From Henricia sp. BOLD:AAB3569 (lineage: Eukaryota > Echinodermata > Asteroidea > Spinulosida > Echinasteridae): DNA of 64,000 nucleotides. The notes under the pieces are model-generated. The model was given only the letters and a program-made list of their open reading frames with translations. It ran no database searches and was not told the DNA's origin. Where the stretch lies: the NCBI GenBank assembly GCA_037783545.1, contig JBBELK010000064.1:186001-250000 (forward strand), given 5' to 3'. The translations under genes and the position numbers were made by a program. Shown piece after piece: positions 1-64,000 of the stretch (positions are counted from its first letter, which is position 1; each line of letters starts with the position of its first letter).

Positions 1-107
1 AAACTGATAAAAAGCAGCATTATACCCATGTGTAATTTAGAATGTGTATGATAAAAACCAATCTTTGTGTAAGTCAGCTCATCCACGCATCTACATGTAC
101 ACGTATG

Positions 108-491
108 TTCCACGGAAACAATGAAAAACTGTGTCCATGCTGGAGTCTAGGATCCCAGGCTGGAGTCTATAGGATCCCTTGTGAATGTGGGAAAGTGTAT
201 ATCGGCGAGACTGGAAGGGGACCTATCCACCAGACTCAAAGAACACAGAGCCCAAAGCCGCAGAGGAGACTGACAAATCAGCCAGTCAAGCACTCATACA
301 GCGAGGACCACATCATCAACTGGGAAGCCGCACAGCTGATACATGTAGATCCCATCGACAGATGGCACTCAAGATACATCAGGGAAGCCATCGAAAAGCA
401 CAACACAGTACCCCAAGACATTGGCTTCAACATCAGCAATATCTGGCACTCCCTATTAACCAACCAGACCGATGGGTCACCTATACCCTAG
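108..491 (+). pseudogene. Penelope-like element remnant, GIY-YIG endonuclease end
   Basis: The reading frame contains YRIPCECGKVYIGETGR, typical of the GIY-YIG nuclease at the C-terminus of Penelope-like retroelement proteins, and later HIINWEAAQLIHVDP and RYIREAIEKHN. Between them the frame changes: the expected DLSTRLKEHRAQSRRGD segment reads in another frame and meets a stop. It is therefore a broken 5'-truncated copy. The sequence just before it (1-150) recurs elsewhere in the window (4470-4690, 24900-25050). Confidence 0.75.
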
Positions 492-1195
492 GTCCTCCCC
501 CCACGACAGCCACTGCCACAATGACACACACCAGTGAGCACACCACAGCTAACCACATGATTAGGATCCTAGCATACCCACGCCTCCACAACCCAAGCCA
601 TTCCGCTTCAGTGCACACATTATGCCCTGAACCAGTATTTATAGCCCTGTATCATCACGAGTCCAGCATTACTTCTGAAGACGAACAAAGCACACTGTTT
701 GAAACGTTGAGTTCACACTCACCGGTTCTTTTCAGAACCACACATATACAAAAGAGATTCACATGGTGCTACCGCAAACCTATACTTGTGTCCATACTGT
801 GCGAAGATGCCATCCTATTTACATGTAGGCTAGTTTTGTGGTGAAACTGCACAGACAACAGAGTCATAATACCACAGTAGTCAGGGGCCTAGTTTCTTTC
901 ACATAAGGGCGCTTTTGTAAAAAAATGTGTGCGCACACACATTAATATAATTTATCTTTAATTATTATTTTCTTATAAACTAGATATCTCGGGTGGAATA
1001 AGTGCATTGGAAAGTTGGGACCACTTCTATCTTCCAACCATTTAAGGTTTTTTTTCTGGTCAAATAGTTGATTAAATTGTTTGGACATTGCAAATCCTGT
1101 GAATAGCCGCAAGGAGAGGGCCATTATCACTCATCCAGGCCCCTAGCCGGTTTTAAACGTAATGTTTAAGACTGGCCAAACCCACTTTTATTCCT
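492..1195. other. Noncoding flank, repeat fragments
   Basis: No gene is seen. The segment at 840-1135 shares CACATAAGGGCGC-like text with 4440-4560 in the RUVBL1 gene. Bases 1136-1195 (CCGGTTTTAAACGTAATG to CCCACTTTTATTCC) are a partial copy of the family at 19149-20052. Confidence 0.4.
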
Positions 1196-1542
1196 ATTCA
1201 TAAATACCTTTTTGTGTAAATCAGTAAAACTCACCAAATTTGCTTGCCGTTTTGTGCGTCAAGTTGCTTTTGTTTGATTGCGCGCATTACGCGTAAAGCA
1301 GGCGTGTTGTACGCACACGCACATGATGGGGTACTTTGCACAGTACACGGGTGCGTGCAGTTTATGTGTGCAGTTTCTGTGTGCGTGTTCTATACGCGCT
1401 GACTAGGGCGCGGGCACAAACACGGGCCAGGAAAGAAAGTGTATAAAACTGGCTGGCTGGTCTTTATCGTCCGTTTAAAACTGGCCATGTGATGTGCTCT
1501 CAACCAATACGGATGCATAAACTGTCTAAGGTATTTATGAAT
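1196..1542. mobile_element. MITE with ATTCATAAATACC terminal repeats
   Basis: ATTCATAAATACC (1196-1208) and GGTATTTATGAAT (1530-1542) are exact inverse complements. Inside is the family hallmark of GGCCAGT...TTTAAAC segments near each end. Related copies lie at 19149-20052 and 37884-38235. It has no ORF. It lies just 3' of RUVBL1 exon 6, in the next intron. Confidence 0.65.
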
Positions 1543-1615
1543 TGTTCATAAATACCTCAGACAATTCATACAATCATATATGCATTGGTGGAGACTATGT
1601 AAAAATAAAACTTCA

Positions 1616-11096
<9,481 letters not shown>

Positions 11097-11489
11097 TCAG
11101 TGAAAAACCGAGCTGAAAGAAAACATAGGCCTAGAGCAATCTGTTCCTTGCTCTATGAAGAAAGTAACGTACACCACGCGTTGTGTTGTCAGTGCGTTTA
11201 ATGCATGCCTGCCTCGACGTTGTTGTATGAAGTTCAATTCGGCATCTTGCGTTCTGATGCCTCGAGGGTTAGACTTTGATCAGTCGTACAAAGAAGTGAA
11301 AGAACCGCGGTGCTTGAAAATAACGTGGATGAAGTTGGGTGAAGAGTGTGTGGTTTTGAAAAGATCGGCCACGTGGTGTAGGCCTACCGCGTACTCTTTC
11401 CGTTGTCTTCATTTTTTGCTAAAGGTACAATAAACAGGTACGTCGTTGAGTAAGGCTCTGACAGAGTTTGTCAATGGACAAATAAGATG

Positions 11490-12170
11490 TGTAAGTTGAC
11501 CTCGAGAGCGTGCGGGACTCCGCGAGACTCGTCGACTCCTGGGGACCTCGGATATAGGTTTTAACACATGCAGCGACCTTTTTTTTTTCGGTACCATTTT
11601 CACACACGTCAAAATTAGCAGTTTCACCTGCCGATTCGGGGTCCGCTGTAAAAAAATATTTAAATCCCATTTATCACCTGTGCGAAAGGTTAATTGAGTA
11701 AAAAGTTCACAAAATTTAAAAATCTGACCTTTTATTTGCGTCTCTGAGATAAACTGGTAACCCTACACGCGATAGAAAAACCACACAGCCATGACATCGA
11801 CAGCGCGTCGCTGGTAAAAAGTTCTTGATTCGGCTTCAGACGGTCTTTGCGATTTCCGTCTTATACGATTTCCGTCCATGTATACTTTATTTGTTTGGGA
11901 TTTTTGTTGTTGTTTTATCTATATATAGTAATACTCTCAACAGACGTAACGTTCAAGTTGACGTTCAAACTAGATATTTCATTTAGCAACGATAACTTTT
12001 CTGAGATACACCAAGCCAGTGTGATGAGCCTGCCATTCGTATTATAAAGGTACTTGAAAACCGGAAACAAAAGGTCAAACATTTTTATTTGTTTGTGACA
12101 AACTCGGACAACAATTTCTTTATTTTATTTATTGAATCGATAGATTTTAAGGTGCTTTTTCCATTTATTG
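11490..12170. repeat. Dispersed repeat, related to 62575-63275
   Basis: GTTGACCTCGAGAGCGTGCG through TCACCTGCCGATTCGGGGTC, GTGCGAAAGGTTAATTGAGT, GCGATTTCCGTCTTATACGA and GGAAACAAAAGG recur in the same order and strand at 62575-63275. This copy lacks the terminal inverted repeats seen there. Confidence 0.75.
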
Positions 12171-12539
12171 GCGACGTCTACGAAACCCCTCTGCAGTCAA
12201 AATCAAGTCCGTTTGAGAAGATCATTGCAAGGAGTTTGGTGCCCTAGCTTAGCGACACGAAAAGAGGCTAGATATGACACCGTTATGGTTGGACGTCGAA
12301 ATTGTACTACAAATTACATATTACTGCTAATCGCACGCATGGCGTGAAGTTGGGTCTGCACTTTTTAGACGGTAACATGACCCTTTTAATATGTTTTCTG
12401 TCATTAAAACACGATAAAATTTAATATTATGGATTAAATATTTTAGTTTACATAAAGCAATATTCTTTACTCTGAAAAATATAAGTCATCCACTATTTAA
12501 AGATTTAGTCACAAACGTTTCTGCTACCGATAATTTCAT

Positions 12540-12680
12540 TGGTTATTTTCCAAAAGTGTAACTTTGACAGCCAATGGCTGTTAGGATGGCAAAAGGCTTT
12601 GGCAGCAAGCGTTCCTTGGAAACGCTGTCGTTGACCTAGCTACGTGACCTATTTAATTTGCTGTTGGCGTTTGATGACAT
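12540..12680 (+). promoter_or_regulatory. Possible CCDC146 promoter with X-box-like palindrome
   Basis: A CCAAT element (12573-12577) is followed by the imperfect palindrome AGCGTTCCTTGGAAACGCT at 12608-12626. It resembles RFX X-box half sites (GTNRCC...RGYAAC), which typically control ciliary genes. It lies between the divergent RUVBL1 and CCDC146 genes, 1.3 kb before the CCDC146 coding start. The left half site is not a perfect match. Confidence 0.3.
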
Positions 12681-12774
12681 GCGCTATACAAATATGCGCT
12701 GTCAATGAATGGACACATGATATGATGGTTGAAGCGCTTCTTCGACGTATTTGACCAGATTTTGGTCATGTTGG

Positions 12775-13034
12775 TAAGAGTTGAGAAGTTGATCAGAATT
12801 GTTTTCTTTAAAATGACTCATCTAGTAGTGAAATGGGAAAGAATTGGGAAGTTGATCATGGCTTCAGACTAGGCTGTGTACAAAACCATGAAAACATGTG
12901 AGTCAGCTGACAAATTTCTCAAAATCTTTAATTTTTCCCACTCGAAATTTTGTTTTTTTCCCATCAAATATGCACATTTCAATGCTAGATGAGTCATTTT
13001 AAAGAAAAATTTCTGATCAACTTCCCAACTCTTA
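12775..13034. repeat. Foldback element
   Basis: TAAGAGTTGAGAAGTTGATC at the left is inverted at the right as GATCAACTTCCCAACTCTTA, and the TAAAATGACTCATCTAG segment also pairs. The arms are about 75 bp. There is no ORF. Confidence 0.75.
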
Positions 13035-13912
13035 CTTAGTCTCAGTCTTAGCCTAGGCCATAGAGCAAGGAACAGATTGCTCTATGCCTAGGCCTATATC
13101 GCAAATTGTGTTAAACCCACAGAGGGCGCCATTCTGCAAAGCACTGACTATTATGGGATTTAGCTGGGTCAAACACACGGTATGTCCTAGACTGGTCCCC
13201 TGTCCATGTGCACTACGCTGCTTTCCGCTATGCCAAGCCCAAGGACAGGCACACGACGAACAACAACCACGCGTGATTGGTCGTATTTTTAGAGTTAGCT
13301 CAACGACGAGTGAATTTTGCAATCGTTCATTTGCATAAACTTCCAGGAATTCCTGGATATTTCTGCCAAACATGGCGGCACGTGTGTAGGCCTACCTGTC
13401 CTCGTATACGACAAAGGGAAAGTAAAAATGAGGACAGGGAACCCAAACGCCACTTCCTCCAAATGCCACTTCGCCCAAAAACCACTTAGCTTAAATGTTA
13501 CTTCGCCCAAGCAGCAAGCGGCATCACGTGTATGTGCGTGATACACCCCGAGTGGTAGCATTATTAATATTACTCTTTCACTACGACGCGACGCTCACAG
13601 CTGCTCGAGAAATGTCTACTTTGATCCGGCCGGAAAGCCACTGCCAGTGGCTCGCCTTTACACATAAACATTTACATAAACAAATGGTGGCTTTCAATTA
13701 ATTACATCACAGACCTTGAAAAAATTTCGTAGTAAAAGAGTTATTAGTAGTGAACATACTATGAGGTGGTGGTGTTTTTCTTAAGCCCTCATTCTTTTGA
13801 TTTCATAAAATATCAAGACTCTCTGCGATTGCTTGCAAAATTATCAGGCCTATAATAACGTTTTTCTCGAAACCACATTGTATTCAACTTCAACAATTGT
13901 CTTTTGTTGCAG

Positions 13913-13953
13913 ATGACCCACTGTGAATGAATCGAGGCAGTTACCATGAGTAA
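13913..13953 (+). promoter_or_regulatory. Two short upstream ORFs before the CCDC146 start
   Basis: The exon carrying the CCDC146 start begins with ATGACCCACTGTGAATGA (13913-13930, five codons and stop). A second ATG at 13927 opens an eight-codon frame that ends at 13953, overlapping the main ATG at 13946 in another frame. The arrangement is seen directly. An effect on translation is inference. Confidence 0.5.
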
Positions 13954-14077
13954 AAGCAGTGACAGTGATGATGAGAAGTATGAGCCAGCAATTGCTCCCC
14001 TGGCTCCCAAGGTCATCTTGCAGGAAGAGAGCCAGGTGGAGGTGTCGGCCAGTCCTGCATTCCAGTGTCTTGATGAG
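13946..14077 (+). CDS. CCDC146: CCDC146 coding exon 1 (residues 1-44)
   Basis: It encodes [20 protein letters not shown] and ends [10 protein letters not shown], with donor GTACAT. The exon itself begins at 13913 after TTGTTGCAG, so at least one noncoding 5' exon lies upstream. Confidence 0.93.
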
Positions 14078-17000
14078 GTACATGTATAATGAGTTCAAGT
14101 AGAAGGAGCACATAGATGTGCATGTTGGGATCAAAATTTCTATTTTGAGTTAAACCACTTTTAAAACAGATTTCAAAAATAGTTTTGTTGCAAAAATTAA
14201 TAAAGCAGTTGCTGTTTTATGCTTGTTAAAATGCGTCCAATTTACACGCGGGGAATCATCAATGAAAATGACACAATAAAATTTGACCGAGACCGTGGGA
14301 GAGCATGCGCAGTGTACCTTCGCAGTATTACCTTCATGGGCCGGACGTACGCTTCCAGAGCGCTTTTACTGACTCGCTGTGTCCGCATTGGACTTTTCAT
14401 CTCGGGAAAAGTTCCCTGGTCAATTTTCCTGGGCAGAAGTTGGCCAGGAAAAGTAACCGCTGGACTCGGGAAAAGTTACTGAGAGGAAAACGTCCTAGGC
14501 TGTCCGCATTGGACTTAAAATGGGAAAAGTACCCATCGTCTTGGTAAGTTTTCCAATGCGGACAGGCCTTAAGAAGAACAGAATCAAATGTTTCTATCTA
14601 TGGATAGCTTGCAAAATCTTTAAATGTCCCATCTGTAACGTTTTAAGTACAGTGAAATGACCCATTACTGTTGCTGTTTGGCTGTTTGTGTTGTTTCATA
14701 ATTGTTCGATAGTTTTTAATAAAAAAAGTTTCCATTTTTAGTTATTTCAGCAGGCTAAACTTACTGGAACCAAGGTAGCACAACTCAAGGCCAAGTACAC
14801 AGAGCTCCACAAAACACTTGCCAGGTAAAATTTACTTAAATAAAAAGAGACAAGTTCTGATATTGTGCACCAATTCACGAAAGGCAGTACTTATTTATTA
14901 CCTTTACCTGTGGAGCATGCAGTCCCAGTTTATAAATCACTGTTTCTCAGGCAGGTACGTACCCATTTTCTCCTGGGTGGAGTGCCTTGCCCAATCATTT
15001 TGGAAGAGCTTTCAAGACTGTTCCAGTGATTTCATCCACGTCCTGTTTGAACAAGGTGATTCCCACAGAAATGGAATGTGACATTTCCTGTTTCTGGGAG
15101 AATCCTGTACATGTAGTTGTTTTCAACCTGAATAAATATCGTCGTTGACACCACGAACTGATACGCACTTAACCATGCCTTTTTTTCACAATTCACTTTT
15201 GTAAATTACGGCATGTTTTTGGTTAAATTCTTATATGGAGTGATCGAGTTATTTGTGTCAAGAATTTTTGAAGCTTTTTTGTCACATAAATCCACCGAAT
15301 GCTTGCCTCTAAATTCGTGGAAACCGAAATCCATGCATTACGAGTCAGTGTACGAAGTGCGCTTGTACACACGGGTGTCAGTTCGTGAAAATCTGTTTCC
15401 CACAATGCGATTTTCACAAACTGTAACAAAACTACATATGCGTTTCAGTTCGTGTTGTCACAGACGGAATGTGCATGGAATGAGCTGACCTCTAGAGCCA
15501 CATGTCTCGGGTAGCACTTCAGGCAGAGTGGCGCACTCTGCCTCAGCGGCTCTTATGGAGGATGATGCCGTCCGCCTTGGCACAAAAGGTGTTCATATAC
15601 TGACCGATAAAATGTTACATCTCTCAGCCTCTTTGATCTTTGGTCAGAATATGATTTTTTCTTTTCTTTTTTGAACCATTCGTTTTATTTTGTCACTTCA
15701 GAACAAGAGATTCCGAGACATCTTATCTCCAGGAGGCCAAGAAGGGCACGGTAGTCTTGGAGAAACAACGAGGGGAGTTGGAGAAAGCAGACAACTTCCC
15801 CGAGAGCTCCAACACGGAGGTTACAAAGATGCGCACACAGCTACTCAAGCATACCAATGAGATTGACCAATCATATGAGAGGAACTACCAGGATGACTAC
15901 AGAATTGAAAAGTAATAATGATATAATGATGATTATATTTATATAGCGCACATTTCATGTGAATATGTTTGTGTGTGCTGCACATCATAATTGGTTAATA
16001 GTGCCTAAAACATTTTTTGTGTTGCCATCACCCCCCAAAATATCAGGAGGGTCGTTTTATTTTTAAGGGGGAATCAGATTTTGTACTGTCTGAAGACTGG
16101 GCCTCACCAAAAATCACAATTTATTTGAACCAGTCTATGAAAAAAGAATACAATCCTCCTACCTTTTTAGATCCATCCACTTTATGATTTTGGAGTATTT
16201 TCCCAATGAAAAGTATCGGGTCGGCGGGCAATTTATATGCAAATAGCAGTAACCAGGGTGTAGCTATGCACGTGATACGTCTGGACGAGTCGACGTAGAT
16301 GCAAAATCTGTTCTACATAGGCCGTTTTCGAAACGCTCGGTGTTTGACGGTCAGGCTCAGTATTTTCAATTTGATGTCTGTCTTTGTGTGTAGTTTACCT
16401 TCGTGGATTCTCTTGGTGTTAATGAATATATATTCCACACACGAACATACGAACAGGAATATTAATTTATGTGTGTGGAATATGAGCTCTGGAAACCAGT
16501 CAAACTGTGCTCAAAATAACTTGCCTTGCGTTGCAAAAGGTATTTATTTGCAAAGACAAAAGACGGTAAAATCACATTTTATTTTTAAAAAAATCCTGAC
16601 CCGCGATTTTAAGACTTTTTAGTCAGTCGGACGAGGGCAACGCAACAAATGTTTTTCGGCCCATAGGCTGAGTTACATGAAGTGTCTTCCACTTCTACCT
16701 TCAAGTAAACTTTGATTTTGTATGTGTATTGTATTTTACTGTAACCTTTTTGCCTTACAGCCTTCAGGAGGAGAAGCGCATGCTTGCGCGTGAGTACAGC
16801 CGCCTCCCCAAGAAGGAAGAAATTGACAAACAGACCAAGGAGCTCACCAAGCAAATCGAGGAGCTCCGTCTAGAAATTGGCCAACGGCAGCTGGAGGGCA
16901 AGAACCTGAGGGAAGAACTGGCTAACCGCGAACGGCAGGTGGGTTATTCCATGAGGTTGGGAAACGGTGTCCCTGTTACATACGAGACCTTTTTACCCTG

Positions 17001-20000
17001 TATCTTTGGACTCATCAGAGATACCAGTGTGTGAATGAGAGAAATTGTAGCAATATATAGAGGGTCTTTAATACTCTTTCCATAAATTAGGAGTCCATTA
17101 TTTTGTGTCCCCTGTTAATCTAAAATCTTGTTTTATTTTTGTAAATTCAGGACACATTCTTTAAATGCCTTCTTATCTCAAGGAGTGAGTACATAAAGTA
17201 CATTTCATAAAAATGGTTTGAAGGCCATTTTAATGATACTTGTATGGCAAATGGCACATGTCGGGTGTAACAGGGGACACCAAAATGTCACACTTTTTCA
17301 ACAGTGTTTTATTTTCAACAGAATTTTACATAAAAATTCAAGTAAGATTTCTTCAAATTCAGATTATAAATTATTGTTTATAATCTGAAAAGTGTCAAAA
17401 ACTATTGATGTCAGATTCAACAAGACCGCTTTCAGGGTCGGAGTGGCATGACCTAAGTAGACCAGTTGCGGGATAGATTTGCATAAATCCTAGAGTCACG
17501 TCTTATATTTGCATAAATGTTAGAGTCCCGCCTTCATGCTATATGGCGCTCGTGTACAAGTTAGTTAAGCACCATACTACACCTGGCAAATCGGGCTGTT
17601 TCCAGGTGGTGCAAGCTGGTACATGGTAACCGTGCGGTACCTGGAATACCTCGCACATCACTCTCAGGGTTCTCCACGAGGGGTTTTGCTAGGGCGTGCC
17701 GCCCTACCTAATTTTTGTGCCGCCCGCGCAAAATCTCGACCGCCCGAGCAAAATCACGACCGCCCTAGCAAAAAAAAATGCCGCACTGCAAAAATGTTCA
17801 CGATACCTTTCATGTATTTACATCATGTATGTACATGTACCACTGCACACGGGCTGCTCCCAAGGAAAACGAACTGATGTCGCCCTCTGTTGACTAAATC
17901 CGTCTAACATAGTCGGGTACTTTGTTTACGCGCAGTTAGTACAGCTTTTCGTGTAGGGAGTACAGGTGCCCCACTCGGTACCGATCAAAACAACAAGACA
18001 TAAAAGAAGGTGAATGCCCGTCGCGTCGCGTGTCACTTGCGTTTGCGGTTTTTTAAATCCTTTTTTGTTCAACCGGCCGGAAGAGACATCGTCATGAATT
18101 TAAAAAGGAAATTTTGGAGGTGGAAGTGAACGTGTAAGTGGTGGGAAAATAAAAAAAAATAAAAAAACGTTGAGGAAAAAATAGTGACACAGTTTGTGAT
18201 CTAAATTCGGATCTGTAACGACAGAAACACGTCCTTTATTATCCCTTCTTGATGTGCATCCCGCGTTCAATAGAATAATATAAGGATAAAACTAATTCCG
18301 GGTAACAGAAAAATGGGGGCGGGGCTTCGCGGGGGGTGGGGGTGCCGCCCTAGCAAATAAAAAAACCCGTGGAGAACACTGCACTCTATGTATTGTTAAG
18401 CTGGACCATGTTGTTTGAACATGTTGATCGGCAACTTCAAACCAGTCACATAACCCAAAATCGTTTCTCTACTTTCTTGAATGTATCATTGGAGTTTGGA
18501 AACGTCCCAGCTTTCAAAGTTGACATCGATTTCAAGTCAAAAATCACGTTCTATTTCGTTAATTTGACAAAAATTCAGGATGAGTACATGTTTTAACATG
18601 TTCATTTCAACATGTAAATTCGGTTACTATGTACCAGCTTGCACCACCTGGAAACAACCCGATTTGCCAGGTAGTCTGGTGCTTGACTCACTCGTACGCG
18701 AGTGCCATAGCGCGAAGGCAGGATTCTAGGATTTATGCAAATATATCACGCAACTGGTCTATTGGCTTGGTATCCTCGTTACGTCTGTAACAATCATTTT
18801 ATGAGATAATTGAAAAACTCTGTCAAGACTGAAGACTCAAATTATCACATGACTGAGGACAGGCAAAGCAACCATATCGGGCAACATTATACAGACGATG
18901 AAATGCTGCTCACTTAATTATTGGCCATTTTGTGAAAATGAAGAAATGTCACACCTTGTTTTTTAACTTCTCGGAATGAGCCAGGTGGAGCTGGAAAGGA
19001 AGGACCTGGACATAGAACTTGAACAGCAGGAGAAGCTGAAGGAGGACTTGGTGCAGGTTCACTCACTGCCTGGACAGCTTATTAAGGACATGGACAAGAT
19101 GAATAAACACAAGAAGTAAGTGATATAAAAGGGGCGGCTTTATCTACAATTCATAAATACCTTAGACAGTTTATGCAACCCTATTAGCTGAGAGCATGTC
19201 ACGTGGCCAGTCTTAAACGGATGATAAAGACTGGCTGGACTTTTTTAGTCTGGTCTGCACATGGAACACGCACACACAGGTGTGAACTCGCCTCCCACCG
19301 CGAAGTTGGAGTTTTAAAAAGTGACCAACTTCAAAAGCGATTTTCTCAAAACAAAGTTTTACTACTGCGTTCGCGGATATGCCACTTCGTGGTGCGACCG
19401 ACACTATATAGGTTTGAGAACCAATAATTATAGTTGGTTCTCAAACCTATATAGGTTTAAGAACCAATAATAATTATAATTGGTTCTGAAACCTATATAG
19501 GTTTGAGAACCTCAGTTTTACAACCGTGGACGGTCCACGTGTGTTAAAGGTTCACGGATTGAATGTGTTTATTGCTATGAAGGTCCACGATTGGAGGCAA
19601 ATACACACGCACACAAACAATGCACACAGTCTTCCCATCCCTAAACTATGTGGACATTTCTTTGTTCTTGTGTAGTAAAGAAAACTGTTTTTTTCACCAA
19701 AACCCTAACCCTTAACCCTAAACTTTGAACCCCCACCCTGACCCCTAACCTTGTTTTTGAAGCTTGGACAACCCGACTGTGGACCTGTGCAAGTCCACAT
19801 AGCGTCATCTCTTCCTGGTTTATGTGGACTTCCTTTGTTTCCAAGTCCACATAGTGTATGTAATGCTAACCCACATGCCAGAAAGTAAAGTTCACCTGGT
19901 CGTTTGCGTGCGCTTACAACATGCATGCAACCCAACATACAGTACTTTGAATGAACATGACATGCGTATGATGAAAGTAGGCTTACAAAATGTTGAAAAG

Positions 20001-23000
20001 GCGAAGTTTACTGTTTTCTGAACTGATTTACACAAACAAGGTATTTATGAATGGGAATAAAGGTGGGTTTGGCCAGTCTTAAACGTATGTTTAAAACCGG
20101 CTAGGGATATGGATGCTGAAAATGGCCCTTGCCTTGTGGCTCGGGTCATTATCACTCGTCAAGGCCCCTAGCCGGTTTTAAACGTATGTTGAACACTGGC
20201 CAAACCCACTTTCATTCCCTTATCATATTTGACCTACTCCAGAATAATGGGATATAAGTTAATGTGCTACGCTTTTCTGTGTAATGGCCCCTTGAATGTT
20301 GAGAGGGTAAAATTTCTCATTTCTTCGCTTGATTTGATTATTCCTTAACCAGCGAGGTCGACAAGAAGCGTGCCAACGTCGACGAGACCTGCACCAACTA
20401 CACCAGCGAGCTGCAGCGACTCCTGGCCCGCCAACAGCAGCTTACGGACGACAAGTTTCAAATGGAAAGGGAGAAGCAGAAGGCCCAGGGTGCGCTGGAG
20501 GACATGCAGATGAAGTTTGACCAGAGAATGAAGGAATTTGAGTACGAGAGGGAAAATGAAGCGATGTACCTTGGGGACAGGTGAGTGAGAATTAAGGTTG
20601 TGAATTCACCTTTAAAACCAGTTGAAGTCAGGATTATTTTTGGCCAAAAATATCAAATTTTGCTAAGCACAAATTTGCTTAGCACAGGATTTGTTTGCTT
20701 TATTTTGCAAAAAATGGATTGCCAGCCAAAATCGTAAGTGATGTGTTTTAAAAGGTAATCTCCTACCCTTGCGAAGAACACAAGTTGGCGTATAATTTTG
20801 GCTTGTAATCTATTTTATAAAGCAAATCAATCCTGTGTTCAGCAAATTTTTGTGCTCGGCAGCGTTATGAAATTGGCCCCAGGTCAAGCACCACAAGTAC
20901 TGACTCTCGAGAGTCATTTCTATATTCATTGTATGAATCTTCTCACCAAAAGATCATACTTTGCAACACTCCGAGGCAGCCGTCACGGAGTGAGATTTGT
21001 TACATTAAAAATATTTTATCCTCGGATTTCAAAATTATGCCAAGGCACCGAATAAGCAATCAAAACTCCCCGTGAAATGGCTGAGCACTGGTCATATCTT
21101 TAAGAGGTCTCATCAGAACCCAGGTTCGAATTTTGGTTACGGCAAAAGAGTTATCTTGCCACAAAAGTTACATTTGTTGATTTTTTGTTTTCGTCTTCTC
21201 TAAGATTTCCTCAAAGGAACGATCAAGTTACTTTTGCTTAAAGCATTTCGCGCTCATAAAAACCGTGCCAAGTTTGAAAATTTTTACACAATCCTGCAGG
21301 GCTACGGTCGACCTCGGTTTACGGCACGTTCAGATGGAAAAGAAGAATCAACACGACATCTACGCTCGCAAGTTGAGAGAGAAGGATCGGGACCTGCGTA
21401 ACTTGAAGAAGACAGACTTGCAGCTTAAAGTGGCCACTGAAAACTTAGCACACACTCAGGTGGGAGTTGCAAAATATTGTTTACCCCGTAAAGCACTACT
21501 TGCATGTTGAAGAAGCATGTCCACATCATGTCTTTGACCACCCTATTTTTCCCATGGCAGTGTTCTCCACTGCCGGTTTTGTCCGGGCGGCACAGGTACC
21601 GTTAGCGCCCGGACAAAAATTTGCCACCCGGACAATAATTTGCCACCCTGACAAACATTTGCCGCCCGGACAAAAATTTGCCGCCCGGACAATAATTTGC
21701 CACCCGGACAAAAATTTGCCGCCTGGACAATAATTTGCCACCCGGACAAAAATTTGCCGCCCGGACAATAATTTGCCACCCGGACAAAAAACTTGGCCGC
21801 CCGGACAAAAATAATAAATGTTCCCCTCTAAAAACACTGTGAAAGTAAAGCCAAGTCATTCCAATATAAGGTGTAAATTCACCAAACGTGATTCGCTAGC
21901 CACTATCGTTCACTCACCATGTAAATCTATCGTATCAGCGGCCATGACAGTTGCATGCACTTGTTTTGAACAGCGCCCTCAAGTGTTAAATGTGTTCACC
22001 TCTTGAGGGCGTGCCTGGACGAAATCTGTACCAGTGGAGAACACTGCATAGGAGTTGAGATTTTGATATTATATCATGCGTCATATTTTTCTCATTACCA
22101 TTCTGAGTTTTCATGCTATCAGTCCGTATATTTTCAAGGATATTCTAAAAAAAAAAACCAATGTTTTTTAAACTAATTTATCTCGTTTCATATTAAAAGC
22201 AAAGCAGTGATTACATCAACCTTTTTGCTTCCACATCCAAATTGAAGATTGCAAATTTCCTATTTTCTTCCCATGGATAGTATTTTGGGGAGGTATTTTA
22301 TATGATTTTTATGTTGGAATGAAATCCATATTCTGGAAATATAAGTCTGTTTTTAATACTGGAGAGACTTTTTCACCAGGATCATATCTCTGTGCAATGC
22401 CAGTTATCTTCTCTCGAAACAAAAGAAATATCTTAAGACAGATCTAAGGAGATAACTTCAGCTACAAATAGTGCAACAACATACCTTTCTAAAAACCCTG
22501 TGTACAAATTTCCTATTTAACGTATGTAACACAGGGCACATACTTTGTGACATTTTTTGGTGTCCTTGTTACATACGGTATATTGGAAATTTGCACACAG
22601 GGCTTTCAGAAAGGTATGTTGTGGCACTATTCGTTGCAGTTCTTTAGCTGAAGTTATCTCCTTAGATCTATCTTAAGATGTTTCTTTTGTTTTGAGAGAA
22701 GATGAATGACATTGTACAGAGATAATGGAGGAAAAGGTCTCTCCAGTATTGAAAACAGACTCGTATCCGAACAAGCTCTTTTAATACTCAATGCTTAGAT
22801 TTTCCATTGTATTTTAAAGAAGTCAAGTTTGTTTCTAAAAGCTGTCTCAGTTGGCACTTTCCTCTTGCAATGCATCATTTAGCTGACAGAAAAAGTCAGA
22901 AGGGCATTGTTGTCGTTTGAGAATATTGAGCTGTTGGGAACATAAAGCTACAGATCATATAAGGTTATGGTTTTATCTTTTCAGTCTGTGTACGACAAAG

Positions 23001-26000
23001 TAAAATCCCAGGCTGATGGTGGACCCAAAGATGACGGCTCATTGCTGGAGAAACGGAAAGAACTGCAGAGGGAGGTGGAACAGACTAAACGCATGCTTGG
23101 AAATCAGGTACTACTTCTTTCATGACCTCTTGAAGAAATCTGGGACCAATTTCATAACACACGTTGTCTCCCGTTTTCTGATTAAGTTGTGCTCTCTCCA
23201 TTTCATAAAACTCTTAAAGATAGTATACATGATTGGTAAACTGTTACAAATAGTTTTATCCCCCTGTGTGATTGAAGATATGCATGATTAAAACCAACCT
23301 GAGCAAAAACCAGCTCCGTACAGTCAAAAAAGGGTTTGCAGTCATTTCGCCCCAAAACCATTTCGCCCTGAACCATTTCGCCCTGAACCACGGCCTGTGC
23401 ATGAAGTGGTTTTGGGGAGAAGTAGCATTTGGGCAATGTAGTGTTTGGACGAAGTTATTTGGGGCGGATTGGCACTTGGGCGATGTGGCTTGGGGGCGAA
23501 ATGGCACTTGGGCGAAATGGTTTTGGGGCGAATTGAATTTTCGTCTCATGAGACGAAAAATAATTGATTTACTCGTTTCGCAAAGACCATAGCACTTCAG
23601 ACAAAACAATTTCAGGGGAAGTTTCAATGATCAGATACACAACTTTCAGCTGTTGTTGAAATATCCCAGTCAGCGACAGCTGCGGTAGAGACAATCATCC
23701 CAAAATGGATGCATAGCCGATGGTGGTATTTGAAAATTTTGTATAGGAAAATGATATTTGAAGATAATTGTTTTTTAAAAATATATATACAAGAGGGCCC
23801 TTGTGTGAATTAAATTAGGCTCTGAATGCTATGGTATTCAGGCATGAGAATACCCCGCCGTTCCGCGGTTTCCCGCTTTTTGGAGGCCAAAATATGTCCT
23901 CTCCGAGTTCAATGTGAATCCGGTTTAAAATTTGGGGGGTAGAGGACTGGTATGGTCTAGGGTGATCCGCAATTTATTTTCCGTTTTTTGCCTTTTCAGC
24001 AGGCCATACTTTTTTAACGAGCGCCCTCAATTGTTTCTCAGTATTTTGCGAAGCAAACTTGTGCAAGTCTAGTCGCCATGCAAGTGCCATGACATACATC
24101 GCTGTTCCATGTACATGTACATGTATGTACTGTGCCGCTCGGCGAGCTGACCGAGTCTGCAACGTGTAGCGAAGCAGACGTGTACAAGTCTAATCTCTAA
24201 GCAAGCGCATCTTTGCCTGCATCACGCAACGGTACGGCATGGTACGGTCGTACCGTGCATTGCGTGTGGTTTGTGATGCATGCACGTGTGCAGCACACTG
24301 CATGCGTGGCTGGCGCGATGTGATGCAGCAAACAATGGGCAAGAACCGATTTTATCCTAGCATTCGCTGCACCGTCTTCATGGTCTTCAACGATCGATGT
24401 TGCCTGGATTCTTTTTAATATTATCCACATTTGTTCACGGTAAACATGGTAAATATTTAAAACAAAACTGGTTGATCTTGTAATGTACCTGATTAAAATG
24501 TTTTTGACATTGCAATTTTCACGATCGATGGTCTGATGGTGGTGTTTAAAACGATCCTAAGAGTGATACATTTAGATTCTCAAGTGTCAATTGTGTTTAT
24601 TTCCGCTGTTTAATAGGGCCTATGGACATTTAGATCTAAAAATTACATTGAAAATTGCTTGAAAATGCTACTTTTCAGTACCTAAATTGTCCAAATTTTC
24701 CAAAGGGGGCGCTGACCCCTTCAACCCCCCGACAGGGGACCCCGGCCCCCTGAGAACCCCGGCATGCCTCGCCTTCGGCTCAGGCCAAGCCTACGGCTTG
24801 TTTGGGTCATTAATAGTGAATCGCTATTTTCCAGTTTTTTCTAACACAACCCATTCTCATGCCTGGGTATTATGTCTCAATTTTCTGTGCAGTATACCCA
24901 AGGAACAAGCTTAAATAGGACAGTGGTTTTGCACAGTTTGTTGACAGCATGGACACATTTTAAAACTGTTTTCTCGCAACGCAGATGAGGTACTGAGCTG
25001 ACTTGTACACAGACTGGTTTTTATCATGCACATCCTCAATCACACATGGAAATAATGCTGCTTGTGACAGTTTTCCATCTTTAAACAGTAATCAACCTTA
25101 AAATTTTCCTCCAGAACTCGTTGACTGCCGTGGAGCAGGTCAAAGTCGAGCAAAGTATCGCCGAAGAGGAACGCCTCCTGTATGAACAGAGCGATCTGCG
25201 CATCGAGGTGGTGGAACTGACGAGACTGGCAGCCATTAAGGGTGATGAGCGCGAGCAGAAGGCACGAGACTTCATGCGCGCTGAGCTGCGATACCACCGG
25301 GCCCTGGATGACCTCAAGGCAAAGGACTTGTCCATTATCGACAATAAGAAGAAATACCAGGAAATGATGATCAGGTAATCTTAGTAATTTCCATCTGTTT
25401 AAAAGAGCTTGTTTAGATTTTCCCAGAAAATGTATTTTGTTCAATCATATAAAATACCTCCCCAAAAAACTATCCATGGGAAGAAAACAGGAAATTTGCA
25501 AACTCCAATTTGGATGTGGAAGCAGACAGGTTGGTGTAATCACTACACTGCTTTACAAAACATCGGTGTTTTTTTTACCCATGTACATGCGTGTTTGTTG
25601 CATATCACTATCAACCATACAAATTCACAATCTATTGCTGTGGCATAACTTTGTAAGTTGTTGTATATATTGCTGTCCTGTCAATGTGAATGCCTCCAAC
25701 TTCGGTATTTACACACTTGAAACTATATAACTTGCAGATTGCGTGATTTTGCCAAGATGTACGATGTCATCAAGAATGAGCGCAACAAGTGCGTCAATCT
25801 GATCCAGGCCAGTACGCAGAAAGCAGCCGAGATGAGAGAGAAGATAAAAATCCTTCAGAATGAGATTGAAATCCTTCGCACATCCTGCCAGACCAAGGAA
25901 AGGTATAACAGCATCTTGACTGCTATATTGCTCTTTGATTCAAACAACCTGCTTTTTCGCGTTTAGGTCGACCGGTTATGGGTAAAAAAGGCGTATTAGG

Positions 26001-29000
26001 ACGACTGACCGCATTAGGGCGACCGATAGCCGGTCGTCCTAACGCCAAGTGCTTCAAAAACCATCTTTATTAGGTCAAAAACAATTTTTATTAGGTTCTT
26101 AACCATTTTTATTAGGTCACAAACCATTTTCGTCTAGGTCGCAAACATTTTTTTTCCAGAGAATTAGGTCGAGAAAATGGGTGTCAATTCATGAGTTTCT
26201 TTCTGACAATTTTGTGGTTTTACCCAAAAAGGTCGTCCTAATACGGGAACAATAGTTATTTAACTTCTTGTGCATATGTCTAGTGGAGCTCATTTTCTTG
26301 TTTTAGTCAATTACCATTCCTGTCTTTGGTTCAGTGGAGGTTTTAAAATCAAGTAGCATTTTGTCAAGGTTAAAATGTGCAAATTTGATTCATATGAATA
26401 ATGCATTCAAAAGTGGTATCGAAGGGAAATACATGTATATTCTTTCAAAGTGATGGGGTGTTGGAGTTCAGTACATTCCAAGTATATCTCAGGCATATTC
26501 CAAGTATATCTCGGGCATATTCCAAGTATATCTCGGGCATATTCCAAGTATATCTCGGGCATATTCCAAGTATATCTCGGGTATATTCCAAGTATATCTC
26601 GGGTATATTCCAAGTATATCTCGGGTATATTCCAAGTATATCTCGGGTATATTCCAATTTTATGATTGGTGCCCTCTGCATTACATATAATTTCATGTCT
26701 TATATTTGTGTCCCAGCCTCACAGCTTTTAAGCACTTTGACACAAGGGAGTTGGACTAAAATCTGTCGACTAAGAAAGAAATAATGAAAAGTACTTGGAA
26801 AATACTCGAGTACATGACTGGCCTAATTTCCCCCGAACGTCAAAGTAGTTTATAAATTATTCTGGTGACATGAGTCGAGTAGAATAATTTGCTCCAGTCT
26901 CTTGTGTTACATTTTAGGCCGTCCTGGTAACGAGCATATATTGGAAATTTGTACACAGGGTTTTTAGAAAGGCATGTTGTCACACTATTTGTAACCCTTT
27001 TTGGGCCTAAGTTTTCTCTTCAGAACAACTGAAACTTATTTCTTTTATTTTGAGACCAGACAAAGGTATTTTCTGAAAAATATGGTCTGTGTTGCCAAAA
27101 TACCCCTTTACCGTGGAAAGACTCAACTGGATTTGAAACATGCCAGTATATGAGAGTTGGGGTTTTAGTCCTAGTTTGATAAACTATGTGCAGCCATGCA
27201 TGTTCTCAAGGAACAAAGAAAGTGCCCTACGAAATGGCGGCTATTCGATACAGTCTATAAGTGGCTCTTGAGATCAGTACCTGTTGTACCTTTTTGGCAT
27301 GCGCAGGCATCTACAGAAGGCACGACTGAAGCATGTGAATGCCGTAGTCCTTCGGGATCAGCTACGCAACGAGTTGGCCAAGCAGCAGCGCATTGAGGAA
27401 GAAATGCGCGAGAAGAGAGAGCAACAGCGACTGGATATTGCCAAGCTGAATCTCATGATCAACCAGGCAGAACAGCAGATGGTACGGCTTAGGAAACGCT
27501 ATGAGTCGGCCGTGCAACACCGGAATGACAGGTCAGTGTGTTACTTTAATCCAGTACTCGGCATAATCAAGTGGTACGCATGTCAGAACTTGTGCCCGAA
27601 CCAAGATGCAAGACTAAGAAACAGTCCAAGTCCTTATCGTAGACCCCGTTCTCACTAGAGAAATCACTTCGTTCAACGAAGATTAGTTAATCATGGTTAG
27701 TTAATGAAGCGTGCGTTCACATATCACTTAACGAAGATCGAACGAAGATCGAATGAAGAGCAGTACCGTACACATTATAAGCGACCGCTAACGAAGATCG
27801 AATGAAGCTGTGGGAGATCGTACATGCGCGCCGCGCGCGCGTCTAGACGCGCTGTGTGGTTTTCCAGTGGCCCGTCAAAAACAAGCTTGACACACAATGC
27901 GCTTGTGCAACCAGGCCTGCCAAATTGCTTCGTCGAACGAAGGGAGCATTCTCATTACAAATTTGCTTCATCGATTTCTTCATCGAATGAAGCGATGTCT
28001 TCGTCGAATGAAGCTATTTGCTTCATTGAATGAAACGATTTTCAATGGGTCACGCATGCGCTCGCAACGATCCACCCGTACCTTGCTACGCCACTGCGCT
28101 AAGCATGCAGCGCCCTCAAGAGATGAACACATTCACCACTTGAGGGCGCTGTTCAAAACAAATGCATGCAATGGTCATGGCCATTATAATTGAACCCACA
28201 ATCAAGCTGATAGAAAGAATCAGTAATGTAGGAATGCGTGGGACTTTAGCAATAGTAAAATCATGTGAATTTCTATGTATCTTCACAAAGATTGGGCATG
28301 TTCACCTTTATATTAAACAAAGGGGTGCTTGGATGTGCACTAGTGAATGACCTTATTACTGTCAATGTGTATAATAGGAACTTTAGTTAGTTTATCTTTG
28401 AACATACCCATAATGCTGACCTTTAAAGTCTTGTCCATCCCCATTGCAGAGGCGTACAGCTCATTGAGAGGAATGAAGAGGTGTGCATCTTCTATGAGAA
28501 GGTGAACATCCAAGAGGACATGATCCGCAAAGGCGACGTGGAACTGCAGATGAGGGAGGAGGAGATTCGCTTCCTCAAGATGCAACTCAATGAAGAGAAG
28601 AGGGTGATTGGGCTTAAGAGACAGACGCTGCCCAATAAGAGAGCTTTGGAGCAGGAATTGGTCACACTGCAGATACAGGTATTACAGGGGCGGTATTGAA
28701 TACAGGCGCCATTAAAGGAACACGTTGCCTTCAGATTTCACGAAATCTCACGTTTGAGGGTGTTCCTTATACTTATTAAGAGTTGTTCTTGCAATAAAAC
28801 ACATTTAATGTGTTATAATTAGTGAATGGTAATTACAAAAAACAAACACTGACCTCTGACCCCCACTACATGTCCCGCGAAATGTATACGTATTTCAAGC
28901 CGTCAATACGATCGTCCGGGTAGTGGGCAAAATGCAGCGACGAACAGGAGTTAGGCTGGCGCCGTAGCCAGTGGTCAGGTAAACCTATCAGATGAACGCA

Positions 29001-32000
29001 AGGTACCATACCATTCTCCGCCTCCCGAGACATGTGTGAAATGTAAACACGTACACACACACCGACTGGCTGTCAAAAAATGGATCGTCAAGAGAACACA
29101 GCAGACGCGTCAAAAAAGAAAAAACGAAAACCTCGCCAATCAGGGTAAGAATATTGTCATGGGACAAACCGATAGAAAGGACTTAGATGATTTATACCCA
29201 ATGGTTATTGTAGACACGAATTAAAAAATCAGGCACATCACACGAAACGGAGGAAGGAAAAATAATTTCTTTCTCCAGGCTGGAAATAAGACTAATATAT
29301 TTTCTCCGCCATTTATGGGAGTCAAGATTTTGACTCCCATAAATGGCGGAGCGTGCTGCTTCGAGAAATTACGCAAAATTGAAGCATTTCTAAGGCACGT
29401 TTGTGTGGATCATTATATTCTACTTTTTAAACATCTTTCAGATCGTGCTCATTATACTTCAAACGCTTGTAATAGCCCAAAAACGCCCAATAAAGCGCAA
29501 CCCGAAGGCAACGTGTTCCTTTAAGAGTTTGATGTGGAAAGGCAACATTCTCTGTGCGCACGCGCGTGTCATGCATGGGGAAAAAACAGTTGACACAAGC
29601 TTTGCTAAACGTATGATAAAGTATATTATTATGCCGTCTAGAGCACTAATTGAACTTTTTTCTTTGCAAATATTTTTAACCGTGTTTAAATAATCTTGGC
29701 TTCCAAAATAAACTTCAACCTCGAAATCAGGTATTCGTTTTCAAATCAAAGCTGAATTGTTTGTGCAATAAGCGAATACACCGATGTCAACAGAAACTCT
29801 CCGACAGAAACGCTTGGTTGCGCTATATATGTATCATATTGTGAAACGCCTTAATATTCAAGACTTAGAATAAGTCAAAACATTAGCTTGGCTAAGAAAA
29901 TAACTTATCTTTTATTCAAATGTCTACTGAGCTTTTTTACTTTAATTAGTAAAACACTAAGACATAAATTATTGTGGCGTCACAAGTTTACGAAGGCTCA
30001 TCAGAACTCCAATAAACAGCCAGAACCAAATACTGCGAATGATGCACATAGCCACGTCCTCTTGTTAGCATACTTCTACGCAAAATACGCTGCAAGCGCA
30101 TCAAAGCAAAACAGGTCAAAACTATTTGCATTGCATGTGGATTTGCAGATGCTTAGGTGCAGTGTGTCAGAGGTCTTGGGTCCAAATCCCAGTGTGGAAC
30201 ATATGATTATACACTATCCTATGCCTGAATATTAAAGTTCAACTTTTGTTTAAATACCTGCAGCTGTCCCAGTGTCAGGATCGCATGGGGGAGTTGGAGA
30301 AGGAGCTGGAGAATCCATACGATGAGAAACGTGTGCGCTTCCTGGAAGGAAAAGACCTCAGCCCAGCTGAACTCAACAAGAAAATTGAAAGTGTGAGTTT
30401 TTAGCCCGGTGTGTATATACATTGGAGGCAAACATTCCCGCAAGTTGAAACCACTTTGACATCAAATTTGCATTTGCATTTGATTTCATGTAAAAATAAA
30501 CTGGTCTTTACTCTTAATCAAACAGGCAAACAAATCGCGGATTCTCTTGGCAATCGCAGATACTTGTTCCTATTGTTAAACGTCCCCTATTTGAATACAA
30601 AAACCCGCACAAACACCGGTTCTGATATACAAAAGAGATATTCACATGGTGCTACCGCAAATAAACCTGATCACATGTTGATTTCCACCATGCATAGCCT
30701 TAAGTCTTACTTAATATTTCCCTTGTGCACAGCTTGAGATACGTCTGGCTGAGAAAGAGGAACAGCTTCTAGAGAAGGATCTAGTGCATGAACAGGTGCA
30801 GCGACTGGCCCAGAATGTACAGAGCAAGGTGGATAGCGGCAAACAGGACACACTACAGCTGGCTAAGAAGGTAAGCTGGAGTATATCATGTATGAACAGG
30901 TGCAGCGACTGGCCCAGAATGTACAGAGCAAGGTGGATAGCGGCAAACAGGACACACTACAGCTGGCTAAGAAGGTAAGCTGGAGTATATCATGTAGGAA
31001 CAGGTGCAGCGACTGGCCCAGAATGTACAGAGCAAGGTGGATAGCGGCAAACAGGACACACTACAGCTGGCTAAGAAGGTAAGCTGGAGTATATCATGTA
31101 TGAACAGGTGCAGCGACTGGCCCAGCATGTACAGAGCAAGGTGGATAGCGGCAAACAGCTAGGACACACTACAGCTGGCTAAGAAGGTAAGCTGGAGTAT
31201 ATCATGTATGAACAGGTGCAGCGACTGGCCCAGCATGTACAGAGCAAGGTGGATAGCGGCAAACAGGACACACTACAGCTGGCTAAGAAGGTAAGCTGGA
31301 GTATATCATGTATGAACAGGTGCAGCGACTGGCCCAGAATGTCCCAGTGCGCAAGCCACCGACGGACCACCGTCGGCTGGAAAGCGGCCGGTCGGCATCG
31401 GCACACCGACTAAAAACCACCGGCGGTCCGACGGTGGCTTGCAAGTGGCATGCAAACAGCGTTTTACCGCTCCCGAGCCACCAGCGGACCACTAGCGGTA
31501 TCCAGCGGCAAACCATCAGTGGTCTGCCGCTCCTAAACCGCTGGTGGACCACTAGCGGTAGCCAGCGGCAATCCGCCAGTGATCTGCCGCTCCTAAACCG
31601 CAAGCGGACCACTAGCGGTAGCCATCGCAAAACCACCCGTGGCCTGCCGCTCCTAAACCGCCAACGGACCACTAACGGTTGCCATCGGCAAACCGCCAGT
31701 GGTCTGCCACTCTAAAACCGCCAGTGGACCACCAGCGGTAGCCATCGCGAAACCACCAGTTGCCTGCCGCTCCGAAACCGCCATCGGACCACTAACGGTA
31801 GCCATCGCGAAACCACCAGTGGCCTGCCGCTCCTAAACCGCCACCGGACCACTAATGGTAGCCATCGGCAAACCGCCAGTGGTATGCCACTCTAAAACCG
31901 CCAGTGGACCAGTAGCGGTAGTCAGTGGCAAACCGCCAGTGATCTGCCACTCCTAAACAGCCAGCGGACCACTAGCAGTAGCCATCGCAAAACCACCAAC

Positions 32001-35000
32001 GGCCTGCCTCTCCTAAGCCACCAGCGGACCACTAGGGGTAGCCATCGGCAAACCGACAGTGGTCTGCCCCTCCTAAACTGCCAGCGGACCACTAGCGGGA
32101 ATCATCGTGAAACCACCAGTGGCCTGCCGCTCCTAAACCGCCACTAGACCACCAACGATAGCCAGAGGCAAACCGCCAGTGGTATGCCACTCTAAAGCCG
32201 CCAGTGGACCAGTAGCGGTAGTCAGTGGCAAACCGCCAGTGATCTGCCACTCCTAAACCGCCAGCGGACTTCTAGCAGTAGCCATCGCAAAACCACCAAC
32301 GGCCTGCCTCTCCTAAGCCACCAGCGGACCACTAGGGGTAGCCATCGGCAAACCGACAGTGGCCTGCCGCTCCTAAACCGCCACTAGACCACCAACGATA
32401 GCCAGAGGCAAACCGCCAGTGGTATGCCACTCTAAAACCGCCAGTGGACCAGTAGCGGTAGTCAGTGGCAAACCGCCAGTGATCTGCCACTCCTAAACCG
32501 CCAGCGGACCACTAGCAGTAGCCATCGCAAAAACCACAAACGGCCTGCCTCTCCTAAGCCACCAGCGGACCACTAGGGGTAGCCATCGGCAAACCGGCAG
32601 TGGTCTGTCACTCCTAAACCGCCAGCGGACCACTAGCGGGGGTCATCGTGAAAACACCAGTGGCCTGCCGCTCCTAAACCGCCACCAGACCACATTAAAA
32701 AAAATGCAATGCATTGTGGGATTCATGTAACTGAACATATTTACCGTGTAAAAAAAAGGGATTTGCTTCAGTTTTGGCAGTTGTTTTGATTTTTGTAAAC
32801 GGGTTGTTACTTGATAATAGGCAAATTGGCAATTGTCGGGAATGAACAAACTCAAAGTGACGAGAGATTATAATTAAATTTGGTATTCGGTTATAGGTGT
32901 GTGCCAACCATGTGTTACAGGGTTCAGGTTTTTGTGGAGCATAAATAGAAGTCGCGCATAAGGATAATGTATAAATAGTGTATTAGTGTATGAGTAGTGT
33001 ATGAGTATAGTGTATCAGTAGTGTTTGAGTAATGTAAAAGTAATGTATGAATACATATAAGTAATGTATACGACCTAATTAAGACGTCTTTTTCCCAATT
33101 GGTATGCCTACGGCGGACCCCCAGAAATCTGCCACCGGCGGACCGCTAGAGCAGTAACCCACCAGCGGGCCTCCATCGGCTGCCGATGGAGGGCCACCGA
33201 TGGGCGAGCGGACATTTGTTCTCGCGGTCCGCGGGTGGCTACCACCAGCGGCCCACTCACGGTGCCACTAGCGGGCCGCTAACGGCCCGACCGCGGCTTG
33301 CAGCGGGCCTCTATCGGCCGCCGACGGCGGGCCACCGGCGGGCATTAGTACTCGCGGTACGCGGGTGGCTGCCACTAGCGGCCCACTCGCGGTGCCACTA
33401 GCGGGCCGCCAACGGCCCGACCGCGGCTCGCAGCGGGCCTTTATCGGCTGCCGACGGCGGGCCGACGGTGCGCCGGCGGACATTAGTACTCGTGGTTCGC
33501 GGGTGGCTGCCACCAGCGGCCCACTCGCGGTGCCGCTGGCGGGCCGCTGACGGCCTGACCGCGGCTTGCGCACTGGGGTACAGAGCAAGGTGGATAGCGG
33601 CAAACAGCTAGGACACACTACAGCTGGCTAAGAAGGTAAGCTGGAGTATATCATGTATGAACAGGTGCAGCGACTGGCCCAGGATGTACAGAGCAAGGTG
33701 GATAGCGGCAAACGGGACACACTACAGCTGGCTAAGAAGGTAAGCTGGAGTATATCATGTATGAACAGGTGCAGCGACTGGCCCAGCATGTACAGAGCAA
33801 GGTGGATAGTGGCAAACGGGACACACTACAGCTGGCTAAGAAGGTAAGCTGGAGAATATCATGTATGAACAGGTGCAGCGACTGGCCCAGCATGTACAGA
33901 GCAAGGTGGATAGTGGCAAACGGGACACACTACAGCTGGCTAAGAAGGTAAGCTGGAGTATATCATGTATGAACAGGTGCAGCGACTGGCCCAGAATGTA
34001 CAGAGCAAGGTGGATAGCGGCAAACGGGACACACTACAGCTGGCTAAGAAGGTAAGCTGGAGTATATCATGTATGAACAGGTGCAGCGACTGGCCCAGCA
34101 TGTACAGAGCAAGGTGGATAGCGGCAAACAGGACACACTACAGCTGGCTAAGAAGGTAAGCTGGAGTATATCATGTATGAACAGGTGCAGCGACTGGCCC
34201 AGAATGTACAGAGCAAGGTGGATAGCGGTAAACAGCTAGGACACACTACAGCTGGCTAAGAAGGTAAGCTGGAGTATATCATGTATGAATTACAGGTGCA
34301 GCGACTGGCCCAGGATGTACAGAGCAAGGTGGATAGCGGCAAACGGGACACACTACAGCTGGCTAAGAAGGTAAGCTGGAGTATATCATGTATGAACAGG
34401 TGCAGCGACTGGCCCAGCATGTACAGAGCAAGGTGGATAGCGGCAAACAGGACACACTACAGCTGGCTAAGAAGGTAAGCTGGAGTATATCATGTATGAA
34501 CAGGTGCAGCGACTGGCCCAGCATGTACAGAGCAAGGTGGATAGCGGCAAACAGCTAGGACACACTACAGCTGGCTAAGAAGGTAAGCTGGAGTATATCA
34601 TGTATGAACAGGTGCAGCGACTGGCCCAGGATGTACAGAGCAAGGTGGATAGCGGCAAACAGCTAGGACACACTACAGCTGGCTAAGAAGGTAAGCTGGA
34701 GTATATCATGTATGAACAGGTGCAGCAACTGGCCCAGCATGTACAGAGCAAGGTGGATAGCGGCAAACGGGACACACTACAGCTGGCTAAGAAGGTAAGC
34801 TGGAGTATATCATGTATGAACAGGTGCAGCGACTGGCCGAGCATGTACAGAGCAAGGTGGATAGCGGCAAACGGGACACACTACAGCTGGCTAAGAAGGT
34901 AAGCTGGAGTATATCATGTATGAACAGGTGCAGCGACTGGCCCAGCCTCTCCTAAGCCACCAGCGGACCACTAGGGGTAGCCATCGGCAAACCGACAGTG

Positions 35001-38000
35001 GTCTGCCCCTCCTAAACTGCCAGCGGACCACTAGCGGGAATCATCGTGAAACCACCAGTGGCCTGCCGCTCCTAAACCGCCACTAGACCACCAACGATAG
35101 CCAGAGGCAAACCGCCAGTGGTATGCCACTCTAAAGCCGCCAGTGGACCAGTAGCGGTAGTCAGTGGCAAACCGCCAGTGATCTGCCACTCCTAAACCGC
35201 CAGCGGACTTCTAGCAGTAGCCATCGCAAAACCACCAACGGCCTGCCTCTCCTAAGCCACCAGCGGACCACTAGTGGTAGCCATCGGCAAACCGACAGTG
35301 GCCTGCCGCTCCTAAACCGCCACTAGACCACCAACGATAGCCAGAGGCAAACCGCCAGTGGTATGCCACTCTAAAACCGCCAGTGGACCAGTAGCGGTAG
35401 TCAGTGGCAAACCGCCAGTGATCTGCCACTCCTAAACCGCCAGCGGACCACTAGCAGTAGCCATCGCAAAAACCACAAACGGCCTGCCTCTCCTAAGCCA
35501 CCAGCGGACCACTAGGGGTAGCCATCGGCAAACCGGCAGTGGTCTGTCACTCCTAAACCGCCAGCGGACCACTAGCGGGGGTCATCGTGAAAACACCAGT
35601 GGCCTGCCGCTCCTAAACCGCCACCAGACCACATTAAAAAAAATGCAATGCATTGTGGGATTCATGTAACTGAACATATTTACCGTGTAAAAAAAAGGGA
35701 TTTGCTTCAGTTTTGGCAGTTGTTTTGATTTTTGTAAACGGGTTGTTACTTGATAATAGGCAAATTGGCAATTGTCGGGAATGAACAAACTCAAAGTGAC
35801 GAGAGATTATAATTAAATTTGGTATTCGGTTATAGGTGTGTGCCAACCATGTGTTACAGGGTTCAGGTTTTTGTGGAGCATAAATAGAAGTCGCGCATAA
35901 GGATAATGTATAAATAGTGTATTAGTGTATGAGTAGTGTATGAGTATAGTGTATCAGTAGTGTTTGAGTAATGTAAAAGTAATGTATGAATACATATAAG
36001 TAATGTATACGACCTAATTAAGACGTCTTTTTCCCAATTGGTATGCCTACGGCGGACCCCCAGAAATCTGCCACCGGCGGACCGCTAGAGCAGTAACCCA
36101 CCAGCGGGCCTCCATCGGCTGCCGATGGAGGGCCACCGATGGGCGAGCGGACATTTGTTCTCGCGGTCCGCGGGTGGCTACCACCAGCGGCCCACTCACG
36201 GTGCCACTAGCGGGCCGCTAACGGCCGCCGACGGCGGGCCACTGGCGGGCATTAGTACTCGCGGTACGCGGGTGGCTCATACACTAATAAACAGCTAGGA
36301 CACACTACAGCTGGCTAAGAAGGTAAGCTGGAGTATATCATGTATGAACAGGTGCAGCGACTGGCCCAGCATGTACAGAGCAAGGTGGATAGCGGCAAAC
36401 GGGACACACTACAGCTGGCTAAGAAGGTAAGCTGGAGTATATCATGTATGAACAGGTGCAGCGACTGGCCCAGAATGTACAGAGCAAGGTGGATAGTGGC
36501 AAACGAGACACACTACAGCTGGCTAAGAAGGTAAGCTGGAGTATATCATGTATGAACAGGTGCAATGACTGGCCCAGGATGTACAGAGCAAGGTGGATAG
36601 CGGCAAACAGGACACACTACAGCTGGCTAAGAAGGTAAGCTGGAGTATATCACGTACGAACAGGTGCAGCGACTGGCCCAGGATGTACCGAGCAAGGTGG
36701 ATAGCGGCAAACGGGACACACTACAGCTGGCTAAGAAGGTAAGCTGGAGTATATCATGTTCATGATATGAATGTACATGTTCATGGCACTGGATGGCCCC
36801 CAGTTCTGGTGGACATGCAGGGAAGGAGTCCTTAGTTACCAGATTCATACAATCTATTGATACTTTCCAGGTGAACGAACTGCAAGCAAAAATCAAGGAC
36901 GTGACCCGCAAAATGATGGCGACTGTGTCTGAGCTCTCCATGCAGCAGGCAGAAGCTGTGAATTTCCAGCAGCAGGTCCGGACTAAAGAAGCCGAACTGG
37001 ACCAGGCCTACCTGCGGATGGAGCAAGGCGAAGCGCCCTCGGAGTACGCAGCCAGGACGTGGGAGCGCCTGGTGCGAGATGAGAACAGACGCAAAGATGA
37101 TGTAGCCATCAGAAAAATGGTAAGTTTCGGCAAATATCGGCTCTCTATAGTATGGTTTTACATTGCTACAGGTCACTATCTCTCCCGTGTTTGTCCTCCA
37201 GAAGTAGGAAGAGATCAATATAATCACTTGCTACACCTGAAACATTCCTGTGGTTACTACTCACGGCTCTATTGTTCTCTTCTTCTTTCTGAAGGACAAA
37301 CCATAGGAGAGTTAATGACCTATAAACAATGTGAAACTAGCCAATACTACTTTTTCTTTGTTGAGGTTTCAATTTGTTTGGTAGCATGTCACTTTATATC
37401 AAATGTTTGCTGACTTAATATCTCGCTGGCTGCATGTTGAACAATAAGCACTTCTTGTATGGAATTGTAATAACATGACCAAGAACTGTCAAATGTCGAT
37501 AATAAACAACTAAAATGTGACATTCGTTGGTAATATAATACACCCATTGGTAAAGGGCAGGGAAACAGTTCACTGGTTTTAGTGTATTCCCAGAGTGTAG
37601 ACACGCACACCGGTACTAATTCATGGTCTCTAATTGGTTCAGCAATGATATAATTCAGGACTAGGGGTCGATTTCACAACAATTTCTGATACGTCACAGG
37701 TACCCAAATCCATCTCAACTCGATCACCAAACCCATGGCAAACTTACAACAAAGTCAAAGGGTTTGACGAGTTGCGATGGATTCAGGTACTTGTAGCAGG
37801 TCTTTATGAAATTGACCCAAGAGATGATGATAAATATTGTAAGCACCATATGAGCACCTCATGTGGTGGATAGGATATATGCACTATTATAAATACCTTA
37901 GACAGTTTACGCATCCCCATTGGCTGAGACCACGTCACGTGGCCAGTCTTAAACGGACAATAAAGGCCAGTCTTAAACACTTTTTAGCCTCGCCTGCGCC

Positions 38001-38503
38001 CTAGGCCTACTCAGTGCGTATGGCACACGCATGTTACAGAAACTGCACATGCCCAAAAGCAAAATGTGCACCAAGTACCCGGGCGTGTGCGTGCGCGTAC
38101 AACACGCGCGCTTCAAACAAAAACAACTCGACAAAAACAACTCGAGCAATTTGAACGAACGCGATGTCATGCATACAGTGCCCATGCCCCAAGCCGGTTT
38201 TAAACATGTTTAAGACTGGCCAAGCCCACTTTTATTCCCCAATTCAAGACTCCAACAATTATATAATGCTTCTGTTTCCTTTTGTTGTTGGCGCTACAGG
38301 CCGAAGAAGAAGAGGAACAATACTTGACTGCAGGAGGAACGACGACCACAGCAGAACCACGACCCAATGCCTACATTCCCGATGACGACGGCGAGTTACC
38401 GGTCCCGAGACCCTACGGTGTGCACGCACCGTTTAAGCCGCAGGAGGGTGGTGCTAATATGAGGCACATCCGAAAGCCCATTATTAAACCTATTGAGATC
38501 TGA
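13946..38503 (+). CDS. CCDC146: CCDC146, coiled-coil centriolar/flagellar protein (complete, 16 coding exons)
   Basis: Sixteen exons splice in frame into about 947 residues (human protein about 955), all with GT-AG introns. Landmarks shared with vertebrate CCDC146 include [20 protein letters not shown] near residues 110-130, [24 protein letters not shown], and the C-terminus [20 protein letters not shown] followed by [20 protein letters not shown] and IEI. Nearly the whole protein is charged heptad-like coiled coil, with an acidic N-terminus ([14 protein letters not shown]). In mammals it localises to centrioles and microtubule structures and its loss causes male infertility with malformed sperm flagella. 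The start was chosen because it matches the family's short acidic N-terminus; two short upstream ORFs precede it. The intron at 30871-36870 is highly abnormal and is described separately. Homology is secure; the exon ends are read by eye from sequence. Confidence 0.97.
14375..14567. repeat. Small repeat cluster with GTCCGCATTGGACTT motif
   Basis: GTCCGCATTGGACTT occurs at about 14380 and 14503 and inverted as TTCCAATGCGGACAG at about 14551-14565. It looks like a small MITE with an internal duplication, in a CCDC146 intron. Confidence 0.45.
14742..14824 (+). CDS. CCDC146: CCDC146 coding exon 2
   Basis: It reads [20 protein letters not shown] then ELHKTLA. An alternative in-frame acceptor nine bases downstream (14751) would drop three residues. 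The upstream one gives gapless alignment with the vertebrate protein. Confidence 0.92.
15034..15690. repeat. Dispersed repeat, copy 2 (CCDC146 intron)
   Basis: It shares blocks with 2816-3165: CCTGTTTGAACAAGGTGATT, TGGAATGTGACATTTCCTGT, GGCTCTTATGGAGGATG and TTTTGAACCATTCG. It ends about 12 bases before the acceptor of exon 3, so that exon's polypyrimidine tract may be repeat-derived. Confidence 0.6.
15702..15911 (+). CDS. CCDC146: CCDC146 coding exon 3
   Basis: It contains [20 protein letters not shown], one of the best conserved segments of the family. The donor GTAATA opens into a TAATAATGAT-rich stretch. Confidence 0.94.
16761..16938 (+). CDS. CCDC146: CCDC146 coding exon 4
   Basis: It reads [20 protein letters not shown] and ends [11 protein letters not shown]. 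The acceptor is CCTTACAG and the donor is GTGGGT; the exon ends in phase 0. Confidence 0.94.
17458..18761. repeat. Palindrome split by a hAT-like insertion
   Basis: Left arm 17458-17635 (TAGACCAGTTGCG, CACCTGGCAAATCGGGCTG, GGTGGTGCAAGCTGGTACAT) is inverted at 18605-18761. The element 17665-18381 sits between the arms. It lies in a CCDC146 intron. Confidence 0.8.
17665..18381. mobile_element. Nonautonomous DNA element with CAGGGTTCTCCAC / GTGGAGAACACTG ends and 6-bp TSD
   Basis: The ends are imperfect inverted repeats flanked on both sides by CACTCT (17659-17664, 18382-18387). Near both ends is GCTAGGGC(GGCAC)-type sequence, and the left end has a short GACCGCCCGAGCAAAATC repeat. It resembles the element at 21558-22046. 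There is no coding capacity. Ends starting CAG suggest hAT, but the duplication is 6 rather than 8 bp. Confidence 0.7.
18985..19115 (+). CDS. CCDC146: CCDC146 coding exon 5
   Basis: It reads [20 protein letters not shown] then [20 protein letters not shown]. The acceptor context is purine-rich and weak, and was set by frame. The donor is GTAAGT. Confidence 0.88.
19149..20052. mobile_element. MITE-like element with ATTCATAAATACC ends, composite interior
   Basis: ATTCATAAATACC (19149-19161) and GGTATTTATGAAT (20040-20052) are exact inverse repeats. The interior has a small palindromic array of GGTTCTCAAACCTATATAGG (19405-19512), GTCCACATAG/TATGTGGAC inverted motifs (19640-19860) and a degenerate ACCCTAACCC tract (19700-19750). 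A second family end lies just outside (20060-20220). Confidence 0.7.
20353..20580 (+). CDS. CCDC146: CCDC146 coding exon 6
   Basis: It reads [20 protein letters not shown] and continues in coiled coil to NEAMYLGDR. The donor is GTGAGT. Confidence 0.94.
20600..21290. other. CCDC146 intron, no gene
   Basis: AT-rich intron. The segment 20650-20880 has TGCTAAGCACAAATTTGCTTAGC and scattered inverted text typical of a decayed MITE. Nothing else is recognised. Confidence 0.35.
21300..21459 (+). CDS. CCDC146: CCDC146 coding exon 7
   Basis: It reads [20 protein letters not shown] then [20 protein letters not shown] and ends NLAHTQ. The acceptor is CCTGCAG and the donor is GTGGGA. Confidence 0.94.
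21525..22340. mobile_element. TTAA-family element A copy, disrupted by a nested insertion
   Basis: CACCCTATTTTTCCCATGG (up to 21557) and GGAGTTGAGATTTTGATATT (from 22049) through CAACCTTTTTGCTTCCACAT match the continuous sequence at 51885-52100. The element at 21558-22046 has therefore inserted into an older copy. Confidence 0.7.
21558..22046. mobile_element. Nested element CAGTGTTCTCCACTG with internal 19-bp array
   Basis: Terminal repeats CAGTGTTCTCCACTG and CCAGTGGAGAACACTG are inverse complements. The interior 21606-21800 is a tandem array of about ten 19-bp units (GCCGCCCGGACAAAAATTT with an ACAATAATTT variant that alternates). Near the right end is a CGCCCTCAAG...CTTGAGGGCG inverted pair (21970-22012). 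There is no coding capacity beyond repeat read-through. Confidence 0.75.
22344..22760. repeat. Foldback element (family E), intron of CCDC146
   Basis: AGTCTGTTTTTAATACTGGA at the left pairs with TCCAGTATTGAAAACAGACT at the right. The arms are about 190 bp and contain AACATACCTTTCT, CTGTGTACAAATTTCC and GTTATCTCCTTAGATCT. Related copies are at 26930-27130 (one arm) and 50762-51189. Confidence 0.8.
22985..23107 (+). CDS. CCDC146: CCDC146 coding exon 8
   Basis: It is in phase 0 at both ends and reads [20 protein letters not shown] then [20 protein letters not shown]. The acceptor is TTTTCAG and the donor is GTACTA. Confidence 0.93.
23290..23560. repeat. TTGGGGCGAAATGG-type short tandem repeat
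   Basis: CGCCCCAAAACCATTT and the inverse TGGGGCGAAATGG motif alternate through 23340-23535. Related text occurs at 13443-13520 and 42725-42780. The flanking GTACGGAGCTGGTTTTTGCTC also recurs at 42810. Confidence 0.6.
23839..24865. mobile_element. DNA element with CAGGCATGAGAAT ends and 6-bp TSD GGTATT
   Basis: CAGGCATGAGAAT (23839-23851) and ATTCTCATGCCTG (24853-24865) are exact inverse repeats flanked by GGTATT on both sides (23833-23838, 24866-24871). The 1,027-bp interior has no coding sequence I recognise. Confidence 0.75.
25115..25374 (+). CDS. CCDC146: CCDC146 coding exon 9
   Basis: It reads [20 protein letters not shown] and contains [20 protein letters not shown] and [20 protein letters not shown]. 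The donor is GTAATC. Confidence 0.95.
25738..25902 (+). CDS. CCDC146: CCDC146 coding exon 10
   Basis: It reads [20 protein letters not shown] and ends [11 protein letters not shown]. This is a near-invariant block of the family. The donor is GTATAA. Confidence 0.96.
25965..26270. repeat. ATTAGGTC-type interspersed tandem repeat
   Basis: Units of about 22-24 bp (TTATTAGGTCAAAAACAATTT and variants) run from about 26070 to 26160, bounded by GGTCGTCCTAA-like text at both sides (26030, 26230). It is in a CCDC146 intron. Confidence 0.6.
26474..26656. repeat. 22-bp minisatellite, about eight copies
   Basis: The unit ATTCCAAGTATATCTCGGGC plus AT repeats with almost no divergence. The first units carry CAGGCAT or GGGCAT and the later ones GGGTAT, a simple gradient along the array. 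It is in a CCDC146 intron. Confidence 0.9.
27307..27531 (+). CDS. CCDC146: CCDC146 coding exon 11
   Basis: It reads [20 protein letters not shown] and ends [19 protein letters not shown]. The acceptor is GCGCAG and the donor is GTCAGT. Confidence 0.95.
27650..28190. repeat. Repeat-rich intron with CGAACGAAG motifs
   Basis: CACTTCGTTCAACGAAG, AACGAAGATCGAACGAAG and TTCATCGAATGAAGC motifs occur on both strands, forming many small palindromes. At 28110-28148 lies a CGCCCTCAAG...CTTGAGGGCG pair. The flank to 28185 (GTTCAAAACAAATGCATGCA) is the inverse of 21930-22013. Confidence 0.55.
28450..28678 (+). CDS. CCDC146: CCDC146 coding exon 12
   Basis: It reads [20 protein letters not shown] and ends [14 protein letters not shown]. 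The acceptor is CATTGCAG and the donor is GTATTA. Confidence 0.96.
28716..29520. mobile_element. TTAA-flanked MITE, AGGAACACGTTGCCTTC ends
   Basis: The 17-bp terminal repeats are exact and TTAA lies at both borders (28712-28715, 29521-29524). Inside is a perfect 21-bp-stem hairpin at 29305-29350. TTAA duplications occur in Kolobok and piggyBac transposons; the AGG termini favour Kolobok-type mobilisation. It sits 34 bp after exon 12. Confidence 0.8.
29305..29350. repeat. Perfect 21-bp stem, 4-nt loop hairpin
   Basis: TCCGCCATTTATGGGAGTCA plus A pairs exactly with its inverse, leaving loop GATT (29326-29329). It contains CCGCCAT/ATGGCGG, a YY1-like core, on both arms. Confidence 0.85.
30264..30392 (+). 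CDS. CCDC146: CCDC146 coding exon 13
   Basis: It reads [20 protein letters not shown] then [20 protein letters not shown]. The donor is GTGAGT and the exon is in phase 0. Confidence 0.95.
30733..30870 (+). CDS. CCDC146: CCDC146 coding exon 14 (parent of the tandem array)
   Basis: It reads [20 protein letters not shown] then [20 protein letters not shown] and ends LQLAKK, with a strong donor AAG|GTAAGC. Its last 80 or so bases, the donor and about 24 bases of intron are repeated downstream more than twenty times. Only this copy has the upstream half of the exon and a polypyrimidine acceptor (GTGCACAG). Joining its donor to 36871 restores the family sequence LAKK-VNELQ without a gap. Confidence 0.95.
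30790..31342 (+). repeat. 104-bp exon-intron tandem array, block 1
   Basis: The unit begins TGAACAGGTGCAGCGACTGG, runs through the last 25 codons of exon 14, the donor AAG|GTAAGC and TGGAGTATATCATGTA. Unit starts (AACAGG) are at 30791, 30895, 30999, 31103, 31211 and 31315. The sixth unit is broken at 31342 by the inserted element and resumes at 33578. The first unit is the real exon. Confidence 0.97.
31343..33577. mobile_element. 2.2-kb element with CCCAGTGCGCAAGCC terminal repeats inside the exon array
   Basis: The ends CCCAGTGCGCAAGCC and GGCTTGCGCACTGGG are exact inverse repeats, flanked by GT on both sides (31341-31342, 33578-33579), a 2-bp duplication. The interior is about 21 units of a 60-bp repeat (31430-32690; CCGCCAGTGGACC and TAGCGGTAGCCATCGGCAAA motifs), then a unique AT-rich part (32695-33100, ending in GTATGAGTAGTG-like repeats), then three GC-rich units of about 130 bp (33165-33560). 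No transposase is seen. The superfamily cannot be assigned from these ends. Confidence 0.8.
33578..34945 (+). repeat. 104-bp exon-intron tandem array, block 2
   Basis: It starts with the second half of the interrupted unit, followed by 12 complete units and a 22-bp fragment. Donors AAG|GTAAGC end at 33635, 33739, 33843, 33947, 34051, 34155, 34263, 34370, 34474, 34582, 34690, 34794 and 34898. Units differ at one codon position (AAT/CAT/GAT), CAG/CGG, and by a CTAG insertion. Confidence 0.97.
34946..36277. repeat. Truncated second copy of the 2.2-kb element
   Basis: From CCTCTCCTAAGCC it copies first-copy positions from 32007 onward at a constant offset of 2,939 bp with about one mismatch per several hundred bases. 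A 30-odd-bp deletion occurs near 36225, and the copy stops at GCGGGTGGCT. Both terminal repeats are missing, so this is a duplication by recombination and not a new insertion. Confidence 0.9.
36278..36765 (+). repeat. 104-bp exon-intron tandem array, block 3
   Basis: A partial unit with the CTAG variant starts after CATACACTAATAA. Units then begin at 36347, 36451, 36555 and 36659, with donors ending at 36322, 36426, 36530, 36634 and 36738. The last units carry private changes (CAATGACTGG, CACGTACGAA, TACCGAGC). The true acceptor for exon 15 follows at 36870. Confidence 0.95.
36871..37119 (+). CDS. CCDC146: CCDC146 coding exon 15
   Basis: It reads [20 protein letters not shown] then [20 protein letters not shown]. 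The acceptor is TACTTTCCAG and the donor is GTAAGT. It matches the vertebrate segment around KMMALVAELSMKQA. Confidence 0.96.
37884..38235. repeat. Copy of the CATAAATACC MITE family
   Basis: TATAAATACCTTAGACAGTT at the left, GTCACGTGGCCAGTCTTAAA next, and CCGGTTTTAAACATGTTTAA near the right end match 19149-20230 and 1136-1542. It lies 60 bp before the acceptor of exon 16. Confidence 0.65.
38300..38503 (+). CDS. CCDC146: CCDC146 terminal coding exon 16
   Basis: It reads [20 protein letters not shown], then [20 protein letters not shown], and ends [14 protein letters not shown] with stop TGA at 38501-38503. The C-terminus is nearly invariant in CCDC146. Confidence 0.97.
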
Positions 38504-38572
38504 TTTGTGGGATCGGGTACCAAACTCGACCCAGAGTTGCTGTCAATCGGTGGTGTGAAACTAAGCAAGGCA

Positions 38573-38578
38573 ATTAAA
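38573..38578 (+). terminator. Candidate poly(A) signal of CCDC146
   Basis: ATTAAA occurs 70 bases after the CCDC146 stop and is followed by a T-rich tract. It is the first hexamer of this kind in the 3' flank. There is no transcript evidence. Confidence 0.35.
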
Positions 38579-38960
38579 ATGTTTCACTCATTTTTTTAAG
38601 TTTGAAAGAGCTAAAAACGTTTTGGGGAACCAGGTTTGCGTAACGTTTCTTTCCTGACCTCTGTGGCCCTGGTTCGAATTTCGTCCAGGTCAGAATGTGG
38701 ATTGGGTTTTCAATCCCCGTTTGATACTGTGGGTTTACACTGTACATGCTTGTGGGGGTTTTCCTCCCACCTCGAAAACTCAACATTTTCTTTATCTTCT
38801 CTTCACATGTTTCTTCATCTTCTCTTCACTTGTTTCTTCAGGCTTTATGAGCTACTGTGCCATGGGTACTTTTGATTAATCCTTAGTTTCATTATACCAG
38901 AAAGAATTGCATGTAGTAATAAAATAACAAATCAACACAGATGTACTACTCATACTGGGG

Positions 38961-39392
38961 TGCGTTCGGGCGTGCAGTTCTCGCTACTCCGGAGGAATGC
39001 GTGCGCTTTGCACTCGGGTCACATTACGCGAACGGCCAGTCTGCATGCCCGAATGGCCATCAGTCAAGATGGCCGTCTCTTGCCATGACCTCACAAAAAA
39101 CGCTGTTTCATTGCACACAAGAAACTGAAGAAAATACAGACCGTAAGTCATGAGAACCTTTGATGCCGTCTAAAACAAACCTTAGTGAGTTGTTGTTTCA
39201 GTTATCCAGTTGACACGTTGAGCAAATTCACTAAAAATCCCACCCATATTCCACCATCTTCGTACAAATCGCATCTCGTCAGGAGTAAAAGCACACTCCC
39301 CATTTGTCTGGGAGTAACAAGAGCATTGACCCGAGTGTCGTTCGCGGGCGCAGGAGTATGCTCGTGTTAACACGAGTACACGCCCGAACGCA
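38961..39392. mobile_element. MITE with TGCGTTCGGGCGTG ends
   Basis: TGCGTTCGGGCGTG (38961-38974) and its inverse (39379-39392) bound a 432-bp element. CTCGGGTCA and TGACCCGAG also pair internally. There is no ORF of note. Confidence 0.6.
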
Positions 39393-39756
39393 GCCACTAA
39401 GTACTCAAAGTGTGCCTGGGTTTATAGCTGTCTGATATTGAACTTCATCATCAAAGGACTTGTTCTTCTTTGCACCCATGAAAAGTCCTTTTACAGAGGA
39501 ACAGTTCTTAGTGGTTTTTGCTTATGGGGAGCAAAGTGCTTGCAAGAGAGGCAAGTCTCTGTAAAAAGGTTGTGTGTAACAAAGGTTGCGTGCTGCCCGG
39601 TGTTGTGTCCAAACTCTGTCTCTCAATCATACCAGCAGTGGCATGCAGTAGTAATTCTAGCCTGTTGGAATAGAAATCACACCCTTCGCACTTCGAGTGA
39701 TGCCTACAGTCCACTACAAATCACCGTCATATTAGTATTTTTTCTTATGGCATTAA

Positions 39757-39883
39757 AGGCACAGGCTCATCAGCAATGTGCCAAATTCGTGCCACGAAAT
39801 ACGCAGTTCCACAACAAAGGCATGGAGCTGCGTATTTTAGGGCACGAATTTGATGCGTGCGCATTGCTGACGAGCCTTTGCCC
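39757..39883. mobile_element. Small TTAA-flanked hairpin element (family H), copy 1
   Basis: AGGCACAGGCTCATCAGCAA pairs with TTGCTGACGAGCCTTTGCC-type sequence; TTAA occurs at both borders (39753-39756, 39884-39887). The same family is at 51341-51473. Confidence 0.75.
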
Positions 39884-41350
39884 TTAATTCATATTGTCAA
39901 TGTGAATGCTCCAAAACCTGTTGTTCTCTGTATGAATGGCCTTACAGGTAATGAAGGACTGTGATTTGAACACACAATTTTGATGCACCCCATTTTTCTC
40001 ATGGCTGGTGAGATTTTGATACCGTATTATTTGTCATATTTTTGCCTCCACGTCTAAATTGGGGATTGCAAATTTCCTGTTTTGTTCTCATGGATATATC
40101 TTGGGGAGGTCATTTATATGAATGTTAGCTAGAACGAAATCGAAATCCATTTTCTTGGAAATATCTGTTCACGATCCTTTAAAACAATATTAATGATTTG
40201 CGCATTCCAAAGACTACAACCTTGAAAGTGCATGCATGTACAGTACCGTCCAATCACGGTTTTACGTAATTTTTATATGGATGACATTGCCTAAAGAAAT
40301 AATTGATTAGTTTAATGGGTCAGCTGTAAATAATATAGCATTTCAGTTTTCATAAATTTGTCTTCTTCATGTTAATGCTGTGTCTGTCAACCTTGAATCC
40401 GTCCAAAATATAATTTGTAAATTTTACCCATGCATTGTAATCTTTATTTATGGTGCTGGCTTTTTTTGTATATAATTAGTTTGAGGAAACAAATCTATTA
40501 AAAGTGTATTACTTTAAAGATGAAAACCGAATACAGGACGAGAAAAAACAGTTTATACCGAGCAACAACAGAAACTTTTCTCCATTTTATGATTGAGAAA
40601 CAGTCAATCTGAGAGTGGGAATTTTCAACACACAAAAGCAGTCATGCATAGTGAAGCTGTTGCATGAATATTTTGATGTAAACTTAATTACAAAAGAAAT
40701 TTTCACGTTTTGAATAAACTTAAAATTCGCGTCTGTTGCTCCGTATACATTTTACACTTTCAATGGTCCATCCACTTTGAATCCATCCACTTTGAATCCA
40801 TCCTTGTAATTTGTACACTTTAACCATGCATAGTTTCTGTGGCTTTACACTATGAACATCTAACAATGGAAATTGGGCACACACCATTGTTACTAACAAT
40901 GGGGTTATAATGAACATGTACATGTTCTTGCTCATAGTGTTATCTTTGTATAATTGGTTTGAGGACATAAACCAAATATATGTATGCGAACCAAATATGG
41001 GATGAAAAAATCAGTTTACATTTTTCTTGTTAACGGTCCGTCCACTTTGAATCCATCCAACATCCGTCCAATTTTAATTCCATTTTGTAAAAATTACATA
41101 ACACGTCTGGCAGACCCAACAAGGTCACAAGCCTATAAACAATTGGTGCAAATGAAATTTACAGTGCTTCACATGAATGGTGTGAAATTTGCAAAATATT
41201 GACAGTTGCAAAAAAAATTGTTTAGTTATATTATAATACATTTTATCTATGTTTTAGTACCGGTTTTCTGATTAATTAATGTAAGTGTTGTGAACCTCTT
41301 ACAGTGGAAAGTTGATAAAATGAACACAAATATTAGGTGGCTTAATTTGA

Positions 41351-41445
41351 GGGTGATATGAGAATATACCGCACGAGTCATGAAAATACTGAACAAGGCG
41401 AGTTCAGTATTTTCATGACGAGTGCGGTATATTCTCATATCACCC
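41351..41445. repeat. 95-bp hairpin
   Basis: GGGTGATATGAGAATATACC and CATGAAAATACTGAAC are inverted at the right, with a short loop ACAAGGCGA. Beyond it, 41461-41736 is bounded by TTATATAAAATGAAGCTT and its inverse. Confidence 0.75.
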
Positions 41446-43377
41446 GAAAAGACATCCAATATTATTATTGTTATATAAAATGAAGCTTTGTTTTAAAAGA
41501 TTTCCGCGAGATTTTTGTCTGTTTGGTGTTGAAAACGTCAGTTTACAAATGCATGCGCTTTTGTTACTGTTGTACAGTATTTTTTGTTACTGTACTCTGG
41601 TGTGCGCTGCACACGCATGCAATCCATTCCCTCGATCCATAACGCGTGTGTTCGTGGTGCGCACATCAAATATGGGCTCTGTGCTGCACAGAAACGCACG
41701 GTGTCCGCAAAAGCTTCATTTTATATAATAATAATGTATCTTGAATATCCTGCTTTAGTGCAAATTCTTGTACTTTTCACTGTAATCAAATTTCATGTTG
41801 ATTATATTTGACAGTTCAGTTTGTAATCTGCCATGTAGTGTATGGTTAATGTGATGAACAATTTGTTTTAACGTGAATGTGGTTTCAAATAAACTTACAT
41901 GTTTAAGACAAGTTTTTGTTTTTTGCTTTTCCTTTTGTTCACACATTACTATGATTCAGTGAGTCGGGCCCCCTGAATCAGTTCTTATGCAAACAGTCGA
42001 TTGAAAAGGTGCCAGGTATACATAATTTGTACGTGATTGAACTATAGACAGCCGATGCCATGGCAATTGGCTCTAAACTAACATGGCTGTCGGCAGAGAT
42101 GCCAACATTGCAATTTAAAAAAAATAGTAATTTGCCACGGTGCACCCTCTTTGGACAAGAAATTTTATAACTTAAAACCCAAGCCCTATAACCCCACATT
42201 TGAAGCTATGTATTCTAGAATTACATGTATGTCACAATACTGATTCATCATTGGCTGAAACAATTGCACAAATTACGCCAAAATTAACATTTATAGTTGG
42301 CATATCTACTATTCTAGTGTGTGAATAGGGTTTAAAAATAAATTTTAAATTTTCATTGACCCCTAGGCATCTGAAACAAGGCAGCCAGTGCTAAATTGAA
42401 ATTTGTCAATACCGCGATTTTTGGCAATGAAATGTCTTCAAAATATTTTCAGCCAAATACTCAACTGAGTAAAGTACTACAAAACGTGGTGGTAAACAGA
42501 GACATATGTAACTTCTTTTTAAAACAATTTATTAAATTCAATATTAAAATGCAAAAATAGTCAATATAACAATCATTAATACAAAAATGTAGACAATAAA
42601 CTTGTATAGAAAATTAATTACAAGTTGCATATAAACGTCATTGAATACATTTCACAAAACACTTGACATACATGTAAATGGGCATGAGATGACAATTACT
42701 TGATCAAAGCTTTAAACGACTAACAAATTAGGCCGTGGTTCAGGGCAAAGTGGTTTTGGGGCGAAGTGACTGTAAACCAGTTTGACTGTTTTCTCAAAAG
42801 TTAGACGAAGTACGGAGCTGGTTTTTGCTCAGGTTGGTTTTAATCATGCATACCTTCAATCACACAGCGGGATGAAACTATTTGTAACGGTTTACCAATC
42901 ATGTATACTACCTTTAATATACATGTATCTGCAATCAACAAATTACTACAAACTAGGAAATAGTCGAAGGAAAAGTCAAATTGTACACATGAAATCAACA
43001 TTATGGAACTATAAGCCTCCAACAATTAGGTTGAACTTGATACAAACAAGTTGATGCAAACAATACCTGGATATTTCCACAGGTGCATATTATTGTCCTA
43101 TCCACCCAGCACTGTGTACATGTACGTCACTCAATACTTGAGGCACAGAGTTTGTTTGTGAACAAAACTAAATTCCATGCAGACAATAAACTTCAGCCCG
43201 TAATGGAAATACAACAGAGTGAAATAGAGGCATTTAAAATGCAGTGCACAACAAAAAGACAAAAACATGTCATGACAGTACATGTAGCGCCAAGACTTAA
43301 TTATTGGCTCATAGTATACAAATTTAACCAACAAATATTTGTGGATCACCACACATACACAACAAAAAGGTGTCAGA

Positions 43378-44161
43378 AATTATAGGATTTCACAGTTATT
43401 TTAGCACTTATATCAAGCAAATTCCCTAGAACGATACCTTAATTTCGAACAGCGACGAGCTCACTTCTCAATTTGAATTTAGACAAGTCACCAATGGATA
43501 TCATTTGCTATGCAGTATATAATTCAAATTAACATGCGTTCTAATTTGTCCTGATTGCGTGGAATTCGTCTCTTGTGGCGATCGGCATTGTATTGGAAAA
43601 GTTAATTCATTTTTTGTCATTTTAGCACTTTGGTTTTTAGATTTCGTATCTGGTAATTTCAATCATTACGGTTACAAAGTCTAGTTCTGTCCAGTTCTGT
43701 TTTTTTTCTATGCGTATTTAAAATCTTATTTTATCTGCCTCTCTGAACTCCAGCATCGGCAGCCATCTTTTCCCATCGGATCTAAACAAACATTTAAATT
43801 AACAAGAAAATGCAAAAATACCTGGAACATTTATAGGCTTTCATGAAGTAGGAAATACAAAGAATGCACTCTCTAACTTTAAGAGACCAAAGTGCTAAAA
43901 TGAATGACAAAAATGGAGTCATTTTTTCAATACAATGCCAATAACCGCTCGAGACGAATTCCATGCAATCGGGACGCAATCAGGATGAATTAGAACGCAT
44001 GTTAATTTGACTTATACGGCATAACAAATAAAAATCCATTGGTGACTTGTCTAAATTCAAATCGAGAAATGAGCTCGTCGCTGTTCTGGGATGAAATTAA
44101 AATATCGTTTTAGGGAATTTGCTTGATATAAGTGCTAAAATAACCAAGAAATCCTATAATT
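43378..44161. repeat. 784-bp foldback
   Basis: The ends AATTATAGGATTTC and GAAATCCTATAATT pair, and so do GCGACGAGCTCA, TTAACATGCGTTCTAATT and CAATACAATGCC-type blocks. The arms are about 240 bp, with an unpaired centre near 43650-43850. Confidence 0.8.
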
Positions 44162-44648
44162 GACAAGTTAAATACGAGTAAACATTGTTGAGAATTAACA
44201 AAATGTTTGGTAGATTTTATTCTCACAAACAAATGTAAAGGAAATGTCCGATAATGAAATTTGGCAATTGAGAGAGCATTTAGAGCATATTTTAAAATTT
44301 AACATCAATAAAATAAATTTACAATTCACAAAAAGCATTTTTAAACATTCGGCATAGAACTGTTTGATAATAAATCTTAAATCTCAACTACCTGTACAAC
44401 TAATCTTAAAAAATCTTCATGAATATTGAAAATTAAATTGTTCATGAAATAAAAATTATAATGGAATCTTATTGCATGAAATTGCATCACATCTGGGTCA
44501 ATATAATTCTTATTTTACCTTTGACCGTGAATTTCAATGCAGCTGGTGGGAATCATGTGAACTTGCAGTTGACACTTATGCTCTTGAAAACCTGAAAAGG
44601 GCAAAGAAAATATTTCTAAGTACCCACTACTCACAAGACGTTACGCAT

Positions 44649-45166
44649 GAGGTCAAAATAGAAACGGTCTGTATACCGGTAAACGATTCGAGTTAATCCC
44701 TCTTCAAATCGTTTCTCTGTTGACAGAAAACCGTGTGCCGGTTTGAAGGGAACCGTTTCCAACTTGCTGGGTTGATCGATGATTGACAGGTTTACAACTA
44801 GCCGCCTGCATGAAGGCAACAAAAGGCTGCTACTGGCCGACGACTTCAAAGGGAGCTGGCCGACGACTTCAAAGGGAGCTAGCCGCCCGACCCTCCAGCC
44901 GGGCATGAATGGGTTGTGGTTAAACACCCTTGTTCGGGCGGTCAAGTGATAAACAGTGGCAGCAAGTCAGCCAGGAGTAGTCACACATTAGCCCATAATC
45001 CGATAAGCTCTCTATTGTTCAGCGAACTTGGGCCAGGTTGAACATTGTCAATTATCTATCATCTGGCCAGACAAGTTGAATCGTTTGCTTGTTCACTGAA
45101 AACCATGCAACAGTGTATTGTTTATGTACCGTTTTCTGGTATACAGACCGTTTCTATTTTGACCTC
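44649..45166. mobile_element. Element with 29-bp exact terminal repeats
   Basis: GAGGTCAAAATAGAAACGGT continuing to TGTATACC (44649-44677) is exactly inverted at 45138-45166. Inside, GGCCGACGACTTCAAAGGGA is repeated in tandem (44840-44880). It has no ORF. Confidence 0.75.
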
Positions 45167-45546
45167 GCGCCTCAGGGATATTGGTATGTTGTCAATTGTG
45201 AGAAGTGTACAATTGTGAGTAGTGATGTTTATCAAGTGCCAACTATTACATGTAGGTAGTCGAGTTCACAGTGCCTTGAGTTGTCTATAGACCAATCCGG
45301 TAACTACGGTCTCCTTCCAGCGCTTCATCTTGGATTTCCCAAACTGCCTGTCCTACTTTGGTGCAGTTAAAAAGTACCCGTCCTGTGACTGGCAAAAATT
45401 GAAGGGCGGGGGCATTTGTTGGCAAAGAGAAGGGGATTCTCCCCGGTGTTTCTGGCTTGGCTGCCGAAGGTGCCACCCGCCTATGTATCATGACAATGAG
45501 TGGTAGATATGTGCGCTATATGGAATGACGTCATTATCATTATTAC

Positions 45547-45687
45547 TCACTTGTCTAAGTACTCCTTGACACTGCTATACCCACTCTCCCTGGCAAGATG
45601 TATGAGAATTCCAGTCGCATGACGGCCTTGCTTCTTACGACAAAAACTGCAGTTGCAGATGCCACGACACGGCGGACACATCCAGTC
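45547..45687 (-). CDS. CDCA7: CDCA7 coding exon 7 (zinc finger, second half)
   Basis: It reads [20 protein letters not shown] then [20 protein letters not shown] and ends KEYLDK with TGA. His replaces the Cys found in vertebrate GRCATG. The last bases AAGTGAGT are both a stop codon and a strong GTGAGT donor (exon end 45551 if spliced). Vertebrate proteins continue about ten residues further, so a small extra exon is possible. Confidence 0.93.
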
Positions 45688-48600
45688 CTGCAAGGGATAA
45701 CCAACAGACATTGTTCGCGCTAAAAAAAATGATGTCTCCTGAATCAGTTTTGATTCAAATACTTTTATTTGTAACTCTGAAAAAGTGTTGATAGCAATGG
45801 TAAGGCCAATAAAATGAAATTTCATGTTTTGCGTCCGAGCAAATATCAAATCACATGAGGCATTGTTTCATTTTTCATTATTCATTATTTTTCATCAATT
45901 CTTTCAAATAGCGAAATGAACACTGCAGGAGATGCCCAGCAGAAAATGCACGACATGTTGTATCAATATAGCTGACCCATGCATACACATACCGGTGCAA
46001 ATTTACAGTCGCTTTGACATAGGTTCTATTTTTTATTTAAATTTTTGTTCATTTTTGGGGGGAGGGGGGGGAGGGGAGGGGGAAGGGGCAGGGGGTAGAG
46101 GGGCGGGGGATAGAGGGGCGGGGGATAGAGGGGCGGGGGGCGTGGGGGGGTGGTTAAACCATGGTTAAACCACACTGAAGTTCAGGTAATTTTCTTTGAA
46201 AAACTTATTTTACAAAAATAGTACCATGTGTCACTATCATACTCATATAAATTTCAGTCAGTCGGTCGGTGAACGTATCAAGCGTATTAAAAAGCAAAGT
46301 GAATTCTTGCACTGCGCGGACGAGTTGGTTTACGCACGGTCGAGTTGGTTCACGGTCGAGGTGGACTGAGTCGAGTTGGCAAACGATCGACTTGACCTAT
46401 AGCTCATACTTCTATGCGCGCGGAGAACGTTAAACACAATCGTTAAAAATCTCAATCCCATCAAGCCATCAATATCAAATATTATCACTGAAGCATAAAA
46501 TAGAAAAATGTCAAAATACATCTTCCATTCATTTTTCAATTTTGTTGAGAAAAGCAGCATATATTCGGTTGAAAGTCCGTACTCGCCTTCATCGAACATG
46601 CATTGGTATTGAACATTTTCCTTTGCAAAAATTAAGATGTTGAAACAGCGATTGCTATTGGCCAGCGGGCCGAGACCTTCCTGACCTTGGCCAATTAGAT
46701 TGTCGAATACATAATTTTGTCAGCTCCGTCATCGGTTTAATCTTCGGACTTTCTCGACAATCACCGTCGATAGCAAGTTCTGCAGGCCGGCGCTGAATGC
46801 ACGCATCTACCATGGCATGTACATGTACTAGCCCGAATGCTTGGCCGGTACATGATATAGTAACTAGTACGGCGCGGCCAGGCAGAGGCATTCTGGGTAT
46901 GTTAGCACGCACCACTCAACTGTGAAAGATTCACGCTTCGTACGTACGTAGGCCTACACGTCGTGGTACTATAGGCCAGACGTAGTCACACGCATTTTAT
47001 TGGCTTTTTTTTTAGAGGGGAGGAACCAAAACCAATAAAAAAAACATATATTTTTTGAAATAATGAAATGTTTTTCAAATAATGACAATTTCACGCGGGT
47101 GATTCACGGGCATGCGGGCGGTGGATGCAAAACATGAAATTTCATTACCTTGGCCTAACAAACACCACATGACTTTCCGTGTAAAATACTACTTTGGGGG
47201 AGACTGAAGGTGGTTTTTTTTGTTAATTGTGCATGGATTTTTTCAGGTTTTCTGAAGTATTACTGCATCTACATGTATGTGGCTGAAATTGGCTGAAATT
47301 ATCAACATTATTCCTTAGTTATGTAATGCCGTTCCTGTTTTTAAAAGTATTCCAATCATGTAATCTGTCTTTAACAGACGAACAGTTAGCAGAAAATGCA
47401 TAAAACATCACTTACTGGGTTTAGCAGGGCCGATTTAGCATCTTCCCCATAGCGGTTGCGTAGACAGGGTCCACAGAATTGACCCCTGACCCCGGTGCAA
47501 CCCTCGTAGCGACAAATGGTCTTCATGTCAATGGTTTTCTGACGACACTGGTGGCAAGTGGTACCCTGGAAAGGAATTTATATAGACCCTTAATTAGCAT
47601 GAGTGGCCTTAATGGGGGAGCAGTCACATTGTCACTGTTTAAATATGAAAACCTGCCCCCTGTCATGGCTGCTGGTGCAAAGGGTCTTTAGGCTGACTCT
47701 CCGTTCTTTTGAGTTATTTGTGATGAAAGACTGTGCTGAAGAAATCGCGCCAATTCAGGCAAATCAACTTAAATGATCTCAAGTTTTGAATAACTGCATA
47801 AACTTGTACCAAAATAGTCGATTGAAGATGCTGGGTAAACGACTCGATCACTTTGCATAGACTTGTGTACATGTGTACATGTATACAAGATTTGCAACTG
47901 TCCAATGCAATGATTCCACCCGAAATGGTATCTTTATACACGAAAACAATAACTGAAGATGAATTTACATAAAAGTGTGTGCACAAACACTTTTTTAAGA
48001 GGGAGCCTTTACGTGAAAGAAATTAGTTCCCCGACTATCGTGGTTCCAGGTTCGTTGTCTGTTCAATATAACCACAGAACCAGCCTAAATAGGACTGCGG
48101 CTTCGCACAATTACTTGAAAGCATGGATATACAAAATTTGCTATCTCCAATTTGGATGTGGAAGCAAAAAAGGTTGGTGTAATCACTGCACTGCTTTGTG
48201 GAACTGATCAATTAGTTTACAAAACATCAGTGATTTTTTGACAATACATTATCCTTGAAAATATGTGGATTGAGAGCGCCAAATTTTTAGAATGGTAATG
48301 AGAAAAATGTGACAAGTAATATGGTATCAAAATCTCAACACCAATGGGAAAAATGGGGGCGCTCAAAAATGTAACACGCTCCTTTATTAACCACACGGGG
48401 AAAAGACACAGTTTTTAACCGTTTACCGATCATGTAATCTGTCTTTAAATAGGATGAAATGATGGACTTTGACTTTACAATAACCTTTGACCTACCACTT
48501 CAGCATCATATTTCTTCTCGCGTACGCACTCGGCAACCATTTGCAATTCCTCATCCGTGATGTCTTCTGGTTGTTTTACAGCCTCGCGAGGGCGGTTCAT

Positions 48601-51600
48601 CCGTCGTCGTTTCGTCGGCGTGGGAAGTTCTTCGATTTCATCCTCATACACTTCAAAGTCCTCGTCTGAATCTTCATCTGAGCCCCGGGATGATTTCTTG
48701 ATTGTTGGACCGAACTTGATGACTAGTTTCTGTCAAACACAAACAAACAAACAATCCATTTTCCCCGAGAATGGATTTCATTCTACATGTAACCTAACAA
48801 TCATATAAAATACCTTCCCAAAATACTATCAATGGAGAAAAAAAACACAGGAAATTTGCAATCGCCAATTCGGATGTGGAAGCCAAAAGATTGGTGTAAT
48901 CACTGCATTGCTTTATGGAACGGATTGATTAGTTTACAAACATAGGTGGTTTTTGACGATATTCTTAAAGGGGCTGTGTCACGGTTTGCGCATGCGCAGC
49001 AAAACTTGAAAAAGTTGGGCTAACCTTTTCAAATTTTGTCGCTGGGTTTTGCATATCCTAATTAATCTTTGCCATCCCTTATAATTCTTTAGTAATTTTG
49101 GCAGTGGTGTACTTGTCAACGTCCAGGTTACCCTGATGCCTTACATTTTACTTTTTGCAGTATTTTTAAGCCACCAAACATCGATATCACCCGGTGTGCA
49201 GCTGTCGGTCAAAAGATTTTTTTTTATTCCATCAAAAAACTTGACAAAACATGACAGAAACAACATCGAATGACATGAATGACATGGTTGGATACAGCAA
49301 TTTGTTTATCCTTGTTTTCCATCAAAACTGGTATGCTTATTTGGTCCTGACAGCACTTTTACAGCATATCTTCTGTCCATGGGAAGATACCGTGGCTGCC
49401 ATCGCTGAATGATGCCAAATTGAACAAATGCGCACACACAATGTATAATGTAGTTGAATTATGTGTATTGTAAACACTCATGAACAAACACAATGCCGGT
49501 TGCCCATGCGGCACATGCTAAGTACACGATGTACCCAACTAGTACACGAACCAATGGCGTTGTGTAACGAAATTGCACTACATTCATCTGAGTGCGCACG
49601 TATGTCAATGTATGACAGGATTTGGCGCATGCGCAAACCGTGACACAGCCCCTTTAAAAATATACGGATTGAGAGCGCGAAATTTCAAAATGATAATGAG
49701 AAAAATATGAGAAATTATATGTATCAAAATCTCAACACTCATTGTAAAATGGCGGGCTAAAAAATGCGATCCTTTAACCACAAATCTAATAATTATGTTC
49801 CTCTGTCAATCGTCCTCACCTCCCCTTCCTTAACTGGGAACAACTCGTCATCATCCACATAAACTTGAATCTCGTCCCCCTCTTCTTCAGCCCTTCTTTT
49901 TTGCCCCCTGGTCCGGATGCGCGGGGCACTTGCAACAGCGGGCAAGCTCTGCCGTGCCTTACGTGAAGGGTTACGACGGCGGATGAAACTGCAATCCAGT
50001 GATTTCCTCATCTTTGGAGATCTCTGTTGAAAGGGCAAAAAAAATAAAACATAATATAACAATATCAGCTGAAATATAACAGCCAAACCTAACTACGCTC
50101 AAAAAACCAAATATGTACTGTATAAAATAAGGTATGGTAAACCAAGAACTTGACAAAAACAATGTTTAACAAAGACCGAAACGAGTATAACCAGCGATGT
50201 AATCTTTCAAAATATTTTGAAAATCATTTTATTTTAGACAAGTGGTGTAAAAGTTGTCATCAGTGAGCAATACTGTTCTGTTAGTATTAATTGAAAGCCA
50301 CTTATAAAAAAATGCCAACTTTTTAAACCCTTCTCCGTCCCCCATGACAAATTTGGCAAAATATCTGACATTTACTTTAACACTGGCCGACTCCCTGTTG
50401 TGTTCGTGTTCTTGGTATCGCTATACCCTCCAGAGACTGACTTAAGTGATTAGTTGACGCCATGTTGTACGTTACATGTCATGAGTCCGGATTGCAATAA
50501 AGTCATCTCGCATTTACGTTGAAAGTTACTGTCATCCGTTTATTATTTCTGCTTGAAAACACTACATTCCCCTCCACTCTCCGCACATACAAACTTTATT
50601 GAAGGCTCCTATACTAATTTAGTTTTTCTGCCAAAGGTATCAGGATTTTTCCAAGGCCTTTTGAGTCCTTTCCCCAAAAGGTTCTTAAAACATCAGGATA
50701 AATTATTTATGAGCCTATTCAAAGTCTTGGCAAAAAATAGACTACACACACACACAAAATACTGTCCACAGTAATGGGGTACATTTCTGTAACATTCAAG
50801 ATCTTAGGTCCCACTTCACTTCAAATGTCTTAATTTTATCTTTAGATTATCAAGCTAAACTGAGCAAATAACTTTTTCACGAAGGAGTAAGAAAAATAGT
50901 CCTACAACATACATTTGTGAAAACCTTGTGCACAAATTTTCCTATTACGCATGTAACAAAGACGGAAAAAAATGTCACAAAATTGTCTGTCCACCTTACA
51001 TGCGTAATAGGAAAATTTGTACACTTGCTTTTCAAAAATGTATGTTGTGGCAGCAATTTCTTACCTTTTTGGGCAAAAGTTATCTCCTGAGAACAAAACA
51101 AGGACATTTCTTTAATTCTGAGATAAACTAAAGACATCTGAAAGGAATTATTGACTTATTTTTCAAATGTACCCCATTACTGTGGACAGACCCAAATCTG
51201 AATTAATTTCTTTATCATCAATTTGAATTCTATAAAAGTTCTTCAGAATGATGACTGAAATGCAATACATAATTCCCTAAATGGCTTGTAAAATAGGTTT
51301 TTTTGGTCACAGTCTTAGAATGTCAAGTACTCTAGTTTAAAGGCACAGGCTCGTCAGCAATGCGTGCGCGCCAAATTCGTGTCACGAAATACGCAGCTCC
51401 ATGCCTTTGCTATGGAGCTGCGTATTTCATGGCACGAATTTGGGGCGCACACATTGCTGACGAGCCTGTGCCTTTAAACTGAAACTTTAGGTACATGTAA
51501 ACGAGAATGCAAGTTCAAATGTTAGTAAAACCATGCAAGAATAACATTTGATACCTTAGGTGATCTGACAAGCTGACTTGGTAGTAGAGGGTCTTCATGA

Positions 51601-54600
51601 AGACCCGACAGCAGTTGATTCAGCTAAAATATGGAGGTAAACAAAAGAGACATTTTAAACAAAATTTAAAATATTTAAAGAACAAACTTTAAAATATTTG
51701 AAGAACAAGCTTTTCTTCCAACCCATCCTACAATGTATATGATTTGTATTCGCACAATACCAAGATTACCGTATTAAAAAGCAAATATTATCCCTTTCAA
51801 CTACAATGGCAAATTCACTTCTTTGTTTTTTTTAATTGGCATATCTTCTGAATTATTAAAGGAGCGTGTCCAGATCACATTTTGACCCCCTATTTTACCC
51901 ATGGATGTTGAGATTTTGATATTATTTGTTATATTTTTCTCATTACCATTCTGAACTTTTGCATTCTCAATCCGTATATTTTCTAGGATATCGTCAAAAA
52001 AAACCCACCAATGTTTTGTAAACTAATTTATCCGTTCCATAAAGCGGTGTAGAGATCACACCAACCTTTTTGCTTCCACATCCAAACTGGAGATTACAAA
52101 TTTCCTGTTTTCTTTCCATTGATAGCATTTTTAATATTTTAAATGTTGAATGTTCCTACCAGAAGAGGCTGAGGTTTTACTTTTCATCATACATTGGCGG
52201 TTCAAAGGTGGACATCTGTATTTCTGCTATCAGAATTGCAGAAAATCAGATTGAACGTTTCTTAAAGGGGCTGTGTCACGGTTTGCGCATGCGCCAAATC
52301 CTTTCATATTTTGACACACGTGCGGGCTCAGATGAATGTAGTGCAATTTCGTTACACAACGCCATTAGTGCGTGTGCTAAAGTTGTGTACATCGTGTACT
52401 TGGCACGTCCCGCATGGGCAGTGTGTTTGTTCATGAGTGTTTACAATACGCAGAATTCAACTACATTGTGCATCGTGTGCGCGCATTTGTTCGATTTGGC
52501 ATCGCACGCGCGCGATTGCTCGATCAAAACAAAATCGTACACCGGTGGCAGCCACTGTGTCTTTCCAAGGACAGAAGGTATGCTGTAAAATTGCTGTCAG
52601 GACCAAATAAGCATGTCAGTTTTGATGGAAAACAAGGTTAAGTAATATGCTGTATTCAACCATGTCATTCATATCATTCGATGCCGTTTCTGTCATGTTT
52701 TGTCGAGTTTATTGATGGGATGAAAAAACTATTTTTAACGACGGCCGCACACACGGTGATGTCGATGTTTGGCGGCTTAAAAATACGGCAAACAGTGCGA
52801 TTCCAAGTAAAAAGTAATGCATCAGGACATCCTGGACGTTGACAAGTACACCACTGCCAAAATTACTAAAGAATTATAAGGGATGGCAAAGATTGAATAG
52901 GATATGCAAAACCTGGCGACAAAACTTGAAAAAGTTCGCCACACTTTTTCAAGTTTTGCAGCGCATGCGCAAACCGTGACATAGCCCCTTTAACCTACAT
53001 AGCAGATTGACCGTTTGTATCACGGCAGTTCAAAACCGAACATCTACTTTTCTGCTATATGAAAAGGAGTGTGGTTCAAAAGTGGCCATGGATGTGCTTT
53101 TCTTGCTGCAAAAACTAATACATGTACCCGCTAAAAATTGACGTAGAAAAAGTAGAACATGCATTTTTTTTTTAACGTTTTTTTATCTGCTTTTCTGCAA
53201 TTCTGACAGCACAAATACCTTTGAACCGCCAATGTATGATGAAAAGTAAAATCTGCTTTTCTGCACGTTTTACTAAAAGTAGAAAACTGCATTTTGGTAT
53301 AAATACGTTTAATCTCCTTTTCTGGTAGCACAAAAGCAGAAAAGTAGAAAACTGCATTTTGCAAAAACGTTCAATCCACTATTGTTCAATCTGCTATTCT
53401 GATAGCAGAAAAGCAGATGCCCACTTTTGAACCTCTATAAAATGGAGCTTAATTGTGTCACCTTACCATTGCCTTGTTTTCTTCAATATTCCTTTGTCTC
53501 CGAGCTTCATAGTTCTCTTCATCTTCAGCATTAACATCTGGAAACTGTTTTAAAAATGAAAATGAGTACAATGGAAAACACGGGCAAGTAGTTAGGCATG
53601 TGCAGTCAACAGTGGCCTTACACCTTGTGCACAAAATGTATGAGACTGGCTGAATGTTTGTCGTGTTTTCTTAGAAAATCATACATCTTTTCTACTCCTA
53701 AATTAAAGATTTTCTTTCAAATCTGCCCTCACTGATCAGAAGTGAGGTTAATTCGTTTGAGATTAATTCGTTTCACATGTTTAGTTGATGAGTAGTTGAT
53801 CATGGCTTAATTCTATCAGACACTGTGCACAAAACGTATGAGAGTGACAAAAAACATTATTTTTCTTTAGATTTTTCCCGTAATCTTGACTGCTTCAAAA
53901 TGTTCATCGTTAAGGCGCATCACGTCATGCCGCAAACAATGCAATAACCACAAGAGGGCAGGCTCGCTATGCGCTGATTGGCTCTGAGTTGTGGCTAGTG
54001 AGCCCTAGCTGTGCCCTGACAGAAGTGCAAGTGGGAAGTATAGCCCAGAATTAGATTATCTCATCTGTTGATTCCAGAAGGTAATTTTCTTCTTTGTTCA
54101 ATCTGAACGGAAAAAATACCTTAGTATTGAACAAGCTATCGATTCCAATATAGGCCTATGAATTTACCAAAATCCGTGTTCAATGTGAACGAAAAAAATC
54201 CCCTTTCCTTTATAATGTTTATTAAAAACGTGTGGGAATATCTCATGTCAATCGCTTTTATACAGAAATGAGAATGCAAACAACGTTCTTTTAGGCCAAT
54301 GAAATTAGATTACTAGTTTCTCGTCAACCACTTTTCAAATTTTGATAAGTTTTTTTTTTCATTATTCATTATTTCTTATCAATGAAAAATGCAACCCGTT
54401 ATACATACACTAACTGCTATTTTGAAACTGATTTAGGCTCTAAAGTCGCCCAGAAAGTTGGTGCCAGTAGTTCCATGGGGTTATACATGTAGCTTGTGTT
54501 TGAAGGAAGAACTTTATGAGATGGCAAAAATCATCGGAATCATACGACCCCCAAACAGGGTGTGCATTCCATAAGATCGGTACAGTTCCTACCCACAAAA

Positions 54601-55838
54601 ACCTTCTCTAGATGCACGTGTTCCAAAATCCGTGGACGCTATATTCATGGCGGTAAAAATCCACACAAAACTGCAAAAGACACACAAATCTGCATGTAAA
54701 TGCGCGCCAGAAAACAATCGTTCCGTGCATATAACGCGATCTGGAAACGAGGTCACAAATTATTGTATGTCGAATTCGGGCGGTCTGTTCTTGGCACGCA
54801 TGGCGCGGACGCGACCCGAAAACACTGCACTAGGAAGAGGATCACACACCACGTATCCGTCGAGAACGAGTTAAGAACAGACCGGCCAAACTCGACCTGC
54901 AACGAACGGTTTTCGCTGGTACCCACCGCCCATACTGGGTGCTGGGGAAGCGCTGATATGCTGTACGGTTGGTTCACTGCATTCTGTGATACATTTTGCG
55001 AAGCTTAAGCTAGCTGCACAACACTGACTGCGCAACCGAAACAGAAACTTCGCTTGGGAGTAGTTTGTGTCGGATTTCGCCCATTTGTTTGCAAAATAAT
55101 GAAATTTTTGGAATAATGAATTTTTTTGGTGCGGGGTCAATATCACATGCGGGCGCTGACGAGAAACTAGTCATCTAATTTCATTGGCCTTATGGGCGAC
55201 GCCATCTTAGCTGATCTGCTCCGACGATGGTGGCGCTTCTCGATCATGAGAAGTCAAGGAGCCCGACCAAGATGGCGTCGCCAAGCTAAACGTTGTTTAG
55301 AATATTGTTCAATTTTTCAAGACGCAGTAGATGGCCAAATTGACGATTCCGTAAGCTTTACCGTATATGTTATGAAACACTCAACTCTCAGGATTACAAT
55401 GGTTTATGTGAAAATGCTCTGTCCGATGTACTTCGGACGATATTTGCAGTCAAACTATCTCGGATTTCGGCAGTTTCGACGTCAGGCATTTTTGTACAGC
55501 CTTGCAGCAGGGCTGTAATCATATAGGCGACAGTACTAATAAGCCAGATTTCAAAAGTGAGCCATTTACAGCCCTGTTTGTAGGGGGCTAGTGAGTCATA
55601 GGGCTGTAAATAGCTCGCTTTTCAAATCTGACTTATTACAGTCGCAAATCACACTACTGTAATAAGTCAGATTTGAAAAGCGAGCTATTTACAGCCCTAT
55701 TTGTAGGGCTAGGTCCAATCCCATACGCGATTCGATAAGAATTATTTCATTCCAATCACGTCAATAAATTCTTACTTACCAAACCACAAGTAGGCCTACT
55801 ACGATTTCACTTACCGGTACATTTTTATTTTGACCCAT
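45547..55838 (-). CDS. CDCA7: CDCA7/CDCA7L-family zinc-finger protein (ICF-type, class I)
   Basis: Exons on the minus strand join in phase 0: 55815-55838 (proposed start), 53467-53544, 51555-51623, 49820-50023, 48496-48729, 47416-47565 and 45551-45687 (or to the stop at 45547), giving about 299 residues. The C-terminal half is the 4-CXXC R1 zinc-finger domain: [38 protein letters not shown], then [24 protein letters not shown]7 binds HELLS (LSH), targets it to nucleosomes and supports maintenance DNA methylation. It is an E2F/MYC target in vertebrates. All three residues altered in human ICF syndrome type 3 are present at Arg211, Gly231 and Arg241 of this model. The protein is shorter than human CDCA7 (371) and CDCA7L (about 454). 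The N-terminal exon and the very 3' end are the uncertain parts. Confidence 0.93.
46049..46155 (+). repeat. G-rich minisatellite in CDCA7 intron
   Basis: An almost C-free G-rich tract contains 18-bp GATAGAGGGGCGGGG units in tandem (about 46097-46140). The run of G4-5 blocks on the plus strand is C-rich in the sense of the CDCA7 transcript. Confidence 0.85.
47416..47565 (-). CDS. CDCA7: CDCA7 coding exon 6 (zinc finger, first half)
   Basis: The exon's 50 codons read [20 protein letters not shown], then [20 protein letters not shown], and end LLNP. CHQC, CxxxxC and CGPC supply zinc ligands. Positions 8 (Arg), 28 (Gly) and 38 (Arg) of the exon align with human ICF residues R274, G294 and R304 by exact spacing. 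Confidence 0.97.
48120..48395. mobile_element. TTAA-family element A copy (inverse orientation), CDCA7 intron
   Basis: It reads CCAATTTGGATGTGGAAGCA, TTGAGAGCGCCAAATTTTT, ATGGTAATGAGAAAAATGTG and ends ACACGCTCCTTT. This is the inverse of 51860-52100. Confidence 0.7.
48496..48729 (-). CDS. CDCA7: CDCA7 coding exon 5
   Basis: The 234-nt exon starts [20 protein letters not shown] and has an acidic run, a basic [11 protein letters not shown] patch, and ends [20 protein letters not shown] then AEV. This is the family's EDITEEEL segment just before the zinc finger. Confidence 0.92.
48800..49773. mobile_element. TTAA-family element A copy split by element B
   Basis: CGCCAATTCGGATGTGGAAG (48862) and the part after 49658 (ATACGGATTGAGAGCGCG through CTCAACACTCATTG) form one inverse copy of element A. 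Element B at 48969-49653 interrupts it at a TTAA. The end GATCCT abuts TTAA at 49774-49777. Confidence 0.75.
48969..49653. mobile_element. TTAA-flanked element B, copy 1
   Basis: AGGGGCTGTGTCACGGTTTG plus CGCATGCGC at the left is inverted exactly at the right. TTAA is at 48965-48968 and 49654-49657. It is 685 bp, with no transposase. It sits inside an older element A. Confidence 0.85.
49820..50023 (-). CDS. CDCA7: CDCA7 coding exon 4
   Basis: The 204-nt exon reads [20 protein letters not shown] then [20 protein letters not shown], a basic segment, followed by an acidic stretch ending [15 protein letters not shown] resembles RRMNPTRSAR of CDCA7L. The donor is GTGAGG. Confidence 0.88.
50762..51189. 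repeat. Foldback element (family E)
   Basis: CTGTCCACAGTAATGGGGTA is inverted exactly at the right end. ACATACATTTGTGAAAACC-type and CCTATTACGCATGTAA inner blocks also pair. It is related to 22344-22760 and lies in a CDCA7 intron. Confidence 0.85.
51341..51473. mobile_element. TTAA-flanked hairpin element (family H), copy 2
   Basis: AGGCACAGGCTCGTCAGCAA pairs with TTGCTGACGAGCCTGTGCCT and almost the entire 133 bp is one hairpin. TTAA lies at 51337-51340 and 51474-51477. It is 80 bp 3' (in gene sense) of CDCA7 exon 3. Confidence 0.85.
51555..51623 (-). CDS. CDCA7: CDCA7 coding exon 3
   Basis: The 69-nt exon in phase 0 reads [20 protein letters not shown] then SPK. The acceptor is TTTTAG and the donor is GTATCA. 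Confidence 0.82.
51860..52140. mobile_element. TTAA-family element A, reference copy in this window
   Basis: It starts AGGAGCGTGTCCAGATCACA after TTAA (51856-51859) and runs through GAGATTTTGATATTATTTGT, CAATCCGTATATTTTCTAGG and CCTTTTTGCTTCCACATCCA. The far end is not clear here. Related copies are near 22050, 25440, 40010, 48120, 48800 and 60715. Confidence 0.7.
52266..52989. mobile_element. TTAA-flanked element B, copy 2
   Basis: The terminal repeats are the same as copy 1 but the interior is inverted relative to 48969-49653. TTAA is at 52262-52265 and 52990-52993. It interrupts another repeat (52150-53440) whose TTTGAACCGCCAATGTATGA block is inverted at 52180-52208. Confidence 0.85.
53467..53544 (-). 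CDS. CDCA7: CDCA7 coding exon 2
   Basis: The 78-nt exon reads [20 protein letters not shown] then EENKAM, with an AACAG acceptor and a GTAAGG donor. With the next exon it gives [13 protein letters not shown], matching NIKENKAMLAQLL of CDCA7L. Confidence 0.85.
55188..55720. repeat. Second copy of the RUVBL1-intron repeat, with a 42-bp stem
   Basis: GGGCGACGCCATCTTAGCTGAT, GTAGATGGCCAAATTGACGA and TGTACTTCGGACGATATTTG match 7470-7930. At 55600-55699, AGGGCTGTAAATAGCTCGCT and following bases pair exactly with the inverse through a 16-base loop. Confidence 0.8.
55815..55838 (-). CDS. CDCA7: Proposed CDCA7 first coding exon (8 codons)
   Basis: On the minus strand AAAATGGGTCAAAATAAAAA leads into GTACCG followed by a consensus donor GTAAGT, giving MGQNKNVP in phase 0. 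That phase fits the next exon, which also starts in phase 0. E2F and CCAAT motifs lie 250-310 bp upstream. No homology is possible for eight residues, so this rests on position and splice signals. Confidence 0.42.
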
Positions 55839-56086
55839 TTTATTAACGTATTTTTTAAGGTTTATCCTGTTTACTTGGTGCAAGAATGTACTCAATAAGT
55901 ACTTTACTGTAATCATCACTAGGCATGCAGCAAGTTATGAAGCATCGGCGCGGCAAGTACAGTACGCATGCAACACGTGGGTTTAAATCGCGGGCAAAAC
56001 AGTTAGTCGGATTATTGACAGATCCTGAGCTAATTTCAGTGCGTGAGTAGTCAGGAAGCCAGCCACAGATTCGCTGTTCCCAGGGT

Positions 56087-56149
56087 CCAATAAAGTTTCG
56101 CGCCCTCGCGCGTCGTCGCGGGAAATCTAGTCCATATCCAGGGGCCAAT
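56087..56149 (-). promoter_or_regulatory. CDCA7 core promoter: two E2F motifs and two CCAAT boxes
   Basis: TTTCGCGC at 56096-56103 and GCGGGAAA at 56118-56125 both fit the E2F consensus TTTSSCGC, on opposite strands. CCAAT pentamers occur at 56087-56091 and 56145-56149. The cluster lies 250-310 bp upstream of the proposed ATG. Vertebrate CDCA7 is E2F-controlled and peaks at G1/S, which agrees with this arrangement. Confidence 0.5.
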
Positions 56150-56445
56150 ATCACAGGCGATTTTCATAAGCTGTTTAGCAGGGAAAAAATTGCTTAAAGA
56201 CACAGGCTAGCCTAGGCTATCATGGAGCTAGCTGGGGCCAATAATTTAATAAGCTGTTTAGCAGGGGAAAAATTGCTGAATGCTAATTTGCTTTGAAGAA
56301 AATAGTTAGCAGTCAAAATTGCAATGTGATATGATATTATGTATATGCGTTTGTTTCTTCCTCCATGGTAGCCTATCCTTTTTATAGCTCCATGGTATAT
56401 GGTACATGTACTACTCTGCTATTCTTGCTTAGAACACAAGTTTGA

Positions 56446-56616
56446 CTTTAAGACAACGATATTGCAAGCGGGCTATAATATTATAGACCGGTCTTAGTAG
56501 ACGCCGCGGATTGCAATATGCGGTCTAAGACGTACCGGTCCATAGGCTTAGCTAACGCGGCGTCCACTAAGACCGGTCTATAATTATAGCCCGCTTGCAA
56601 TATCGTTGTCTTAAAG
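56446..56616. repeat. 171-bp hairpin
   Basis: CTTTAAGACAACGATATTGC and AAGCGGGCTATAAT pair with their inverse at the right; TAGACCGGTCTTAGT(A/G)GACGC also pairs inward. Confidence 0.8.
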
Positions 56617-57720
56617 TTAGACCAGTCTTAAAATGTAAGCCCACGGCGAGCAGGCTATAATATTTTGACACCGCTCTACATCTTGTAGGCCTAATCTTGC
56701 ATTAAAAACGAACAACAAAACGCACATTGTGCCCATGAGAGCCTTTTTAGTGCTATTTGATAACTTTCGCGGTCAGTTTCTCAGCAAAAACTGCACCACA
56801 CACACGTCATCAAGTGGCTTCGTGAAAAAGACGTTTAATTGTTGGCTTAAAGGCCCCATTTGCAATGACCCCAAAAAGTAATCGACGAGTTTACAGGGGA
56901 AAAGTTCTGAAAGTAAAGATTGAATTATCCAATGAAAGGTTTTCGCTCAAAATGATATAATTTTACCAGAAAATAATCCGTAAAGATGAAATTATTTAGA
57001 TCGTTTGCAAACGATTTACTTATTTTTGGTTCGCATCTACGCGGTCCAAAATGCATGGGCGCTGTTTACTCCGTGTGCGTGTTCCATGATCCAACGCGAT
57101 GCATTTTTATGGATCGCGCGCACACGCAGTATGTGCGCCACAGAGTGCTTGACGCAAGCCACATAGTACCCGATCAACTGAGAACGAATATTTGAAACAC
57201 CCCGCCATAGCGCCAAGACCAGGAAAATGCATATGGATTTTCATTGTTTTTTTAAACGTGGTACATTTGACAAAGCTGAAATTTCTTCGGATGAGTTTGT
57301 TGATGTCTTTCTTTTGATTTATAATGGTTTTATTCGCAGAATCGCTAAAAAACAGATCATCTACAGGGCCTTTAAAATCACGCAAGGATAGCCGGCTGCG
57401 TCACTTTCCGTTAAAATGTGCGTGTTTTTCGGCTGGTGCAGCCGTACTACTTCAGTTAAACTGGTTTATTGCAATGGGCTAAACCAGCGACTAAGCCGAG
57501 ACTGGCTAAGTTGGATTGCAATCCGCCCCTGCTCAGCTCATTCGCTCGTACCCAGCGCCTCGTATACCAGGCCGCTGTGAATTTGTTTGCGCCCTCATTG
57601 GTCAAATTTGTTTACGACACGTGACCATGAGGTTACGTCTTTTTCTTGTAAACGGACGTTAAAAATTTTTTTCCAGCAGACACGGTATAGGTCTCGCGTG
57701 TTAAATTAACACCAGCGGTG

Positions 57721-57862
57721 TTGTCTTATATAGATACCAACCTGGTGTTAACTTTTAACACATGGGGTGTTAAAAATAATGCATTTATTCCAAGTTGTGT
57801 AATTAAAAGTAACACCTATGGTGTTAAATTTTAACACCAGTCTTGGTATCTATATAAGACAA
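57721..57862. repeat. 142-bp hairpin with 20-bp exact ends
   Basis: TTGTCTTATATAGATACCAA is exactly inverted at 57843-57862. Inside, GGTGTTAA/TTAACACC motifs repeat. Confidence 0.8.
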
Positions 57863-58279
57863 AATTGGGTATTTTTTTCATATACATTGAACACGGATTT
57901 GGGTAAATTTATATATTGGAATCGATAGCTTATTCAATTCTAAGATATACTTCCCGATGACACTTCCGTCGCAAATGTAGCATTTCTGAGATAAATAAAT
58001 GATAAAATTACTGCATAAAGTAACGCACAAAATGACGCGGCGAGCGGTCTGTGCGTAAGCGCGACAACAGAGGGCGCTGTGCGCGCGCGTGAATGGTTAT
58101 CTTGTGCACTAACTGAAGGCAATTTTTGAAGAAGAAAACGTGATTTTCTACAGAAAAGCAACATTTGCGACAAAAGTGCAAATGGGAAGTATATCTTAAA
58201 ATTACATCATGTGTTGATTCCTGGAGGTAATTTCCTTAAAATCTTTGTTCAATGTATACGAAAAAAATACCCAAAATTG
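57861..58279. repeat. Foldback, AAAATTGGGTATTTTTTTC ends
   Basis: The ends pair over about 34 bp, and CAACATTTGCGAC and AAGTATATCTTA-type inner blocks also pair. It adjoins the previous hairpin. A partial relative lies at 54020-54200 in the CDCA7 first intron. Confidence 0.75.
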
Positions 58280-58924
58280 TTTACATAAAGCTTGTTTTAC
58301 TGTAAGCCAAACCATGCGTAAGGCAACACTAAAAGCCTTAATAAACGATTAATGAGACTAGTATTTTATGGAAGTCGTATTAAAATTGATGACTGGCTAT
58401 CAAGGTCTTTCCACACTGTCTACATGAACTCTATACGCTTGAGCAAGTTCGGACACAAAAGACAACAGTTCGATCATAATGATTATATAATGTATAGGTC
58501 AAAGACTAGTGAACACAGTACGACCAGTCTAGGCATTGTATTTGGTGGGGTACAATGGCGGACGGTGGCTTCAATTTTAGACAACCGTGCTTCATCCAGT
58601 GTATATATATCGATGATGCATGCACACTGCATGGCGTCCTCTTTCAATGTAATTTTGCGTGGATTAGTCTTTAAAAGAAACATCTTAAAAGGGAGAAATA
58701 CAAAAATATCGACGTAAAAATATTTTCAGCCTGTAATGGCGAACAGCTGTTCGGCATTACCCCACAGTGCGTTATATTGTAAGTGAATGTATACGTTATA
58801 TTGCAGGGGGTAGTTATGACAATAATTGTGTCATTGTTCTATATGGTGCATGGTGCAAGGCTGTGCTCTAGGCGGGTGAAATTCGAACTAAATAATTCTT
58901 ATTAACTATAAAAGTTTTCATTAA

Positions 58925-59497
58925 AGGGCCTGTGACATGCTAAACAACTTTGTGCCTAAGCTTTGCTTCATAATGACGGATTACTTGTTCAGCAAGACAT
59001 ACTATTGTTCGTTTAGATGTAAACTCAATAAAAGGTGGCCTTTTTCAACTTTGAAGATTTCACTGCAATAAATCACAGACAGAGGGCGCTGTTTTGAGTG
59101 CATCACATAAGGAAGACAGAAGGGAAAAGTTAAGAAAAAACATAAGACTTCAAGTTGGACTTGTGGCAAATTGCTGCAGTTTCTACCCCCAGTTTTGTCA
59201 TGGCTTACAGCAGGCAACATGTAAAACAAACTTAAACAGCCATGGATTACAAAAGTTTCAGGAAAATTGAGAAAAAAGTGGAATCTTTTGTGCACAGTTG
59301 AATGTGATTTTCCTGTGTTTGCCTCTTGTGACATAGTGACCTTGGTCATGAATATGCATATTCGCATTAGCATAAAAACTAAAAACCTTTGTTTTAACCC
59401 CCAAAGCAAGCTCCAAATAGGATTTTTATGACTTTAACTGAGTAGAGTGGTTTTAAAGCATATATTTCATTGATAAAAATCCTAAATAAGGGGCCCT
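58925..59497. mobile_element. TTAA-flanked element with short AGGGCC ends
   Basis: AGGGCCTGTGACATG at the left and GGCCCT at the right are bounded by TTAA (58921-58924, 59498-59501). Only the terminal six bases pair. It is 573 bp with no transposase. Confidence 0.55.
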
Positions 59498-60714
59498 TTA
59501 AGTAATGATTGAAACTAAACTGTAGTTCAACTTTCGACCATCGATTATTGTAAATAATCAACGTTTGGTTTCAGTAAGATTATGCATCCATCACTCTAAG
59601 GTTATGTGTCAAAGTATCAAAGGAATTTTATGAATAAAGTTGCCCATTTTATCCTTCCTTGGTTTTTCGGTTGTAACGTTACACATGGGGATATTCCATT
59701 CCTGGTGGCTCTGTATAAGTTATGAACATTTTGTTATCGTATGTATCATGCAAATGTTGCTCAGTTTTCTTTTATTTATCGTCTATCAAAAGGTGTTTGT
59801 ATCTCAAAGACTAACACGGATGTTTAGTTCATTTTGGCGAAAGCAGTACACATTTTTTATCCATCGTTCGATGTATATGGCATGGGGTTGCTAAGATGGC
59901 CCTGGACGGCTATAATAATGACGGTACATGTAATTAATTTGACCCCAGTTTGACGCAACGTGCCAGTTATCTTAGCAGTATGTAGGGGAGGGGAGACGAG
60001 GGTGGAGGACCAGGCGTACTGATGAGACCCTTTATTTTACAAAACTACGGTACCTCCTCATGATCAGTCGCGAAAGGGCCGCCGAAGTGTTGCCATGGTC
60101 AACTGTTTCCCAGCTCTTTAGCAATGGACGTTTCGGATTACCAGCGAATGTTTAGACCCCATTATCATGGAACTGACATTACACTTTAGTATAGTCTATA
60201 CCTTCTTAATGAAACCACCAAACCACTCGCCAAACCCACGAAGTTTTTACAAATCTTCACGTATGGTAGGCCTACATGGATATTAATATACAATAAACCA
60301 ATCAGAAGCGAGGAAATATATAGGAGGTACCAAATAGGAGCATTCGATTAGCTCGAGCCAGCCCTGACCTCGTGGTGATCGTGTAAGGTGTCACGTGTCA
60401 GTGACTGAGACCGCCTATAAGTGTTCATTTGGCTAATTGCTTTTATATATAACAAGGAAACAATTTTAGCTGTAGAGTAACGTCAAATTGCGCTCAGAAC
60501 TCATTCTCCACCATGACAACGGTTGAAACTGCTTCTTAATTTGGTAACGAGTTTAGCCCTTCGTTTAACACAGAAGCCGGGGAAATTTTCGGTGCAGAAC
60601 ATCACAAAAAAGACAGCGGGATTGCGTATCAGTTGACGAGTAAGTATACAGTATGATTATAAAATACGTTTCTTTTGGGTTGAGTGTCATGTTCAACTAA
60701 TGTGTACTTATTAA

Positions 60715-61010
60715 AGGAGCGAGTCCAGATCACATTTTGAGCACCCCCATTTTTCCCATGGGTGTTGAGATTTTGATACCATATAATTTCTCATTTTTCT
60801 TATTACCATTCTGAAATTTCACGCTCTCAATAACTACCGAAGTTTTGTAAACTATCGTTTTATATAAAGCAGTGCAGTGATTAGGCCTACACCAACCTTT
60901 TTTGCTTCCACGTCCAAAATTGTTTTTTTCGTCTTCACATGGATATTTTTTTTGAGAGGTATTTTATGTGATTGTTGGGTTTAAGAGAGAAATCCATTTA
61001 ACAACAGGAA
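60715..61010. mobile_element. TTAA-family element A, further copy
   Basis: It starts AGGAGCGAGTCCAGATCACA after TTAA (60711-60714) and follows the family through TTGCTTCCACGTCCA. The right end is not determined. Confidence 0.65.
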
Positions 61011-61708
61011 AAGTCTGAACAAGCTGCTTTAACTTGTAATTTTGTTCATGCATTTTTGTTGTTCTAATTAGAAGAAGTAGTTGGAAGTAGTTCATACAAC
61101 ACACGGATCAATGCATTAGGCACAATAAATGTATCAGTCACCACGTATGAAATCATTATTATTAAACATGCACGGTAAGGTATTTTTTATCTGGAAGACG
61201 CCACGAGCAAAGATAAGAGGCAGACGGAATGAATACGAAGGAATAGCATTTTGCGTGTTTCCCATGAATAGCGTCTGGTGTACTGACGTTCTTCCTTTCA
61301 TACGCACACTTAATATCCACTTGACCAGACTAAATGTTTGTTGCTATGTGGTTCTCGCGGCAGGTGTGAAAAAGTATACAGAACCAACACCACCGCCAGA
61401 GAATGGCATATTAAATGCAATTAACCAGACTGTTGATTGCTAGGCAATAGCGTGCACCACGTGGAAACAACAGTGTAGTATGTTGACTTTCTGAACTGCA
61501 CCTCCATTTGAAAGTGACGAATTCGGGGCACCAACCATTATGCAAATATTACACACGTAAGGCTAATTATTATTAATCCAAAAGATACCTGAAGCAGGGT
61601 TATTGTAAACAAAGGCATGGAGAGTGGCCAGATTGTTTTCTGAAAATTTGATTGTGTTCTAACCTAACAATCCTGTGAAATACCTCTCTAAAATCCTATC
61701 CATGGGAT

Positions 61709-61728
61709 GGGGGGGGGGGGGGGGGGGG
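61709..61728 (+). repeat. G homopolymer of 20
   Basis: The run follows CATGGGAT. Such runs are error-prone in sequencing, so its length is uncertain. Confidence 0.8.
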
Positions 61729-61914
61729 TGTGCAAGATGTAAATTTGCCTCCGCCCCCACACACACACTTTTTTGCCTCCCATATATGATGTAATTCATA
61801 TTTTGTCGGCAAAATCATGGTACTGTCGGCAAAGATAAAAACGTTAATGAAACTAATATAACACCGCTGATAAAACGCCACGGCAGTGGGTGAGGTCACA
61901 ATTCTATGTGTGTT

Positions 61915-62130
61915 ACGTGTTAGTGTTACAGATCTGTTATCTTAATCAGAAATGTGACCTCAGAACAAACGCCGTGTTAACCCGGCGTGTTAGTGTGTGT
62001 TGAAAATCGTGCGCAGAACCGCACTGAGTGAGGGCGCGATTCTGCGCTACGTGTTAGTGTTAGTGTTAGTGTAACATATCTGTTAACACGGCGTCTCGGG
62101 AAACCGTGTTAGTGTTAGTGCAACGGATCT
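61915..62130. repeat. GTGTTA-rich repeat
   Basis: GTGTTAGTGTTAGTGTTAGT and related hexamers recur with interspersed GATCTGTTAACACGGCG and its variants. No coding sequence is present. Confidence 0.6.
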
Positions 62131-62510
62131 GTTGACTCGGCATCTTGGGAAATATCCCAATGTCATGCCCCTTGCGCGGGAGATATCGAAAAGGCTTATT
62201 AATAAGGGCGCCTTATAATGTGCATTTGTATGTAAATTCATCTTCATTATTTTATCGTTTTCTTTTGAAAAGATCATCTCGGGCGGAATTATTATCGTGG
62301 CGTACAGGGACATCGCAAATCGCAATTATCTTCGCAAATTGCGACGCAAATTCAGTATATTATCTATCACATTTCTTCGTATAGACGATATGCGATCTGT
62401 CGCTATTAGGCCTAATACCTAAAAAAAAAAAATTCCCGAACCGCTGTGAACAAGGTACAGTGCATGTGCCCTCTTTAGCTTACATCACCACTGTACATCC
62501 GCTATATAAC

Positions 62511-63461
62511 AATAGACTCTTTGCATCAGTATAGGGCAGATTATTTAAATGATGTGACAATAGACCATGTCAGTTGACCTCGAGAACCCGCGAGACTTGT
62601 CGACTTCCGGGAACCTCGTATAGCAGCTTAACCATTGGCAGCGACCCTTTTCTCGGTACCATTCTCACACCACGTCAAAATGAGCAGTTTCACCTACCGA
62701 TTCGGGGTCCACTGTAAACAAAATATCTTAAAATCGAATTTATTACCCGTGCGAAAGGTTAATTGAGTAAACATTTCACAAAATGTTCAATCTGACCTTT
62801 TATTTCCGTCTCTGAGATAAACTGGTAATAACCCTGCACGCCATAAAAAAACACACAGCGCGACAGCGAGTCGCTGGTAGTCCGCAAGTGGCGCAAATAT
62901 GTTGGCGGCGTGTAGTTAGCGCGAAAACGTTGCATTATAGCCGTTTTTAAAAGTTGTTGATTCGGTTTCAGACGGTCTTTGCGATTTCCGTCTTGTACGA
63001 TTTCCGTCCATGTATACTTTATTTGTTTGGGATTTTTGGTGAATTTATCTACTCTCAACAGACGTGAACGTTCAAGTTGACGTTCAAACCAGATATTTGA
63101 TTTAGCAACGCTAATATTTCTGAGATGGACCAAGCTAGTGAGCCTGCCATTCGTAAAGGTACTTGCAAACCGGAAACAAAAGACAAAAAAACATTTTTAT
63201 TTGTTTGTGACAACCTCGGACAACATTTTCTTCATTTTATTTAATGAATCAATAGATTTTGGGCGCTTACAAACGCTGTACGGTAAAGTGATAATTCAAA
63301 GAATATCGCCACAACGTTAAAACCCCATTGCCTTTCCCTGACTGGTCTCCGGAAGTGTGACCCGAAACGATACCTACACAATCTATATCCACAAAGCGCC
63401 TACTCATGCAAGATGCACGGTGACAATCGCCCCTAAGATGGCCACCATGCAAAGAGTCTAT
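62511..63461. mobile_element. 950-bp element with AATAGACTCTTTGCAT ends
   Basis: AATAGACTCTTTGCAT near 62511 is exactly inverted near 63446-63461. The central 62575-63275 is the repeat also found at 11490-12170. Both borders are next to AC, a possible 2-bp duplication. A reading frame of 124 codons on the minus strand (62759-63133) has no family I recognise. Confidence 0.6.
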
Positions 63462-64000
63462 TACCTGCATTTTTCTTATAGGTCCGCTTAAAAAACTGTA
63501 CTGCATTTTAAAGCCCCAATATAGTGATGTCCCCTAACTTGGCGCACTTCGACAACTCACTGGAAATCTGCTTACCTTATAGCAAAACCCCCTAGCAGAA
63601 TTAGTTGAAACTTACACACCTTGTAGTATAATTCATAGGCTCCAAGAAAAAGTAATACTTTAATATTTTGACTAATCAATAAGTACAAAATAACACAAAC
63701 AATCAGGACAAAACGATGAACACTTTTTTCCCGAAATCGCCTGGACTGTCCCCTAACGTGGAGCGCGTCGCTGATTGGCTGAAACAGTTTGATGCCTTAC
63801 TACGATGGCCCACAAAGACCACTTGCACGCACACACTGTGACACTAGGTACACAACGCCAGTATGCCTGGTTTTATTCACATGAAATGCCTATTACAGGC
63901 TTCCGTGTATGGTGTCATGACAACCTGAAGCGAACGGCGATGCCTTCACATTCTAGTAATTTCTAGTAACTGAATGATTCTTCTCCGTATTTTAGTTTTG

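Follow-up and report, generated by a model that had tools for sequence, protein, structure and literature searches.

Which splice donor would a gene use when the end of one of its exons, together with the donor and the start of the following intron, has been copied many times over? The question is raised by a 64,000-nt stretch of the genome of the sea star Henricia sp. (hereafter, the window), which stages a natural contest of 23 identical donors: exon definition predicts that donor 1 is used, giving an exon of 138 nt, whereas intron definition predicts donor 23, giving an intron of 132 nt. We consider it quite probable that the array is an exon-edge minisatellite, or "mirage," in an echinoderm gene of the CCDC146/CFAP58 type, near-neutral and with donor 1 used.

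The original prediction had counted 23 copies of the donor AAGAAG|GTAAGC, and the number is borne out by an exact motif search of the whole window, in which AAGAAGGTAAGC has 23 matches on the + strand, from 30865 to 36744, and no further + strand match; on the − strand, the window contains no copy of GTAAGCTGGAG, the donor plus the bases that follow it. The GT of the first donor lies at 30871 and that of the last (donor 23) at 36739. The reading of the structure as an amplified exon 3′ end, donor, and intron start was also right. The unit had been described as about 75 coding bases and 24 bp of intron; it is in fact 104 bp long and made up of 83 bp of exon 3′ end and 21 bp of intron start. The tandem array placed at 30790..36765 is real, and its extent is corrected here to 30788–36759, interrupted by a transposon and by an incomplete second copy of it.

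The units fall into 3 blocks, all on the + strand. Block A (30788..31342) opens with the real exon end as unit 1, with donor 1 at 30871, and contains units 1 to 5 complete, followed by a 31-nt remnant of the unit that the transposon interrupts. Block B (33578..34946) holds the remainder of the split unit with donor 6, complete units 7 to 18, and a 3′ stub, and block C (36290..36759) consists of a truncated unit 19 and complete units 20 to 23. Complete units thus account for 21 of the 23 donor-bearing units, and the other 2 lack their 5′ part. Among the 22 donor-to-donor steps, 15 measure 104 bp, 4 measure 108 bp, and 1 measures 107 bp, the remaining 2 being breaks of 2,345 and 1,424 bp; outside both breaks, the donors stand too close together to hide a unit whose donor has mutated. 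The array lies well beyond chance expectation, because Tandem Repeats Finder assigns scores of 1053, 2476, and 854 to the three 104-bp blocks. A search of the assembly (740,731,340 bp) with the exon and donor returned at least 25 matches, all at the same locus on contig C64, and this exon search, with one locus only among the matches listed, found no second haplotype of the array locus in the assembly.

Relative to unit 1, the complete units carry variants at 15 positions, and several variants are common to scattered units, as in a minisatellite undergoing turnover. Over 24 bases of exon and 11 of intron, no difference separates the 23 donors. The longest invariant run across the units, 35 bp, lies over the donor (P = 0.026, permutation; run chosen post hoc), a weak hint of constraint that is insufficient to argue for selection on the donors. 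In local RNA folding, the mean unpaired probability of a donor ranged from 0.36 to 0.68 when flanks of 60 nt were included and from 0.36 to 0.45 with 120-nt flanks, and donor 1 was no outlier among the 23.

The open frames around the array can be read as one coiled-coil gene on the + strand, running from approximately 20357 to a stop after 38500, in a partial gene model that we assembled by eye. A sequence search with the joined translation yielded 3 Protein Data Bank matches, all of them to CFAP58 (best E 1.7e-25), and a Pfam search of the same translation returned no family. Judged from its predicted product, the gene appears to be of the cilia or sperm-tail type, CCDC146/CFAP58-type; we presume that it is CCDC146, a CFAP58 paralogue, a name with which the C-terminal motif also agrees.

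The source exon of the array (30733..30870, + strand) is complete, with 138 nt, 46 codons, and phase 0-0, and is preceded by an acceptor ending in TTTCCCTTGTGCACAG. As had been claimed, copy 1 alone has the complete exon and an acceptor, the latter rich in pyrimidines. The 13 AGs of the unit are preceded by pyrimidine runs of at most 3, and the 2 real acceptors by runs of 8 and 6. Beyond the array, a unique remainder of the intron (36760..36870, + strand) ends in an acceptor with TACTTTCCAG, placing donor 23 at 132 nt before the next exon (36871..37119, + strand), which has 249 nt, 83 codons, and phase 0-0. Both exons are open frames with lengths divisible by 3. With donor 1, the upstream intron is 340 nt long and the downstream intron 6,000 nt; with donor 23, the latter shrinks to 132 nt. 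The frame stays open with donor 1 only; with each of the 22 others (donors 2 to 23), numbering codons from the start of the exon, a stop is reached at codon 82.

The original prediction had overlooked two features of the array, a transposon and a segmental duplication. The transposon occupies 31343..33577 (2,235 bp), has inverted ends CCCAGTGCGCAAGCC and GGCTTGCGCACTGGG, and contains internal tandem repeats of 60 bp and approximately 130 bp. Its target duplication is GT, at 31341–31342 and 33578–33579, and the pieces of the interrupted unit on its 2 sides add up to 108 bp (31 + 77), as long as each of the four 108-bp steps between donors. The first 128 bp of the element had 40 scored matches in the same genome, including the copy in the array, among 250 candidates (88% to 100% identity), and the transposon is thus a multicopy family of its own genome. 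We examined 16 further copies, 15 of which have the right end; a 2-bp duplication flanks 14 of these 15, and copy L032 has a 3-bp one only, with the reservation that copies L036 and L044 have common flanks and count as one site rather than as independent ones. With inverted ends, dispersed copies in different flanks, and a short target duplication, the interrupting element is a non-autonomous DNA transposon, which may be ISL2EU-like. The second interruption is a partial copy of the right half of the transposon (34942..36277) that lacks 32 bp internally, close to its end: 34942–36237 is 99.6% identical to 32003–33296 over 1,296 columns, with 3 mismatches and 2 gaps. It is followed by 12 nt of filler at the junction with block C (36278..36289), an exact inverted copy of 35920–35931, approximately 350 bp distant. 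Filler templated from nearby sequence is a mark of templated end joining.

These nested interruptions suggest a likely order of events, in which the array came before the transposon and the transposon before the duplication of half of it together with array sequence. In the founding duplication, the join would have run from 21 bases inside the intron to 83 bases short of the end of the exon; read by eye, the exon and intron sequences have no bases in common when the junction is slid, that is, no microhomology. Expansion, presumably by unequal exchange or slippage, would then have produced the 22 extra donor-bearing copies. Later, the transposon would have inserted into one unit, after which a segment of transposon and array may have been duplicated through a templated, error-prone junction.

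The same features bear on whether the locus could be an assembly artefact, a shorter locus having been stuttered or misjoined. Tandem arrays are difficult to assemble, a threefold head-to-tail mitochondrial copy is present on contig C955 of the same assembly, and one lancelet mirage is described as misassembled in a draft (PMC3087553). However, the units differ at those 15 positions in a scattered pattern, 3 mismatches and deletions set the 2 transposon pieces apart, and the array contains a junction with templated filler as well as a transposon inserted, with a target duplication, inside one unit, an insertion unexpected from a collapsed or stuttering assembly, so that we regard an artefact as very unlikely. 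Recruitment of the units as exons, seeding new exons or introns, as suggested for lancelet mirages, is more improbable still. Mirage repeats have been proposed as a route to intron gain, which would make such arrays raw material for new introns (PMC3087553), yet here no AG in the unit follows a tract rich in pyrimidines, and every read-through of the units meets a stop.

The remaining alternative concerns how the donors are used. Their sequences are equal, and therefore position, not strength, decides the choice among them. In a study of human splice-site choice, exon definition is described as favoring the donor nearest across the exon, and in minigenes where 2 identical donors competed under exon definition, splicing went exclusively to the upstream one, whereas intron definition favored the donor nearest across the intron, with a downstream preference where introns were short (PMC9225289). 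Use of donor 1 is expected because the exon-definition minigenes prefer the upstream donor (PMC9225289) and introns of 340 and 6,000 nt suit exon definition. The exon would be recognized across itself, the sole good acceptor pairing with the nearest donor, that of copy 1, to define the 138-nt exon, and donors 2 to 23 would be spliced out, mostly silently, within the 6,000-nt intron. Donor 1 use with a near-silent array would be the most likely outcome, and the array is probably harmless; as a counterpoint, the 132-nt intron from donor 23 would be favored under intron definition. Alternatively, the identical donors could bind U1 snRNP and act as a splicing rheostat, in which a share of transcripts, dependent on copy number, uses a downstream donor, with an early stop and likely decay, or skips a neighboring in-frame exon, setting the protein dose. 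The stop reached from all 22 downstream donors and the lengths of both flanking exons, multiples of 3, agree with this idea, as does the effect of VNTR length on splicing in human ABCA7, a case in which an array of donors does have an effect (PMC5954066). Against it stand the regular splicing of identical-donor minigenes (PMC9225289) and that described for lancelet genes despite their mirages (PMC3087553, PMC3902484), and the invariance of the donor region is, given its post hoc choice, weak evidence. The donors may thus serve as decoys, as the original prediction had proposed, or affect dosage, but we think a rheostat unlikely. Still more doubtful is its fuller version, the echinoderm equivalent of the VNTR in ABCA7, in which array length, varying between animals, would set the protein dose of a sperm/cilia gene. 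A near-neutral mirage with donor 1 in use is the reading we favor.

To place the array within its genome, we considered other repeats in 204 kb of C64, for which Tandem Repeats Finder lists 61 rows, 20 of them with periods of 40 or more; a donor-like motif is present in 5 of these 20, and all 5 are rows of the array itself, in a survey that covers the donor side and is thus a weak test. A kinase scan of the same genome, with 132 matches from the 130 candidates scored among 1,071, contained, by eye, no two matches to one part of the profile within 2 kb, likewise a weak test, in which short partial exons would not score. As for a second haplotype, contig C1013 has a kinase match in common with C64 but is only 101,869 bp long.

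The assembly also includes mitochondrial sequence. Contig C2104 (16,221 bp) carries COX1, which aligns with the mammalian protein without gaps over 447 residues. In this alignment, all 8 in-frame AAA codons fall on Asn of mammalian COX1, the 11 TGA codons are read as Trp, and the 6 AGA/AGG codons are aligned with Ser or other small residues, a codon use that is that of the echinoderm mitochondrial code and marks the host as an echinoderm. A lancelet, which had come into question through the papers on mirages, is thereby rejected as host. Flatworms have this code too but are improbable, given the gapless alignment of COX1. A search of the genome for the GFP family gave no match, and neither did the control genomes, so that it has no bearing on the host.

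Exon-derived satellites that multiply a donor had been thought to be rarely noted, a claim that proves weaker than stated, since lancelet mirages, human exon-edge repeats (PMC2812944), and the ABCA7 VNTR (PMC5954066) are known; a literature search covering titles and the starts of abstracts of open-licence papers found, among the papers listed, no report of such an array in echinoderms or sea stars or in CCDC146. The closest likeness is to the mirages of the lancelet (amphioxus), tandem repeats across exon–intron boundaries described in Adh3, globins, and troponin C, to which repeats in PGBD5 have been likened (PMC3087553, PMC3902484); lancelet mirages are also reported to be unstable in length from allele to allele. 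As in those genes, the unit here is repeated across an exon–intron boundary, and its 104 bp, with variants of 107 and 108 bp, lies within the described size range of 10 to 160 bp, that is, 10 to 72 bp in Adh3 and 150 to 160 bp in globins (PMC3087553). In the globin BflGb9, it is likewise a 3′ exon boundary that is repeated (PMC3087553, PMC3902484). The array differs in belonging to an echinoderm rather than to a cephalochordate, the group in which exon-edge minisatellites were described earlier (PMC3087553, PMC3902484), in being split by a transposon, in being known from genome sequence alone, and in its number of units, exceeding the globin cases with 23 donors compared with the 6 and 3 units reported for 2 haplotypes of BflGb6 (PMC3087553). 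Human genes in segmental duplications offer a further likeness in minisatellite expansion at exon edges: their internal tandem repeats at exon–intron boundaries average 30-bp units in 4 copies, and many are described as altering coding sequence or creating new introns, with transcript support (PMC2812944). The VNTR in intron 18 of ABCA7 is similar in another way, as a tandem array that starts from an exon's donor, with GT opening each unit (23.7 copies in hg19, a similar copy number) and with a frameshift when the next donor is used (PMC5954066); in the array described here, too, the donor of the exon lies in every unit (23 of 23). The VNTR varies widely in length and has been linked to Alzheimer's disease, and its splicing is reported to vary with length, retention of one unit causing a frameshift and skipping of exon 19 remaining in frame (PMC5954066). 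Its 25-bp unit is, however, described as intronic, without exon sequence (PMC5954066), whereas 83 of the 104 bp of the sea star unit are exon. The array is therefore an exon-edge minisatellite of an already described sort, set apart by its echinoderm host and its high number of units.

The 2,235-bp non-autonomous transposon that splits one unit of the main array is itself filled with tandem repeats, namely about 20 copies of a 60-bp repeat (31481–32693) and 3 copies of a repeat of about 130 bp (33163–33566), and the mobile element therefore spreads ready-made minisatellites. Copies of the family lie on contigs C1490 (matches L011–L013 and L044) and C199 (L025 and L036), and one C1490 copy has both flanks in common with the C199 copy. 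Among the scored matches, 3 occurrences on C1490, spaced 5,155 and 5,453 bp apart, have an identical flank. The family thus seems to travel within some larger repeated unit. A further young minisatellite, a 22-bp array of 8.3 copies with 98% identity identified by Tandem Repeats Finder (26475–26657), sits between exons of the CCDC146/CFAP58-type gene that hosts the main array.

In the Henricia assembly itself, several kinase matches were paired across different contigs with equal or nearly equal scores, for example, C175/C720, C1/C888, and C64, which carries the exon-edge array, with C1013 (101,869 bp), as if both haplotypes had been retained in parts of the assembly. Contig C955 contains 3 copies of COX1 (at 7592, 23813, and 40034), which follow one another at intervals of exactly 16,221 bp, and the mitochondrial contig C2104 is just as long; this triplet is a head-to-tail concatemer of mitochondrial DNA, probably produced by assembly.

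Elsewhere in the window, 2 predicted tRNA-Thr(TGT) genes in opposed orientations (5451–5525, minus strand; 5567–5641, plus strand), separated by 41 bp, are possibly SINE-like. Two minus-strand open frames, by eye, presumably resemble known proteins: RuvB-like 1 (6855–7094) and a CDCA7-type zinc-finger exon (47389–47577).
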